This document shows positions 1-64,000 of a stretch of DNA of 64,000 nt, piece after piece. This DNA is from an uncultured bacterium (GTDB lineage: Bacteria; Planctomycetota; UBA1135; UBA2386), in the NCBI GenBank assembly GCA_937906475.1, contig CALCZA010000085.1, positions 1 through 64,000 on the forward strand, read 5' to 3'. The notes beneath the pieces are model-generated. The model did no database searches. It was not told where the DNA came from and was given only the letters and a program-made list of their open reading frames with translations. The first letter of the stretch is position 1. Every line of letters starts with the position of its first letter. Both the position numbers and the translations under genes were made by a program.

Positions 1-186
1 GTCCTGCACGTGCGTCTGCATCGCCTTCAGTTCGTCGATGGTCTTCGGGTCTTCACCAGCCAGAATCAAGGCTAGGCGTTCGGCCGATACGGCGGGGGGA
101 GTTCGCTCTTGGCCACGTAGATGGGCGATTGGCAGGACTGCAATCGCAATCGCTACGCTCGCCACTAGGTCGAGTCGTCTGGTCAT
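1..186 (-). CDS. N-terminal fragment of a secreted hypothetical protein, truncated by the window edge
   Basis: Reverse complement from ATG at 186 reads MTRRLDLVASVAIAIAVLPIAHLRGQERTPPAVSAERLALILAGEDPKTIDELKAMQTHVQD..., signal-peptide-like start, open to the window edge. Confidence 0.6.
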   Translation of the reverse strand, partial: MTRRLDLVASVAIAIAVLPIAHLRGQERTPPAVSAERLALILAGEDPKTIDELKAMQTHVQD

Positions 187-424
187 AGTTCGTAGGAAAC
201 AGTAACGCTTTCGTGGGGTGTCTAACGTCGGTGACTGGATGGATACACCAGAGCTTGCTGGTCTGTTGGTGGTTGGCCAGAAGTGCCGCATCTGTCCATG
301 CCACGGCACCTAGCCTCGTGGCTGTCTGGAGACGTCGGGTTGCCCCCGTTGTCTCTCTAGGGGGTAGGCCCGCGAACGTGTCGCATGGCTGTCCGTTTTT
401 CGCTGGCAAAGGCTGGGTCCTCCC

Positions 425-2290
425 GTGAACCACCGTTCTCCTCTTGACTGTTTTGCGTTGCGCTCGGCGATGCTGATTGTGTTGTTGGCCGCCTCCGCGG
501 CCGCCTCCGCGGCAGCTCAGTGCCTGCAAGTGGCCGGCACCTCCATCGTGCCGCTGATGGCTGCGACATCCGCTTTGCCCGTGGATGATGAGAGCCGCAG
601 CATAGACATGGCGTTTGTTGGCTTTACGTTCCCGATCGGCGGCAGCAATTACACGCACTTCGTCGTCGGGTCGAACGGCGAGGTTTACTTGACCGATGGC
701 ACAGGTGTCGTCGATCCCGCCCAGTTTGGGGTGTCGACCCTCGCCGAGATGCGTGGAGTTGCCGGGGCGTCGCCGCGTGTCATGGCGGTCAGCGGTGATC
801 TGGTTGCGAGTCTTGGTGCGCCGACCTGGGACATTCTCGTCGACGACTCGCAGTTCGGTCAGGTGCAGATTACGTGGCTTTCTGTGCGCACGTGGTTTTC
901 GTGGCCGACGTTCTCGATGGCTGTCACGCTGTTCTTATCGGGGGACGTGCGGTTGGACTACGGTGATGGCGATTTCAGCCGTGTTGCATGGGGCTACCAC
1001 GCGGGTGTGTCGGCGGGCAATGCCGTGGGCACCGGATTGGAAGTGTCGAGCGACTTCAGCAGTAATGCGGACTCTGGTGCGTTGCCACTGTTGTTCGAGG
1101 AGGGCTGGCAGCCATTCGACTTGCGAGATCGTTCGGTGTTGTTGACGCCCAACGGCAATGGTGGCTACTCGTCCTCGGTCACCTGTGGCTTGGCGTATCA
1201 CGAGAGCTACGGCGAAGGTTGCTACGGCGTCGGCCATGAGTCCTTCTACCAACAATTCACCGATGCGGCGGTTGCTGCGAGCACGTTGACCGGCAACGCC
1301 ATGGTGATGACGCCGACTACTGGTGGCTACGGGGCTGTGTGGTTACCGAACGCGGCGGTGTCGCTCTATATGCCGCCAACGACTGCGGCGGTTGCGATGC
1401 CGGTTGGCAATGATGGGCAGGTGACGCAGGCGTTATCCGTGCCGTTTCCGCTGCCCAGCGCGGTTGTCAACGAATTGACCGTGCACGGTAATGGCATCAT
1501 TGGCTTTGGTCCGGGGCCTATCGGTCCTTCTTCGCAGAACTGGTTGCCGCAACCGGAGCGCATGATGGCGGGCGCGCACGGCGGCATCTACTGCTGGCAC
1601 GCTTACAATGCGGATGAAGGCGGAGAGGTGTGGTTTGAAGAGTTCGCGGGAGTGAGTTGCGTGACGTTCTTGGACGTCGAGAACTTTCCGCTGACGCTCG
1701 TCAACCCGAGCACGTTTCAGATCCAGTTCCATCACGCGGCGGGCGCGATCATCTTTGTGTTCGTCGATATCGATTCGGACAACACGATGATTTACACCAT
1801 CTATCCGCAAGACCACATCATTGGCTACACACCACCAGGTGAATCGGTTGATCCGGGTGGAGTCGATTTCATGACGCCGTTGCCGGTGTTCACCATGCCT
1901 GACGTGAAGGCGCTGAAGCTGAGTGCGGCACCGGATCCAATTTCGTCGCCAACGGCTGGCTCGACGGTGGTCTACACGGTGGACCACGCGCTCGAACTGA
2001 TGCCCGGAACGGGAATGGCTGTTGGGGTGGTCGCGTTCAGCTTGGTCAGCGTGCCGTCGTCCGGCCTCGCAATCATTGGGGCGCCGGACTGTGCAGCGTA
2101 CGTTGGGCTGTTTGGCTTAACGCTGTCGTTTGTCGGGACGCTTGGCGCACAGCATGTGCCGCTCGTATTGCCGCCTGGTTTGCCGCCGGGCACCGTGATG
2201 TATGCGCAGGCGGCGTCACTATCGCTCGGCGTCAACGCCGCTAACTTGATCACGTCGAACGCTGTCGAGAGCGTGATCTCGGTCAACTAG
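425..2290 (+). CDS. secreted hypothetical protein with a planctomycete-type C-terminal beta domain
   Basis: 621-aa ORF, hydrophobic Ala-rich signal peptide, long coherent extracellular-type sequence. Confidence 0.8.
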   Translation: MNHRSPLDCFALRSAMLIVLLAASAAASAAAQCLQVAGTSIVPLMAATSALPVDDESRSIDMAFVGFTFPIGGSNYTHFVVGSNGEVYLTDGTGVVDPAQFGVSTLAEMRGVAGASPRVMAVSGDLVASLGAPTWDILVDDSQFGQVQITWLSVRTWFSWPTFSMAVTLFLSGDVRLDYGDGDFSRVAWGYHAGVSAGNAVGTGLEVSSDFSSNADSGALPLLFEEGWQPFDLRDRSVLLTPNGNGGYSSSVTCGLAYHESYGEGCYGVGHESFYQQFTDAAVAASTLTGNAMVMTPTTGGYGAVWLPNAAVSLYMPPTTAAVAMPVGNDGQVTQALSVPFPLPSAVVNELTVHGNGIIGFGPGPIGPSSQNWLPQPERMMAGAHGGIYCWHAYNADEGGEVWFEEFAGVSCVTFLDVENFPLTLVNPSTFQIQFHHAAGAIIFVFVDIDSDNTMIYTIYPQDHIIGYTPPGESVDPGGVDFMTPLPVFTMPDVKALKLSAAPDPISSPTAGSTVVYTVDHALELMPGTGMAVGVVAFSLVSVPSSGLAIIGAPDCAAYVGLFGLTLSFVGTLGAQHVPLVLPPGLPPGTVMYAQAASLSLGVNAANLITSNAVESVISVN

Positions 2291-3999
2291 CGAATGATAA
2301 ATGACTGGTGCGTGCCCAAACGCAGGCCAATGGTCGTGCTCGAGCCGACCGCTTGAAGGTAGAGGCGCAGGCCCACGAGTCCGATGTCCGCCGGCAGCAA
2401 GTAGGGAAGTTGACCATCGCCACTGGCATCGCACTGGACCGAGCCAAGGTAGACGCCGAGGTTCGGGTCGATGCGCAGGTCGCCATACGTGCCCAACGGC
2501 AGCGGCGTGATCAGTTCTGACCAACTCATGAAGCAGTCACACAACTGGTTCGCTTCCCATTCGATGTCAATTACACCGGCGTTGCCGTTCTGGAAAGCGC
2601 TCTCCTGGCTGGAGACCAGCACGACGGGGCCGGGGATGGTCGGTTCCTTGTCAGAAGCATCCGGCACGTTGTCGTTATCGAAGTCGCCGGTGTAGTTGAC
2701 GAGCGTCATCATGCCGAGCGACATGTGCATCATTTCATGGCAGTGGTAGAGCCACGCGCCGGGGTTGTCAGCAACCCATTGTGCCGACCACGCATCACCG
2801 GGTTGGCCCGATGGCATGATCAGGATCGTGTCCATCTGCGGTGCGTGCGTCGTGCCACCAGCCGTGCCCATCAGCCGCATGAAGTGGCCGTGCATGTGCA
2901 TCGGGTGGATGTGGTTTGGCGATGGCGTGCTCGTCGACAGGTTGAACTGGATCGTCTCGCCGTAGGTGACTTGCGCCGGGGTGATGATCGGCCACGACTC
3001 GCTATTGATCATCCACGAGCCGCTAGCAACGCTCAGCGCAATCGGGTACGTGCGGTCTGGCGTGGCGGAAATCGGCGAAGGGTAGTAGCTGGCGAGTTGC
3101 GCGTAGCTCATCAATGCGCCACTCGACAAGTTGCTCGGCACAGTTGACGGTGCCGGATCCGGGGCGGTTTCGCCCGCGTAGCGCAACACGCCGCGCACGA
3201 GGTTGGCGTTACGGTTTTGGATTGTTGAGACCGCGAGGCTCCAGACCCCGGGGTTGTTGCAATTGACGAGCACGTCGTAGCGTTCGCCAATGCCGATCGG
3301 GATCGCGTCGGTGACGGTCGGCTGCATGCGCTGGCCGTCCTTGTGGGTCACCGTCATCGGGTGGCCGTCGAGCGCGATGATGTAGTTCGTGCGCGCAGCG
3401 ACGTTGATGAAGCGCAAGCGCAGCGTTTGGCCGTTGTTGATCGAGAGTGCTGTCTGGCCATCGCTGGTCTTGCCGTTGAGCAAGTGGCCGTAGTAGGTGC
3501 CGCCGGTGATCGTCGGATCCCAGTCATCGAGCACGATGATCTCTTCGACATCAGAGGCAGGGTCGGGCGCGGTGCTCGGTGGGTCGACGATCAACACACC
3601 GTGCAGGCCAGAGTTGAGTTGGTGGTGCTGATCGCTGTGTGGGTGATACCAGTAGGTTCCGGCCGCTAGATTGTCGAACTCGTAGGTGAACTCTTGGCCG
3701 TTGGCGATTTCCGGACGCGAAATGTTCTGGATGCCATCCATGCCGAGTCGCACCGGTTGGCCGTGGGCGTGCAGGAGGGTGGTTACGCCGAGTTGGTTGG
3801 CGAGTCGCAAGCGCAGCGTGTCGCCGACGGTCACGCGAATGACCGGGCCCGGTAGGGTGCCGCCGTAGAGTTGGGCCGGTTCGCTTGTGTATCCAGGGCC
3901 GAGGTCGACGACGCCCGGAGCGGCGGTCAGGTCGACGCTCACGATGGATTGCGCGACTAGTGAAGTGGTTAGGAGACTGAGAGTGATCCAGACGCGCAT
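2287..3999 (-). CDS. multicopper oxidase (cupredoxin, CotA/bilirubin oxidase-like)
   Basis: 570 aa with copper motifs LLHAHGQP, YWYHPHSDQH, HPMHMHGHFM and WLYHCHEMMHMSLGM; signal peptide; extra C-terminal region. Confidence 0.93.
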   Translation of the reverse strand: MRVWITLSLLTTSLVAQSIVSVDLTAAPGVVDLGPGYTSEPAQLYGGTLPGPVIRVTVGDTLRLRLANQLGVTTLLHAHGQPVRLGMDGIQNISRPEIANGQEFTYEFDNLAAGTYWYHPHSDQHHQLNSGLHGVLIVDPPSTAPDPASDVEEIIVLDDWDPTITGGTYYGHLLNGKTSDGQTALSINNGQTLRLRFINVAARTNYIIALDGHPMTVTHKDGQRMQPTVTDAIPIGIGERYDVLVNCNNPGVWSLAVSTIQNRNANLVRGVLRYAGETAPDPAPSTVPSNLSSGALMSYAQLASYYPSPISATPDRTYPIALSVASGSWMINSESWPIITPAQVTYGETIQFNLSTSTPSPNHIHPMHMHGHFMRLMGTAGGTTHAPQMDTILIMPSGQPGDAWSAQWVADNPGAWLYHCHEMMHMSLGMMTLVNYTGDFDNDNVPDASDKEPTIPGPVVLVSSQESAFQNGNAGVIDIEWEANQLCDCFMSWSELITPLPLGTYGDLRIDPNLGVYLGSVQCDASGDGQLPYLLPADIGLVGLRLYLQAVGSSTTIGLRLGTHQSFIIR

Positions 4000-4118
4000 G
4001 GCCGAAATTGGGTCGAAAGAACGGGTTGGCTGGTCCAGCAGGTTACCCCATCGCGCCGCAACGTATAGTCAGGCGGTTCGCGGCGGTTAGCGGCGCACAG
4101 TAAGGTGCGACAGAGTCA

Positions 4119-5105
4119 GTGTCTGGCTACGCTGTCTCGGTGGTTACCGAACACTTCTATCCGGCGATTGAGCCATTCGCGTCTGGTGAGCTAGAGGTCG
4201 ATGCGCCGCACGTCCTGTATTGGGAGCAGTGCGGCAACCCCGACGGCGAGCCAATACTGTTCTTGCACGGTGGGCCGGGTGCTGGTTGCACCGATGCCGA
4301 TCGGCGGTTCTTCGATCCCGATCACTTTCGCATCGTGTTGTTCGATCAGCGCGGTTGTGGCCGCTCGCGTCCAGTTGGTGAACTGTCGGGCAATTCGCCT
4401 CAGCACCTAATTGATGACATCGAACGTCTGCGAGCGCAACTCGGAATCGAGACGTGGCATGTGTTTGGCGGTTCGTGGGGCAGCACGTTGTCGCTGTTCT
4501 ATGCGCAAGAACATCCGGAGGCGGTTCGCACGCTGACGCTGCGAGGCATCTGGTTGTTGCGGCAAGAAGAACTCGACTGGTGGCTTTACGGCATGCGCAT
4601 GATCCAGCCGGAGCGTTGGAACACGTTTGCCGAGCAGATCCCGGCGGCCGAACGGCACGATCTTCTCGAGGGCTATTGGAAGCAGTTCCAAAGTGACGAC
4701 CGCGAGTTGGCGTTGCAGGCTGCGTCGAAGTGGGCGATGTATGAGATCTCCAGTTGCACGCTGTTGCCCAACCCTGAGTTCTCGGCGCTCTTTGAAGTTC
4801 CCGATGTCGCGTGGGCGGTCGCGCGGTTGGAAGCGCACTACTTCCGCAACGTGCGCTTCGATCCAGATGATCGATTGCTGCAGCGAGTTGATCGCGTTCG
4901 TTCGATCCCGGCGTTCATTGTGCACGGTCGCTACGACATTATTTGCCCGATCAAGAGCGCCGTCGACTTGCACGCCGCGTGGCCGGAGTCGTCGCTGGTG
5001 ATTGTCGATGACGCTGGTCACTCGTCGCACGAGCCGGGTATCGCCAAAGAGTTGGTCGCAGCAACCAAGCGCATCCGCGACTTCGGCAGTCCGGCAGTTC
5101 GGTAA
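4119..5105 (+). CDS. pip: proline iminopeptidase (alpha/beta hydrolase, S33)
   Basis: LYWEQCGNPDGEPILFLHGGPGAGCTDADRRFFDPDHFRIVLFDQRGCGRS and nucleophile GGSWGS; true start may be at VTEHFYP. Confidence 0.92.
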   Translation: MSGYAVSVVTEHFYPAIEPFASGELEVDAPHVLYWEQCGNPDGEPILFLHGGPGAGCTDADRRFFDPDHFRIVLFDQRGCGRSRPVGELSGNSPQHLIDDIERLRAQLGIETWHVFGGSWGSTLSLFYAQEHPEAVRTLTLRGIWLLRQEELDWWLYGMRMIQPERWNTFAEQIPAAERHDLLEGYWKQFQSDDRELALQAASKWAMYEISSCTLLPNPEFSALFEVPDVAWAVARLEAHYFRNVRFDPDDRLLQRVDRVRSIPAFIVHGRYDIICPIKSAVDLHAAWPESSLVIVDDAGHSSHEPGIAKELVAATKRIRDFGSPAVR

Positions 5106-5112
5106 CGAGTCG

Positions 5113-6402
5113 CTATTTCGGGTCCGGTTTGGGCTTCGGCCCGGCAACCCACTTCACGCCATACATGTTGATGAACGTCGGCGCGACGCGGTAGCTCTCG
5201 TCCGCCAGTCGCAGCAAGAACCCGATCTGGTGGATGCTGTTTGGCTCATCCTTGGCGCGGCCGTTGAACGTCGTACGACCTTGGCGTTCGCCGGTGGCGA
5301 CCAGTTCGAACGACGTGAAGCGCTCGGTGTCGCGATCGAACGTTGCCTTGCCAAATATCTCGCAGTTTAGAAACCGCGGAAACTCGCCCTTGGGCTTCCA
5401 GTAATTGTCGTCATCGATCCATGGCCCTTTTGCCGTGGCCTTGCTGTGGCCGGTGATCTCGATGTCGACAAACGAACCGCGAATGGCGAGCACCTTGCTG
5501 CGCAGACCGCCGCCTTGTAGTTCGGCTCGCGCATATGGCAGTGTTTGGCCGCGCACGTTGTCGACGAACACGAACCGCGCCAGTCGTTCGAGCAGACGCG
5601 GGCTCACATCGGCTTCGGCACCAGTCTTCGCATCTGGCAACCAGCCCTGCAGTTCTTGCCCGCTAAACCAAACGGTGTCCCGGTTGACTGGCGCACGTTG
5701 CGGGTCGCGCGGGTTGTCGCCGATGTCGCGTGCGAACCTTTCGAGCACGAGGCCTGAGGTTGGGTAGCTGTCTTCCCATCGATGAACGGGTTGCGGTGCA
5801 TCTACGGCAACTTGGCTGCGTTCGGTGTCGCTCATCGATTCCCACGTAGCTATTGCCTTCGTCAGAACCTTGAGCACGTGGTCCGGGTTGGCGGAGTTGA
5901 TCCGGCCAAGCAAGTGACCTTGTGGCGTGATCACATACGTGCCTTGCATCGATCCCCGCACTGGTTCGGTATCACCCCGCACTGCCGTGCGGAACCAGCG
6001 GCACTCGGGGTCGTCGTCGCGCTGCAGTCGCCACACTTCATCGGCGGCGCACGCGAAGTTCGATGTCATCGCGAGGATGCGTTGGTTGGACCAGACGGAC
6101 CGCCTGGCCTGCACGCCGTTACCTCAAGTGCAGCCGAGTGGGTGGCCGTTCATCAGCCACAGGAGCATCGGACGGTTTTGCTCGGTGGCTGCTTTGAAGC
6201 CAGCCGAGATCGAGTCGTGCCAGTCGATCTGTAGCCATCGATCCTCGTCCGCGCGTGGTGCGATGTGGTCGCGCCACGCGGCAATCGTCGTTGCAGACAC
6301 CTGCGCTCGCGTCTGCGGTTCATCTTGCGGGGGCGCGACTAGCAGATCTGGAACGGTTGGTGGGGTTGCCGCCGCGGCCAGACTCAGAACGAATGCGAAC
6401 AT
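5113..6402 (-). CDS. candidate selenoprotein: secreted thioredoxin-fold-like protein with in-frame TGA (Sec) at codon 93
   Basis: ORFs 6124..6402 and 5113..6114 are in the same frame with TGA at 6124-6126 as the only intervening stop; readthrough gives ...RPMLLWLMNGHPLGCT-U-GNGVQARRSVWSNQRILAMTSNF...GTYVITPQGHLLGRI...; SECIS-like hairpin follows. Confidence 0.72.
6089..6109 (-). promoter_or_regulatory. candidate bacterial SECIS hairpin
   Basis: mRNA-sense GGCCAG-GCGGUCCGU-CUGGUC, starting 15 nt after the TGA; 6-bp stem (one G-U), extendable by three pairs (one G-U) around a GUC loop. Confidence 0.55.
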
Positions 6403-6432
6403 GGTCGCGATTGTAGCGTACGGCTAGCGCGG

Positions 6433-6912
6433 CTAGCGCGGCGAAGTCGTCGCCGGTGCTGGCCCGGGATGCGCGACTCGCGTCATTGCGACTTTGCGGC
6501 CGAGGTCGGAGCGCATCACCATTTCCGTGGTGCTGTACGAGCCATCCGCGTGCTTGTACCAATCAACGCCGGCGCTACTGCGTTCGATACCAATGATCGG
6601 GCTCCAGTCGAAAGGGCCCCAGTAGTCGCTCATCGGCGGCGAATCGACCGCGCCGTTGAGTGCGTCTACGAACGTGCCATTGGGCAGCGTCAGCTTGTGC
6701 CGGTTGCCAGTTTGCTGCTTGTTTGCGGCGGATCTTATCGTGGCGATGCGTCCTGTCGCCGCTTGTGGCAGCGAGTCCGTTGGGCTCGGCGGAGGGCTTA
6801 GTGGCCCGGGCGTATTCATCGTGGGCTGCTCCCCATCTACCATGAGTTGATACGCTAGCGCCGCCAAGCCAAGCACGGGAATCAGGCCGAGCAGCAGAGG
6901 CCTCCAACTCAT
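6433..6912 (-). CDS. hypothetical membrane-anchored protein
   Basis: MSWRPLLLGLIPVLGLAALAYQLMVDGEQ... single N-terminal hydrophobic segment; start overlaps the upstream stop (ATGA). Confidence 0.65.
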   Translation of the reverse strand: MSWRPLLLGLIPVLGLAALAYQLMVDGEQPTMNTPGPLSPPPSPTDSLPQAATGRIATIRSAANKQQTGNRHKLTLPNGTFVDALNGAVDSPPMSDYWGPFDWSPIIGIERSSAGVDWYKHADGSYSTTEMVMRSDLGRKVAMTRVAHPGPAPATTSPR

Positions 6913-7343
6913 TGCTGCACCGTCCGGGCGTGGGGCCATTCGGCGAGGTTGATGTCGGTGTCCCAGACAACGCTTTGGAACACGGCATCCGTGTCGACTC
7001 CGCTGGCCAAGCTCTTGCGAACGCCCATGCTGTAGGTCTCGACCGACGACAACGTCTCGTCGGTAATCCAGTGGTAGACGCCAAGCGCGAAGGTTGGGCC
7101 ATTGGCATCGCCCACGCGGCGGCAGTGATCCGTAGACACTTCGATCATTGCCTCGGCCTCGTTGGTCCAGTCGAAGATCGATGTGCCGGTTATGGTCTGC
7201 CGTTCGGGGTCTTGTGGGTAGAAAACGAGTGCGTTGACTTGGCAGGTCGCGGCGACGGTGAGTAGCTGCGTGACGCCGATCAGGAGTGTGCTGGACATTG
7301 TCGCTGGCTCCCTAGGTTGGAGGAGTGCGTGAGGAAGTGGCAA
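6909..7343 (-). CDS. small secreted protein, internally deleted paralog of the 52394-53506 protein
   Basis: Shares QVNAxVFYPQDPERQT, EAEAMxEVSTD, VGDANG, GVYHWIxDExLSxxETYSxxVRKxL and terminal FQSxVWDTxxNLxxW; likely start at MSSTLLIG. Confidence 0.75.
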   Translation of the reverse strand: MPLPHALLQPREPATMSSTLLIGVTQLLTVAATCQVNALVFYPQDPERQTITGTSIFDWTNEAEAMIEVSTDHCRRVGDANGPTFALGVYHWITDETLSSVETYSMGVRKSLASGVDTDAVFQSVVWDTDINLAEWPHARTVQQ

Positions 7344-7599
7344 GTTGTATTATCGCGCGCGCCTCACGTAGTAACAGGCCTGGCGGTCAGCTTGGCGGTG
7401 GCCGGTCGCTTTTCTCTCCACGTGACTCTAGCCCCGAAGATATGGGGCTTTTGGCACCGAGTAGTTCGTATCTAGATTGGATCGTGGATGGTCTGCGTTT
7501 TGTCGCGACGGCCGATCGATGCGTGTCCGTAGTGCGCACACGTGGTGAGATTCTTCCGTGGCCCTGGCCGTTCGAGCGTTCAACTGTAATGTTGTGCAC

Positions 7600-9684
7600 A
7601 TGATCCGGCTGTTTGAGGTGTCACAAAGACTGCGGCGGGCCCGTGGTTTGCAAATCATCGTGGCGCTGTTTGCTTGCTTGGCAGTTGTGCCGGCGCACGC
7701 CCAAGAGACGGGTTCGAAGACCAAACCCATCAAGGTTGGTTTGATCAGCGTGGCCAAGGCCATCGTGGATGAGGATGGTGATGGCAGGCCCGACCTGGAA
7801 GGCGAGGTGGTCTGCATCCGTGGTTCCGTCTCGGCGGAGTTGTTTCCGGCATTCCGAGGTGATGACCGCGAATACCGCCTGTATGTGCAAGATGAGACTG
7901 CCGGCATTCGGATTGTGTCGCCCAGTGCCAAGCCGCTTAGGGGGCTCATACAAGGCATCGAAGGCGAGATCGTTGGTCGCATCGGGCAATACAACGGCAC
8001 TCCGTTTTTGCGTTTCGATCGCATCGTCAAGTATCGGCCTTCGGCGCCGGTTGTGCCGAAGCAGGTGGAACTTGAGGGCCTCGATTTCGAGGAGATGTGT
8101 GGTCAGTTGGTGCGGTTGTCCGGCCCGCTAGTGTATGAGGGCACGCGCTATTACCTTGGCACGGACGAGGCCACGCGCCTCCGCTTGTTCCTCCTGCCTT
8201 CGAAGAACTACGTGCCGTTCATTGCACAGGTTCGCGAAGGCTTGACCGTCGCCATTGTCGGCGTCATTGAGCAATACGACCCTGCCCCGCCGTGGCAGGT
8301 TGGCTACCGCATTCGACCACGCCAGTTGGCTGACCTCGAAGTGTTGTCTCCGTTCTGGATGATGGCGCCGGCGCGCTACACGGCATACGTGCTGCTGGGC
8401 GGACTCGTTCTCGCGGTGGCCTTCCTGATGATCCGGTGGCGGCGCGCCAAGCGACAATTCGAATCGCCGCAGGCGCAACGCATGCACGCGCTCGGCACGA
8501 TGGCTGGTGGCATCGCGCACGAGTTTAACAATTACCTGTTGGCGATCGTGGGGTTTGCCGAGTTGGCGCGAGACGAACTTGACGAGTCATCTTCGGCGCG
8601 TGAGCATCTCGAGCAGGTGCTCGATGCCAGCCGTCGCGCGAAGGACCTGATTGTGCATATCCTTGCCTTTGGCAGGCAGAAGGATAGCGAGTTGGAAATC
8701 ATCATTGCTGGCGATGCAATCGAAGAAGGCGTCAGGCTGCTGCGGGCGGTGATGCCGGCCTCGGTGATCGTGCGCTCGGATCTTGGGAAGGGTGAGGAGC
8801 AGATCGCCGCGGATCGCGGGCAACTGTCACAGTTGCTGCTGAACCTCGGCACCAATGCATCGTATGCGCTACCCGAAGGCGGTGATCTCACCGTGTCGAT
8901 GGAGCCGGTCATCCTCGGTGTCAAGCAACGTCGAGAGCTCGGCCTGTCTCAGGATAGGCCTCATCTGCTGCTCGAGGTTTCGGACAATGGGGTTGGCATG
9001 GATGCGGAAACCCTGAGCCACATCTTCGATCCGTTCTTTACGACTCGAGGGCAAGCCGAGGGCTCCGGGCTCGGGCTGTCGGTTGTGCACGGCATCGTCA
9101 AGCGGCATCGCGGCGCGATCAGTGTCGAGAGCGTTCGCGGTCGAGGGACGACCTTCCGTTGTTACTTCCCGATTGAGTCCAAGCTTGTCGATTCGGTCGC
9201 CGAGTTGCCAGTGCCGCAGCCGGTGAAAGCTGTCGAAGGCGTTGTTGTGATTGGTCCGAACCACGACGGTGATCGCGACACTGCGTCGCGCTTGGCAGCT
9301 AGCGACTTTCAGGCATCGGGGCGTCGGGTCATGGTTGTGGATGATCAGGCAACGATAATCAGTTTGTTGAACCGGCTACTGCGTGCCCAAGGGTTCGAGG
9401 TCACCGTGCTTAGTGACCCGGTTGCTGCTGCGATGGAACTGTCGCGTAACCCTGACGATTTCGATCTGCTGATCACTGACCTGACCATGCCTCGCATGAC
9501 GGGGCTGGAGTTGGCGCGTAAGGCTCACGAACTTCGGCCGGGTTTGCCTGTGGTCTTGATGACGGGCAACGCCAGCAATCTGACCGACGAGAGCCTTAAG
9601 CTTGCGGGCGTGGATGTGGTGCTCGATAAGCCCTTCAGGCAGGAGGACCTGCTCGGGGCCATGACCAACGCCCTGTCGGTCTGA
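7600..9684 (+). CDS. hybrid sensor histidine kinase/response regulator
   Basis: H-box GTMAGGIAHEFNNYLLAIVGFAELARDEL, HATPase boxes LEVSDNGVGMD and GSGLGLSVVHGIVKRHRG, C-terminal receiver VMVVDDQ...DLLITDLTMPRMTG...VLDKPF. Confidence 0.93.
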   Translation: MIRLFEVSQRLRRARGLQIIVALFACLAVVPAHAQETGSKTKPIKVGLISVAKAIVDEDGDGRPDLEGEVVCIRGSVSAELFPAFRGDDREYRLYVQDETAGIRIVSPSAKPLRGLIQGIEGEIVGRIGQYNGTPFLRFDRIVKYRPSAPVVPKQVELEGLDFEEMCGQLVRLSGPLVYEGTRYYLGTDEATRLRLFLLPSKNYVPFIAQVREGLTVAIVGVIEQYDPAPPWQVGYRIRPRQLADLEVLSPFWMMAPARYTAYVLLGGLVLAVAFLMIRWRRAKRQFESPQAQRMHALGTMAGGIAHEFNNYLLAIVGFAELARDELDESSSAREHLEQVLDASRRAKDLIVHILAFGRQKDSELEIIIAGDAIEEGVRLLRAVMPASVIVRSDLGKGEEQIAADRGQLSQLLLNLGTNASYALPEGGDLTVSMEPVILGVKQRRELGLSQDRPHLLLEVSDNGVGMDAETLSHIFDPFFTTRGQAEGSGLGLSVVHGIVKRHRGAISVESVRGRGTTFRCYFPIESKLVDSVAELPVPQPVKAVEGVVVIGPNHDGDRDTASRLAASDFQASGRRVMVVDDQATIISLLNRLLRAQGFEVTVLSDPVAAAMELSRNPDDFDLLITDLTMPRMTGLELARKAHELRPGLPVVLMTGNASNLTDESLKLAGVDVVLDKPFRQEDLLGAMTNALSV

Positions 9685-9743
9685 AGTCTCGGCGCTGAGC
9701 GAACGATCGGCATCGTTATCCGCGTGCGGTAGCATGGTGGCCC

Positions 9744-11318
9744 ATGTGCTCGCCATCGATTGCCAAGTGCCTCGCGCTGTTCGTCGTATTGCACGGCGGC
9801 CACATGCTGACTGCGCAGAGTGTCAAGGCAACCGCGCGAGCGATGCGTTCGGCGATTGCTGCATTGGATGAGAAGCCCGAGGCGAGCAAGACTGCTGTGG
9901 CGGCGATCATGGCGATGGCCGCCTTCGATGGTAAGCCGGCCGCTGCCGCGCTGCTTGATGCCGCCGCTAAATTGGCCGGCATGGCGGTTCCCATTGTCGA
10001 GAAGCGCCGAAAGGGACTCGCGAGTGAAGGTGGTAGTGGTCGTCTCAAGCGCACCCGATACGAATTGCGTGGGGTCGATGATGCGTCAGAGGCGGTGGCG
10101 GCAAGTCTGAGGAAGCTTGAGAGTAAGGAAGCCCTGAAGGTCATGCTGTCGCGATTGACCGACCAATCGAGCCAGTTGCCGTTGTGGCTACGGCTGGAAT
10201 TGGCAGCGCGCATCGCAGAGTTGCCTGAAGCCAACATGAAGTGGCGTCGGGGCGCGAAGGCCGGCAGTCCGGACACCTTGCTTGCGTTAATTGGAACCGC
10301 GGCAGGTCTCGGCAATCGCGCCGGCGCGAAGTGCGGCAAGTGGCTCGGTCTGCAACTTGTCCACGCCAACCCGGACGTTCGGATAGAAGCAGCCAAGGCG
10401 CTGGGCGTGATTGCGTGGGGACCGGCGATCGGGTTGTTGATCGCAAGGTTAGATCAAGAACGTGGCAAATCGCACGAAGCGTTGCTCAACGCATTGACCG
10501 TGTTGACGGGGCAAGATCCCGGTGACTCCAAGGCCTCATGGCAAGCATGGTTCAAGGTGGAGGGCGGAGCGTTCGTCCGCGGCGAGAAGCCGTTGAGTCA
10601 AGGCAAAGCGAGTGCTCGCAATAAGAAGTCGTTGGGCAACACCGTTGTTGGCACCTACTTCGGCATCGAGCAACTGGGTGAATCGATCCTCTACGTGTTC
10701 GACAACTCGATTTCGATGAAGGCCAAGGTTCGCAAGGCCGCTGCCGGTGGCCAAAAATCTGGTCAGGCACCGGCCACGGGGCCACAGCGGAAGACTCGTT
10801 GGGATGTGTGTCGTGACGAGTTAAAAATCGGGTTGCGTGGGCTGCGTGCTACCCAAAAGTTCAATTTGGTGTCGTTCGCGAACAAGGCTCGCAGCTTCTC
10901 CACCGGCATGCAGTTCGCGACCAAACAGAACGTTGCGCGCGCGATCGAATGGATCGACAGCCTTAAGCTCGAGTTCCAGACCAATGTCTTCGATGCGTTG
11001 GAGTTGGGGTTTCAGATTGCTGGGCGCGGCAGCGAAGATCGCTACTACGCGAGTGAAATCGATACGATGTTCTTCTTGTCGGATGGAGCGCCGACGATCC
11101 CTTACATCAACCGCGCCGGCATTACGCAAGACGACTCGGACCGTATCTTGTCTGCCGTGCAACGTTGGAATGTGCTGGGGCGGATCACGATCTATTCGGT
11201 TGGCCTTGGTCTGCAGAACCGCAAGAAGGAGCGCAACCCGAAGGGGCGCTTGTGGCCGATGATTTTCCTCAAGAAGCTCGCCGAGCAAAACCGCGGTCGT
11301 TACGTGTCGCGCCGCTAG
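9744..11318 (+). CDS. HEAT-repeat and von Willebrand factor A domain protein
   Basis: Helical repeat region (NPDVRIEAAKALGVIAWGPAIGLLIARL) then vWA with DNSISM MIDAS-like motif and DTMFFLSDGAPT. Confidence 0.82.
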   Translation: MCSPSIAKCLALFVVLHGGHMLTAQSVKATARAMRSAIAALDEKPEASKTAVAAIMAMAAFDGKPAAAALLDAAAKLAGMAVPIVEKRRKGLASEGGSGRLKRTRYELRGVDDASEAVAASLRKLESKEALKVMLSRLTDQSSQLPLWLRLELAARIAELPEANMKWRRGAKAGSPDTLLALIGTAAGLGNRAGAKCGKWLGLQLVHANPDVRIEAAKALGVIAWGPAIGLLIARLDQERGKSHEALLNALTVLTGQDPGDSKASWQAWFKVEGGAFVRGEKPLSQGKASARNKKSLGNTVVGTYFGIEQLGESILYVFDNSISMKAKVRKAAAGGQKSGQAPATGPQRKTRWDVCRDELKIGLRGLRATQKFNLVSFANKARSFSTGMQFATKQNVARAIEWIDSLKLEFQTNVFDALELGFQIAGRGSEDRYYASEIDTMFFLSDGAPTIPYINRAGITQDDSDRILSAVQRWNVLGRITIYSVGLGLQNRKKERNPKGRLWPMIFLKKLAEQNRGRYVSRR

Positions 11319-11347
11319 TCGAACAACTGCAACGCCAACTGTGGCTT

Positions 11348-11374
11348 GCAGTTTGCCAGGCCTCGGCAAACTGC
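11348..11374 (+). terminator. terminator-like hairpin downstream of the vWA gene
   Basis: Perfect 10-bp stem GCAGTTTGCC / GGCAAACTGC with 7-nt loop; no clear U-tract. Confidence 0.55.
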
Positions 11375-11424
11375 GGCACACGGATGCGGAACCGTTGAGT
11401 CGTAGGCCGTAGCATGCCATTCGT

Positions 11425-11967
11425 ATGAGTCGTCGAACCCTTGTCATCCTGGTCGTTCCCCTAGCACTGATGGCCGCCTACTTCGGCGTCATGAGCTATT
11501 ACCGTGCGCACGTCACGGATTTGATCCAACACGCCGTCGACAACCCGTTGCCGGACTTCCAGTTGGTCGATCTCGATGGCAAGCAATGGAGTAACAAGGA
11601 CCTCGCAGGCAAACGTGCTGTGCTGCACTTCTTTCGATCGCATTGCCATTCGTGTGATGTGGAGGCTCCGGCGATTCGCGAACTGGAGAAGGGCAGGCCG
11701 GCCGACGTTGTGTGGCTACACGTGATGACCGATGTCGTGCTCGATGTGACGCCCGCAACGACTGCCGCGACCATCGCCCGCAAGCAGTTCACCGAGCCGA
11801 TCTTGATGGCGGACGTGCCCTTCGTGGAGTTGTTTCACAAGGCCAAGTGGGCGAAGGTGACGCCTGTTACCTACGTCGTCGATAAGACCGGCATCGTTCG
11901 CTACGGACTGCGAGGTATGCAGGATGCGGCGACGATTCGGCAAGCGATTGGCGCGGTTGGTGGCTAA
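11425..11967 (+). CDS. TlpA/redoxin-like membrane-anchored thioredoxin protein
   Basis: N-terminal TM, PDFQLVDLDGKQWSNKDLAGKRAVLHFFRSHCHSCDVEAPAIRELEK with CHSC motif. Confidence 0.88.
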   Translation: MSRRTLVILVVPLALMAAYFGVMSYYRAHVTDLIQHAVDNPLPDFQLVDLDGKQWSNKDLAGKRAVLHFFRSHCHSCDVEAPAIRELEKGRPADVVWLHVMTDVVLDVTPATTAATIARKQFTEPILMADVPFVELFHKAKWAKVTPVTYVVDKTGIVRYGLRGMQDAATIRQAIGAVGG

Positions 11968-12040
11968 AGCCACTGAGGGAACTTGGTGGCTAAAGCCACT
12001 GAGAAAACTTGGTGGCTAAAGCCACTGGGGGAACTTGGCG
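11957..12040 (+). repeat. 26-nt tandem direct repeat, three copies plus a partial fourth, each holding palindrome GTGGCTAAAGCCAC
   Basis: TTGGTGGCTAAAGCCACTGRGRRAAC-like units starting at 11957, 11983 and 12009. Confidence 0.95.
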
Positions 12041-12274
12041 GCTCATTGATGGAGATCGCTGAGTCGTCATCACTCAACCGTTGTTGCCTACTGCTGATCT
12101 GCGCAACTCCAGCAAAGAGACTCGACTCATCGGAACGGTTCTCACTCTCATCTGACTTGTCTTCTCGCCGCGAGTGTGTCAGGACTAGATCAGCAGTGGG
12201 GCAGTAGCGGTCTATTTTCGAGGCGTGGTCGATCCGCACTTCGACCTGACAATCGTCGCCAGTATCATGCGACG

Positions 12275-13339
12275 ATGATTCGTCCGCTTACCATTGTGCT
12301 CGCGGCGTTGACCGCCTTGCAGTTTGCAATTGCGTCCTCCGCGCAGCAGAAGTCCGTTGCTGTGATCATCCTTGCTGGCCAGTCCAACATGGAGGGTAAG
12401 GCCCAGAACATTCTGTGGGAGCACCAAGCGATCGCTGACGACACCGCTGAGTTCTTCGCGCCGTTCCGTGACCAGAAGAACAAGAAGTGGGTGACGCGTG
12501 ACGACGTGTTCATCAAATACCTGGGCCGGCACGGCCGATTGACGCTCGGCTATGGTTCGCCGAATCGCACGGGCCTTGAGTATGCCTTTGGTCTGCGGGT
12601 CGGCGACGCCTTGAAAGAGCCGGTGTTGCTTATTAAGACCGCGTGGGGTGGCCGTTCGATTCGTAAGGACTTCCGGTCGCCGTCAGCCGGCTTGCCGTCG
12701 GATGAAGTGTTGGCGAAGGAACTCGCCCAAGCTCAGAAGAACGTTGCCAACCGCAACAAGAAGAACAAGCGTGACGATGCGTTGCCGACGATGGGGGACT
12801 ACACCTTGGGCTACGGCAAGGACTACCGTGCGATGATGGCTGAAGTGCAGGCCACGATGAAGAATTACGGCGAGTTGTTCCCTGAGTTGAAAGGGCGCAA
12901 GCTCGATTTGCGCGGCTTCGTTTGGTTCCAAGGGTGGAACGATCAATACGGCGGCGCCGAGCTTGAGTACGAGCAGAACATGACGCACTTCATCAAGGAC
13001 GTGCGCAAGGATCTTGCGACGCCCGCACTGCCGTTCGTGATCGGAGTGATGGGGCAGAACGGTAAGAAGCCGGCGAAGGGCGCGATGGCGACCATCCAGG
13101 CGGCGCAATTGGCGATGGAGAAGGTGCCAGAGTTCGTCGGCAACGTGCGCGCGGTCGCCACGGATGTGTTGCAGGACGAGGCTGCTGCGGCGCTTTACCC
13201 CGAGTGGAAGAAGCGCATGGAAGAGTGGCAGCGCACAGGTTCTGACCATGCGTACCACTACCTGGGCAGCGCAATTTGGTTCTCGCGCATCGGCTACCAA
13301 CTTGCCGAGGCCACCTTGGCCCTGCAACAGAGGAAGTAG
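12275..13339 (+). CDS. sialate O-acetylesterase-like (SASA/SGNH) carbohydrate esterase
   Basis: VAVIILAGQSNMEGKAQ start block, GGRSIRKDF, GFVWFQGWNDQ, NVRAVATD; signal peptide. Confidence 0.88.
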   Translation: MIRPLTIVLAALTALQFAIASSAQQKSVAVIILAGQSNMEGKAQNILWEHQAIADDTAEFFAPFRDQKNKKWVTRDDVFIKYLGRHGRLTLGYGSPNRTGLEYAFGLRVGDALKEPVLLIKTAWGGRSIRKDFRSPSAGLPSDEVLAKELAQAQKNVANRNKKNKRDDALPTMGDYTLGYGKDYRAMMAEVQATMKNYGELFPELKGRKLDLRGFVWFQGWNDQYGGAELEYEQNMTHFIKDVRKDLATPALPFVIGVMGQNGKKPAKGAMATIQAAQLAMEKVPEFVGNVRAVATDVLQDEAAAALYPEWKKRMEEWQRTGSDHAYHYLGSAIWFSRIGYQLAEATLALQQRK

Positions 13340-13455
13340 CTAGATGCGCAGTTGGTCGATTCCGAGCCGACTGTTGGTTCGGCGCTACTGGTGACGGCGC
13401 TCGCGTTTCGGCGGCCAGTCGGTGATCGTCTTGCGAGTGCGGTTCGGATCCGCGG

Positions 13456-14901
13456 CTAAGAGTCGTGCGGCAGGGAACCGCGCGCGCCTCGCAGGTAGCC
13501 ATACGGCGTTACGTAGAGCAGGTTGCTGACGCGTGACATGTAGATGTCGGCATGGCCTTCGATCTCTCGGGCGAGTCGGCTCTTGTCGTTGCCTGCGCGC
13601 ATAGCGGCCCCCCAGACTTCGTGGCCCATGCGGCCGCTCGCTTGCGCTAGTGGTGTGATTTGTGCGTCGAGTTGTTCGGACTCTTGGCGCAGCGCTCGCA
13701 AGCGTTCTTGGACTTCGTCGGGGTCTTTGGGGACTCCCATTGGCAGCTTTGTCTTTTGATGAATACGCAGTAGGGCGACTCGCAAGGCGGCTTGCTCTTC
13801 ATCGATCGCGATCTTGTCGCGCATGAACTGCTCGAGTTGCCGTTGCTCGACCACGAACAGCTGTTCGCTCAATACCTCTTCTTCGAGTTCGCGCAGGATG
13901 AGTGCCGTGCGCCAGCGGCGAATGCGACTTGATACGTGCACGTCGGCGTAGGCGTGATCGCCGACGTAGAGAATCTCGCTGCCGTCCATCCCCAAGTGTT
14001 GTTGCACCGCTTCGGCGTTGCCGCCGCGGTAGATCACGCCCGGTTGCAGCGGGCCTTGCAGAGGCCTCTCGTGACCTTCTTCGTCGAGCACTTCGAAAAA
14101 TGGCGCGCTGCGTTCGAAGAACGCCGGTTTAGCGGCTTGTACGATGACGAGGTCAAATAGGTCGCGCCAATCGAGGTCGCCGAGTCGACCGTTGAAGGCA
14201 TAGCCCATCATTGCGCGGGTGTAGTGCCACTCCGAATTGGTCGCCAAGAACATCTTCTTGCCGGCGTGCTTTAGGTCGAGCAGCGTCTGTGGCAGATCGT
14301 GATCGAGGTCTACGAAGCGTTCGGGGTCGGCGATGATCTCGGCCTTCAGTTGCCCTTCGAGGTGGGCGGCATTCATGGTGTCGCTAACGATGAGGTAAAG
14401 TTCGCGGTAACTCGGTGCGTTACCGGCTGGGTCATTCAGTTCGCCGCGGTCGCGCAGGTCGACCAGTTGGCCGTAGATGCATGCCTCGGATAATGAGAAC
14501 AGGGTGTTGAGGAACACCCAGCGCGACTCGCCGAGGTCGACCCAAGCCTGGCTGTAGGTCTTTCGTTGGGCTTCATGCGACAGCTTGTTGGTTCCGTGCG
14601 CGGCCTGGGTGATGTAGCCAAACCGGTTGGCTTTGACGATGTTTCCCAACTCCAGGTCGACGATCAGTCCGCGCGCGAACAGTTCGGCATTGAAGCGGAT
14701 CTCGGCTACCGGCAACCCGCGTTCGATCAGTCGCTCTTTGACATGGTGGTAGGCCCGGGCTTCCCACTCGCGTACGTCGTAGTGCACGAGCGTGTAATCC
14801 ATGTCGAAGCCCACGCCGTGGATGGACCGCATGTTGAGGGTTCGATTGCAGAACACACGTCGTTCGGGTGGTGGCGACCAGGCGGCAGAACGGTTGTCCA
14901 T
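13456..14901 (-). CDS. HAD-superfamily 5'-nucleotidase (cytosolic purine 5'-nucleotidase type)
   Basis: IHGVGFDMDYTLVHYDVREWEARAYHHVKERL, KKMFLATNSEWHYTRAMMGYAF, EILYVGDHAYADV. Confidence 0.88.
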   Translation of the reverse strand: MDNRSAAWSPPPERRVFCNRTLNMRSIHGVGFDMDYTLVHYDVREWEARAYHHVKERLIERGLPVAEIRFNAELFARGLIVDLELGNIVKANRFGYITQAAHGTNKLSHEAQRKTYSQAWVDLGESRWVFLNTLFSLSEACIYGQLVDLRDRGELNDPAGNAPSYRELYLIVSDTMNAAHLEGQLKAEIIADPERFVDLDHDLPQTLLDLKHAGKKMFLATNSEWHYTRAMMGYAFNGRLGDLDWRDLFDLVIVQAAKPAFFERSAPFFEVLDEEGHERPLQGPLQPGVIYRGGNAEAVQQHLGMDGSEILYVGDHAYADVHVSSRIRRWRTALILRELEEEVLSEQLFVVEQRQLEQFMRDKIAIDEEQAALRVALLRIHQKTKLPMGVPKDPDEVQERLRALRQESEQLDAQITPLAQASGRMGHEVWGAAMRAGNDKSRLAREIEGHADIYMSRVSNLLYVTPYGYLRGARGSLPHDS

Positions 14902-15000
14902 GACTTGGGTTGTAGCACGATTTGGTTTGGTTCGACCGGTGGCATCGAAAGCAAGCGGTCGCAGCAGCCACTCCAGATGCGAGGTAGACTAGTGCATACG

Positions 15001-18000
15001 ATGAGTATGCGAATGCGATGTCTGGCGGCGGGGCTTGTGGCCTTGGTGGGGCTCAGTTTGAGCGGCTGTGGCGCCGGTCTCATCGGAGGAATCGCGTCGA
15101 GTGGCAGTGGTGACGGAAATGGCGAGGTGATCACGCCGCAGTTGAACTTCGCCGACGAAGAATTGCCAATGGCGCCCCGCGCCGGAGATGTGCGCACGGT
15201 CATTGTCGCGGCCGCGCAACTCGTCGGCAGCATCATCGAGGTGAAGATTACGGCTAGCGTTGGTGAGGCCTTGCAACGCAACGTGATTGCTCAGGTGCAA
15301 GGCACGTCGACGATCGTGTCGTTTGAACTCAGCATGGACGGGATCTTCTCGTTAGAGAGTGAGCCACTGACTGTCGACCTTCCCGCCGCTCTGTCGGTTT
15401 TTTCCGATGGTGATCTGATTGGCGATCCGATCAATATCACGCTTGTGCGCCGACCGGTCGCGACGCTTGTGCTCGCGGATCCGGCATTCGAGGTAGCGGA
15501 ATTGTCACCGTTTGGTGAGCGCGTCAAGATCGCCGTGGACGGGTTGCGCACTGCGGACCCTTCAATGTTGCAGGTGCTCGTGACGACGCCCGACCCTGAC
15601 GCAGGCGTGCTCGGTGCAACGATCACGCGATTGGCGACCGAAGTTGTCTTCGACCCCGTGCCTTCGAGCGTGCCGACAATCCTTGCGACGATTCCAGGTA
15701 GCACGTTCCCTGATCGGGCCACCATCCAGGTGCTGGATCCGATCGCTGGCCAGTCGACCAAAATTCAGAACGCTTACTATCGTCCGGAGTTTGCCTTCGC
15801 GCTCCCCGGCCAGGGCTCAACGACTGGTGGCACGTTGTTGACCTTGATTGGTTCTGCGCTTGTGCCTTACGACTTCGCCGCTGTCCCTGCGCAGTACGAT
15901 TTTAGTCGCATCAAGGTGTCGCTGGTGAAGGGCGGGCGCGTGTCTGAGTTGCCGGGTGAAGAGATTCGTATCGCGGAATCTGCGTTGGATCGTTTGGTGT
16001 TTACGATGCCGCCTTCTCCTGATGGGCGGCCGGGTGTGGTCGACATCATTCTGACGGTGGCGCTCGACGGCTACGACGTCACAGTCACATCCACGCTGTT
16101 CTTGTTCGCAAACCCAGACCCGTTTTTTGGACCGCGCGGAGCGGTGCTCGATCGGACTCCGGTCAAGTCAGTGCCTATTCTGTTGGATAACGCGCCATTC
16201 ACGACGGATGCACCCGACTTCGCACTTCTTACCGAGCAAGGTGGCGTAGGTTTCGTGCAGTTGTTGCTGGCGCAGCAAAATGGGATGTTCCAGCCGTTTG
16301 CCGCGCCGATTCAGGTTGGGAACCATGAGTTCGCCCTCGAACGGAATCCTCGCGACTTGTTAGTTGGCGACTTTGACGGTGATCACGTGCCCGACCTGTT
16401 TGTCGTGAACGAAGGCATACCGGGCGGTGTCATACATCACGTCTTGCTCGGTCAGCAGCGGCCAGATCCTCCCCTCGGCGGTGTCGTCAAAATCAACGCG
16501 TTGGTGGGTGCTGTTCAGGGGCGCGTTGCGTTTCTTGACGGCGACAATCTGCTCGACATCATTCTAGTTCCTCAGCCTCAACTCGGCGGCGGATCACCTG
16601 TTCAGGTGTTGTTGTCGCAGCCCACCGCGTTTGGTGAGCCCGGGTTTGTCGCCATGCCTGATCTTGACTTTGGCGCGTTCGCGTATGAAGTGATCGACGT
16701 CGCGGACCTCAACGGGGATGGCGTGATGGATATCAGTGTCGCGAGCGGTTCTGAACTGTGGGTGTCGACGATGTTGGGGAATGGCGATGGCACGTTTGTG
16801 CTGGATCACTCCGTTGAGATCAGTTCGATCCCGCTCTACGGAGTCGCGGATCCCGGATCGCCTGCTGTGGGTTTGCACTCGTGCGAGAATGGCAATCGGC
16901 CTTCGATCGCTCTGGTATTGGCCGGATCTGTGACGGGCAAGTTGCCGGCAGTTGCCGTGCTCAATCAGGAGTTTGATAGTATTGGCGAGGCTTGGACGCT
17001 CGTGCCGCCAACCCTGTCGGGCGTCTTTGTTGCTCCGCAGCTTGGCGAACCGATCGGTAAATCACTGGTTGCCAATGTTGATGAGCGCGGGCCAGTCGAG
17101 ATGGTGCTCGCTGTGGCGGGAGAGCCGACGGTCGTGTCTGGAGGCTTGTTGCAGTTTGATCAGGCCAATCGTGGCTTCCTCGCCCTGGCCATTGAGGACG
17201 CGGATGGCACGGAAGTGCCGGTGCAGGTAAGTGACCTGGTCTTCGCGACGGCCTTCCCGGGCGACTCACCTTCGAGTGAGCGAAAGGCTATATTCGTGGT
17301 CCATGAAGTTGATGTAGACAACACCCGAGAGCGTCGCCTGTCGACCCGCTTGGTTCAGGACTCGGATACGCCGCGCCTGCTGACGCCGGATGCCGGGGGA
17401 GGGATCCCGCTGGTGATCGATGGCATCGTTGCGGGGCTGTTTACGGGCGACGATGTTGCGCCCAATCGTTCCGCTCTCGACTTGGCGTTGGCCTCGGAAG
17501 GTAGTGTCGATGGTGGCGAGATCCTGATTATCGATAACGATGGATTCGGCGGCTTTGCTCAATTGGGCGCGCGCCTAGCGATTCTCGACCTGCTGCCGCG
17601 GTCCATTGCGTTGCTGCCTGGTGGCATTGGTCAGTCCGATTTGTTGGTTTGTCTGTCTAGTGATGGAACCGTGACCGTGTGGAATCCGGGCTTGGGGGGC
17701 GGCGCGCTAGATTCCCATGTGAACACACTCGGGTTGACTGTTCCTGGGGTGTTGGATGACGAATCGCAGATACAGATCGAAGATGTTGATCGTGACGGCT
17801 ACCTCGACATGGTTTTGCTGTTGTCGCTTGATTCGCTGCTGCCGGGAGGTGGTGACTCATTGCTCGTCTTGATGCGTGGCAAGCCGGTGCCTCTTGGGGT
17901 CTTCCCGTTTGAAGCTCCCACCAACATGTTGGCGATCCACGGCAATGCCTCGTCGTTTGCTCTGGCGAACTTCACCGAAGCAACCGATGCGTTGGAAATG

Positions 18001-18636
18001 GCTGTGGCTGTTCCCTTGGGCACGACGGCGACGTCACTGGATGGCAACCACATCATCTTCTGCAAGTACGCTGCGGGCTTGCTGCCGGAGGATGACCAGT
18101 TCGTGCTGAGCTTTGTGGCCGGAGGGCCCGAGCGTCTGCTCGCAGGCAGTCAGCCAGCACGCGTTGCAGCAAATGACTTTGACGGTGATGGCGTCAGCGA
18201 CTTGATCGTTGCATGTAAGGGCGATCGATCGTTGCGGTTGTTCCGCAACACCGATGTCCCCGGAGAGCCGTCAAACCATGTGAATGTTGGGGCGTTTCAG
18301 GAGGCGCTTGGTTCGCCCTGGCAGCTTGGTGTTGGCTATCCGACGGTCATGAAACTCAGCGACGTCAACGGCGACGGCAACCTGGATGTGGTGATGGTGA
18401 CTGAGTTCAACGGTTCGGTAACGACCTCGTCGGTGGCTAGCTACTTGAGCACGGGGACTGGTGAGTTTGGCGATGCTCGTTTTGTGTCAGCGACGAGAGT
18501 TGGTCTGTTTTCCGCGAGGCTGTCCTTGGATCTCGGTGACTGGAACAGTGATGGTGTTCCGGACTTGTTCCTGGGCTGGGCGCAGGCGGTTTCTTCGACT
18601 ACAAACTTGCGAGTCCTGTTCGGGGGCACCAAATAG
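15001..18636 (+). CDS. large lipoprotein with FG-GAP/VCBS repeats
   Basis: Lipobox LSLSGCGAG; repeats such as GDFDGDHVPDLFVVN, ADLNGDGVMDISVA, NDFDGDGVSDLIVAC, DVNGDGNLDVVMV, GDWNSDGVPDLFLG; ORF extends upstream but start at 15001 is most likely. Confidence 0.85.
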   Translation: MSMRMRCLAAGLVALVGLSLSGCGAGLIGGIASSGSGDGNGEVITPQLNFADEELPMAPRAGDVRTVIVAAAQLVGSIIEVKITASVGEALQRNVIAQVQGTSTIVSFELSMDGIFSLESEPLTVDLPAALSVFSDGDLIGDPINITLVRRPVATLVLADPAFEVAELSPFGERVKIAVDGLRTADPSMLQVLVTTPDPDAGVLGATITRLATEVVFDPVPSSVPTILATIPGSTFPDRATIQVLDPIAGQSTKIQNAYYRPEFAFALPGQGSTTGGTLLTLIGSALVPYDFAAVPAQYDFSRIKVSLVKGGRVSELPGEEIRIAESALDRLVFTMPPSPDGRPGVVDIILTVALDGYDVTVTSTLFLFANPDPFFGPRGAVLDRTPVKSVPILLDNAPFTTDAPDFALLTEQGGVGFVQLLLAQQNGMFQPFAAPIQVGNHEFALERNPRDLLVGDFDGDHVPDLFVVNEGIPGGVIHHVLLGQQRPDPPLGGVVKINALVGAVQGRVAFLDGDNLLDIILVPQPQLGGGSPVQVLLSQPTAFGEPGFVAMPDLDFGAFAYEVIDVADLNGDGVMDISVASGSELWVSTMLGNGDGTFVLDHSVEISSIPLYGVADPGSPAVGLHSCENGNRPSIALVLAGSVTGKLPAVAVLNQEFDSIGEAWTLVPPTLSGVFVAPQLGEPIGKSLVANVDERGPVEMVLAVAGEPTVVSGGLLQFDQANRGFLALAIEDADGTEVPVQVSDLVFATAFPGDSPSSERKAIFVVHEVDVDNTRERRLSTRLVQDSDTPRLLTPDAGGGIPLVIDGIVAGLFTGDDVAPNRSALDLALASEGSVDGGEILIIDNDGFGGFAQLGARLAILDLLPRSIALLPGGIGQSDLLVCLSSDGTVTVWNPGLGGGALDSHVNTLGLTVPGVLDDESQIQIEDVDRDGYLDMVLLLSLDSLLPGGGDSLLVLMRGKPVPLGVFPFEAPTNMLAIHGNASSFALANFTEATDALEMAVAVPLGTTATSLDGNHIIFCKYAAGLLPEDDQFVLSFVAGGPERLLAGSQPARVAANDFDGDGVSDLIVACKGDRSLRLFRNTDVPGEPSNHVNVGAFQEALGSPWQLGVGYPTVMKLSDVNGDGNLDVVMVTEFNGSVTTSSVASYLSTGTGEFGDARFVSATRVGLFSARLSLDLGDWNSDGVPDLFLGWAQAVSSTTNLRVLFGGTK

Positions 18637-18896
18637 GAACTGCTCCCGTGGCTGTTGTCGGAATGGTCCGGCGGGAGATCCTCGCTGTCATTTTGCCCGC
18701 CGCGCTGTCCAAACGCCTCGGAGTGTCCACCCAGTCAGTTTCTGCGGGGGTGAGACTGTCTTGACTGGAGGGCCCGCGCCGGGGATTTAGATCGAGTTAG
18801 GTGCCGTGACCCTCGCCGTGTGGGCGCTTCACCAACACCCAGGGGATCAGTTCTGCGTGGCGCTCGGTTCGGTGGCTGCCTATGGTGCGCCGCGTA

Positions 18897-20063
18897 ATGA
18901 GTCTTACGTCGCAATCGAATCGAAGTGGCCAGAAGCAACTGCCCGTTCTCAACATCGCGATGGTCGGGCACGCCTTCATGGGGCGTGCGCACGGCAACGC
19001 TTACCGTCAGGTTAATCACTTCTTCGATCTGCCGGTGCAGGTCGTGCCGAAGGTGATTGTCGGGCGTGATCAGAAACGTGCCGCAGCCGCGGCGCAGAAG
19101 CTTGGTTTCGAATCTGCGACGACGGATCTCGCGGCAGTGCTCGCTGATCCATCAATTGATGTGATCGATGTCGCGACGCCGAACGATAGCCATCATTCGA
19201 TTTCGATGCAGGCTCTGCGCGCCAAGAAGAACGTGCTTTGTGAGAAGCCGCTGGCAATGACTTTTGTTGAAGCGAAGGCGATGGCTCAGCTGGCCAAGAA
19301 GCAGAAGGTGCGGGTTGGTCTTTGGCATAATTATCGCCGTGCGCCGGCGACAACGTTGGCTGCCAAGATGATCGCGCGTGGCGACATCGGTGACGTGCTG
19401 CAAGTGCGCGCGGTCTACCTGCAGGACTGGCTGAGTGATCCCAAGTCGCCGGCGAGTTGGCGGACTTCGCGCAAGACCGCTGGCAGTGGTGCACACGGTG
19501 ACCTCAATGCCCACCTGATCGATTTGACGCGCGCGCTGACCGGGCTCGAGTTCGACTCGGTGTGCGGCATGCAGCAGACTTTCCATAAGCAGCGACCAGC
19601 TGGTGGCGGCAAGATGGCGAAAGTCGATGTTGATGACGCGTTTTGCATCATGGCTCGCTTCAAGGGAGGCGCGATTGGCACGTTTGAAGCGACGCGCGTC
19701 GCCCCGGGTCGCAAGAACTACAACTGCGTTGAGATCTCTGGCACCACGGGCACGATTCGTTGGAACCTTGAGCGCATGAACGAACTCGAAGTGTTCTCTC
19801 AGAAGGATGCGCGAGACGGGCAAGGCTTCCGCACGATCATGTGCATGGACGACGTGCATCCATACGCGCCGAATTGGTGGCCCGATGGCCACATCGTTGG
19901 CTACGAACACACGTTCGTGCATCACGTGAAGGACTTTGTCGAAGCGCTCTCAGGCAAGAAGCCGTTTGCGCCGAACTTCGATGATGGGGTTGCGGTGCAA
20001 GCCGTGCTCGAAGCAGCGCTGACCTCGGCCAAGAGTAAGGCTTGGGTCAAGGTGCCGCGTTAA
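18897..20063 (+). CDS. Gfo/Idh/MocA family oxidoreductase
   Basis: LNIAMVGHAFMGRAHGNAYRQ, DVIDVATPNDSHHSISMQALRAKKNVLCEKPLAMTFVEAKAM. Confidence 0.93.
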   Translation: MSLTSQSNRSGQKQLPVLNIAMVGHAFMGRAHGNAYRQVNHFFDLPVQVVPKVIVGRDQKRAAAAAQKLGFESATTDLAAVLADPSIDVIDVATPNDSHHSISMQALRAKKNVLCEKPLAMTFVEAKAMAQLAKKQKVRVGLWHNYRRAPATTLAAKMIARGDIGDVLQVRAVYLQDWLSDPKSPASWRTSRKTAGSGAHGDLNAHLIDLTRALTGLEFDSVCGMQQTFHKQRPAGGGKMAKVDVDDAFCIMARFKGGAIGTFEATRVAPGRKNYNCVEISGTTGTIRWNLERMNELEVFSQKDARDGQGFRTIMCMDDVHPYAPNWWPDGHIVGYEHTFVHHVKDFVEALSGKKPFAPNFDDGVAVQAVLEAALTSAKSKAWVKVPR

Positions 20064-20296
20064 GCGGCCGGAGCTTGCAGTATCTGGGGTCTCCAGATTC
20101 TTAAGCTGCGAGAGCCTGAAGTGCGCCGCGGCTAGGTGCTGCGCGGCCTGATCGCGGAGTTGTTGAGCATCGCAGTGGATGCTTCGCATTCGCGCGAGCC
20201 GTTCTCACCAGCAACGTATAGCGGTGGTGAGTGGCGCGCGCCTGACTGGCGCGCGCGACAAAGTCGAACAGGGAACTCGAGCGATGAAGTTCGAGC

Positions 20297-20316
20297 AACG
20301 GGCCTTGCGGCCCGTT
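20297..20316. terminator. hairpin between convergent genes
   Basis: AACGGGCC-TTGC-GGCCCGTT, perfect 8-bp stem. Confidence 0.5.
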
Positions 20317-20324
20317 CCCTCAGC

Positions 20325-22034
20325 CTAGTAGCCGAGGGTCATGATCAGGGCCGGCGACAGGGCGACCGGCACGGCGAAGGGAAGCGTCGCGTCCCAGTCG
20401 AAGCCTTGGGCGAGCAGAGTCAGACCCATCAGCGACGGTTTGCACGGCAGTGGGACGCCAAAGTTGGCATTGCCGGCTCCGTCCGCGATGGCGATGTTGA
20501 TGATTATCGGGTTGACGTAGAGCAGCGCGGTCGGCGGTGCCCCCGGAATCGCGATGCCGGGTAGGGTCGCGCCGGTGTTGATGGCAATGCCTGCGAACGG
20601 TGCGCTGCCCGGGATCAAGCCGCTGACGGTGATCGCGAACGTGGGGCTACCGATGACCGGAGCCGGTGACGAGATCGTTGGTGTGCCGACCGAAGACGGC
20701 GAGCCGGTGCCGGTTTGGCTGGTCGTGGCAGTCGTGCAATCGCCAATGAACAGGGCGTCCGTCATCAGTGGCTGCAGGTTCAGGTTGTTGCTCACGCACT
20801 CGCGGTAGGTCAGGTAGGCACCGTTGGCGCAAACCGTGTTGGTGCTCGCCGTGAAGCGTTGACCATCATCACAGCCGTAGTTACCGCCGAAGTTGCCGAC
20901 GACGCTGGTGCCTTGCACGCACAGACGAATGCGCTGCCAGCCGTCGTTCACACCCGATTGGATGTTGATCGGGCCCGCGAGCACGGTGAACTCACCACCG
21001 GCGAGATTGCCAGCGCCGTTGTTGAAGTCGACCAAGTAGAGCTCGGACGTTGTTTGCGTGCGGTTGCAGACCCAGGCGATGCCCGTGTGGCCGGATTGCG
21101 TCGTCGTGCAGCTGACCACTCCATGGAAGCCGCCAACGTTTTGATACTCACCGAACGAGTCGGAGTGACCGCGGACACCCATGGCCCAGTTTTCGCCATC
21201 GTCACCGTCGAATAACCCATTCGGGCCAGTGACGTAGACGTAGCTTTCCATCATGTAGTCCGACTGGGTGAAGTTGTTCAGCCAGTTAGCGTTGCCGCCA
21301 CCAGTCGGGTCATACCAGACGGCGCAGTTGCCACCTTGCGGCGATGGGGGTGCCGGGGAGGTCAAGGTCGCCGGGTCGACGACGTTGCCTGAGACGAACG
21401 AGAAAGTGAAGTCGCTCGTGACGTCGGTGCCAACAGGAGCGTCAAAGTCGTTGATGTAAGGAAGCACCGTGGTCATGCCGAGGAGGTTCAGCGTGCCGGG
21501 CGTCCATGGAGCGGGGCGGAAGTCGCAGCCGTTGTCGTCGGTGTCGAAGCCATCGATGCCGCGACTGATCGAGTTTTGGAACATGCCGCCATGCTCGTGC
21601 AATTGGATGTCGCCACCGAGGCCGTCACCTTCGAGCCAGAGAGGCAGTGGGTTGCTCCAGAGCTGCATTTCCCATGCGACACTGTCTTGGTAGACGCCAT
21701 TGGCGTCGCTGAGGAAGACGGCGTCGGCGCCGTTCTCGAGCGAGTAGGTGATTGTCTCGTTGAGGTTTGGAACAGCGGCTTGGCCGATGACCCAGAACTG
21801 GCCGGGGGCGAGGATCGTGCCGGCAATCAGGTGCACGTTGCCCGACGCCGACGTCCCGTCTTCTTCGGTCAGCGTCCAGCCGCTGATGTCGACGTTGTTG
21901 GCGCCACCGTTGTAGAGTTCGATAAACTCTAAGTTGTCGGCGCCCGAGTCGTCATAACTGAGTTCGTTGATGACAACGCCTTGCGGCGCTTGGGGGGCGA
22001 ACATCGCCGCGGCGAAGATTAGTTCGGCAAGCAT
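20325..22034 (-). CDS. secreted lamin-tail-domain protein with C-terminal beta domain
   Basis: PQGVVINELSYDDSGADNLEFIELYNGGANNVDISGWTLTEEDG; signal peptide MLAELIFAAAMFA. Confidence 0.87.
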   Translation of the reverse strand: MLAELIFAAAMFAPQAPQGVVINELSYDDSGADNLEFIELYNGGANNVDISGWTLTEEDGTSASGNVHLIAGTILAPGQFWVIGQAAVPNLNETITYSLENGADAVFLSDANGVYQDSVAWEMQLWSNPLPLWLEGDGLGGDIQLHEHGGMFQNSISRGIDGFDTDDNGCDFRPAPWTPGTLNLLGMTTVLPYINDFDAPVGTDVTSDFTFSFVSGNVVDPATLTSPAPPSPQGGNCAVWYDPTGGGNANWLNNFTQSDYMMESYVYVTGPNGLFDGDDGENWAMGVRGHSDSFGEYQNVGGFHGVVSCTTTQSGHTGIAWVCNRTQTTSELYLVDFNNGAGNLAGGEFTVLAGPINIQSGVNDGWQRIRLCVQGTSVVGNFGGNYGCDDGQRFTASTNTVCANGAYLTYRECVSNNLNLQPLMTDALFIGDCTTATTSQTGTGSPSSVGTPTISSPAPVIGSPTFAITVSGLIPGSAPFAGIAINTGATLPGIAIPGAPPTALLYVNPIIINIAIADGAGNANFGVPLPCKPSLMGLTLLAQGFDWDATLPFAVPVALSPALIMTLGY

Positions 22035-22243
22035 GATAATTCCTAAAGCAGAGGGGGAGAGCGCTGGGCGCGTTTGTGGAGGCGAGGGGCGACGCAAGGG
22101 CGCCGCTGTTGTTGGCGAGACGCTACCGGACACGGAGCGTTTCAGACACTGTCAGATCTGTGTTTGGATTTGCGTTCCAGCGACATCTGGGCACCTCCCG
22201 TAGCCTGGATTCTGCGCAACGTATGCGCAATGGTGGCGACGCA

Positions 22244-23731
22244 ATGAGTGATACGAACCAGTGTGAATCCGGAGGTGGTCGCCACACCTCTCGTCGGATT
22301 GGCTTCCTGGGTGGGGTTACGGTGTTTGCATTGCTGCAGGTGCTGCCGGCGCCAGCATCGATGTCCCCGGATGCGTGGAGCACTGCGGCCGTTGTGCTGC
22401 TGATGGCGTTGTGGTGGACCACGGAGGCGGTGCCGCTTGCTGCGACAGCGATGTTACCACTGGTATTGTTCCCGGCGCTGGGTGTGTTGTCGATGCCGCA
22501 GGCCGCGTCGCCGTATGCCAACGACATCGTGTTCTTGTCGATGGGAGGATTCCTAATCGCGGTCGCAATGGAGCGCAGCGGCCTGCATCGACGCATTGCA
22601 CTGACGATCGTGTCAATGGTCGGCACGCAACCGCGCCGTTTGGTGCTCGGCTTCATGTTGGCGTCAGCGTTTTTGTCGATGTGGATCTCGAACACTGCGA
22701 CGACAGCGATGATGTATCCGATCGGCATGGCGATCGCCGTGTTGTTCCGACCGCAAGATCAGGAAGGTCCATTCGAACTCGGCATCTGCTTGATGCTCGG
22801 CATTGCCTATGCCGCGACGATCGGTGGTGTCACAACATTGATCGGAACGCCGCCTAATGCAGTGCTCGCCGCAACGGCGAGTGAGACCCTAGGCATCACG
22901 ATTGGGTTCGTGGACTGGATGATGGTTGGGGTGCCAATCGCCTTAGTGTTCTTGCCGATCGGTTGGCTGATTTTGACGCGGGTTGTATACCCACCTGGCG
23001 AATTGCGGGGCGACGCTAACGCGGTGTTGCAGGCCGAACGCGTCAAGCTAGGTCCGATGTCGCGTGCCGAATGGGTGGTTGCGACAGTCTTTGTGATGAC
23101 GGCATTGGCATGGGTTATGCGGGCGCCGAAGCAGATCGGTGACCTGAGCATTCCTGGCATCCAGACGTTCGCCCCGATGGTCAAGGATTCGACGATTGCA
23201 ATGGCTGCGGCGGTCGCGCTGTTCCTGGTGCCAACCAACTGGCGGCGGTTTGAGTTCGCGCTCGACTGGCCGACGGCTAAGAAAATTCCGTGGGGCATCA
23301 TCGTGTTGTTTGGCGGTGGACTGTCGATGGCGCGCGCGATGTCGGAGACGGGTTTGGCCACGTGGATCGGAAGTTCGGTGACCGAGTTCTCTTCGTGGCC
23401 GGTCTGGCTCATCCTCGGTGGCGTCGCGTTCCTATTCTTGTTCTTGACCGAAGTGACGTCGAACGTTGCGACCGCGACCATGGCGATGCCGATCATGGCA
23501 GGCGCCGCGACGGGACTTGGCATTGCGCCTCTCCAGTTGATGGCGACGGCCGCGTTGGCCGTTTCGATGGCGTTCATGCTGCCGGTTGCGACTCCGCCGA
23601 ACGCGATCGTGTTTGCGTCGGGTTACGTCACGGTACCACAGATGGCGAAAGTGGGATTTTGGTTCAATCTCATCTCTGGTCTGTTGGTGACCATCGCGGC
23701 TTCTGTATTGGTGCCCATATTGTTGCGGTGA
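22244..23731 (+). CDS. SLC13/DASS-family sodium:anion symporter
   Basis: Multi-TM; MALWWTTEAVPLAATAMLPLVLFP, MWISNTATTAMMYPIG, GGVTTLIGTPPNAVLAA, ATPPNAIVFASGYV. Confidence 0.93.
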   Translation: MSDTNQCESGGGRHTSRRIGFLGGVTVFALLQVLPAPASMSPDAWSTAAVVLLMALWWTTEAVPLAATAMLPLVLFPALGVLSMPQAASPYANDIVFLSMGGFLIAVAMERSGLHRRIALTIVSMVGTQPRRLVLGFMLASAFLSMWISNTATTAMMYPIGMAIAVLFRPQDQEGPFELGICLMLGIAYAATIGGVTTLIGTPPNAVLAATASETLGITIGFVDWMMVGVPIALVFLPIGWLILTRVVYPPGELRGDANAVLQAERVKLGPMSRAEWVVATVFVMTALAWVMRAPKQIGDLSIPGIQTFAPMVKDSTIAMAAAVALFLVPTNWRRFEFALDWPTAKKIPWGIIVLFGGGLSMARAMSETGLATWIGSSVTEFSSWPVWLILGGVAFLFLFLTEVTSNVATATMAMPIMAGAATGLGIAPLQLMATAALAVSMAFMLPVATPPNAIVFASGYVTVPQMAKVGFWFNLISGLLVTIAASVLVPILLR

Positions 23732-23802
23732 ACCATGAGCGAAAACGGCGTGTAGAGCGACGCGAAGGTCGAAGGTGCATCGTCAGTCGTCGACTCGGAA
23801 CA

Positions 23803-23821
23803 GCGAGGCCATTTGCCTCGC
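23803..23821. terminator. hairpin between convergent genes
   Basis: GCGAGGC-CATTT-GCCTCGC, 7-bp stem. Confidence 0.4.
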
Positions 23822-23847
23822 GCGCGTAGCAAGCAGGCCGGCGGCGC

Positions 23848-25080
23848 TTACTGGAACTCAAGCACGTGGGCGTCCGTTGTCGTAAAATGCGCGTTGCCTG
23901 TTTCGCTGCTGGGTCCCCATGCGAGTCCCTGCACCAGCACCGACGCGCCGGGGAATGAGAACGGCACGCCGATCACAAAGCTGTGGGACGTGGCGAGGTA
24001 GTTCGCCGAACTCAGAACCAGCATCGTGCCGGTGTCGATCTGCAACTCGGGCCAGATAATCGACGGCGCCGGTGGCAAGCCGTTCGGGAACACGTTGGCG
24101 AGCAGCAAGTTTGATGACAAGTCGTAGACGCCATTGAGCGACGATAAACGCAGCACCAGCAACTGTCCTTGCGAGATCGGGATGTTGGCGCACGCGTTGA
24201 CACGACCCGGGAGCGTGCCGGACTCGAGCAGCAGGTGGTCACCAGAGCCTGGGAAGGTGCGCAGCGACGGATCGGCGCAGCGGTCGGCAATTGCTGCCAT
24301 GGCGTGCCAACCGTTCTCGTTCAAGCCGAGGCTTGTGAGCCAGTTCACTAGCGATCCACCTTGCTGGAAACTGATCGGGATGCCGCACACTTGCTCGTCG
24401 TAGACCGAAGTGTAGAGGCACATGCTGACCAGCAGCGTCATTATCGGTGCTGGATGGAACAAGTCCTGGTCGTAGATCGAAGGCATCCATTCTAGCAACG
24501 CAACGCCATCACCTGCCGCGGCGTTGCGTGCGGTGCCAGGTCCGAACAGCGTGTTGATGTCATCGGTAGCTAACCGGTAGTTGCTTCGGATCTCATTGTG
24601 CATCGACATCGGTGATGCAAACGTCGCCGGGTAGTAGTGGTGACCGAGAGCACGCGCCCAGGTTTGATAGAGAACCGCTTTTGCTGCTGGGCTGTGGCTG
24701 CGCACGTTGCCGACAATGGTCTGCGCCCGTGCCCGAAACAGTGTCGGGTTGCCTTGCGCCTGCGTCGCTTCGAGCGACTGCCCTTGCATGACCACGCAGT
24801 CCCACTCCTGGTTGCCCGGGAGCGAATTGGAAATTGCGGCAACCTGACCGCTGTTCGACGCGTGGTGGTTCAAGTCTTCGCCAGTCGCGAAGCGCTTGAC
24901 GATGGTCGGCGTGGGCTGGCCGGCTTGCTCGGCGATACGCATCACCATCTCGGCGACGCTACCGTTTCTCGACGAATAGCTGTTGCCGTAGAACAGCAGG
25001 TTCTTGCCTTGTGCTTGGCAGTGCGCCGCGAAGACCATGACGGCTCCGGCGAACAGAGTTGCGAAATGAAGGGGGGGCAT
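23848..25080 (-). CDS. secreted SGNH/GDSL-like protein with C-terminal beta domain
   Basis: GKNLLFYGNSYSSRNGSVAEMVMRIAEQAG, WDCVVMQGQSLEA; signal peptide; C-terminal tail SFVIGVPFSFPGASVLVQGLAWGP. Confidence 0.75.
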   Translation of the reverse strand: MPPLHFATLFAGAVMVFAAHCQAQGKNLLFYGNSYSSRNGSVAEMVMRIAEQAGQPTPTIVKRFATGEDLNHHASNSGQVAAISNSLPGNQEWDCVVMQGQSLEATQAQGNPTLFRARAQTIVGNVRSHSPAAKAVLYQTWARALGHHYYPATFASPMSMHNEIRSNYRLATDDINTLFGPGTARNAAAGDGVALLEWMPSIYDQDLFHPAPIMTLLVSMCLYTSVYDEQVCGIPISFQQGGSLVNWLTSLGLNENGWHAMAAIADRCADPSLRTFPGSGDHLLLESGTLPGRVNACANIPISQGQLLVLRLSSLNGVYDLSSNLLLANVFPNGLPPAPSIIWPELQIDTGTMLVLSSANYLATSHSFVIGVPFSFPGASVLVQGLAWGPSSETGNAHFTTTDAHVLEFQ

Positions 25081-25188
25081 GAGCGCGAGTGTAGCCCCGG
25101 ATGTTGGCCTTGTGGGGCCTGTTGTTGCTCGCGCAGGTGGTTCTGTCTGGTTACGTTGCGGGCCTCCGTTTTCTCGTAGGTATTCAGA

Positions 25189-26235
25189 ATGATGAAAGGT
25201 CCCGGCATCTTCTTGGCGCAGTTCATGAGCGACGATGCGCCGCTCAACCAGTTCGACACGGCTTGCAAGTGGGCGAGCGACCTCGACTACTCAGGCGTGC
25301 AAGTGCCGTCGTGGGACGCGCGCTGCATGGACCTGAAGAAGGCCGCCGAGAGCAAGGGCTACTGCGATGAATTGCTCGGCACGGCTAGCGAAAACGGCGT
25401 CGAGATCAGCGAACTCGCGTCGCACTTGCAGGGGCAGTTGGTCGCGGTGCATCCGGCCTACACATCGATGTTTCAAGTGTTCGCACCGCCCGAGGTCAAC
25501 ACGCCTGAGGCGATGTGTGAATACGGCACACAGCAGGTCAAGTGGTGCCTGAAGGCGAGCGAGCACATGGGGCTCAAGGCAATGCCGACGTTCTCGGGCG
25601 CGTTGATGTGGCACGCGGTCTATCCCTGGCCGCAGCGTCCCGGTGGCATGGTCGAAGAAGGCTTCAAGGAACTCGCGCGTCGCTGGCGTCCGATTCTCGA
25701 CTACGCCGAAGAGTGCGGTATCGATTGTGCCTACGAAGTGCATCCGGGCGAAGACCTGCACGACGGCGCTAGCTACGAGCAGTTCCTCGACAACGTCGAC
25801 CAGCATGCGCGCGCCTGTTTGCTCTACGACCCGAGCCACTTCTTGCTGCAGCAACTCGACTACCTCGAATACATCGACCTCTACCACGAGCGCATCAAGG
25901 CGTTCCACGTCAAGGACGCCGAGTTCCGGCCGAACGGTCGCACGGGCGTTTACGGTGGCTACCAGAAGTGGCAGGACCGCGCTGGTCGCTTCCGTTCGAG
26001 TGGCGATGGCGATGTCGACTTCCAGGGTATCTTCTCGTTGCTCGCGAAGTATGGCTACGAAGGTTGGGCGACGATCGAATGGGAGTGCTGCTTCAAGGAC
26101 AGCCAGCAGGGTGCGGAAGAGGGGGCGCCGTTCATCGAGCAGCACCTGATCACGCCGCCGTCGCGTTCATTTGATGACTTCGCCGGTGGCGAGGTCGACA
26201 AGTCCGCAGTACGCCGCGCACTCGGACTCGAGTAG
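25189..26235 (+). CDS. sugar phosphate isomerase/epimerase (xylose isomerase-like TIM barrel)
   Basis: GVEISELASHLQGQLVAVHPAY, YEVHPGEDLHDGASYEQFLD, LLYDPSHFLLQQLDYLEYIDLYHERIKAFHVKDAEF. Confidence 0.9.
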   Translation: MMKGPGIFLAQFMSDDAPLNQFDTACKWASDLDYSGVQVPSWDARCMDLKKAAESKGYCDELLGTASENGVEISELASHLQGQLVAVHPAYTSMFQVFAPPEVNTPEAMCEYGTQQVKWCLKASEHMGLKAMPTFSGALMWHAVYPWPQRPGGMVEEGFKELARRWRPILDYAEECGIDCAYEVHPGEDLHDGASYEQFLDNVDQHARACLLYDPSHFLLQQLDYLEYIDLYHERIKAFHVKDAEFRPNGRTGVYGGYQKWQDRAGRFRSSGDGDVDFQGIFSLLAKYGYEGWATIEWECCFKDSQQGAEEGAPFIEQHLITPPSRSFDDFAGGEVDKSAVRRALGLE

Positions 26236-26346
26236 CGCGCGCTGCGACATTGTGCTGCGCACGGTGTGGATGCACAGCAACACCATCGCGATCATCGACC
26301 ACAGGCTTTTCGTCCCAGCCTTGAATCAGGCTAGGATGTTCGTCAG

Positions 26347-28278
26347 ATGAATACCCAAGGCGCTAGCAAACCACCCGGTCTGCTCCCGAAGCTGCCGCTG
26401 CTATTGGCATTGGGGATGTGTGCGTTGTTGGCGCTGGATCGCGTGAACGGCAATGACCACATGATCTGGTCGTTCGCAGGCGTTGGCGGGGGGCTAATTG
26501 CTTGGTTCTTTGCGTTGCGCTTGTCCGGCCGAGTGATGGCTGTCGATGCGGTGCGTCCGGTCAAGCAGCATTACATTCAGGCGTCGGTGCAGATCGTGCT
26601 CTACCTCTACTGGGGCTATTTCTGGATGGTGGGCGATACGCGCCCGATGTTTCTGCAGGCGCCGCTGGTGTTGGCACAGTTCTTCTATCTGTACGCGTTC
26701 GATGCGCTGTGGTCGTGGACGCGAGGGCGGGCCTGGCGCTTCAGTTCGGGGCCGACGCCGATTGTGCTCAGCACGAACTTGTTCATTTGGTTCCACGATG
26801 ACTGGTTCATCTGGCAGTTCGCGATGATCACCGCGGGCTTGCTCGGCAAGGAGTTCCTTCGTTGGACCAAGGACGGCCGCAAGACGCACATCTTCAATCC
26901 CTCTGGCTTTGGCCTAGCGTGTGCCGCGACGGTATTGATCATCACCGGCACGACGGACCTGACGTGGGCCAAGCCGTTGTCGACGACGCTCGAGGTGGAG
27001 CACATATTCGTGGTGCTGTTCGTGCTTGGTCTGGTGGTGCAGTACTTCTTCGCCGTGACCTTGATGACGTTCGCGGCGGCGCTGGCAATGATCATCAGCA
27101 ACCTGCTCTACACCGAGATTACTGGCGTCTATCTGTTCGCTAGCACGAACTTGCCGGCCGCGGCGTTCCTCGGGTTGTTGCTGTTGATGACCGACCCATC
27201 GACGTCGCCACGCACCAATGTCGGGCGCACACTGTTTGGTTTGGGCTACGGCTTTGGCTACGTCGTGGTGTTTGAACTCCTCGGCCGCCTTGGCGCACCG
27301 GAGCTCTACGCGAAGCTATACCCGGTGCCGATTCTGAACTGCACGATCCAGATCCTCGATCGCTTCGCCAAGCGCGGCGCGATCGGGCGCCTCAATGAGC
27401 GTTGGGAGAACGGCATTTCGAAGCAGAAGAGCAACGCGATTCATATCGGTCTGTGGGCCATCGTGTTTGGCGTGATGTTGATGACGTCGTACGTGCCCTA
27501 CGCCGAGCCGGGCAAGCATCCAGGCGACTCGATTGCGTTCTGGAAGCGGGCGCTGGCTGAGCATCGTTATGACGCCGAACGAAAATTGATCATGGTTGCC
27601 GGCTCGCAGGCTGTCGCTCGCAACTCGGCCGAGGCCTACAACGAACTTGGCATCATTGGGCTCTGTTCGACGGTGGATTCGGTCGGCGTAGACAAGCGGC
27701 GGCGCAACGCCGCTCTCCGCTTTACCCTCGCCGCGGAGCTTGGCCATGAGGCGGCGGCCAAGAATGTGCTGATGATGTTCTTGGTGCACGGCACTCGTCG
27801 CAGTGACAACGACGTAGTCGCAGCGTTGAAAGTTTGCGAGCGCTTGGCTCAACAGAACGATGCCTTGGCGTGCTACCTGTTGGGACTCGCTTACGAGACT
27901 GAAGGCGGCGTGGCGAAGAACTCGCCTGAGGCAGTGGCGCTCTACCAACGTTGTCCGCCGGATTACCTGTTCGCTCAGAAGGGCATCGTGCGCCTCGGCC
28001 TCAAACGCGCCGACATGCAACTCACTGCACAGGCATCGCTGCTGCAGAAGGCTGCGGCCGATGGCGATGGAGAGAGTTGCTACTACCTCGCCTACATGCA
28101 CCTCGTTGGCAAGGGCGTCCAGAAGGATGAGAATCTGGTGCAGGCGATGATGAAGCGCTCTGTGGACCTCGGCTTTGTGCCGGCGGTCGATGACGTTAAT
28201 AAGGGCACGATGCAGCCGTTTAAGGCGCCGCGTCGCAAGTTCATGACGCAGCCAGATTGGGCCAGCGACGTGAACTAA
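26347..28278 (+). CDS. RnfD/NqrB-like integral membrane protein fused to C-terminal Sel1-like repeats
   Basis: Multi-TM with FNPSGFGLA and MTDPSTSPRTNVGRTLFGLGYG; C-terminal LAYETEGGVAKNSPEAVALYQR and YLAYMHLVGKGVQKDENLVQAMMKRSVDLG. Confidence 0.8.
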   Translation: MNTQGASKPPGLLPKLPLLLALGMCALLALDRVNGNDHMIWSFAGVGGGLIAWFFALRLSGRVMAVDAVRPVKQHYIQASVQIVLYLYWGYFWMVGDTRPMFLQAPLVLAQFFYLYAFDALWSWTRGRAWRFSSGPTPIVLSTNLFIWFHDDWFIWQFAMITAGLLGKEFLRWTKDGRKTHIFNPSGFGLACAATVLIITGTTDLTWAKPLSTTLEVEHIFVVLFVLGLVVQYFFAVTLMTFAAALAMIISNLLYTEITGVYLFASTNLPAAAFLGLLLLMTDPSTSPRTNVGRTLFGLGYGFGYVVVFELLGRLGAPELYAKLYPVPILNCTIQILDRFAKRGAIGRLNERWENGISKQKSNAIHIGLWAIVFGVMLMTSYVPYAEPGKHPGDSIAFWKRALAEHRYDAERKLIMVAGSQAVARNSAEAYNELGIIGLCSTVDSVGVDKRRRNAALRFTLAAELGHEAAAKNVLMMFLVHGTRRSDNDVVAALKVCERLAQQNDALACYLLGLAYETEGGVAKNSPEAVALYQRCPPDYLFAQKGIVRLGLKRADMQLTAQASLLQKAAADGDGESCYYLAYMHLVGKGVQKDENLVQAMMKRSVDLGFVPAVDDVNKGTMQPFKAPRRKFMTQPDWASDVN

Positions 28279-28282
28279 TCCG

Positions 28283-30859
28283 CTAGTGAAGTGTGATGCT
28301 GCGCACCGGGCGGATGCCGATCGCGGCATCGCGCGATGACGGGTCGTGCGATTCGCGGGCTGTCGAGCGACAGCCGAGGCTTCCTGAGTGTGTGCCGCCA
28401 CCACGCACCACGCGGCGTGCCTTGGTGGTCGTCGTTTGACGCGCGCGTAGGCCATCGCCACTGCGCGCTTCAAAGTCGACGTATGGTAGTTTCTCGTCGC
28501 GGCACCATTCGGCGACGTTGCCGTGCATGTCGAAGAGGCCGAACGCGTTTGCCTTGAGTAGTGAGACGAGATTGGGTTGGCCGTCCAGCCAGCCATACGC
28601 CGCTGCTTGCGTCGCATCACTGCTTGCAAACCACGGTGTCGTCGTGCCGGCTCGGCAGGCGTATTCCCACTGCACTTCGGTTGGCAGCGACAGGCCCCAG
28701 CGACGCAGTTCTCGGTTGGCCGTGTGCCAGTCGAGGCCTGTGAGCGGTATTTGCGGGTCGAGGTTGGCGAGTTCGTTGCCGGTCAAGCGGGCGAACTGCG
28801 CGACCGTCATCTCGGCGCGCGATACCAACACGGCTTCGAGCGACGTGACAGCATCATTGAGTTCGTCGACTGCGGCCAAGTCGTCGTTGCGCTCCATGCC
28901 GGGTTTGTTTCGTCGGGCTCCGATGGCGATGCGGCCGGGTGGTAGAAGCACCATGATCAGGCCTGTGCCGGCGTGCGCCTTCAGGTCGCCGGTCAGCGCG
29001 TCGCGTTCCGGCCTCGGGTAGTCCGGTGCGTGCGTGCGCAGGTCGAGGAATTCCCACAACTTGCTTGTTGGGTGGCGCCCGAGTGGCACGAGGCCGGGAA
29101 TGCGCGGCAGTTGCAGGCCGCTGTAGTCCTTGGCTGCCACGGTGCCGTCACTGGACTTGATCGCGTCGTGTGCTTGTTGCCATGCAGTCGTATCAGGATC
29201 AGATTCGGCCACGAGGGTTGCCTGGCACCAGTCCTGCCGCTTGCTGACCTCGGCGGCGAGTCCGTCAGCGGCCAAGAACTTGCTCAGTTGCTGTTCGAGT
29301 CGCCGCAAGGCACGTTCGAGATGGCGGTCGACGTCGTCCGTTAACTCGCCACCGTTCTTGAGTCGTTGCTGGGCTAGTGCGGTGAGTCGCGCAACGACCA
29401 TGCGCTGCTCGTCGCGCAGTCGGTCACCGAACTCGACGTTCCATTCGATGTAGGCGGGCAGGTGTTCTGGCCAAGCGGGCGGCAGTTCCGCCTCGGCGGC
29501 GCGCGCGACGTCGATGCGGTCTTCGTTGGCCAGCAAGCGGAAGCCCGCATCGGCCTTTTCGAGTAGTTCCTGGTTGGCCTGGTCCTTGAGGCTCGCTTCG
29601 AGGCTGGCCTTGTTGAGGGCTAGGCCCATGAACAGCAGTGCTGTGCAGATGGCTAAGAACGCAATGCCGAACGCCATCGATTGGCCGCGGTTGCGCCGCA
29701 CGAACTTGCGCAGGCGATACAAAGTGGTGGGCGCGGAAACGGCGACGGGTTCGTTGTTGAGGTAGCGCCGCAGGTCGGTAGCGAGTTCGCCGACGCCGGG
29801 GTAGCGCAGTTGCCGATCCTTCGCGATGGCCTTTTGTAGAATGCCATCGAGGTCGCCTCGCAACATGCTGCGCCGGGCTTTGGGGGCCACGTCGCTGGCG
29901 CGTGGCGGCATGTGCGATTCGATGACTTTTGCCATGCCGGCAATGCCCTGCGCCCGCAGCACGACGCCAGGAATGGGGAGCTGGTCTGCCAGCAACTCAT
30001 ACAGTTGCACGCCGAGAGAATAGACGTCGGCGCGCGTGTCGATGTCCGCTGTGCGGCCGGCCGCCTGCTCGGGACTCATGAACTCGGGCGTGCCCATGAA
30101 GGTGCCCTGGAACGTCATCGCGCCGCCGTGCAACAGCGGGTCGGCGAGCGACTTGGCGATCCCGAAGTCGATGATCTTCGGTTGGCGCTGGTCGCTGGTC
30201 TCGGCCATCAGCACGTTGTTCGAGCTGAGATCACGGTGCAGTACCGACTTCTGGTGTGCGTGTTGCATGCCATCGCAGACCATCAAGAACAACTTGATGC
30301 GTTCTTGTAGCGGCAGTTTTTCACGGCGGCAGAACTGTATCAGGGTTGGGCCTTCGACCAGTTCCATGACGAAGAACGGGCGGTGCTTCGCGGTCGTGCC
30401 AGCATCAAGTAACCGCGCGATACCGGCGTGGTCCATGCGATTCAGGGCTTCGCGTTCGGCGGTGAAGCGCGCCAAGATGTCGCGCGAGTCCATGCCGGGG
30501 TTAAGCACCTTGATCGCTACCGGTCGACGAATCGGTTCTTGTTGCTCGGCGCGATACACCGTGCCGAAGCCGCCGCGTCCCATGACCCCGAGTAGCATGT
30601 AGGCTCCGAGTCGGTAGGGGAGGTGTTCGCCGTTGCCATCGAGCGATTCTTCGCCGTGACTGTCGCCTTCGATGGCGCCGGCGGCGACCAGCCAGTTGCG
30701 GATTTTGAGGGCGTGGTCTGGGTGCTTCTTGAGCAGCGCCCTGATAGCTGCATCGCGAGTGTCGTTCTCGCCTTCCAGGATCAGCAGCACTTCGTCTTCG
30801 AGGTCACCGGGCAGGTCGCCGCCGCTGCTGCTGGGTTGTTGGCTGGGCGGCTGCTCCAT
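28283..30859 (-). CDS. serine/threonine protein kinase with C-terminal formylglycine-generating-enzyme (SUMF1-like) domain
   Basis: GRGGFGTVYRAEQ, VAIKVLNPG, VLHRDLSSNNVLMAE, KIIDFGIAKSL, FMGTPEFMSPEQAAG; C-terminal LPTEVQWEYACRAGTTTPW, GLFDMHGNVAEWCRDE, RVVRGGG. Confidence 0.93.
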   Translation of the reverse strand: MEQPPSQQPSSSGGDLPGDLEDEVLLILEGENDTRDAAIRALLKKHPDHALKIRNWLVAAGAIEGDSHGEESLDGNGEHLPYRLGAYMLLGVMGRGGFGTVYRAEQQEPIRRPVAIKVLNPGMDSRDILARFTAEREALNRMDHAGIARLLDAGTTAKHRPFFVMELVEGPTLIQFCRREKLPLQERIKLFLMVCDGMQHAHQKSVLHRDLSSNNVLMAETSDQRQPKIIDFGIAKSLADPLLHGGAMTFQGTFMGTPEFMSPEQAAGRTADIDTRADVYSLGVQLYELLADQLPIPGVVLRAQGIAGMAKVIESHMPPRASDVAPKARRSMLRGDLDGILQKAIAKDRQLRYPGVGELATDLRRYLNNEPVAVSAPTTLYRLRKFVRRNRGQSMAFGIAFLAICTALLFMGLALNKASLEASLKDQANQELLEKADAGFRLLANEDRIDVARAAEAELPPAWPEHLPAYIEWNVEFGDRLRDEQRMVVARLTALAQQRLKNGGELTDDVDRHLERALRRLEQQLSKFLAADGLAAEVSKRQDWCQATLVAESDPDTTAWQQAHDAIKSSDGTVAAKDYSGLQLPRIPGLVPLGRHPTSKLWEFLDLRTHAPDYPRPERDALTGDLKAHAGTGLIMVLLPPGRIAIGARRNKPGMERNDDLAAVDELNDAVTSLEAVLVSRAEMTVAQFARLTGNELANLDPQIPLTGLDWHTANRELRRWGLSLPTEVQWEYACRAGTTTPWFASSDATQAAAYGWLDGQPNLVSLLKANAFGLFDMHGNVAEWCRDEKLPYVDFEARSGDGLRARQTTTTKARRVVRGGGTHSGSLGCRSTARESHDPSSRDAAIGIRPVRSITLH

Positions 30860-31153
30860 GCAGTGATCATCGCCGCTCAGAGTTTTTTTGCACCAGTGGC
30901 GTGCGCTGTCAGCCGGTTGGACGGGCAAGGTGCTCTGCCCCGACGTCGGCTTTGGCTCGACGCTCGAACTCAGTACGCCGTGCGTCGTCGACGGTCGCAT
31001 GGGCAAGCTGATCGATCTGGGTAAGCCTTCTAACTAGAGGCGCTTAGGGGCGCCTCGCGCTACGCCCCGCGGTCAATAACTTCGGCTAACGCGTGCACTT
31101 GTCGTTGCTTGGTTCTTCAGGAGTGTCAACCCATCACAAACACACCTCGAACG

Positions 31154-32581
31154 ATGAACAAGCTTACGCTCACTCTGCTCTCAAGCGCCGTGCTCAGCAC
31201 CACCGCCTTCGCCCAACTTCCTGGCTACATGACGACCTTCTCGCAACCCGAGAGCTCGGCGTCCGGCAGTGGTGGCACTGTGCTCAGGAAGCTGCTGCCG
31301 AACGAAATCACGGTCCTCGAGTTCAATGCCGCTTGCATGGCTTCTTCTGAGAAGTGGCTGCCGCGCACCTGTACCCACACGATGGCCGGCGACGAAAACG
31401 CCGACGGCAACCTCTATAACCCGGGCATCCTCGGCGGTATCGACGCTCTGGTCAGCGTGGGCAGCTGGACGTCGCCGACCGGTGGCGATACGCAGCGCTC
31501 GATCTACTACTCGCCCGAGGTTGCCATGGGCACGAACATCAGTGGTGGGCCTGGCCTGCGCCCTGGCGATATCGGTCGCATCAACCGCGTCGGCTTCGTT
31601 GATGGTCAGGTCGAGCACTTCATTACCCAAGAGCAGTTCAACTTGGCGCTTGGTCTGCCGCCGGCCTACCCGATTAACATCGACGCGGCTTGCTTCCAGC
31701 CGAACTTCGGCCTGTTCTTCTCTGTAGATGTCGACGTGCCGGCAACCACGGTCTGTGGTCCGACGCTGATCCGTGACGGCGACGTGCTGTGCTTGCCGGG
31801 TGGCTCGATGAACTTCACCGGTACCATGACGATTGCCGCGACGACGCCGAACAGTGCTGTCCGGGTCTTCACCGAAAACCAGATGAGCGTCATGACGGCC
31901 AACGCGATGGTCGCTGATCGTTTCGGCGCCTGCGTCACCAACGTGGTCGACATCGAGTCGCTCGAAATAGACCTCGCCGGACCGACCATGACCATCGTCC
32001 CTTGCCCCGGCATGGTCCTGTTGGTTCCGAACCTAGTCTATTCGTGTGAGAAGGGCACCGGTGCCAGCCTGCTCGAGACGGCGGGCGGTGGCATGATCCA
32101 CAACACGCCGTGTGGTCCGGCCGGCACTTGGTGCGGCACCGGCAATCCGACGATGGGCCCGCAAATGGGTGTCCGTCCGCTGACTTTGGCGGTTGGCGTT
32201 CCGAGTTACATCAACGCGCTCTGCGCCTCGGGCGGTTGCCGTCACGTGCTCGAACCGCAGAGCTCGGTCGTGTCTGGCCCGGCCCCGATGGGTGCGACGA
32301 TGATCGACTACTACAACCCCTTCGCGGCCGGCCTGGTCTTGGTCGAACTGGTGTCGCCGGTGATTCCGGGTTCGCTGCCGGCCTTCCCGTTATCCCCGGG
32401 CTGTTTCCCGGACCTTTACGCGCCGTCGATCATGCCTTGGGTGACGGTTGGCCCCGGCTACGGCTCGTTCCCGATGGTCGGCATCCCCGCCCTGTTCACC
32501 GGCAAGGTGCTCTTTCAGAACGTTGGCTTCGGCGCTGGCACCTTGGAACTCAGCACGCCGGCGGTGATCGACATCATCTAG
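31154..32581 (+). CDS. secreted hypothetical protein with C-terminal beta domain
   Basis: MNKLTLTLLSSAVLSTTAFAQ signal peptide; tail SFPMVGIPALFTGKVLFQNVGFGAGTLELSTPAVIDII. Confidence 0.82.
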   Translation: MNKLTLTLLSSAVLSTTAFAQLPGYMTTFSQPESSASGSGGTVLRKLLPNEITVLEFNAACMASSEKWLPRTCTHTMAGDENADGNLYNPGILGGIDALVSVGSWTSPTGGDTQRSIYYSPEVAMGTNISGGPGLRPGDIGRINRVGFVDGQVEHFITQEQFNLALGLPPAYPINIDAACFQPNFGLFFSVDVDVPATTVCGPTLIRDGDVLCLPGGSMNFTGTMTIAATTPNSAVRVFTENQMSVMTANAMVADRFGACVTNVVDIESLEIDLAGPTMTIVPCPGMVLLVPNLVYSCEKGTGASLLETAGGGMIHNTPCGPAGTWCGTGNPTMGPQMGVRPLTLAVGVPSYINALCASGGCRHVLEPQSSVVSGPAPMGATMIDYYNPFAAGLVLVELVSPVIPGSLPAFPLSPGCFPDLYAPSIMPWVTVGPGYGSFPMVGIPALFTGKVLFQNVGFGAGTLELSTPAVIDII

Positions 32582-32602
32582 AGAAAGCGAACCGCTCGAC
32601 CG

Positions 32603-32645
32603 CGACAAACGGCCATCCGCACTTGGTGCGGGTGGCCGTTTGTCG
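32603..32645 (+). terminator. strong hairpin terminator
   Basis: CGACAAACGGCCATCCGCA...TGCGGGTGGCCGTTTGTCG, about 19-bp stem with one T-G pair, 5-nt loop. Confidence 0.8.
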
Positions 32646-32674
32646 TTGTGTGAATCGGGTTCGCAACGCAACCT

Positions 32675-33340
32675 GTGGCAGTGACTGATGCCGACTTCGT
32701 ACCGTTCCCTGATCGCTATGTGCCGCCGGTTTCGCAAGACGAGGCGCTGCAGACCTTTCACGATGCGATGCGGCGCCGCCGCAGCGTCCGTGAGTTTAGC
32801 GATCGGCCGGTTGCGCAAGAAACCATCGAGTGGTTGGTGCGTTGCGCGCACACTGCGCCGAGCGGTGCGAACAAGCAGCCGTGGCGCTTTGTGTGCGTCA
32901 AAAACCCGGCGATCAAGCAGCAGATCCGCACCGCCGCCGAAGCCGAAGAACGTGAGTTCTATTCGCGTCGTGCCAACGAAGAATGGCTGAAGGATCTCGC
33001 GCCGCTCGGCACCGATGACACCAAAGACTTCCTGACAATCGCACCGTGGTTGGTCGTTGTGTTCCAACTGACGCACGATGACGACGGTGGCCAGGTCTAC
33101 TACTTGAAGGAGTCGCTTGGACTGGCTTGTGGCATGTTCTTGGCGGCGGCGCAGTTGGCGGGGTTGTCGACGTTGACGCACACGCCGAGTCCGATGAAGT
33201 TCTTGGGCGAAGTGCTTGAACGACCGGCGCACGAACGCGCGTTTTTGCTGATCCCGGTCGGCTACTCGGCTGACGATTGCCAAGTGCCGAAGAAGGCGTT
33301 GCTGCGCAAGCCGATCGAAGACGTCATGGTTGTCGTCTAG
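32675..33340 (+). CDS. nitroreductase family protein
   Basis: AMRRRRSVREFSDRPV, CAHTAPSGANKQPWRFVCVKN, LGLACGMFLAAAQLAGLSTLTHTPSPM. Confidence 0.92.
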   Translation: MAVTDADFVPFPDRYVPPVSQDEALQTFHDAMRRRRSVREFSDRPVAQETIEWLVRCAHTAPSGANKQPWRFVCVKNPAIKQQIRTAAEAEEREFYSRRANEEWLKDLAPLGTDDTKDFLTIAPWLVVVFQLTHDDDGGQVYYLKESLGLACGMFLAAAQLAGLSTLTHTPSPMKFLGEVLERPAHERAFLLIPVGYSADDCQVPKKALLRKPIEDVMVVV

Positions 33341-33353
33341 CCGATCGACTTGG

Positions 33354-34562
33354 TCAGCTTGTCTTAGCGTGCAGCATGGTGCGTTCGCGTCGCCATAGGC
33401 CAAGTAGCCCAATCGATACGCAGAACAGCAGTGTGAGCGTGCGCGCGCGTCCACCGACGGCGAGCGTCGCGCCTGATTCGGGCGAAATGGGCACGGTCAC
33501 CCTATTTGCTGGTGTGGTCACCAGCGCGTCGATGTCCAGTTGTTGCAGTATGCTGGAGTTGCTCACTTGCAACGCAGATCGTGTTGCGTGCCGCTCGGCT
33601 GCAGTTGCTGCCGGCCACAGTCGCGTCACGGCGTCGCGCGCAGCAATCGTCGCCCACGGGTGCTGCGCATCTGCCGCGCGGATGATTGTGGGTAGTTCGT
33701 GACTCGCGCCATGACGAACGAACGCTTCGATCGCCGTTAGCCGTACTTCATCTTCCGCGTGCAGTAACGCCCGCAATGTGCGCGTGTCCAATGCGCGGTC
33801 GGTGCGTCCGAGTTGCCGCGCAGCTTCTGCTTGGTCCGCATCACGGGCGGCGAAGGCGCGCAGCGCCAGCGCAGACAATTCGCCGCATCCGTCAGCGATC
33901 GCCAACGCCAAGAGGGTCATCGGCAACATTAGGCCGCCATCACTGCGGCCGAAAATGTGCAGTTGGTCGTCGTGTCGTTGCGCAAGCCACGTCGCATCAC
34001 CACAGAGCGATGGGCCCAAGCGAAGTAGCGCCGAACGCGGGTCGTTGTCGAGCAGGCCGCCAGCGAGATGGCCCGTGATCACGGCAACGGCAAGGGTGCG
34101 CGACGTGCCGATCAGATCTGCTTCGATCGCGTGTAACAGTTGTTGCCAGCGTGTTGGCAATTCGAAGTCGTCGGGCACGAACCATTGTTCGCGGCCATTT
34201 GTTTCGCAGCGCCAGACTATCTGTGGCGTAGCACCAGCGCCCGAGAAGTTGCACGTGCCGATCGCGACGGCGCCGACTGGCACGGTCACCTCGGTCTTGC
34301 GGATCTGCAGTCCGGCGGCCGACAGGGATAGCGAGAACGACTCGTTCGGATTGAGTCCTTCCGGCCACTGGGGCAACGTGGGCAAAAACTCGCCGCACAG
34401 CCATGCGATAGCCGGCACGCCGTTGCGATAATCGCTGGCTGCGATTGCCGCGTGCAGTTCAGGGCTGACGCTGTTCGCCGGCACTTGGCCGACGAGCGTC
34501 TGTGCAAGCAAGCAGGCTACTGCGCCAGCCTGGCCTAGCTTGCGACTAGCGAAAGAGCTCAT
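33354..34562 (-). CDS. HEAT-like repeat membrane/secreted protein
   Basis: From ATG 34562: MSSFASRKLGQAGAVACLLAQTLVG signal-like start, alpha-helical repeat region, C-terminal TM TLTLLFCVSIGLLGLW; upstream Asn/Thr-rich extension rejected. Confidence 0.7.
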   Translation of the reverse strand: MSSFASRKLGQAGAVACLLAQTLVGQVPANSVSPELHAAIAASDYRNGVPAIAWLCGEFLPTLPQWPEGLNPNESFSLSLSAAGLQIRKTEVTVPVGAVAIGTCNFSGAGATPQIVWRCETNGREQWFVPDDFELPTRWQQLLHAIEADLIGTSRTLAVAVITGHLAGGLLDNDPRSALLRLGPSLCGDATWLAQRHDDQLHIFGRSDGGLMLPMTLLALAIADGCGELSALALRAFAARDADQAEAARQLGRTDRALDTRTLRALLHAEDEVRLTAIEAFVRHGASHELPTIIRAADAQHPWATIAARDAVTRLWPAATAAERHATRSALQVSNSSILQQLDIDALVTTPANRVTVPISPESGATLAVGGRARTLTLLFCVSIGLLGLWRRERTMLHAKTS

Positions 34563-35994
34563 CCTCGGGATTCTCGTTGGCCGGCACGGTTTCTTGGCGG
34601 TCATCTTCCCAGCCAGCGGTGTCGTATTCCGGTTGCTCGTCCGCTTCTGCTTCTTCTTCGTCGTCGTAATCGCCGGCGTCGTCGTATTCGTCGTCTTCGT
34701 ATTCACCGTCGTCGTCGTCGTATTCGTCGTATTCGTCGTCTTCGTATTCACCGCACTCCTCTGCTTGCTCGTCGAGGTATTCGTCAGACGGTTGCACCAG
34801 TGCGGCTGCGTTGAGAGCCTCTTGAGCGCGGGCGCGGCGGCGGACTGTGCGGCGCACCATCCACAGCAGTAGGATCAGGGCGACCGGTGTCGAGCCAGCT
34901 AGCGCTTGCTGCGTTGGCTCGAGGCCGTTCCACCACGTGACAGTGCGTGCCCACAATGCCTTGGCGTTCGCCGTCGCACGCTCGGCGTTGTTCGTCGGTG
35001 GCGCCTTGCCGTCGTGCCGGATCTGAGCGATGGCAACTTCGATGAGCGGTCGCAGTTCGTTGCTCTCGTAGTCGAGGCGCCCTTCGAGTGCGGTCAGTGC
35101 GCTCTTGCTGTCGAGTTCCGTTAGCCGCGTGATGGCGTAACGGCGCAGCATTGTTTCGTTGTGGTCGAGAACCGCGACCAGCACGGTCGTCTCGGCCTTG
35201 TTGTCGAGTTGCGGCGACAGCGTCTGGAATGCGTAGGTAAGCGCTACGCCGGTGCCGATCGCCGTGCCATCGTTGATCGCCGACGACATGCGTAGCAAGT
35301 ACTGACTTGCGTTTAGGTCTGCCAACGTCAGCAACGCAGCTTGCACGTCCGTTGCCGGCTCGTGGTTGTCCAGCTTGCTAGAAGTGCCGAGCAATTCTAG
35401 CAGCGGCTCGATCGACGCTGGCCGACGCAACTTTGCTAGCAACTGCACCGCGACGGTTCGCACGCGGCGGTCGTCATCGTCGAGGATTTCGATCGCCAGT
35501 TTCGTCGACGTCACATCGGCGGAGATTCGAATCGCCTGCAGCGCTTGCAGCCGTGCTTCAGGGTGTGGGCTGTTGGTCGCGATGGCAGGCAGTTGGGCCT
35601 GATGTGTTGGGTTCTTGCTGTTGCCAAGCAACCAGGCGGCGCGGGCGGCGACGTCGGCATGGGCGTTCATCGCCAGTTTGGCCAATGCGTTGGCATCGGC
35701 TGCATCACCAGCATCTTCCTGTGCTCGCAGTGCCTTGCGCGGATCCTGGTCGCTTGCGGCCTGCTCCCCGTTCCCGGAAGTTTGGCCGCCCGGGATTTGG
35801 GCTGGTGGGTTCATTGGCGAACGGTCCGCTTCTGGGGCAGGGTTCTGACCCTGTGCCGTCATCGCGGGGGCGGTAGCCGCCGGCGATTCCGGCACCGCGG
35901 TATGAGCCGCGGCAGCGTTTCCGTTCGGGTTTGGTTCTTGCGCTGAAATCAGCGACAGCAGGCATAGTTCGATCAGGGCCATCATCATCCTCAC
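34546..35994 (-). CDS. HEAT-repeat protein with TM segment and highly acidic D/E/Y-rich C-terminus
   Basis: HADVAARAAWLLGNSKNPTHQAQLPAIA..., TPVALILLLWMVRRTVRRRARAQ then GEYEDDEYDEYDDDDGEYEDDEYDDAGDYDDEEEAEADEQ. Confidence 0.78.
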   Translation of the reverse strand: MRMMMALIELCLLSLISAQEPNPNGNAAAAHTAVPESPAATAPAMTAQGQNPAPEADRSPMNPPAQIPGGQTSGNGEQAASDQDPRKALRAQEDAGDAADANALAKLAMNAHADVAARAAWLLGNSKNPTHQAQLPAIATNSPHPEARLQALQAIRISADVTSTKLAIEILDDDDRRVRTVAVQLLAKLRRPASIEPLLELLGTSSKLDNHEPATDVQAALLTLADLNASQYLLRMSSAINDGTAIGTGVALTYAFQTLSPQLDNKAETTVLVAVLDHNETMLRRYAITRLTELDSKSALTALEGRLDYESNELRPLIEVAIAQIRHDGKAPPTNNAERATANAKALWARTVTWWNGLEPTQQALAGSTPVALILLLWMVRRTVRRRARAQEALNAAALVQPSDEYLDEQAEECGEYEDDEYDEYDDDDGEYEDDEYDDAGDYDDEEEAEADEQPEYDTAGWEDDRQETVPANENPEDELFR

Positions 35995-36087
35995 TTGGTG
36001 ACTCTCATCGGTCGCGTGAGGGGGGTGGCTGCAGTCAGATCCTGGTCAAGCCAGGAGGTCGTACGGTTCGATATTGAGACTGGGAAA

Positions 36088-37491
36088 ATGTTCACTGCCG
36101 CGAATACGCCTAATGCCACCCATCCGCCCCCTCGGATGGTCGTCAAGACCAAGCGCCTGCTAGTGCGAAACGGGAGTTTCTTGCTGGGAATCTATGTGCT
36201 TGTGCTGCTGGTTGGCGGTGATTCTTCGCTCGGCGTGTTGTTGGCTTCGACTGCTTTGATCGCCATGGGTGTTGCGCGGTGGGGGCTTGGTGGCGAAACG
36301 GCGTATTCGTTGGAGGTGGTTGCGACCGCCGCTCGGACCGAAGGCCAACGTGATGCGATTGCTCAGGTGATGTCGCTCGAACTCGCCTACGAACGCTCGC
36401 GATCGGTGCTCGAAGCGTTGGGCGAAGGCGTGTTGGTCGTAGACGAGGCTGGTGAGATAGTGCTGGCCAACCCGGCGGCAACCATTGCGATGTCGGCGCC
36501 GACTTGCGAACCCGTCGGCCGCTTGCTGTGGGAAGCACTATTGCCGGATCTCGCGGGGCGCGCGCGCGACGCGTTCCAGGCGATTCGCGAGCGCTCGGGC
36601 AATGACGACGAACTGCCAGTGATTCGCTATTCAGGCATCTCTTGCTACGACCGGGTGTTTGATATGACGGCGGTCGAAGCGACATCGCGGCGCACTGGCA
36701 AGAACTTCGGCACGGTGTTCTTGTTCGTCGACAGCACGCGCACTCACGAACTGCAACGCATCAAGGATCGCTTCCTGTCGAATGTGTCTCACGAGCTACG
36801 TACACCGCTAACCAACATCTGCGCTTACTCCGAAATTCTGTGCAACATGATGCCCAGTGATTCGGCTGAGTGGCCCGACTTCGCTCGGATCATTAATGAG
36901 GAAGGCGTCGAACTCAGCGACCTCGTCGACGGCATGTTCGACTTCTTGCAGCTTGAGAGCGGCGAAGTGGTGTTTGCCAACGAGTCGCTTGACGGTGCTG
37001 ATACCGTCAAGAAGGTCATCGAGGCGCGCAAGCCGAAGGCGGATAAGCGTGGCATCAAGGTCGAGTTTGACGCCAAAGACTCGGCGCCGATGGTGGTGGC
37101 CGATCGCATGCGTCTTCAGCAAGTCACTCGTCACCTGCTCGACAACGCGATCAAGTTCTCGCCAGATGGCGGCACGGTCAGCGTCACGGTTCGCGGGCGC
37201 GAGGAAGGCTGGGAGTTGCGTATCGAAGATACGGGACCTGGCATCCCGCTAGATGATCGCGATGCCGTGTTCGAGAAGTTCAATCAGTTGCCTGACCAGT
37301 TGACGGACAAACCGTCGGGAACTGGCATTGGCCTCGCAACCAGCCGCGCGATTGTCGCGCGCTTCGGCGGCCTGATTTGGTGCGAAGACTCGTCGATGGG
37401 CGGCGCTAGCTTTGTGGTGTTGTTGCCTGCCGAAGGCCAGCCAAAGTTGGCTGGCTTTGGCGCTGGCACGGGCGCTGGCGGCGGCTTCTAG
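36088..37491 (+). CDS. PAS-domain sensor histidine kinase
   Basis: Two N-terminal TMs, PAS-like VLEALGEGVLVVDEAGEIVLANPAA, H-box FLSNVSHELRTPLTNICAYSEIL, LRIEDTGPGIPLDDRDAVFEKF and GTGIGLATSRAIVARFGG; start uncertain (35995-36136). Confidence 0.9.
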   Translation: MFTAANTPNATHPPPRMVVKTKRLLVRNGSFLLGIYVLVLLVGGDSSLGVLLASTALIAMGVARWGLGGETAYSLEVVATAARTEGQRDAIAQVMSLELAYERSRSVLEALGEGVLVVDEAGEIVLANPAATIAMSAPTCEPVGRLLWEALLPDLAGRARDAFQAIRERSGNDDELPVIRYSGISCYDRVFDMTAVEATSRRTGKNFGTVFLFVDSTRTHELQRIKDRFLSNVSHELRTPLTNICAYSEILCNMMPSDSAEWPDFARIINEEGVELSDLVDGMFDFLQLESGEVVFANESLDGADTVKKVIEARKPKADKRGIKVEFDAKDSAPMVVADRMRLQQVTRHLLDNAIKFSPDGGTVSVTVRGREEGWELRIEDTGPGIPLDDRDAVFEKFNQLPDQLTDKPSGTGIGLATSRAIVARFGGLIWCEDSSMGGASFVVLLPAEGQPKLAGFGAGTGAGGGF

Positions 37492-37501
37492 CCACGCAAG
37501 G

Positions 37502-39331
37502 TCAGAGCGGCGCGTCGATGGCAGCGGCTCCGAGCTGAATCCAGTAGAGGCCGGTGTAGACGAAGCGGATCGTCGAGAAGTGCAGTCCGGAGGCTGTGAA
37601 CGCACCGGTGATTTTGAAGATGGGGCGGAAGGCCACCGTGTGCCCTGTCCCCGCCGGTTGCAAGATGCTGAAGTTGATCACGGCCCCCGGCACCGGGTTG
37701 AGCGGATCCTGCACGGTCGTATTTTCGGACAGGGAGTGCAGCATGGTCAGACCCTTGCTGCAATCAAACTCGAGCCGGCCGCCGACGGATGCGATCGACT
37801 GCACCTTGCTGGCGATGCCCCCAACGGCAAGAATGCCGGGGCCACCGCGACTCAGTTGCACGTCCCCGATGCCCGTCGCGCTGTCCGCGAACTCGAAGAT
37901 TTGATTCGTCAACACGGTATCCCCGAGCGTGCGGCGGGTTGATTTCGTCGTGGTCGCGAAGCTGAACTTGGTGCCCGCCGAGAGATTGAAGCGGTTGTTG
38001 TCGAGGTCGATGTTCTCCAGGCCGGGTCCACCGAGCACTGCCGTGAACGGACTGAGGAGTCCCGACGAGAACTGGTTGTGTTCGACGATCACGTTGAACG
38101 CGCCTTGCGGGCCATCGAGCTTGATGAACTGCTCTTGGCTGAAGCCACCGGTGTTCTGGACGCGGCTATGGTCGTTCCGGGCGATGGTCAAGTTGGCAAC
38201 ACGGTCGGCGTAGATGTCGAATGGCGCGTTGGCCTCGAAGCCGCTGTCAGCGATCATATTCTCGTAGATCCGGTAGCCAGTGATGCCGGTCATGTAGATG
38301 CCGCCGTGCGATGCAGGACCAGTTCCGTTGTACGCGATGATCGAATTGGTGATCTGCGAGAGTTCGGCTGTGGTGAAGATCCCACCCTTCTCGTTGAGTT
38401 CGATGTCGAGGTGGTCGATCTTGACGTTGAAGGCCACGGTCGCGTTACCCGGCGCTGCCAAGTTGATGCCATACCGACCGTTCTTGACGATCAGCGAATG
38501 ATCGATGGTCCACGTCTTGGGTAGCCCAAAGTCGTTCAAGTCCGCTTTCATCAAGATGCCGTCGAGGGCGTGGTTGCTCACCAGGCAGTTGGTGATGCGC
38601 CCGGTCCAAATGTCCTCGATCACGATCCCGGACGATCCCGTGCGGTTCGGACTGGTCAACTCGAGTCCTTCGACGCGCAGGAACCACCCAAAGTCGCGAA
38701 GCGCCACTTGGGTGCCAAAGTAGAACGAGGGCTGACCGGGTGCCTGATTCTGGATCACCGTGCGCCCTGGCCCTTCGCCTCTAACAGTCAGGCCGTGAGC
38801 GTCGAAGTCGGCGTCCGTGAAGCGCCATTGCACGGTCGTGTCGAACACGTAATTCCCGGCTGGCATGAACAGCTCGGCACCACATTGCGCGGCTGCGTCC
38901 AGTGCCTTCTGGACGGTTTGCGAAGAGTTGTCACCCCACCACTGAGGCACGATTTGGTTGACGCTACCGGCGCCGAATCGCACTGCTCCGTCACCGGCAA
39001 ACACGCGGGTCTGTGCTGCGACAAACGCACCGGCCACCGTCAGGTCGTGGCCAGCGAGGTTGATGCTGCCGCCACCCAGGTGCACCAGGGTGATGTTCTT
39101 CGGGATCTTGAGGTCCGCACTGAGCGTGTCGTTGGCGTCGGCGAACAACACGGCCGGAGTCCGCGAACCGAGAGTTTGGATCGCGCGATGTAGCCGTCCC
39201 GCACCGGCGTCGTCGAAGTTGCTGAGATGGTGATGGCTCGAGGTGTCCGATAGGGGGCGACCTCCAGGCAACGAGAAGGACGCAGCCAGCAGCAATACAG
39301 CGCCGATCGCAACACGCGTTTTCTTTGTCAT
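37502..39331 (-). CDS. secreted right-handed parallel beta-helix (pectate-lyase-fold) protein
   Basis: Signal peptide; repeated NxI-type coils (IVIEDIWTGRITNCLVSNHALDGILMKA, ITNSIIAYNGTG..GGIYMTGITGYRIYENMIADSGFEA). Confidence 0.8.
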   Translation of the reverse strand: MTKKTRVAIGAVLLLAASFSLPGGRPLSDTSSHHHLSNFDDAGAGRLHRAIQTLGSRTPAVLFADANDTLSADLKIPKNITLVHLGGGSINLAGHDLTVAGAFVAAQTRVFAGDGAVRFGAGSVNQIVPQWWGDNSSQTVQKALDAAAQCGAELFMPAGNYVFDTTVQWRFTDADFDAHGLTVRGEGPGRTVIQNQAPGQPSFYFGTQVALRDFGWFLRVEGLELTSPNRTGSSGIVIEDIWTGRITNCLVSNHALDGILMKADLNDFGLPKTWTIDHSLIVKNGRYGINLAAPGNATVAFNVKIDHLDIELNEKGGIFTTAELSQITNSIIAYNGTGPASHGGIYMTGITGYRIYENMIADSGFEANAPFDIYADRVANLTIARNDHSRVQNTGGFSQEQFIKLDGPQGAFNVIVEHNQFSSGLLSPFTAVLGGPGLENIDLDNNRFNLSAGTKFSFATTTKSTRRTLGDTVLTNQIFEFADSATGIGDVQLSRGGPGILAVGGIASKVQSIASVGGRLEFDCSKGLTMLHSLSENTTVQDPLNPVPGAVINFSILQPAGTGHTVAFRPIFKITGAFTASGLHFSTIRFVYTGLYWIQLGAAAIDAPL

Positions 39332-39704
39332 GATTGGGCTCTTCTTGTGGCTTGGACTGGTTGTTCGAATCCGTGGGTTCGTCGCATCACATCAACAATC
39401 CGGTTCGTCAGCACGCGGAAGCCGCGAGCCATTGGCCCGATGCTAGTGCATTCCGGGGTGGTTGTTGGCTTTCTGCGCGCTGTCGCGGCCCTCCATTGCA
39501 CGGTGACAGGCGTCGGGTGGGTCGATGCGGTACTTCGTCAGCGACCTGGGCTGCGCTGGCAAGGGGGCTTCGGCCAGCCAATGCGCGAGGTCCTGCATGC
39601 GCCTTGCGACTAGGCGACCTGAGCATGATCTACAACAACTCGCTGCTGTGCCGAGCGACCACAGTCGTTCGCGGCGGTGTTCGGGCCTGTTACTTCGCTG
39701 CCCG

Positions 39705-40271
39705 TTACTTAGCCGTTAGTTGTTCGACCACCGGCGTCAGCGACAGCATGCCTGCCTTCTTGCCGAGTGCCAACGCTTCGTCGCGCGGCATCTTGTCGAG
39801 CCAGAACGCCTTCAACGCGAACATCGCGCCGACGCGGTTGCTGCTGCCGCAACTGACCAGAGTCGTGCCGGTGGTTTCTTTGGCCATGAACTTGGCGAAG
39901 GCCTCGACGTTCTCTCGGGTCAGGCCATTTTTTCCAGCGATCTCCAAACGCACGAACTCGACGCCGGCGTCCTTGGCGCGTTCTTCTTCCCAGCCAGTGC
40001 CCTTTTCTTTTGCTAGGCGAAGGTGCAAGACGCGCGACACGCCGGCTGCCTTGAGGGTGCCGAACTGGTCTTCGGATGGTTGGCCCGAGCACAGCACATT
40101 GTCGAGCGGGGCGGACTGCTTGTAGAGCGCTAGTTTCGTGGCTGCGCTGGCCGGGTTGGTCGAAGCGTTGTCAGCGGCATCCTGCTTTGCCGGGCCGCTG
40201 CAACTCGCAAGGGCGCAACCGAAGAAGCCTGCTAGCAGGCATAAGGACAGGGGCATACGAGTCATGCGCAT
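39705..40271 (-). CDS. lipoprotein with beta-lactamase-hydrolase-like/dual-specificity phosphatase-like fold
   Basis: Lipobox CALASCSG; LCSGQPSEDQFGTLKAAGVSRVLHLR; LVSCGSSNRVGAMFALKAFW (CX4R-type loop). Confidence 0.72.
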   Translation of the reverse strand: MRMTRMPLSLCLLAGFFGCALASCSGPAKQDAADNASTNPASAATKLALYKQSAPLDNVLCSGQPSEDQFGTLKAAGVSRVLHLRLAKEKGTGWEEERAKDAGVEFVRLEIAGKNGLTRENVEAFAKFMAKETTGTTLVSCGSSNRVGAMFALKAFWLDKMPRDEALALGKKAGMLSLTPVVEQLTAK

Positions 40272-40342
40272 ATCGTTACCAGATGCAGGGCCTAGAAAGA
40301 ATCGCGGTTGTTGCCCGGCGGCAGGTCGGTCATCGTTGGGAC

Positions 40343-42490
40343 ATGAGCCGAGTCGTATCGAGGTTGTTGTTGACGGTCTTGTTGGGAACAGCGCCGCTGT
40401 GTGCCCAGCAGAGTGACTGGCTGTTGGATCCGTCGCCGTATCGCGCGGAACTGCACGAGCAAGGCAAACAGATCGTGCTCGAGAATGGCCTGCTGCGGCT
40501 GCGCATCCAGCAGGACCCGCTGGCACTTGTTGGTATTGAGCAAATCACCTCCGGGCAACAACTGCTGCGGGCCGCGGCGCCGCTCGGTGAGTTCACACTC
40601 AACGGCAAGGTCGTGCGCATTGGTGGCTTGAGCAAGCAGCCGAACCACGCGTTCTTGTTGCCGGAATGGCTCGCCGACATGCCGGCGGATCCGCTGGCGA
40701 TCAAAGCTCCGGCGGTGTTGGCCGATACCGGCGATATTGAAGAGCGCTTTGGCTGGCAGCGCGCACGGCATTACAGCCAGCTCGCTAGCTGGCCGCCGGC
40801 TGGTAAGCACCTTCGTTGGCAGATCGACGCGGGTGACTACGAGGTCTCGGTACACATCGAACTCTATGACGGCTTGCCGCTGTTCGGTCATTGGATTGAG
40901 TTGCGCAACAAGGGCGAGAAGCCGATCGAAGTCGATTCATTTACTTCGTTGCGCTTGCCGATTGTCGAAGCCGAGTCGCGGGTTGAACCACAACGCAGCG
41001 GCGTGCACCTGCCGAATCTCTACGTTGAGACCGACTACAGCTTCCGCGCGATGAGCGGTGCCGATGGCAGTTCGCATTGCGTGCGATGGTTGACCGATCC
41101 GGAGTTCGGCACGCAGGTGAACTATCGCAAAGAGACGCTGTGTCTGCTCGAGGTCAAGCCAGACGTGGGTCCGGCGCAAACGGTTGCCAAGGACAGGACG
41201 TTCTCGACGTTCCGCACGTTCGTGTTGGCCCCCGATAGCGAAGACCGCGAGCGGCAATCGCTGGCGCAGCGACGCATGTATCGCACGTTGGCGCCGTGGA
41301 GTACCGAGAACCCACTGATGATGCACGTGCGCAGCGCGCAGCCGGACAAGGTGCGTGCCGCCATCGATCAGTGCCAAGCGGTTGGGTTTGAGATGGTCAT
41401 CCTGACGTTTGGTAGCGGCTTCAACATCGAAGACGACAGCAAGAAGAACCTCGATCAGTGGCGCGACATTGCCAATTACGCGCACGATCGCGGCATCCAG
41501 ATCGGCGGCTACTCGCTGCTCAGTAGTCGCAAGATCAAGCCGGAGACCGATAACTGCATCAACAAGGATACCGGCAAGCCTGGCGGCCAGGTCTTCGGTC
41601 ACGCACCGGCGTTGGCGAGCGCGTGGGGGCAGGCCTACTTCAAGAAGCTCTACCACTTCTACGAATACACCGGCTTCGACCTGCTCGAACACGACGGCAG
41701 TTACCCGGGCGATCACGATGCGATGGCGCGACCGCCGTTACAGAAGGGCTATGACGATTCGCGCTGGGTGCAATACGGCATCATCAGCGACTTCTATCAG
41801 TGGTGCCGCGCGCGCGGCATCTACCTGAACGTGCCCGACTGGTACTTTCTGCAAGGCAGCAACAAGACCGGCATGGGCTACCGCGAAACCAACTGGTCGC
41901 TACCGCGCGGCCAGCAAGTGATCCATGCGCGACAAAACCTGTTCGATGGCACGCGCGAGAAGAACGCCGCGATGGGTTGGATGTTTGTGCCGCTGACGCA
42001 GTACCACGGTGGTGGTGCCGCTGCGACGATCGAACCGCTTAACGAACACGCGGATCACTACCGTCGCATGTTGACGAGCAATCTCGGCTTTGGCGCGCAA
42101 GCTTGTTGGCGCGGGCCGCGTTTGTTTGACGGCGAAGCAACTCGCACGCTCGTGCAGCAGCAGGTCGCGTGGTTTAAGCAGTACCGGACCATTCTCGAAA
42201 GCGACGTGATTCACTCGAGTTCGCGCCGTGCCGACGGCCAGTCGCTCGACTGGGTGCTGCATTCGAGCTCAGTCAGCGATCCGCCCGGCATGTTGATCGT
42301 CTACAACCCGACCAGCGAACCACTGAAGAAGGTTATCCCGCTCAACCTCTACTACACGGGGCTGACAGGGCCGGTTGCGGCGACCAACAAGCAAGGCAAC
42401 GTCTACGAGTTGCGCTTGGACCGCCGCAGCCACAGCGCCCTTGAGGTCGAAGTGGCCGCTGGTGAGTCCGCCTGGTTCACCATGCGCTAG
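40343..42490 (+). CDS. alpha-galactosidase-like glycoside hydrolase (TIM barrel, GH36-type)
   Basis: VILTFGSGFNIEDDS, FDLLEHDGSYPGDHDAMARPPLQKGYDDSRWVQYGIISDFYQWCRARGIYLNVPDWYFLQGSNKTGMGYRE; signal peptide. Confidence 0.75.
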   Translation: MSRVVSRLLLTVLLGTAPLCAQQSDWLLDPSPYRAELHEQGKQIVLENGLLRLRIQQDPLALVGIEQITSGQQLLRAAAPLGEFTLNGKVVRIGGLSKQPNHAFLLPEWLADMPADPLAIKAPAVLADTGDIEERFGWQRARHYSQLASWPPAGKHLRWQIDAGDYEVSVHIELYDGLPLFGHWIELRNKGEKPIEVDSFTSLRLPIVEAESRVEPQRSGVHLPNLYVETDYSFRAMSGADGSSHCVRWLTDPEFGTQVNYRKETLCLLEVKPDVGPAQTVAKDRTFSTFRTFVLAPDSEDRERQSLAQRRMYRTLAPWSTENPLMMHVRSAQPDKVRAAIDQCQAVGFEMVILTFGSGFNIEDDSKKNLDQWRDIANYAHDRGIQIGGYSLLSSRKIKPETDNCINKDTGKPGGQVFGHAPALASAWGQAYFKKLYHFYEYTGFDLLEHDGSYPGDHDAMARPPLQKGYDDSRWVQYGIISDFYQWCRARGIYLNVPDWYFLQGSNKTGMGYRETNWSLPRGQQVIHARQNLFDGTREKNAAMGWMFVPLTQYHGGGAAATIEPLNEHADHYRRMLTSNLGFGAQACWRGPRLFDGEATRTLVQQQVAWFKQYRTILESDVIHSSSRRADGQSLDWVLHSSSVSDPPGMLIVYNPTSEPLKKVIPLNLYYTGLTGPVAATNKQGNVYELRLDRRSHSALEVEVAAGESAWFTMR

Positions 42491-42593
42491 CCCGAGCGCG
42501 AATCCCTGAGCAAACCGGCATTCGGCCGGGAATCGCCCCCCTAGACCGTAGTGGGGGGTGGTTTGCCAATGCGGGCGGTGTCATCCTGTCGTG

Positions 42594-43811
42594 ATGAGCA
42601 GTCTCGACTTTATCAGCCAGGAGAGCGCCTTCGGTGCGCACAACTATCACCCTCTCGAAGTAGTCATCGAACGCGCCAGCGGCGTGTGGGTTTGGGATGT
42701 CGAAGGCAAGAAGTATTTGGACTGCCTGGCGGCGTACTCGGCCGTTAATCAAGGTCACTGCCACCCGAAGATTATCGAGACGCTGAAGCAGCAAGCTGAG
42801 AAGTGCACGCTGACGTCGCGCGCGTTCTTCAACGACCAACTCGGCCCGTTCTACCAACAACTCAGTGAGTTGCTTGGCTATGAGAAGGTGCTGCCGATGA
42901 ACACTGGCGCTGAAGCGGTCGAGACCGCAATCAAGGCGGCGCGTCGTTGGGGCTATCGCAACAAGGGCATCGCCGCCGGCCAAGCCGAGATCCTCGTGTT
43001 TGGAGGCAACTTCCACGGCCGCACGACGACGGTGGTTGGGTTCTCTAGTGACGATGCCTACCAGGCGGACTTCGGGCCGTTCACGCCGGGCTTCAAGATT
43101 GTGCCTTATGGGGATCTCGCCGCCGTCGAAGCCGCGATGAACGGCAACGTCTGTGCGATGCTGATCGAACCGATCCAAGGCGAAGCCGGAATCATTATTC
43201 CGCCCGCTGGTTACTTACAGGCGCTGCGCGCTCTCGCGGACAAGAACAACTGTTTGCTGATCTGCGATGAGATCCAGGCGGGCCTCGGCCGCACCGGCAA
43301 GATGCTCTGCTGTCAGCACGAGAACGTTCGTCCAGATCTCGTGATTCTCGGCAAGGCGTTGTCAGGCGGCGTCTACCCGGTCTCCGCCGTGGTTGGCGAC
43401 GACAAGGTGCTGTCGGTGTTCGAACCGGGCAGTCACGGTTCGACCTACGGCGGCAACCCGCTCGGTGCCGCCTGCGCACGCACGGCACTGTCGGTGCTCG
43501 TTGACGAAGGCATGGTCGAGAACTCACGCGACCTCGGTGCCTACGCACTAGAGCGACTGTGCAAACTCGATTCGCCGCACGTCAAGGACGTGCGCGGCCT
43601 CGGCTTGTGGATCGGTATCGAACTGCACGCCGAGACCGGCGGTGCGCGCCCGTTCTGCGAGGCGCTGCGTGGCATGGGCGTGCTCTGCAAGGAGACCCAC
43701 GACTACGTGATCCGTTTCGCGCCGCCGTTGATGATCAGCAAGGCTGACCTCGACTGGGCGCTGGAGCAACTCGAGGCCGTGCTCACGGCCCCGCTGCCTG
43801 TTGCTAAGTAG
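42594..43811 (+). CDS. rocD: ornithine aminotransferase (PLP class III)
   Basis: NYHPLEVVIERASGVWVWDVEGKKYLDCLAAYSAVNQGHCHPKI, MNTGAEAVETAIKAARRWGY, LLICDEIQAGLGRTGKML, ILGKALSGGVYPVSAV. Confidence 0.94.
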   Translation: MSSLDFISQESAFGAHNYHPLEVVIERASGVWVWDVEGKKYLDCLAAYSAVNQGHCHPKIIETLKQQAEKCTLTSRAFFNDQLGPFYQQLSELLGYEKVLPMNTGAEAVETAIKAARRWGYRNKGIAAGQAEILVFGGNFHGRTTTVVGFSSDDAYQADFGPFTPGFKIVPYGDLAAVEAAMNGNVCAMLIEPIQGEAGIIIPPAGYLQALRALADKNNCLLICDEIQAGLGRTGKMLCCQHENVRPDLVILGKALSGGVYPVSAVVGDDKVLSVFEPGSHGSTYGGNPLGAACARTALSVLVDEGMVENSRDLGAYALERLCKLDSPHVKDVRGLGLWIGIELHAETGGARPFCEALRGMGVLCKETHDYVIRFAPPLMISKADLDWALEQLEAVLTAPLPVAK

Positions 43812-43878
43812 CCTGGCTACCACGGCGGTCGCGCCCACTTACGAACAGCCGCCTGCGGGCTGTGTTCGCTCTGGCTAC

Positions 43879-43920
43879 AAAAAAACACCTGCTCACGCAT
43901 GAGGCGTGGCAGGCGTTTTT
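43879..43920. terminator. bidirectional terminator between convergent rocD and SWIB gene
   Basis: AAAAAACACCTGCTCACGC-ATGAG-GCGTGGCAGGCGTTTTT, A-tract/T-tract on both sides. Confidence 0.8.
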
Positions 43921-43963
43921 GTCCTGCACAGTTCGCACCAGGGTGCGACTGCCGGAAGGGGTG

Positions 43964-44257
43964 CTACTTGGCCGGCAGGATGTGCTGGCTGACGAGCTTC
44001 GTCATCTCGAACATCGTGACGCACTCCTTGCCACCGAAGACGGCCTTGAGGGCGTCGTCGGCGAGGATGTTGGTCCGCTTGTTCGGGTCCTGCAGGTCCT
44101 TGCCCTTGATGTAGTCCCAGAGCTTCTTGGTGATTTCACTGCGTGGAATCGGGTCCGAGCCGACGATGACGGCAAGCAACTCGTCCGGCTGAACGGGCCT
44201 CATCAGGGCCGGGTTGGGCTTGCGCTTCTTCTTCTCGGGTTGTTCGTCGGTGCTCAT
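43964..44257 (-). CDS. SWIB/MDM2 domain protein
   Basis: PNPALMRPVQPDELLAVIVGSDPIPRSEITKKLWDYIKGKDLQDPNKRTNILADDALKAVFGGKECVTMFEMTKLVSQHIL. Confidence 0.93.
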   Translation of the reverse strand: MSTDEQPEKKKRKPNPALMRPVQPDELLAVIVGSDPIPRSEITKKLWDYIKGKDLQDPNKRTNILADDALKAVFGGKECVTMFEMTKLVSQHILPAK

Positions 44258-44509
44258 GGAGATTCGAGGTGGTTTGTGAGAGTTGGTTGGGGTGCCCGTG
44301 CTGACGGCCTCGGAGGCGCAGTCGGACCGGGTGTGGGCTACCGATGATGGCACGCCAGGGCTTCCGCACAAGCGGGAAGCCAATGTCCTGGTGCAATTAC
44401 GGTCCTGCCGTAGTCGTTCGGCGGGCCGCGATTGCCACCCGCGGCGTGGTTCGGTAGCGCCCATTGTATGGGCGGAAGGAAACTCAGGCCGACCTGTCAT
44501 GATGGCGGA

Positions 44510-46882
44510 ATGCGCGTGTTTATTGCTCTGTTCGTCTCGGTGCTTACCGGTCTGGCGACCGCCCAGGACCCCTCTCCAACGCTGTGGTATGGCAAACCCG
44601 CCAAGAACTGGAATCAGGCCCTGCCGGTCGGCAACGGCCGTCTAGGGGCAATGGTGTTCGGTGGCACGGCCACTGAGCGGGTGCAATGCAACGTCGATTC
44701 GCTGTGGGCTGGCTCCCCGGTGGACCGGGATCGCCAGGGTGCGAAGGTGCACCTGGGCAAGGCCCGTGAACTGCTGTTTGCCGGTAAATACCGCGCAGCA
44801 GGAGACCTGGTTCAGAAGCAGTTCATGTCCGAACGGTGGGTCCGCAGCCACCAAACCCTCGGCGAAATCGAATTGACGTTCGCCGGGCATGAGCAGGCGA
44901 CGAACTACCGCCGGGAGCTCGACCTGCGCGATGGCATCGTCAAGGTGACCTACCAAGTGGGTGACACGACGTTCACCCGGGAGGTGTTTGCGCAGGCGCA
45001 GGACGACGTGATTGTCGTACATGTGACCGCGGATAAGCCGGGTGCGGTGAGTGTGCGGGCGACGATGGGACGCAAGGGGCCGGTCGAGGTGGAGAGCGAC
45101 GGCCCGATGCTGTTCCTGGAGGGGCGCGCCAACCAAGGCAAGCAGCACGAAGGCACTTCGTTCGCATCCGTTCTGTGGGTCATGCACGACGGCGGCAAGT
45201 TGGCGCAAGAGGCGGTAGATGGACCGGCGCTTCAGGTGGAGAAGGCCAATGCGGTGACGTTCTTGTTGGCGGCTGCCACTGACTTCGAGGCGATGCGCCC
45301 GGGCAAAAAGAAGCCCCTCAAACCGAAGCCGAAGCCGAGGCTCGAGGCGTTGATGGACGCGTCGCTCGCGGCGGCCATTGGCATTGGTGATTTGCGCCGG
45401 CGTCAGGTCAGCGAACACCGTCGTTGGTTTGACCGCGTGGCTCTCGATCTTGGCGGGCACGACAAGCGCGCCTTGCCAACCGACGAACGACTCGCGCTTG
45501 TCAAAAAGGGCGGGGCCGATCCGGACTTGCTGGCGACCTACTTCCAGTTCGGTCGCTACTTGCTGATCGGCAGTAGTCGTCCCGGCACCCTGCCGGCCAA
45601 CCTGCAAGGTATCTGGAACCAGCACATCGATGCGCCGTGGAACGCCGACTACCACATCAACATCAACCTGCAGATGAACTACTGGCCCGCCGAGACGTGC
45701 AACCTGTCCGAGTTGCATGATCCGCTGATCAAGTTCACCGAATCATTGGTGCCGGCTGGCCGCAAGACGGCAAAGGAACTCTATGACTGCCGCGGTTTCG
45801 TCGCGCATCACACGACCGACGCATGGGCATTCACGTCGCCGATCGGCAGCACGCATTGGGGCATGTGGCCGATGGGTGGTGCGTGGTGCACGGCGCACGC
45901 GATGGAGCATTGGCGCTTTGGCCGCGACGTCACGTTCTTGGAGTCGCGCGCGTGGCCGTTGCTCAAAGAGTCGGCGCTGTTCTTCCTCGACTACTTGGTC
46001 GAGCATCCGCGCACCAAGAAACTCGTGTCCGGCCCGTCGATGTCGCCCGAGAACTCGTTTCAAACCAAGGATGGGGTTCGTGCGCACGTGACGATGGGGC
46101 CGTCGATGGATCAGCAGATCATCTTCGAACTGTTCACCAACGTGCTGGAGGCCGCGAGCGAACTGTCGATCGACGATGCGTTCACCAAGCAGGTCGCGCA
46201 TTCATTGTCGCGCTTACAAGGCCCGCAGATCGGCAGCGATGGTCGCCTACTTGAATGGAACGAAGAGTTCAAAGAGCCAGAGCCAGGCCACCGTCACATG
46301 TCGCACCTCTACGCGCTGCATCCCGGCTCTCAGATCAATAAGGCGACCACGCCGGCGCTCGCTGAAGCGTGCCGCAAGACGCTCACTGCTCGATTGGCGA
46401 AGGGCGGTGGTCACACCGGTTGGAGCCGTGCGTGGATCATCAACTTCTATGCGCGTCTAGGCGACGGCGAAGCGGTGCAGAAGAACCTGCAGTTGCTGCT
46501 GCAAAAGTCGACGCTGACGAACCTGTTCGACAACCACCCGCCGTTCCAGATCGATGGCAACTTTGGCGGCACGGCGGGCATCGCAGAGTGCCTGTTGCAG
46601 AGCCATGCCGGCGCGCTCGAGTTCTTACCGGCGTTGCCGCCTGAGTGGCAGGATGGATCGGTGCGCGGCTTGTGTGCCCGCGGCGGCTTCGTGGTCGACC
46701 TTGCCTGGCAGCAGGGCAAGTTGATGTCGGCGACGTTGCGGTCGCGAAACGGCCAGCCGTGCCGCACCGTCGGGACCTACGCCGTCACGATGGGCGGCGA
46801 GGCCGTGCCATGTGAAACCGTCGACGGCGTGACTTCCTTCGCAACCAACTCCGATGCCGTCTACCTCTGCACGCCTCGGTAG
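44510..46882 (+). CDS. glycoside hydrolase family 95-type alpha-L-fucosidase
   Basis: [112 protein letters not shown]. Confidence 0.95.
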
Positions 46883-46961
46883 CTAGTTACGACTGCCCAA
46901 AACCGTTGTCTATCTTGAGAGCGACGTCGTTGCTCGCGTTGTACCCGAGCTGGCTGGTGTG

Positions 46962-49016
46962 TTAGGGCTTCAGAACGCGATCGAGAAACTCCCACCGCGT
47001 GTCGCTGGCACCGCGGCCAAGCCCGTGGCCACCGTTGGGCCAGAAGCGGCTCTCGTAAGCAAGGCCGGCCTGGTCGAGTGCGGCGATCAATTGGAACGCG
47101 TTGTTGGGGTGCACGTTGTCGTCGACCATGCCGTGAAGAATCAGCGCTTTGCCCTTCAGGTTCTTGGCGTAGGTCATGACGCGGCCGATGTCGTAGCCCT
47201 TTTTGTTGAGCTGCGGCGTGCTCATGTAGCGTTCGGTGTAGATCGTGTCGTAGTTACGCCAGTCGGTGACGCCGGCGCCGATCGATGCCGCGGCATATAC
47301 ATCCGGGAACTTGAAGACACCCATCGCCGCCATGAAGCCACCGTAGGAGTGGCCGACGATGCCGACGCGCTTGCCATCGATGTAAGGGCGCTTGGTGACC
47401 AGGCGCACGCCATCGGCATGGTCTTGGATGTCGACGTCGCCGAGGCGCAGGTAGTTCGAGCCGAGAAACTTCTTGCCGCGGTTGCCGGTGCCGCGGTTGT
47501 TGACCTTGACGACGAAGTAGCCCTTGCGGCATTCGGCGCGCAACGACGACACATAGCGCGCCGAGATCTCATTGGAACCCGGACCGCCGTAGAGCGCATT
47601 GATGATCGGGTAGGTCTTCTTCGGGTCGAAGTCCTTCGGCTTGTAGAGCACGCCGTAGATGTCGAACTTGCCGTCGCTCGACTTGAACTTGAACATCTCG
47701 GCTAGGCCCTTGCCTTGCTTCTCGCCGTGCGCGAGGACGATGACCGCCTTGCTGTCCGAGACGCGATAGAGCGTGGTGCTTGGCGGCGTGTCAACTTCCT
47801 CGTGCTGGGCAACAACCCACTTGCGATCCGGGGAGACTGAGAAGCTTGAATGGTGCTGGTCGACCGATGTCACGCGTCGTTGGCCTTTGCCATCGAGGCG
47901 CGCGATGTGGTATTGCAGGAAGTAGGGGTTGGTGTTCGAGCTGTAGGCGGTGAACCCGATCAAGCCCTTCTCTTCGTCGACGAATTGTACGCCGGCGGTT
48001 TGGAACTCGCCGGAAGTGACGGTGTTATGCAGCTTGCCGTCGAGGTTGCGCACCTCGTAGTGCGTGAAACCAGACTTGTCACTTGGCCACAGGAAGCGCT
48101 TCTTGTCCTTGAGGAAGCGCATCGATGGCGAGTTCGTCTGCCACGTGTCCTGCTTCTCTTCGACGACCAAGCGTGTCTTGCCGGTGTCGACGTCGATCGC
48201 CAGCACCTTGAGGTGTTGCTGTAGCCGGTCGGTCCAGTTGACCATGATCACGGAGCCATCCGGCGACGCGCGCAAACCGTAGAGGTATTCCTCTGAGCTG
48301 CCGCCAACGTCGACCCGCACCGTGTTCTTGCTCGCGAGGTCGTAAATCAGCAGTTCGGCCGCCGGGTTCTTGGCGCCGGCCTTTGGATAGAATTCGGGAT
48401 ACTGCGTCGTGTTGATCTTCGACCAGCCGCGCAGTAGGTGGAACGCTTGCACGCCGCGATCGTCGAAGCCGTAGTAGATCAGCTTCTTGCTGTCGGGCGT
48501 CCACCACATCGACTTGGTCTGGTTGAGTTCTTCGCCATAGACCCAGCTCGCCGTGCCGTAGTGCACGTCGGCGTTGCCTTTGGTCGTGACTGCGACTTCG
48601 TCACCGTCGCCATTCTTGAGCACGACGTTCCAATCATCGTAGTGCGCCTGCCACTTACCGTTGGGTGAGTCGACGCGCGTGTACTGGCGACCGCGAGACG
48701 GACGACCGACATACTTGCCCATGTTCGCACCGCTGTTACTGGTGCGGCCACTGCGCCTCGCTGCACCGGCCGGTTGTCGCGCCGCGTCGGCGGCGATGTT
48801 TTTGCGCGCCAGAGTGTTGAGGTTGAGTTCGTATCGTTTGCCTGCGTTGGTGAACGATACGGCCTTGCCATCTTTCTGCCACGCGACGCGGGAAACGACC
48901 CCCGGGCCGCTCGCACTCGGTGGCGCGCGGCGTTGCGCGGTCGCGGAGATCGCCACCAAGAGCGCAGTGGCGAGAGATAGGGCTAGAGTGGGCAGTGCTT
49001 GCGAGAACGGTTTCAT
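46962..49016 (-). CDS. S9-family prolyl oligopeptidase (DPP IV-like)
   Basis: Beta-propeller with WWTPDSKKLIYYGFDD; catalytic GHSYGGFMAAMGVFKFPDVYAA, HGMVDDNVHPNNAFQLIAAL, WPNGGHGLG. Confidence 0.95.
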   Translation of the reverse strand: MKPFSQALPTLALSLATALLVAISATAQRRAPPSASGPGVVSRVAWQKDGKAVSFTNAGKRYELNLNTLARKNIAADAARQPAGAARRSGRTSNSGANMGKYVGRPSRGRQYTRVDSPNGKWQAHYDDWNVVLKNGDGDEVAVTTKGNADVHYGTASWVYGEELNQTKSMWWTPDSKKLIYYGFDDRGVQAFHLLRGWSKINTTQYPEFYPKAGAKNPAAELLIYDLASKNTVRVDVGGSSEEYLYGLRASPDGSVIMVNWTDRLQQHLKVLAIDVDTGKTRLVVEEKQDTWQTNSPSMRFLKDKKRFLWPSDKSGFTHYEVRNLDGKLHNTVTSGEFQTAGVQFVDEEKGLIGFTAYSSNTNPYFLQYHIARLDGKGQRRVTSVDQHHSSFSVSPDRKWVVAQHEEVDTPPSTTLYRVSDSKAVIVLAHGEKQGKGLAEMFKFKSSDGKFDIYGVLYKPKDFDPKKTYPIINALYGGPGSNEISARYVSSLRAECRKGYFVVKVNNRGTGNRGKKFLGSNYLRLGDVDIQDHADGVRLVTKRPYIDGKRVGIVGHSYGGFMAAMGVFKFPDVYAAASIGAGVTDWRNYDTIYTERYMSTPQLNKKGYDIGRVMTYAKNLKGKALILHGMVDDNVHPNNAFQLIAALDQAGLAYESRFWPNGGHGLGRGASDTRWEFLDRVLKP

Positions 49017-49308
49017 ATTGAATACACCTTGCGGCAAGTTCGGCGGGTTTGGGCCGATCGGGCATCCGGCATGCTAGAGGCCCGGGCATGGCCACTGGTA
49101 CGGCTGCAATGGGATTCGGTGACGATGACATTCGCGTTGCATCGTGGGGCCGGCGTCGTGACTTGGGCGCGTGTCGATCGCTCTGCCTGACTGCAGCGCA
49201 GGGCTTGAGCTGGCCGGCCGCTGGCATTGTCTCGCAGCTCGCTCGGCGATGGTGCTTCTCCATCCGTAGCCGGTTCTCCACCCACAGCTCTGCGGTCGGG
49301 AGGAAAAA

Positions 49309-49384
49309 TGGTGGGCCGTACTGGATTCGAACCAGTGACTTCGACGATGTGAACATCGCACTCTACCAACTGAGTTAACGGCCC
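49309..49384 (-). tRNA. tRNA-Val (anticodon CAC), CCA encoded
   Basis: Reverse complement GGGCCGTTAACTCAGTTGGTAGAGTGCGATGTTCACATCGTCGAAGTCACTGGTTCGAATCCAGTACGGCCCACCA folds as cloverleaf; loop TTCACAT. Confidence 0.95.
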
Positions 49385-49488
49385 GACCTCGACACCCGAA
49401 GGTCTCGACGGCGGGAGACTACCTAGCAGAAGCCTCGCCCGCAAGCAGGACTTCAAGAGGCTCGGGGGAGGGGCGTTCTTGGCGGCAG

Positions 49489-50436
49489 TTAGCTGATCGA
49501 CGGTGGGAACGCGCCGTAAAAGGCCGTCTGTAGCGTCAGTGTTGTGGCCTCGCGGCCCGCTTCCGCAAAGGCGTGCACCATGGCGCGGGCTATCGCAGGC
49601 ACGCGACCCTGTACGGTAGTGAACGAGATCACGCCGGGGCCGTGGCCGCAGATCGTGGCGCCCGCTGCACCGGCTTCGACGGCATCCGCCATGGCCTGGC
49701 CGAGGCCGGCTACGAGGCGACGGCGGTAGGGCACGTGAACTTCGTCCTGTAGGCAGGAGCGCAGCAGGCCTTCGTCGGCTTGTTCGAGGGCGCGCAACAC
49801 ACCGTAGGCGCGGCCGATGCTGCGGCGGGTTGCCGCGTGCGGCAGCGTCGGCGGCAAGACGCGCTTGGTTTCGGCGGTGCCCATTTGCGCGTCGGGGAGC
49901 GCAATGACGTAGTGCCAGTCTTCGTGAATGCTCAGTGATAGCGGCTGGTGGCGCAGTTCGAGATCGTTTGGCGGCGACAGTTGGCTGGTGACGGTCAGGC
50001 CGCCTAGCAAGGCCGCGGCGCCGTGGGCTGGGTCGCCGTTCAGCGAAACCAGGGCGTCGAGCACGGCCGACGTATCGGGCTTGTTCTTGGCTAGGCGAAC
50101 GGCGATGCCGAGGCCTGCCGCGTAGCCGGCTGAGATCGTGCCCATGCCGGTGCCGCGCGGGATTGTGCCTTCGACCGTGATCGACAGGCCTTTCGCCAGT
50201 GACACCGAGAACAACTCGGCGCCGAGGCGCAGGCCGCGCAGGACCGGGTCGTGGCGCTGGTCTTCCAGATGCGCTGACGGGTCATCGTGCCTTTCGATAT
50301 TCAACTCGCCATCCGTGCGCGTCTCGACGGTGATGCCGAGCGGCAGGTCGAGCGCGAGCCCAATGACCCCATAGCCTGGGCCGAGATTGGCGGCACTGGC
50401 GGGTACGTGGAAGGTGATGGGAGCGGACTTGGCCAC
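49489..50436 (-). CDS. thrB: homoserine kinase (GHMP kinase)
   Basis: ITFHVPASAANLGPGYGVIGLALDLP, GTIPRGTGMGTISAGYAAGLGIAV, GAAGATICGHGPGVISF. Confidence 0.87.
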   Translation of the reverse strand: MAKSAPITFHVPASAANLGPGYGVIGLALDLPLGITVETRTDGELNIERHDDPSAHLEDQRHDPVLRGLRLGAELFSVSLAKGLSITVEGTIPRGTGMGTISAGYAAGLGIAVRLAKNKPDTSAVLDALVSLNGDPAHGAAALLGGLTVTSQLSPPNDLELRHQPLSLSIHEDWHYVIALPDAQMGTAETKRVLPPTLPHAATRRSIGRAYGVLRALEQADEGLLRSCLQDEVHVPYRRRLVAGLGQAMADAVEAGAAGATICGHGPGVISFTTVQGRVPAIARAMVHAFAEAGREATTLTLQTAFYGAFPPSIS

Positions 50437-50514
50437 AAGTGCTCTATCGGTCGTTGGGGTCCCGAAGTTCTGGCTGTTACTGGGTTCCGGTTCCCTCGGG
50501 GGATCGGGCCGACG

Positions 50515-52245
50515 CTACGGGCGTAACGTGATCTCGACCTTTTTGCCGCCGCGGTTGATGATCACCGCCACCTCGGTGCTCTCGGCTGCCGCTTCCCGCA
50601 TGGCCGCTAGCATGTCGCGTGAGTTGGCTACGTCGGTGCCGGCGATCGAAGTGATCTTATCGCCGGCTTCGAGGCCACCCTTGGCTGCTATGCTGCCCGC
50701 GCTGACCGTTTTGATGGTGTCATTGTCGAGTTCGACGCCTAACCAGGTTTCGAACACCAACTGCGCATCGACGCGGCCGCGGCCGCCGGGCGAGGCGCGT
50801 TCGACTCCCTTGCGCGACAATTTGTGGTCGAGGTTGGCGACGCCGGCGGCAATCACCGCGAACACCGTCGCGTTGTGCTTCTGAAACTCCGGTTCGACGA
50901 TCGAGTAGGTGTCCCATTGCGAGTGCCAACCGCGGCCGTAGGGCACGTGCCCCTTCAGGCTCCAGCTAAACGCTGGCACGCCAACCGCGGCGAATGACGC
51001 GTGGTCGCTACCGCCACCGGCCGGCTTCATGACCTTGCGTGACTTGAGTCGGAAGATCGGGCCTTCGTGATTTGCCTGCGGCGGCTTCATCATTTCAAGG
51101 ATCGGCGTGATGATCGAACCGAAGTCATCCGCGTGGGATTCCGCAATGGTCAACGCGTGCGCCCAGTTGGTGCCGCTGTCGTGATTGAACACGGCCGATA
51201 CCTTGTGCATCGCGGTGCGGTTCTTAACGACGAAGCCGCGCGAACCGAGTAGACCTTGCTCTTCGCCGCCCCAAAGCATGAAGCGAATCGTGCGCTTCGG
51301 CTTGAAGCCAATCGACGTCAGGATGCGCGCCGCTTCGAGCGTCGAGCAGGTGCCCGTGCCGTTGTCGGTCGCGCCGGTGGCTTGGTGCCAGCTGTCGAGG
51401 TGCGCGCAGATGATGACGTATTCGTCGGGGTATTCGCTGCCGACCAAATCGGCGATGACGTTGTTGAGCACGATCGGTCCCTTACGGAATCGGTTGCGCA
51501 ACTCAAACTCGATGATGACGGGGTCGTTGCCGGCGAGCGCTTTTTCGATCGCTTCGCACTGGTCGTCGCGCACGACCGCTTGCGCCCAGCGTTGGCGATT
51601 TTCGTAGGGCACCAAGCCGCCGTTGCGCACGCCGAAGACGCGGATCTGGTTCTTGTAGGTCTTGCTGTTCCAGCGCGTGCTGGTGGCCGACTGCACGATG
51701 CCATGCACCGATTCGTGGTCGAGCAACTTGCGCACGCTGTCGGCCATCTCCCCGCGCGGCATCGCGCCGTAGAGCCACAGTTTCTCTTCGGCGAGCGCGC
51801 GCTTCATTAATCCGTCGAAGTCCGCTTCGTTCTTCGGCATCGCGGCCAACGTGCCGCGCTCGATGCCATGCGTGCCGCCGGTCCATGCCGGGCAGGCGAC
51901 TTGCAGTTCGAGTTCGATTGGCGCAATCACGCGACCCATCCACTGCTCGCGATCCCAACCGGTCTTCCATTCACCCCATTGGTCGAGGCGGGCATCTAGG
52001 CCCATTGCTTGGAACTGCCCGACGGCCCAGTCGGCGGCGCGGTTGAACGCGCGCGATCCGGTCAGGCGGCTACCGATGTCGTGCGTCAGTTCGTCTTCGA
52101 ACTTCATCACAGCACTGTTGTCGGTGCCTTCGTTGATGATGCGACGAGCGATCAGGTCTTGGGAAATCGCGTCCTGGGCGACCAGCGCCGTGCAGGCGGT
52201 CGCGGCCAAGGTCATGCGGATTACGAAGCGCGAGATGAGAGTCAT
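50515..52245 (-). CDS. secreted M28-family metallopeptidase with C-terminal PDZ-like domain
   Basis: VIICAHLDSWHQATGATDNGTGTCSTLEAARIL, MLWGGEEQGLLGSRGFV, GGGSDHASFAAVGVPAFSW; PDZ-like SAGSIAAKGGLEAGDKITSIAGTDVANSRDML. Confidence 0.93.
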   Translation of the reverse strand: MTLISRFVIRMTLAATACTALVAQDAISQDLIARRIINEGTDNSAVMKFEDELTHDIGSRLTGSRAFNRAADWAVGQFQAMGLDARLDQWGEWKTGWDREQWMGRVIAPIELELQVACPAWTGGTHGIERGTLAAMPKNEADFDGLMKRALAEEKLWLYGAMPRGEMADSVRKLLDHESVHGIVQSATSTRWNSKTYKNQIRVFGVRNGGLVPYENRQRWAQAVVRDDQCEAIEKALAGNDPVIIEFELRNRFRKGPIVLNNVIADLVGSEYPDEYVIICAHLDSWHQATGATDNGTGTCSTLEAARILTSIGFKPKRTIRFMLWGGEEQGLLGSRGFVVKNRTAMHKVSAVFNHDSGTNWAHALTIAESHADDFGSIITPILEMMKPPQANHEGPIFRLKSRKVMKPAGGGSDHASFAAVGVPAFSWSLKGHVPYGRGWHSQWDTYSIVEPEFQKHNATVFAVIAAGVANLDHKLSRKGVERASPGGRGRVDAQLVFETWLGVELDNDTIKTVSAGSIAAKGGLEAGDKITSIAGTDVANSRDMLAAMREAAAESTEVAVIINRGGKKVEITLRP

Positions 52246-52393
52246 TGGGCAGCACCATACGAGTGGAACTGGCCGCGGAGAGCGCGCATCTTTTGTTTCA
52301 GGGGCGCACCGGTGTCGGCGTGTGCGTTTTGGGTCCCGCGATTGGCTTGTGAGCCACCCTTGCCCACCCTGTGCGCGGGTAATGCGCGCCGCC

Positions 52394-53506
52394 TTACAGG
52401 TGAACGGCTTGCGCGTTCGTCCAGTTGCCGAGGTTGTTGCTGGTGTCCCACACGATGCTCTGGAAGGCGATGTCCGAGCCGATCATCACCGGTGGGATCG
52501 TGTTGGGTAGCGCGATGTTGATCTCGACCGAACCAGTGTTCAGCATTGTCGAGCCGATCGGCAAGCCGGTCGCGCCCAAGTGGCTATGCCCGATCAAGTC
52601 CGGAAACAGACTCCATAGGAAGATCGGCGGTTGCAAGCCAAACTGTGCGCCCATGAACACCAAGCCGTTGGGTGCCAGTGAATCCGTGATGCGGAACATC
52701 AAACCGTCGCAGCGCGGATTGCCCATGATGTCCGGGTAGAGGCCGTTCATCCCATAACTCGCTCCCGGCGCGCCGAGTCGGCTGCTATTCGGGTCGACGC
52801 CGCCAACGTGCAAGTTGGGCGACGTGACCAGCGGGCCGAGGATGTAGGTCCAGGGCGTCGAGTAGGCGGTGCCAGAAACGCTGCCACCCCAAGTCGGGTC
52901 GGGTGCGCCGGGGCGCTCGTTTTCGCCGAAGACTGCGGGCGTGTTGGCACTGAGCAAGTCGGCGCGGAATAGCGCGTGGCCGTCCGTCGCCGGCCACAGC
53001 GGGTTCGCCGGCAAGTCAACGCCAACGTAGTAGCGACCTTCGGCGGGGAGCATGCCAGCCGGCAACGCGTGTAAGGGAGCCTGAATGCCGAAGCCCTCGT
53101 ATGTGATCCAGGTGCCGCGTGCGGGGTTGCTGGAAGGCGGCGTCGTCAGGCCGCCAATACGAAGCAGTTCGGCGTTGGGATCCATGTCTGGACCAGGGCC
53201 CGTGCCGAGTGCCTTGCGCACCACGATGCTGTAGGTCTCGGACGTCGATAGCCTCTCATCTGCGATCCAGTGGTAGACACCGAACACGTAGGTGAAGCCA
53301 TTGGCGTCGCCGACACCGCGGAAGTTGTCGGTCGACACTTCCATCATCGCTTCCGCCTGATTGTTGCCATCGGGACGGCCAACGTAGGATGTGCAGGTGA
53401 CGGTCTGCCGCTCAGGATCTTGCGGGTAGAAAACGAATGCGTTGACCTGGCTGGTCGCGGCGGTGGCAAGCAGGGCCGATACGCCGATCAGTTGTAGTGG
53501 TGACAT
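52394..53506 (-). CDS. secreted hypothetical protein with C-terminal beta domain
   Basis: MSPLQLIGVSALLATAATSQVNAFVFYPQDPERQT...; tail SDIAFQSIVWDTSNNLGNWTNAQAVHL; paralogous to 6909-7343. Confidence 0.8.
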   Translation of the reverse strand: MSPLQLIGVSALLATAATSQVNAFVFYPQDPERQTVTCTSYVGRPDGNNQAEAMMEVSTDNFRGVGDANGFTYVFGVYHWIADERLSTSETYSIVVRKALGTGPGPDMDPNAELLRIGGLTTPPSSNPARGTWITYEGFGIQAPLHALPAGMLPAEGRYYVGVDLPANPLWPATDGHALFRADLLSANTPAVFGENERPGAPDPTWGGSVSGTAYSTPWTYILGPLVTSPNLHVGGVDPNSSRLGAPGASYGMNGLYPDIMGNPRCDGLMFRITDSLAPNGLVFMGAQFGLQPPIFLWSLFPDLIGHSHLGATGLPIGSTMLNTGSVEINIALPNTIPPVMIGSDIAFQSIVWDTSNNLGNWTNAQAVHL

Positions 53507-53931
53507 TGATGCTCCCAGTGGGTGATCAGTTGCGATGCGACGCATCGTCGTTCTGTGTCGGCTTGTTGACTGGTGATCTTAGCCGCTATTCACCGTCTGC
53601 TGACCAGATCCCGCCACTACTTGACGACTTCCGTCTCAAGAGACAGCGCATGTAACGGGACTAACACATACGGGCAGCGGCCTAGGCAAGCATCGGCCAG
53701 AACGCTGGCCAATCGAACCGAGCCTAGTTGCCCAAGCCACTTAGGACTCTACCTACGTGCAGTAGTAATCGCCTCCAGCGGTTCCCGCGAGATCGCCACA
53801 ACCCGGTGGCGGCATTCGGGTTCGCGGGTGCCGGGGCGGGAACCTCGGCGCGTTAGGCTGACCTGCCGTGTGGCGCGCTGCGAGGTTGTTGTGGCCGCGC
53901 GTTGGCGACCTTCGGTTCGAGGCGAGGTCGC

Positions 53932-55458
53932 CTACGAACCGAACGTGATGCCCTGCGCCAGTGGCAGGCTTGTGCCCCAGTTGACCGTGGTCGTCTGGCG
54001 GCGCATGTAGATCTTCCAGGCGTCCGAACCGGATTCGCGGCCACCGCCGGTTTCCTTCTCGCCGCCGAACGCGCCACCAATCTCGGCGCCACTGGTGCCG
54101 ATATTGATGTTCGCGATGCCGCAGTCACTGCCGGAAGCGGAGGCGAAGCGTTCTGCTGAGCGAACGTTGCTGGTGAAGATCGCGCTGCTCAAGCCTTGCG
54201 GCACATCGTTGTTGCATTCAATCGCTTGGTCGAGCGAACGAATCGGAATGATGTAGAGGATCGGCGCGAAGGTCTCTTCCTTGCAGATCGGCAGCGTCTT
54301 CGGGCAACGGATGATCGTCGGTTGCACGTAGGCGCCACCTTGGATCGCTGCGCCGACGCGAGCGCGCTTGCCGCCTTGCACGACCTTGGCGCCTTGCTTC
54401 TTGGCTTCGGCGATCGCTTTTTGGAATGCGAGTGCGGAGTCTTCATCGACGAGCGGGCCGACCAGAGTCTTCGCGTCGAACGGGTTGCCGATCTTGCAGG
54501 TCTTGTAGGCCTTGACCAGACGAGCTTGCAGTTTGTCGGCGATCTTGTGGTGCACGAGCACGCGACGGGTCGTCGTGCAGCGTTGGCCAGCGGTGCCGAC
54601 CGCGCCGAAGACGATGCCGCGAACGGCAAGGTCGATGTCGGCGTCTTCCATGATGATCATCGCGTTGTTGCCGCCGAGTTCGAGCAGCGAACGACCGAAG
54701 CGTTGGGCGACGCGCGGGCCGACGATGCGACCCATGCGGGTACTGCCGGTGGCCGAGATCAGCGGGACCTTTGGGTCGTCGAGCAGCGCACTGCCAACAG
54801 TCAGGTCCGGGCCGATGACACAGCTGACCAGCGGCGCCCATTCCTTGCCGAGCACCTTGGCCGCGATGTTGACCATCGCGATCGCGGTCAGTGGTGACTT
54901 CAGCGACGGCTTCCAGATGGAGGCGTCGCCGCAGACGAGCGCGAGCATCGAGTTCCAGGCCCAGACAGCGACCGGGAAGTTGAACGCCGAGATGATGCCG
55001 ACGGTGCCGAGCGGCTGCCAGGTCTCGCGCATGTGGTGTTGGGGGCGCTCACTCTGGATCGTCAGCCCGTAGAGCTGGCGTGACAGGCCAACCGCGAAGT
55101 CGGCGATGTCGATGCACTCCTGCACTTCGCCGAGGCCTTCCTGAACAATCTTGCCAGCTTCGAGCGTGACCAGCTTGCCGAGCAACTCTTTGTGCTCGCG
55201 GAATGCGTTGCCGATCTGGCGAACGTATTCACCGCGCTGTGGGGCGGGCAGTTCGCGCCAGCGCAGGAAGGTCTCGTGGGCCTTCTTGCTGATAGCTTTG
55301 TAGTCAGCGGTCGTGGCCATGCGGACCTTGCCGCAAACCTTGCCATCGACCGGCGAGCGCACCTCAAGGACTTCGCCCTTGGTCTTGCGCCAGCTGCCGT
55401 CGAAGGCGCCACTGTGGATTTTGTTGATGCCGAGCTTCTTCAGAAAGGTGGTGTTCAT
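53932..55458 (-). CDS. aldehyde dehydrogenase, ALDH7/aminoadipate-semialdehyde dehydrogenase type
   Basis: PLGTVGIISAFNFPVAVWAWNSMLALVCGDASIWKPS, LLELGGNNAMII, GTAGQRCTTTRRVLVH. Confidence 0.93.
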   Translation of the reverse strand: MNTTFLKKLGINKIHSGAFDGSWRKTKGEVLEVRSPVDGKVCGKVRMATTADYKAISKKAHETFLRWRELPAPQRGEYVRQIGNAFREHKELLGKLVTLEAGKIVQEGLGEVQECIDIADFAVGLSRQLYGLTIQSERPQHHMRETWQPLGTVGIISAFNFPVAVWAWNSMLALVCGDASIWKPSLKSPLTAIAMVNIAAKVLGKEWAPLVSCVIGPDLTVGSALLDDPKVPLISATGSTRMGRIVGPRVAQRFGRSLLELGGNNAMIIMEDADIDLAVRGIVFGAVGTAGQRCTTTRRVLVHHKIADKLQARLVKAYKTCKIGNPFDAKTLVGPLVDEDSALAFQKAIAEAKKQGAKVVQGGKRARVGAAIQGGAYVQPTIIRCPKTLPICKEETFAPILYIIPIRSLDQAIECNNDVPQGLSSAIFTSNVRSAERFASASGSDCGIANINIGTSGAEIGGAFGGEKETGGGRESGSDAWKIYMRRQTTTVNWGTSLPLAQGITFGS

Positions 55459-55942
55459 TCGCTGGGAACTGTCCACGGCAGGCATTGCCGGATCAAGTCC
55501 AGTCCGAATCTAGCCAGAAACGCGACCCGGTCCACGCCAGGATGAGCGGGTTGGCGCAGAGGCTGACGACTGCATGGAGCATCATTTGCCCGTTGGTTAT
55601 TACGCTGAGGCACTAGTCGTTGCTGACGCAGCTCGGATCGACTTAGCCGACTAGCACGTTGTTGTGCTTGGCGACCAGTTGGGCCGAGGCAGCGGCGGCG
55701 AACCGGGCCGTCCCGGCCAGTGCGAAGAGTTGGCTACTCATGGTGAAAGTCAGCAAGATGAGATTCGAAGGTCGGTGAGTCCGGGCGCAGTCAATGCGTG
55801 CCCGATTATTTCCCCGGCAGAAGGTGGCCCGAAGAATAACGTTGGCGTGGCTATGCCCTTCGGCGGGGTCTGTTGGTGGTTTGTAGCCGGCGATGCCAGC
55901 GCGGATTAAGCGATCCCGCGCCGAGACCAGACTCGAGGCTTT

Positions 55943-58015
55943 TTGTTGTCGGCCGCCTCGGGTACCACCGTGGTCGTGCTCGAACAGGTCCTGCTCGAAC
56001 TGGCGCTGTTGTTCGCTCTGTGCGTTGCCGTGGCGGTCACGTTCCATCGCTTACGGTTGCCGTCGATCGTCGGCTTCCTGGTCGCGGGGGTCGTCGTTGG
56101 CCCGCATGCCATCGGCCTCGTTCAGCACGAAGAGATGGTTCGCGAGTTGGCCGAAGTCGGCATCGTCGTGATGCTGTTTGCGGTTGGACTCGAAGTGCCG
56201 CTGAGTCAATTGGGTCGTCTCCGGCGCGCCATCGTGTGGGGGGGCTGTGTGCAGATCCTCGGTACGGTAGTGGTGACAACCTTGGCTTGTGCGCTGATCG
56301 GCATGAGTTGGCCGTCGGCGGTGTTTTTGGGCTTCCTGCTGAGCCTGTCGAGCACCGCTGCCGCGACCAAGATGCTGATCGATCACGGTGAACTTAGCGC
56401 GCCGCACGGCCGCACCGTGCTCGGCATCGCGGTCGCGCAAGACTTGGCCGTCGTGCCGATGATCCTGTTGATTCCGTTGCTCGGTAGCATGAACGGTCCA
56501 CAACTCGTGCCGGGGTCTGGAACGTCTGCGTCGATCATGGACGGGTTGCCCGCCCCGATAATGGCGCTGCTCAACTTTGGGATACTTGCGCTCGTTGTAG
56601 TCGTGGCCAAGTTGCTGGTGAAGCCGCTCGTGTCCTTGGTTTGCGGCACGCGCAGTCGCGAACTGTTCGTCTTGTTCTTGGCAACCTGGTGTCTCGGTCT
56701 TGCGGTTGTCACCGCGCACCTCGGCATGTCGCTGGCCTTGGGCGCGTTCCTGGCCGGCATCCTGCTCGCGGATTCCGATCATCACAGCCAGGCTGCTGCG
56801 GAGACCGAGCCGTTCCGCGACGCCTTCGCCAGTCTGTTCTTTGTGTCGATCGGGATGCTGTTCGATTGGGCGACCATTGCGAATGCGCCCGGTGCGGTGG
56901 CGGCGATCGTCTGCGCGGTCGTTGGCGGCAAGGCGCTGATCATCATCGTGGCTGCGCGCATGTTGGGGCAGCCATTCTGGGTGCGGATTCGCGCGGCGTT
57001 GACGTTGGCGCAGGTAGGCGAGTTCTCGTTTGTCCTGGTCCAACTCGGCCAGGATTCCAGCTTGTTGCCAGAATCGGCCGAGGCGCTGTTTGTTGTGGCT
57101 GCCGTGGTTTCGATCGCGGCGACTCCCCTGTTGTATGCCCTTGGGCATCGGCTCGCGTTGCGCGCCCGCAACAGTGGCATGCACAGTGCTGGTCGCGTCA
57201 ACGCGGCCGCGAGCGACGGCGAGCGTAGCAATCACGCGATCCTGGTCGGCTATGGGCCGACCGGTCGAACCGTGGCTGCCGGCTTGAAGGCCGCTGGCAT
57301 CCCGTATGTCATCGCCGAGATGAATGCGGCGACCGTGCGCACGGAGCGCTTGCGAGGCGTGCCGATTGTGCTCGCCGACGCGACCCGCATCACGGTGCTC
57401 AACAGTCTGGGCTTAGCGCGTGCCCAGCTAGTGGTGCTGGCGATTAACGATTCGTCGGCAACGCGGCGGATCGCCCAACTCGTTAGTCAGAACGCACCAC
57501 AGGCTCACATTCTTGCGCGCGCTCAGTTCAACAACGACGTGGCGTCGTTGCAGCGAAGTGGTGCCCACGAAGTGGTGCCGCAAGAGCTTGAGGCGTCGAT
57601 CGAAATCATGGTGCGCGTGCTGCGCCGTTTTTTGGTTGCCGATGATGAGATTGGGCGTCGCGTCAAGGCAGTGCGGGTGGAGGCCGGCTGCGTGCAACGC
57701 ACGTCGATGGTGGCGCCCGCCGAAGCCAGTGAGATCGCTGAGTTCGTGCCGGGTCTGGGGTTCGCTGTGCGCCGTGTCGGTGTCGGCGCGCCTGTCGCAG
57801 GCCAATCCCTCAAGGACGCTGCGGTTCGTCGTCACACTGGCTGCACCGTCGTTGCCGTTCGTCGCGGCGACAAGAACCTGACCGTGATTGATCAAGATAC
57901 GGTACTCGAAGTCGGCGACACCGTCGTCGTGATTGGACCACAACTACGTCTGCTAGATGCGGCGGCGATGTTCGCCGAACCAGCAGCGACCGAACCGACC
58001 CCTGCAAACGAATGA
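55943..58015 (+). CDS. CPA2-family cation:proton antiporter with TrkA-N and TrkA-C domains (KefB-like)
   Basis: LPSIVGFLVAGVVVGPHAIGLV, FFVSIGMLFDW, HAILVGYGPTGRTVAAGLKAAGIPYVIAEMN, C-terminal VIDQDTVLEVGDTVVVIGP. Confidence 0.94.
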   Translation: MLSAASGTTVVVLEQVLLELALLFALCVAVAVTFHRLRLPSIVGFLVAGVVVGPHAIGLVQHEEMVRELAEVGIVVMLFAVGLEVPLSQLGRLRRAIVWGGCVQILGTVVVTTLACALIGMSWPSAVFLGFLLSLSSTAAATKMLIDHGELSAPHGRTVLGIAVAQDLAVVPMILLIPLLGSMNGPQLVPGSGTSASIMDGLPAPIMALLNFGILALVVVVAKLLVKPLVSLVCGTRSRELFVLFLATWCLGLAVVTAHLGMSLALGAFLAGILLADSDHHSQAAAETEPFRDAFASLFFVSIGMLFDWATIANAPGAVAAIVCAVVGGKALIIIVAARMLGQPFWVRIRAALTLAQVGEFSFVLVQLGQDSSLLPESAEALFVVAAVVSIAATPLLYALGHRLALRARNSGMHSAGRVNAAASDGERSNHAILVGYGPTGRTVAAGLKAAGIPYVIAEMNAATVRTERLRGVPIVLADATRITVLNSLGLARAQLVVLAINDSSATRRIAQLVSQNAPQAHILARAQFNNDVASLQRSGAHEVVPQELEASIEIMVRVLRRFLVADDEIGRRVKAVRVEAGCVQRTSMVAPAEASEIAEFVPGLGFAVRRVGVGAPVAGQSLKDAAVRRHTGCTVVAVRRGDKNLTVIDQDTVLEVGDTVVVIGPQLRLLDAAAMFAEPAATEPTPANE

Positions 58016-59205
58016 AGCCCAACTACACGTTACTTGCCATCCTCTGCATGGGGCTGAGCGTGCCGTTCATCTACTACCTAGCAAACCGCGATGTCGAAGT
58101 CCCGACGGTGCGGATCGCGACGTTTAATTTGGCACTGAACCGCAAGGCGCCCGGCGAGTTGCTGGCCGAGTTGCGTGGTGGGCAGAGCAAGTCGGCGAAG
58201 CAGTTGGCCGAGATTATTCAGCGCCATCAGATCGATGTGATCCTGCTCAATGAGTTGGACCGTGATGAGGCTGCGGCCGCCGCTGAGGTGTTTGCGCGCG
58301 AGTATCTCGCGGTATCGCAGAATGGTGCCGAAGCGATCGACTTCGCGTTCTCCTATTGCGGCGCCGTCAATACTGGTGAGCCGTCCGGCAAGGACCTGGA
58401 CGGCGACGGCAAGGTCGAAGGGCCGCAAGATGCCTTCGGTTTCGGGGCTTTCCCTGGTCAGTATGGAATGGCGGTGTTGTCGCGCTACCCGATCTTGACG
58501 GATCGCGTGCGCACGTTCCAAAAGCTCAAGTGGAGTGCGATGCCGGATGCGTTGCGGCCCGAGGGCTACTACTCGGACGATGTGTGGCAGCATCTCCGGC
58601 TGTCGTCGAAGAGTCACTGGGACGTGCCGATTGGCATCGGCTCGGTCAAAAATGGGTTTGTGTTGCACGCGCTATGCAGCCATCCGACGCCGCCTTCGTT
58701 CGATGGCCCGGAGGATCGCAACGGCTGCCGCAACCACGATGAGATCCGGTTCTGGGTCGATTACCTGACTGACGGCAAGGCCAGTTGGATTGTCGACGAT
58801 GCCGGTGCCAGTGGTGGACTCGCTGCCGAGGAGCGGTTCGTCGTGATGGGGGATCTCAATTGTGATCCGATCGACGGTGATTCGCGGCGCGGTGCGATCC
58901 AGGCGTTGATCGGTCACGCGCGAGTGCAAGATGCTGAACCGCGCAGCCTTGGTGGTGTGGAACAAAAGGTGAAGCAGTTTGGCGTCAACATGTCGCAGCA
59001 GGGGGATCCTGGCCTAGATACCGGCGACTTTGGAGACAAAGTCGGGCAGGGGCCCGGCAACCTGCGCGTCGACTACTTGTTGCCATCGAAGAGCCTGAAT
59101 GTGCTGGCCGCTGGCGTGAACTGGCCCAAGTCACACGAGCCCAGCTTGCGACTCGCGGAAGTTTCCGACCACCGCCTGGTCTGGATTGAGTTCACGACGA
59201 AGTAG
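58012..59205 (+). CDS. endonuclease/exonuclease/phosphatase family protein
   Basis: VRIATFNLALN, DVILLNELDRDE, FVVMGDLNCDPIDGDS, LRVDYLLPSKSLNV, VSDHRLVWIEF; overlaps upstream stop by ATGA. Confidence 0.92.
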   Translation: MKPNYTLLAILCMGLSVPFIYYLANRDVEVPTVRIATFNLALNRKAPGELLAELRGGQSKSAKQLAEIIQRHQIDVILLNELDRDEAAAAAEVFAREYLAVSQNGAEAIDFAFSYCGAVNTGEPSGKDLDGDGKVEGPQDAFGFGAFPGQYGMAVLSRYPILTDRVRTFQKLKWSAMPDALRPEGYYSDDVWQHLRLSSKSHWDVPIGIGSVKNGFVLHALCSHPTPPSFDGPEDRNGCRNHDEIRFWVDYLTDGKASWIVDDAGASGGLAAEERFVVMGDLNCDPIDGDSRRGAIQALIGHARVQDAEPRSLGGVEQKVKQFGVNMSQQGDPGLDTGDFGDKVGQGPGNLRVDYLLPSKSLNVLAAGVNWPKSHEPSLRLAEVSDHRLVWIEFTTK

Positions 59206-59623
59206 CGGCTAGGGCTAGTTGCTTGTCGGGACCCTTCGCCGCTGCTCACTCGCTTTCGGTGATGTCCCCGAGCGCCTGGCGCAGGTCGGACACAGCCTCC
59301 TTGCCTGTACACCCAGTAGCCCGGGCGAGCCTATAGTGATTGCGGCTTTGGCCGGTTGGGCCTCGTTTCGCCTTGCGGGTTTACTCGCCAGGGATGCAGG
59401 CATCTCGGCCGCCGGCAGTGCTCAAGCAGGTCAGGCAACCGACTGCTTGGATCGCTCCTGGTCATGGCGACATGTGTGTGCCTAGTATGCATCCGGCAAT
59501 CAGCAACGATCTCCAGTCCGTTTGTGCCTGAATCTGATCCCCTTTGTCAGAGCTACTGTTGGCCCACACGTCAACTTACGGCACCATCTTTAGCTCCTTG
59601 GGCACCCCTCATTTGTTAACGCG

Positions 59624-60886
59624 TTGATCGATATTATCCTGTTCGGTTTGTTCGCCGCGACCCTTCTGGGCATCGCGCGGTTTCATAAGTTCGCGCTCCA
59701 GATCTCGCTGTCTGGTTTGGTGGCAGTTCTGTTGGTGAAGCTGACGATGGACGGCGACTTCACGCTGCACGCGCACTTCATCGGCAACGAGCATCACCAC
59801 GGTGAGTGGCAGATCCTGGTGAACCTTGGTGGGCTGTTGCTGGGCTTCGCGGTCCTGGCTGACTACTTCGAACGAAGTGGCATGCCGGAGAAGCTGACCG
59901 AGCTGCTGCCGGGTGGCAAGAAGGGCGCATTCGCACTGCTGGTGTTGATCGCGGTGCTGTCGGCTTTGCTCGACAACATTGCCGCGGCCCTGATCGGCGG
60001 TGCTGCCGCGATCACGTTGTTCCGCCGCAAGGTGCACATCGGATACCTCGCCGCGATGGTGGCGGCGTCCAATGCCGGCGGTGCTGGTTCGGTGATCGGC
60101 GATACCACGACCACGATGATGTGGATCGAAGGCGCCTCGCCGTTCTGGATGTTTGAGGCCTTCATCGGTGCGGCGGTTTCGATCGCGTTCTTCGGCTACT
60201 TCGCGGCGGCGCAGCAGAACGGTTTGCAACCGCTCGTGAAGCCCACAGAGAAGACGCCACCGGTCAAGAAGATGATGCTGCTCGTGGTCGGCTTGATCAT
60301 TGTTGGTGCGATCACCGCGAACGTGAAGTGGGACTTTCCAGCCGCTGGTGTCTGGGCCGCAATCCTGATCGGCACGTTTGTCAGCCGAGCCAATTGGAAG
60401 GTGCTGCCGCACGCGGCACACGGCATGGTGTTTTTGGTCTGCCTGGTGACGGCCGCATCGATGATGCCGGTCGAAAACCTGCCCGACCCTTCGCAGTGGT
60501 CGGCACTCGGCCTTGGCTTCGTCTCTGCGTTCTTCGACAACATCCCGTTGATTAAATTGGCGATTGCCCAGGATGGTTACGACTGGGGCGTGCTCGCTTA
60601 CGCGGTTGGCTACGGTGGCTCGATGCTTTGGTTCGGTTCGTCCGCCGGCGTCGCGATTGCCGGTCTGTTCACCGAAGCCAAGTCGGTCAAGCTCTGGATC
60701 GTGCAAGGCTGGCACGTCGCCGTCGGCTACGTGCTCGGCTTCATCGCGATGATCCTGGTTGTTGGCTGGTTCCCACACCCGATCAAGTTGGATCACAGTA
60801 TCCCGTCCAATCAGGTGCATGAGAAGCCTGCGAAGGGCGGCATGCCTGAGGGTATCAGTCCGGTCCTGCCCGGTGGGGACGACTAG
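59624..60886 (+). CDS. citrate-transporter/NhaD-like ion transporter
   Basis: Multi-TM; LLGFAVLADYFERSGMPEKLTELLPGG, LSALLDNIAAALIGGAAAITLF, SNAGGAGSVIGDTTTTMMWIEG; TTG start inferred. Confidence 0.82.
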   Translation: MIDIILFGLFAATLLGIARFHKFALQISLSGLVAVLLVKLTMDGDFTLHAHFIGNEHHHGEWQILVNLGGLLLGFAVLADYFERSGMPEKLTELLPGGKKGAFALLVLIAVLSALLDNIAAALIGGAAAITLFRRKVHIGYLAAMVAASNAGGAGSVIGDTTTTMMWIEGASPFWMFEAFIGAAVSIAFFGYFAAAQQNGLQPLVKPTEKTPPVKKMMLLVVGLIIVGAITANVKWDFPAAGVWAAILIGTFVSRANWKVLPHAAHGMVFLVCLVTAASMMPVENLPDPSQWSALGLGFVSAFFDNIPLIKLAIAQDGYDWGVLAYAVGYGGSMLWFGSSAGVAIAGLFTEAKSVKLWIVQGWHVAVGYVLGFIAMILVVGWFPHPIKLDHSIPSNQVHEKPAKGGMPEGISPVLPGGDD

Positions 60887-60984
60887 TCCGAACTGTTGCG
60901 CTGTCGAGTGGTCGGGTTGCAAACCCTGACTGCCAGGGCTCGACTCAGTTTGGATGCTCTAGCTGGCTGCGCTAGTTGGTCCAG

Positions 60985-61938
60985 CTAACTAGCGTCGATT
61001 GCCATCGAGATCAGTTTGGCGTCGTTGCCGCGCAGCGCTGCCGAGCGAAACGGCAGGTAGCAGTGCGATTGCGTAGTTACGTGAGTGACCATCTTGTCGC
61101 CGTCAAGGTCGATGACGATCTCGATGCTGCCGCTGGCGAGCGCGACTTGCAGCGACACATGATCGGGCCCGATCGAGTCGTGGTTGCCATCTGGTTCCAT
61201 TGCGATCGAAGCGGCGAGTCGCTCGTGTAGCCAATCCGCTAGCAGCATCGAGGTGGCGCGCGCGTTCTTGCCGTGGCGGATGACGCCCTTGACCGGCGTG
61301 TTGGGTTGCCAGTCCAGCCGTCCGAACGCTTCCGCGAGCGCGCGCCGCCATGGTTGCACGCGCAGCCAACTGAGGTCCGTTACGCGGTCGGCACGTGCTT
61401 GGCGTTGCTTGACGATTGGCAGTTCACGCGCCGGGTTGCCGAAGCGTGCCGAGTCGACGATCACGTGTTGGCAAAGGCGCGCGAGGGTGTCGAACGATTG
61501 CTCGTTACCTGGCCACGCCATCGACCAGAACAGGTGGCTCGGCAGGTCGTCGAGGATCAGTGGCCGCAGCAGGCCAGGCACGCGGGCGAGGTCTTGATTG
61601 CGCAAGCGCAGCACGATTTGCTCGAGCACGATGTCGCGGATGGGGCCGTGGCACCTTGTCGTCGCCAGTAGTTCGGCGTTCTCCGCATCGGCGGATTCAT
61701 CGAGCAGCAACAAGAACGCACGGCACGGCATGTGTCGCTGCAACTGCTCGGTGATGTCGCGCAGGCTTGCCTCGTCGTTGGCATCCGCGATTGCCAGCAC
61801 GTTCAGAGTCAGCGCGCGAGCGACATCGGTGCCTCCTTGGTTCTGCATGCACGTGTCCCAGAGGCTGTGCAGCGCCGAGGGCAGTTCGGTCCAACTCGCC
61901 ATCTGCTTTGCCGTGCGGTCAAACGTCGGACCGCTCAC
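60985..61938 (-). CDS. opcA: glucose-6-phosphate dehydrogenase assembly protein OpcA
   Basis: Directly downstream of zwf with GTGA overlap; LTLNVLAIADAN, MPCRAFLLLLDE, DLPSHLFWSMAWPGNEQSFDTLARLCQHVIVDSARF. Confidence 0.85.
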   Translation of the reverse strand: MSGPTFDRTAKQMASWTELPSALHSLWDTCMQNQGGTDVARALTLNVLAIADANDEASLRDITEQLQRHMPCRAFLLLLDESADAENAELLATTRCHGPIRDIVLEQIVLRLRNQDLARVPGLLRPLILDDLPSHLFWSMAWPGNEQSFDTLARLCQHVIVDSARFGNPARELPIVKQRQARADRVTDLSWLRVQPWRRALAEAFGRLDWQPNTPVKGVIRHGKNARATSMLLADWLHERLAASIAMEPDGNHDSIGPDHVSLQVALASGSIEIVIDLDGDKMVTHVTTQSHCYLPFRSAALRGNDAKLISMAIDAS

Positions 61939-63455
61939 GGGCGCCTCCAGGTGCGGTCTTCGCCTAACAGGTCCTCGCCGAGTTGCGGTCCCCATGTGCC
62001 TGCGACGTAGCCTTCAGGAGGTTTGCTCGACTGCTTCCAGCCGGCGATGATTGAGTCAACGATGCGCCACGCCTCTTCGACTTCGTCTGAACGCGCAAAC
62101 AAGGTGCCATCGCCGAGCATCGCATCGAGCAGCAGTCGTTCGTAGGCGTCGGCGGTCTCGCCGCCAAACGCAGTGCCGTAGCGGAAGTCCATGCGCACGT
62201 CGCGAATGCGCATGTCCGGCCCCGGCACCTTGGCACCGAATCGCATTGCGACGCCTTCATCCGGCTGGATGCGCAACAGCAGCATGTTGGGTTGCGTCTG
62301 CGCGCCGTCGTAGAGCATGTGTGGCGGTTGCTTGAACTGGATCGCAACCTCGGTTACGCGGCGCGGCATACGCTTCGCGGAGCGCAGGAAGAACGGCGTG
62401 CGCGACCAGCGCCAGTTGTCGATCTGCAGCTTCACCGCTGCGTAGGTTTCGGTCACCGACTCTTGCGGGACACCTTCTTCTTGCTTGTAGCCGTTGACGT
62501 CTTTGCCGCCGAACGAACCACCGGTGTATTGCGCGCGCACTGTGTCGCGTTCGACCTGGTCCGGCTCGAACGTGCGGATGGCTTTCAACACCTTGACCTT
62601 CTCATCGCGCACTGCGTCGGCCGTCATTGCGGCAGGCGGTTCCATCGCGACCAGCGTCATCACCTGCATCAGGTGGTTTTGGATCATGTCGCGGATGACG
62701 CCGGATTCTTCGAAGTAGCCGCCGCGCGAACCGACACCAATCGACTCGGCGACGGTGATCTGCACGTGGTCGACAAACTTCTCATTCCACAGTGGCTCGA
62801 AGATGCCGTTGGCGAAACGCAGCGCGAGGATGTTCTGGACCGTCTCCTTGCCGAGATAATGGTCGATGCGGAACACTTGGCGTTCGTGGAACGCGGCGCT
62901 GACCTGGTTGTTGAGGTCCGTGGCCGTTGTCAGATCGCGGCCGAACGGTTTCTCCACGATGACGCGCGCGAAGGTGCCGTTGGCTTCGGTGGACAGTCCA
63001 GCTTTGGCGAGGTTGTCGAGGATGTTCGAATACGCGCTTGGCGGCGTCGCCAGATAGAAGATGCGGTTGCCGGCCGTGCCGCGTGCCGCGTCGATTTGCT
63101 CGAGCTTTTCTTTTAACGACGCGTAGCCGCTTTCGTTGCTGAAGTCCGACTGGTGGTAACTGAATGCGTCGCGATGCTGTTCGAAATACTCGGTGGTTTC
63201 GGGGCGGCCAAACGATTCGACGCCTTCGCTCAGCACTTCGCGAAACGATGCGTCAGTCCATGGCCTGCGCGCAAATCCAACCACCGCAAAGCCAGCCGGC
63301 AGCAAGCCGTCCTTGCTCAGGCCCATTAGCGATGGCACGAGCTTGCGTTTGGTCAAGTCCCCGGTCGCACCGAAGATGACGAGCACGCACGGCTTTGCCG
63401 AACGCGCCGAACGAAGTTCGTCACCGAGAGGGTCGAGTCCGCTTTGGTTGGCCAT
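61935..63455 (-). CDS. zwf: glucose-6-phosphate 1-dehydrogenase
   Basis: LVIFGATGDLTKRKLVPSLMGL, VIVEKPFGRDLTTATDLN, RIDHYLGKETVQNILALRFAN. Confidence 0.97.
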   Translation of the reverse strand: MANQSGLDPLGDELRSARSAKPCVLVIFGATGDLTKRKLVPSLMGLSKDGLLPAGFAVVGFARRPWTDASFREVLSEGVESFGRPETTEYFEQHRDAFSYHQSDFSNESGYASLKEKLEQIDAARGTAGNRIFYLATPPSAYSNILDNLAKAGLSTEANGTFARVIVEKPFGRDLTTATDLNNQVSAAFHERQVFRIDHYLGKETVQNILALRFANGIFEPLWNEKFVDHVQITVAESIGVGSRGGYFEESGVIRDMIQNHLMQVMTLVAMEPPAAMTADAVRDEKVKVLKAIRTFEPDQVERDTVRAQYTGGSFGGKDVNGYKQEEGVPQESVTETYAAVKLQIDNWRWSRTPFFLRSAKRMPRRVTEVAIQFKQPPHMLYDGAQTQPNMLLLRIQPDEGVAMRFGAKVPGPDMRIRDVRMDFRYGTAFGGETADAYERLLLDAMLGDGTLFARSDEVEEAWRIVDSIIAGWKQSSKPPEGYVAGTWGPQLGEDLLGEDRTWRRP

Positions 63456-63731
63456 GCAGGATGCAGTGTGCCACCCAAGGGCCCTCGCGTCACTGCGACT
63501 TTGGTGCCGATTGCCGGTCTCGTTGGTCGATCAGCAGTTGGCAGTTGGCGAGGGATCTTAGGCTCATGACACCAATCGCTTGTGCCGGGCCCAGCGTCAT
63601 GGAGGTCACCGCGGTGCCGGACCAGAGGTTGCTTGCGGGAGCTGTTTTGGCTTCGCGCTGATCCACTTGGTCACGCCTGCGAGCGTTTGGCCTGCCTTTG
63701 AATCGGGAGTCTCTGGATGGGCCCGCGCGGC

Positions 63732-64000
63732 CTACCGCGGATCAAACGTCTTCGGATCCGCCGTTCGCGCTGTGCGCAGGAACTCGAATTCGGCATCGTT
63801 GATCGGGATGTAGAGCACGCGGTTCCGATTCTTGGTCTGAAACAGTGGTAGCAACTTCGCGTGCCAACCAGGCACCGCCGTCGGCATACCGGCTTCGATG
63901 ACGAATGCCCGGTCTTGTTCGACGAGTTCGCGAGCCGCTACGAGCACTGCGAACTGTTCGCGAGAGTCGGCGTCGCGGTCACTGGCGGGTTGCTGGCGAG
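63732..64000 (-). CDS. hypothetical protein, N-terminus truncated by the window edge
   Basis: Open frame to window end: ...QQPASDRDADSREQFAVLVAARELVEQDRAFVIEAGMPTAVPGWHAKLLPLFQTKNRNRVLYIPINDAEFEFLRTARTADPKTFDPR. Confidence 0.6.
   Translation of the reverse strand, partial: RQQPASDRDADSREQFAVLVAARELVEQDRAFVIEAGMPTAVPGWHAKLLPLFQTKNRNRVLYIPINDAEFEFLRTARTADPKTFDPR

Follow-up and report, generated by a model that had tools for sequence, protein, structure and literature searches.

An apparently undescribed selenoprotein family of Planctomycetota with a predicted thioredoxin fold and no cysteine form among the homologs sampled

A gene of an uncultured planctomycete, which annotation would normally render as a pair of broken fragments, almost certainly encodes a single protein in which UGA is read as selenocysteine (Sec). 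It lies in the window, that is, the whole stretch of 64,000 nucleotides that was analysed. Taken as a whole, the best explanation of the locus, in which we place high confidence, is an exported, two-domain selenoprotein of an undescribed family, in which a redox-active Sec would be inserted under the direction of a SECIS element.

One reading frame across an in-frame UGA

Two open reading frames on the minus strand share a frame: one of 92 aa, which runs from an ATG at 6402 to 6124, and one of 333 aa, which runs from an internal GTG at 6114 to 5113. The TGA at 6126-6124 is the sole stop between them, and the ATG at 6402 is imposed by in-frame stops upstream of the selenoprotein gene. Read-through gives a product of 429 residues that ends at a TAG and has U93 in NGHPLGCT-U-GNG; the residues around this position are PMLLWLMNGHPLGCT-U-GNGVQARRSVW. 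Coordinates and translation bear out what the initial annotation had described here, namely the two reading frames with their ends and the internal GTG, the shared frame, the lone TGA, and the length of 429 aa. Its core proposal, a thioredoxin-like Sec protein, likewise agrees with the sel genes, the conserved TGA, and the fold support given below. The features of the locus are as follows.

5113..6402, minus strand: complete predicted selenoprotein gene, 429 residues, Sec at 93, stop TAG (frame, homologs, alignment A1)
6340..6402, minus strand: probable short signal peptide MFAFVLSLAAAATPPTVPDLL, with presumed export (sequence; hydrophobic N-termini of homologs)
5833..6240, minus strand: predicted thioredoxin-fold domain, about residues 55-190, with Sec at the N-terminus of helix 1 (AF2, Foldseek; sub-threshold Pfam Thioredoxin_7)
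6127..6132, minus strand: codons of Cys91-Thr92 before Sec, giving a C-T-U motif (Cys at -2 in 70/89 and at -1 in 8/89 Sec rows)
6124..6126, minus strand: in-frame TGA, the probable Sec codon U93 (aligned TGA in 97/110 distinct site-covering homologs)
6089..6109, minus strand: putative bacterial SECIS-type hairpin GGCCAGGCG-GUC-CGUCUGGUC, apical loop at 6100-6098 (pairing, codon choice)
5128..5760, minus strand: conserved C-terminal domain, predicted to be beta-rich, about residues 215-425 (alignment A1; low-confidence AF2 strands)

The protein had also been called secreted. The 429-aa frame behind that claim stands, and the signal peptide of the window copy is plausible, yet short and without a basic n-region. 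The N-termini of homologs resemble signal peptides, some with a lipobox-like Cys (e.g., L128 and L039).

The window's genome, a 4.85-Mb draft in 254 contigs that is 94% complete, encodes the whole set of Sec genes that the initial annotation had named as a check and that is expected of a bacterial selenoprotein: SelA (388 bits, 5.9e-116), SelB (339.9 bits, 647 aa), a tRNA-Sec (70.8 bits, above the Rfam cut-off; ARAGORN anticodon TCA, i.e., UCA), and SelD. The selD gene adjoins selA (L001 2629-3762, G000:C228) and has an in-frame TGA of its own, in GUAAK. Since this is the usual Sec site of SelD, UGA is apparently used as Sec elsewhere in this genome. The same TGA would lead a gene caller to set the start of selD too late. 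Across the phylum-wide sample described below, SelA was found in 88 of the 91 genomes with a TGA-bearing homolog versus 184 of the 301 others (Fisher p = 7e-13, uncorrected for kinship); the three exceptions (G308, G262, and G216) are fragmented drafts.

Homologs and the residue at the Sec site

We searched 61 genomes, the window's own and 60 relatives, and found a homolog in 28; the best match, in G020, covers query residues 37-422 at 55% identity (E 1e-146) with one TGA inside. Among 392 genomes drawn evenly from Planctomycetota, 125 contain a match (E <= 1e-3) and 91, among the matches listed, a TGA-bearing one. Matches occur in 78 of 154 genomes of the window's order (E <= 1e-8) and in 23 of 29 genomes of another class, where every one has the TGA among the matches listed. 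Full-length homologs are about 25-55% identical, and roughly between a quarter and one third of the sampled Planctomycetota genomes have one. Nearly all full-length matches have exactly one in-frame TGA, at the aligned position. The TGA is therefore kept at the same codon across planctomycete homologs, as the initial annotation had anticipated and as expected of a bacterial selenoprotein. Two further paralogs with the same TGA lie on contigs C139 and C28 of the window's genome. Phylum coverage comes from genome searches within Planctomycetota; beyond the phylum, a narrow scan of genome contigs with a single protein returned two close relatives only. No match was found among viral contigs.

As the window comes from a 254-contig draft, one might suspect that an ordinary Cys or Trp protein has acquired its TGA through a sequencing error or a recent pseudogene mutation. 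This is vanishingly improbable: in most of about 100 distinct homologs, which belong to many families of planctomycetes, the same codon is TGA and both flanks are conserved; neither Cys nor Trp stands at the site in any homolog; and a lone error or pseudogene is excluded by the 28/61 and 125/392 matching genomes, whose proteins align across the TGA near full length.

No recurrent gene set hinting at a substrate was found in the neighbourhoods of homologs; the recurrent clusters of neighbouring open reading frames that we inspected are apparent shadow frames of the gene itself or near-identical flanks of close relatives. In the window, the gene lies near genes for a multicopper oxidase (2287-3999, minus strand), an alpha/beta hydrolase resembling proline iminopeptidase (4119-5105, plus strand), and an AhpC/TSA-type redoxin (11425-11967, plus strand); we did not see this arrangement again next to homologs.

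Around the site, the homologs share the consensus W.MNGHPL(G/A)CTU(N/G)NG, with GQTU, GHTU, GRTU, and GATU as rarer forms and G.CU in distant branches. Neither -2 nor -1 is Cys in 11 of the 89 Sec rows. In the divergent homologs L110 and L111 (G067, G117) and L112 and L114 (G236, G122), which read GYVUGNG, GVCUTAA, and GVCUAAG, the Cys has shifted from -2 to -1 or has been lost.

Cys-containing homologs are usual for bacterial selenoproteins, though they are not a strict requirement. Here, the 110 distinct sequences that cover the site have U in 97, S in 9, D in 2, T in 1, P in 1, and C in 0; at three of the S calls and at the P call, the motif is wholly rebuilt and the exact letter depends on the alignment. 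The search model took U as C, so that Cys forms were favoured rather than penalised. The Cys homologs that the initial annotation had expected are therefore absent from the sample, where members without Sec show Ser, Thr, Asp, or Pro instead.

According to a FastTree phylogeny of 83 sequences, built with the trait columns excluded, Sec and non-Sec states interchange four times, with the non-Sec rows embedded among those that have Sec. The non-Sec rows comprise a clade of family f5 (Ser, Thr, and Asp), L101-L103, L098, and L104. Among the genomes of non-Sec members, a SelA match is absent in G225, G153, G338, G497, and G499 and present in G041, G060, G414, G493, G498, and G500. Unrelated residues at the site had been named beforehand as evidence against a selenoprotein, and some do occur; because they are few, nested within a Sec-bearing tree, and partly found in selA-less genomes, we read them as losses. 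The most likely scenario given our tree is that Sec is ancestral and has disappeared on about four occasions, in no case giving way to Cys.

Cys relatives exist at the superfamily level; none was found among two-domain members. L143 (G069:C13), a distant one-domain relative with ...TQVCLGG... whose genome lacks a SelA match, may carry Cys at the corresponding position, as judged by residue spacing. The Sec-only status applies to the Planctomycetota-centred sample that was searched. We give roughly even chances to a stronger reading, in which the family is ancient, phylum-wide, thioredoxin-fold, and obligately Sec based: its chemistry would be impossible with Cys, and lineages that lose Sec would drop the redox centre, replacing Sec with Ser, Thr, or Asp and often losing the neighbouring Cys as well.

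The search also met other candidate selenoproteins. L137 (G369:C18) and L139 (G036:C40) represent another thioredoxin-like type with an in-frame TGA, in ...GRLD(D/E)..(C/A)UTNAR.AR.VLFS...; L137, the one of the two that was compared with NCBIfam, reaches the cut-off of no model, and the type is possibly another undescribed family. The thioredoxin-like L138 (G468:C304), with a TGA in DPACDVULGAQTFR, and L143, with Cys in TQVCLGGRATR and no SelA match in its genome, form a candidate Sec/Cys pair. A further TGA-containing thioredoxin-like protein, L062 (G049:C322), reads LGSLSGFLUSAGQSLRG and has no NCBIfam match at E <= 1.

A SECIS-type hairpin, the predicted fold, and the proposed chemistry

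In bacteria, the apical loop of a SECIS lies 16-37 nt from the UGA, with a G in the first loop positions and a G[G/U] pattern (PMC13188914). The window hairpin has 9 bp, begins 14 nt after the UGA, and places its loop 23 nt after it. By subfamily, the loop stands at +18/19 (CGUGC), +22/23 (GGUC), or +31 (GGUC), always inside the 16-37 nt limits; these offsets differ though the protein alignment there is almost gapless. In the +18 group (A4, 15 sequences), covariation is strong: 92% of the cells are paired versus 31-45% when the register is slid, and the 17 doubly changed cells were reached in 0 of 500 shuffles. The +23 group (A3, 32 sequences) has 82% paired versus 21-55% slid, and its covariation shows no clear excess over shuffles.

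A folding-energy test with synonymous codon shuffling gave a mean z of -0.54 versus -0.26 for control windows (p = 0.01). In GC-rich DNA, generic minimum free energy with codon shuffling is too coarse a measure to pick out so short a hairpin; therefore, we relied on pair counts and codon choice instead. In the main group, the Arg at U+8 under the loop is encoded by CGG or AGG in 30 of 31 sequences versus 28% in the rest of these genes, and the Ser at U+9 by TCN in 29 of 29 versus 57% elsewhere. Codon choice under the apical loop is independent support for the putative hairpin. A SECIS-type hairpin with an apical G, as expected of a bacterial selenoprotein, is thus found, with weaker signals in the energy test and in the A3 covariation.

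These results bear on the idea that the UGA is a programmed stop, is read through in a regulated manner with a standard amino acid, or has been generally reassigned. Homologs with Ser, Thr, or Asp exist, so some function dispenses with Sec. Even so, the idea is very improbable given the full Sec machinery with a Sec-type SelD in the genome, the hairpin with its conserved apical G after the TGA, and the co-occurrence of the TGA-bearing form with SelA. In the preferred reading, SelB and tRNA-Sec would read the UGA at codon 93 under the direction of the downstream SECIS within the coding sequence.

The N-terminal half very probably adopts a thioredoxin fold. Thioredoxins have their nucleophilic Cys at the start of the first helix. 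An AF2 model of this domain, built from a 3-sequence alignment (pLDDT 66, pTM 0.68), has a thioredoxin-like order of strands and helices and places U93 in the loop that leads into the first helix; a model of the whole protein from 3 sequences reached pLDDT 50.7, and the Sec loop has low confidence in both. Foldseek hits with the domain model include UAS, a Thermus thioredoxin, AGR2/AGR3, DsbH, ERp18/19, and DsbD-C, and are overwhelmingly thioredoxin folds among those shown. A sequence search of the PDB with the family profile gave no match at E <= 1. The predicted model therefore has the redox residue where a thioredoxin-fold protein would, in line with the earlier suggestion that the TGA falls at a redox position.

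We propose that the N-terminal domain is of the Thioredoxin_7/DsbH/AGR/UAS type and has Sec at the thioredoxin nucleophile position, usually preceded by a Cys at -2. It would act in thiol/selenol redox chemistry of the cell envelope: Sec would attack, and Cys91, where present, could close a selenenylsulfide. An envelope location for such a selenol enzyme is what the fold and the signal-like N-termini together suggest, and we regard a redox enzyme in the envelope as somewhat favoured. The 11 of 89 Sec rows without a Cys at -2 or -1 indicate that not all members have a simple redox centre of two residues; in these, a partner would have to supply the resolving thiol, unless Sec plays another part. 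In this scheme, the computations show the frame, the conserved TGA, the Sec machinery, the constraint on the hairpin, the approximate fold, and the lack of a Cys form in the sample, whereas insertion of Sec in the cell, export, redox activity, and a substrate are inferred.

Alternatively, Sec may serve in metal or selenium binding or delivery, or in structural anchoring. The lack of strict conservation of a resolving Cys and the fact that Sec gave way to Ser, Thr, or Asp and not to Cys would suit a non-redox role of this kind, to which we assign a minor but substantial probability; in contrast, redox chemistry is favoured by the predicted thioredoxin fold, in which Sec occupies the canonical nucleophile position, and by the Cys that 78 of 89 Sec rows have at -2 or -1.

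Significance and relation to known families

The locus adds a phylum-wide selenoprotein family whose gene is cut in two by standard gene calling, and it suggests that the planctomycete selenoproteome is under-counted. Homology routes to selenoproteins depend on Cys homologs, which creates a blind spot: the authors of deep-Sep state that filtering may remove families without such homologs, which appear to exist for all known selenoproteins (PMC12013277). With Sec, Ser, Thr, Asp, or Pro at the site and no Cys, the family makes a long-standing question directly testable, namely whether there is chemistry in which sulfur cannot replace selenium. If the obligate-Sec reading is true, this family would offer the clearest exception known to the view that every selenoprotein has Cys homologs and would explain why pipelines based on Sec/Cys pairs miss it.

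Within the open literature, NCBIfam, Pfam, and a 2026 catalogue, the family is apparently undescribed, as the initial annotation had claimed. The window protein has no NCBIfam (June 2026) match at E <= 10, and it scores 14 bits against the gathering cut-off of 27 of Pfam Thioredoxin_7 (PF13899), to which 10 of 36 members show weak matches at E <= 0.1 (best E 0.0047). A 2026 review catalogues 119 prokaryotic selenoprotein families (PMC13188914), none of which fits by domain model (Pfam/NCBIfam) together with the CTU-type motif.

The family could instead be a divergent branch of a described one, VPGUxxT or Trx7/PDZ. VPGUxxT (NF041383/NF041382, hypothetical protein OS_HP5) shares a thioredoxin-like domain of the Thioredoxin_7 kind, whose N-terminal redox residue is Sec or Cys and occupies a comparable position; 5 of the 36 members give weak matches to NF041383 (best E 8.6e-4). 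Yet these matches fall far under the curated cut-off of 275 bits (L057, 11.7 bits), a VPGU motif stands in place of GCTU[NG]NG, and the C-terminal part is different. Moreover, VPGUxxT has Cys forms, and the window's genome encodes one separately: L066 (G000:C118) is a true NF041383 member (318.6 bits) that reads EIPGCDTC. Trx7/PDZ (NF041199) has a Thioredoxin_7-type domain that carries Sec, with a CxxU motif according to its catalogue entry, and no member of A1 is among its listed matches at E <= 1. With cut-offs unreached and both motif and C-terminal domain different, we rejected membership in either family, and a distant branching from them is improbable.

The thioredoxin-like selenoprotein Sec.1 (PF13192) also has a CxU motif in a thioredoxin fold, according to its catalogue entry, and differs in length and domain make-up; no family protein matched PF13192 in the Pfam search. 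Finally, Thioredoxin_7 (PF13899) and the DsbH, AGR2, and UAS proteins resemble the new family in predicted fold and in the position of the redox residue; in contrast to them, the new family has no CxxC, and its Sec is paired with a Cys at -2.
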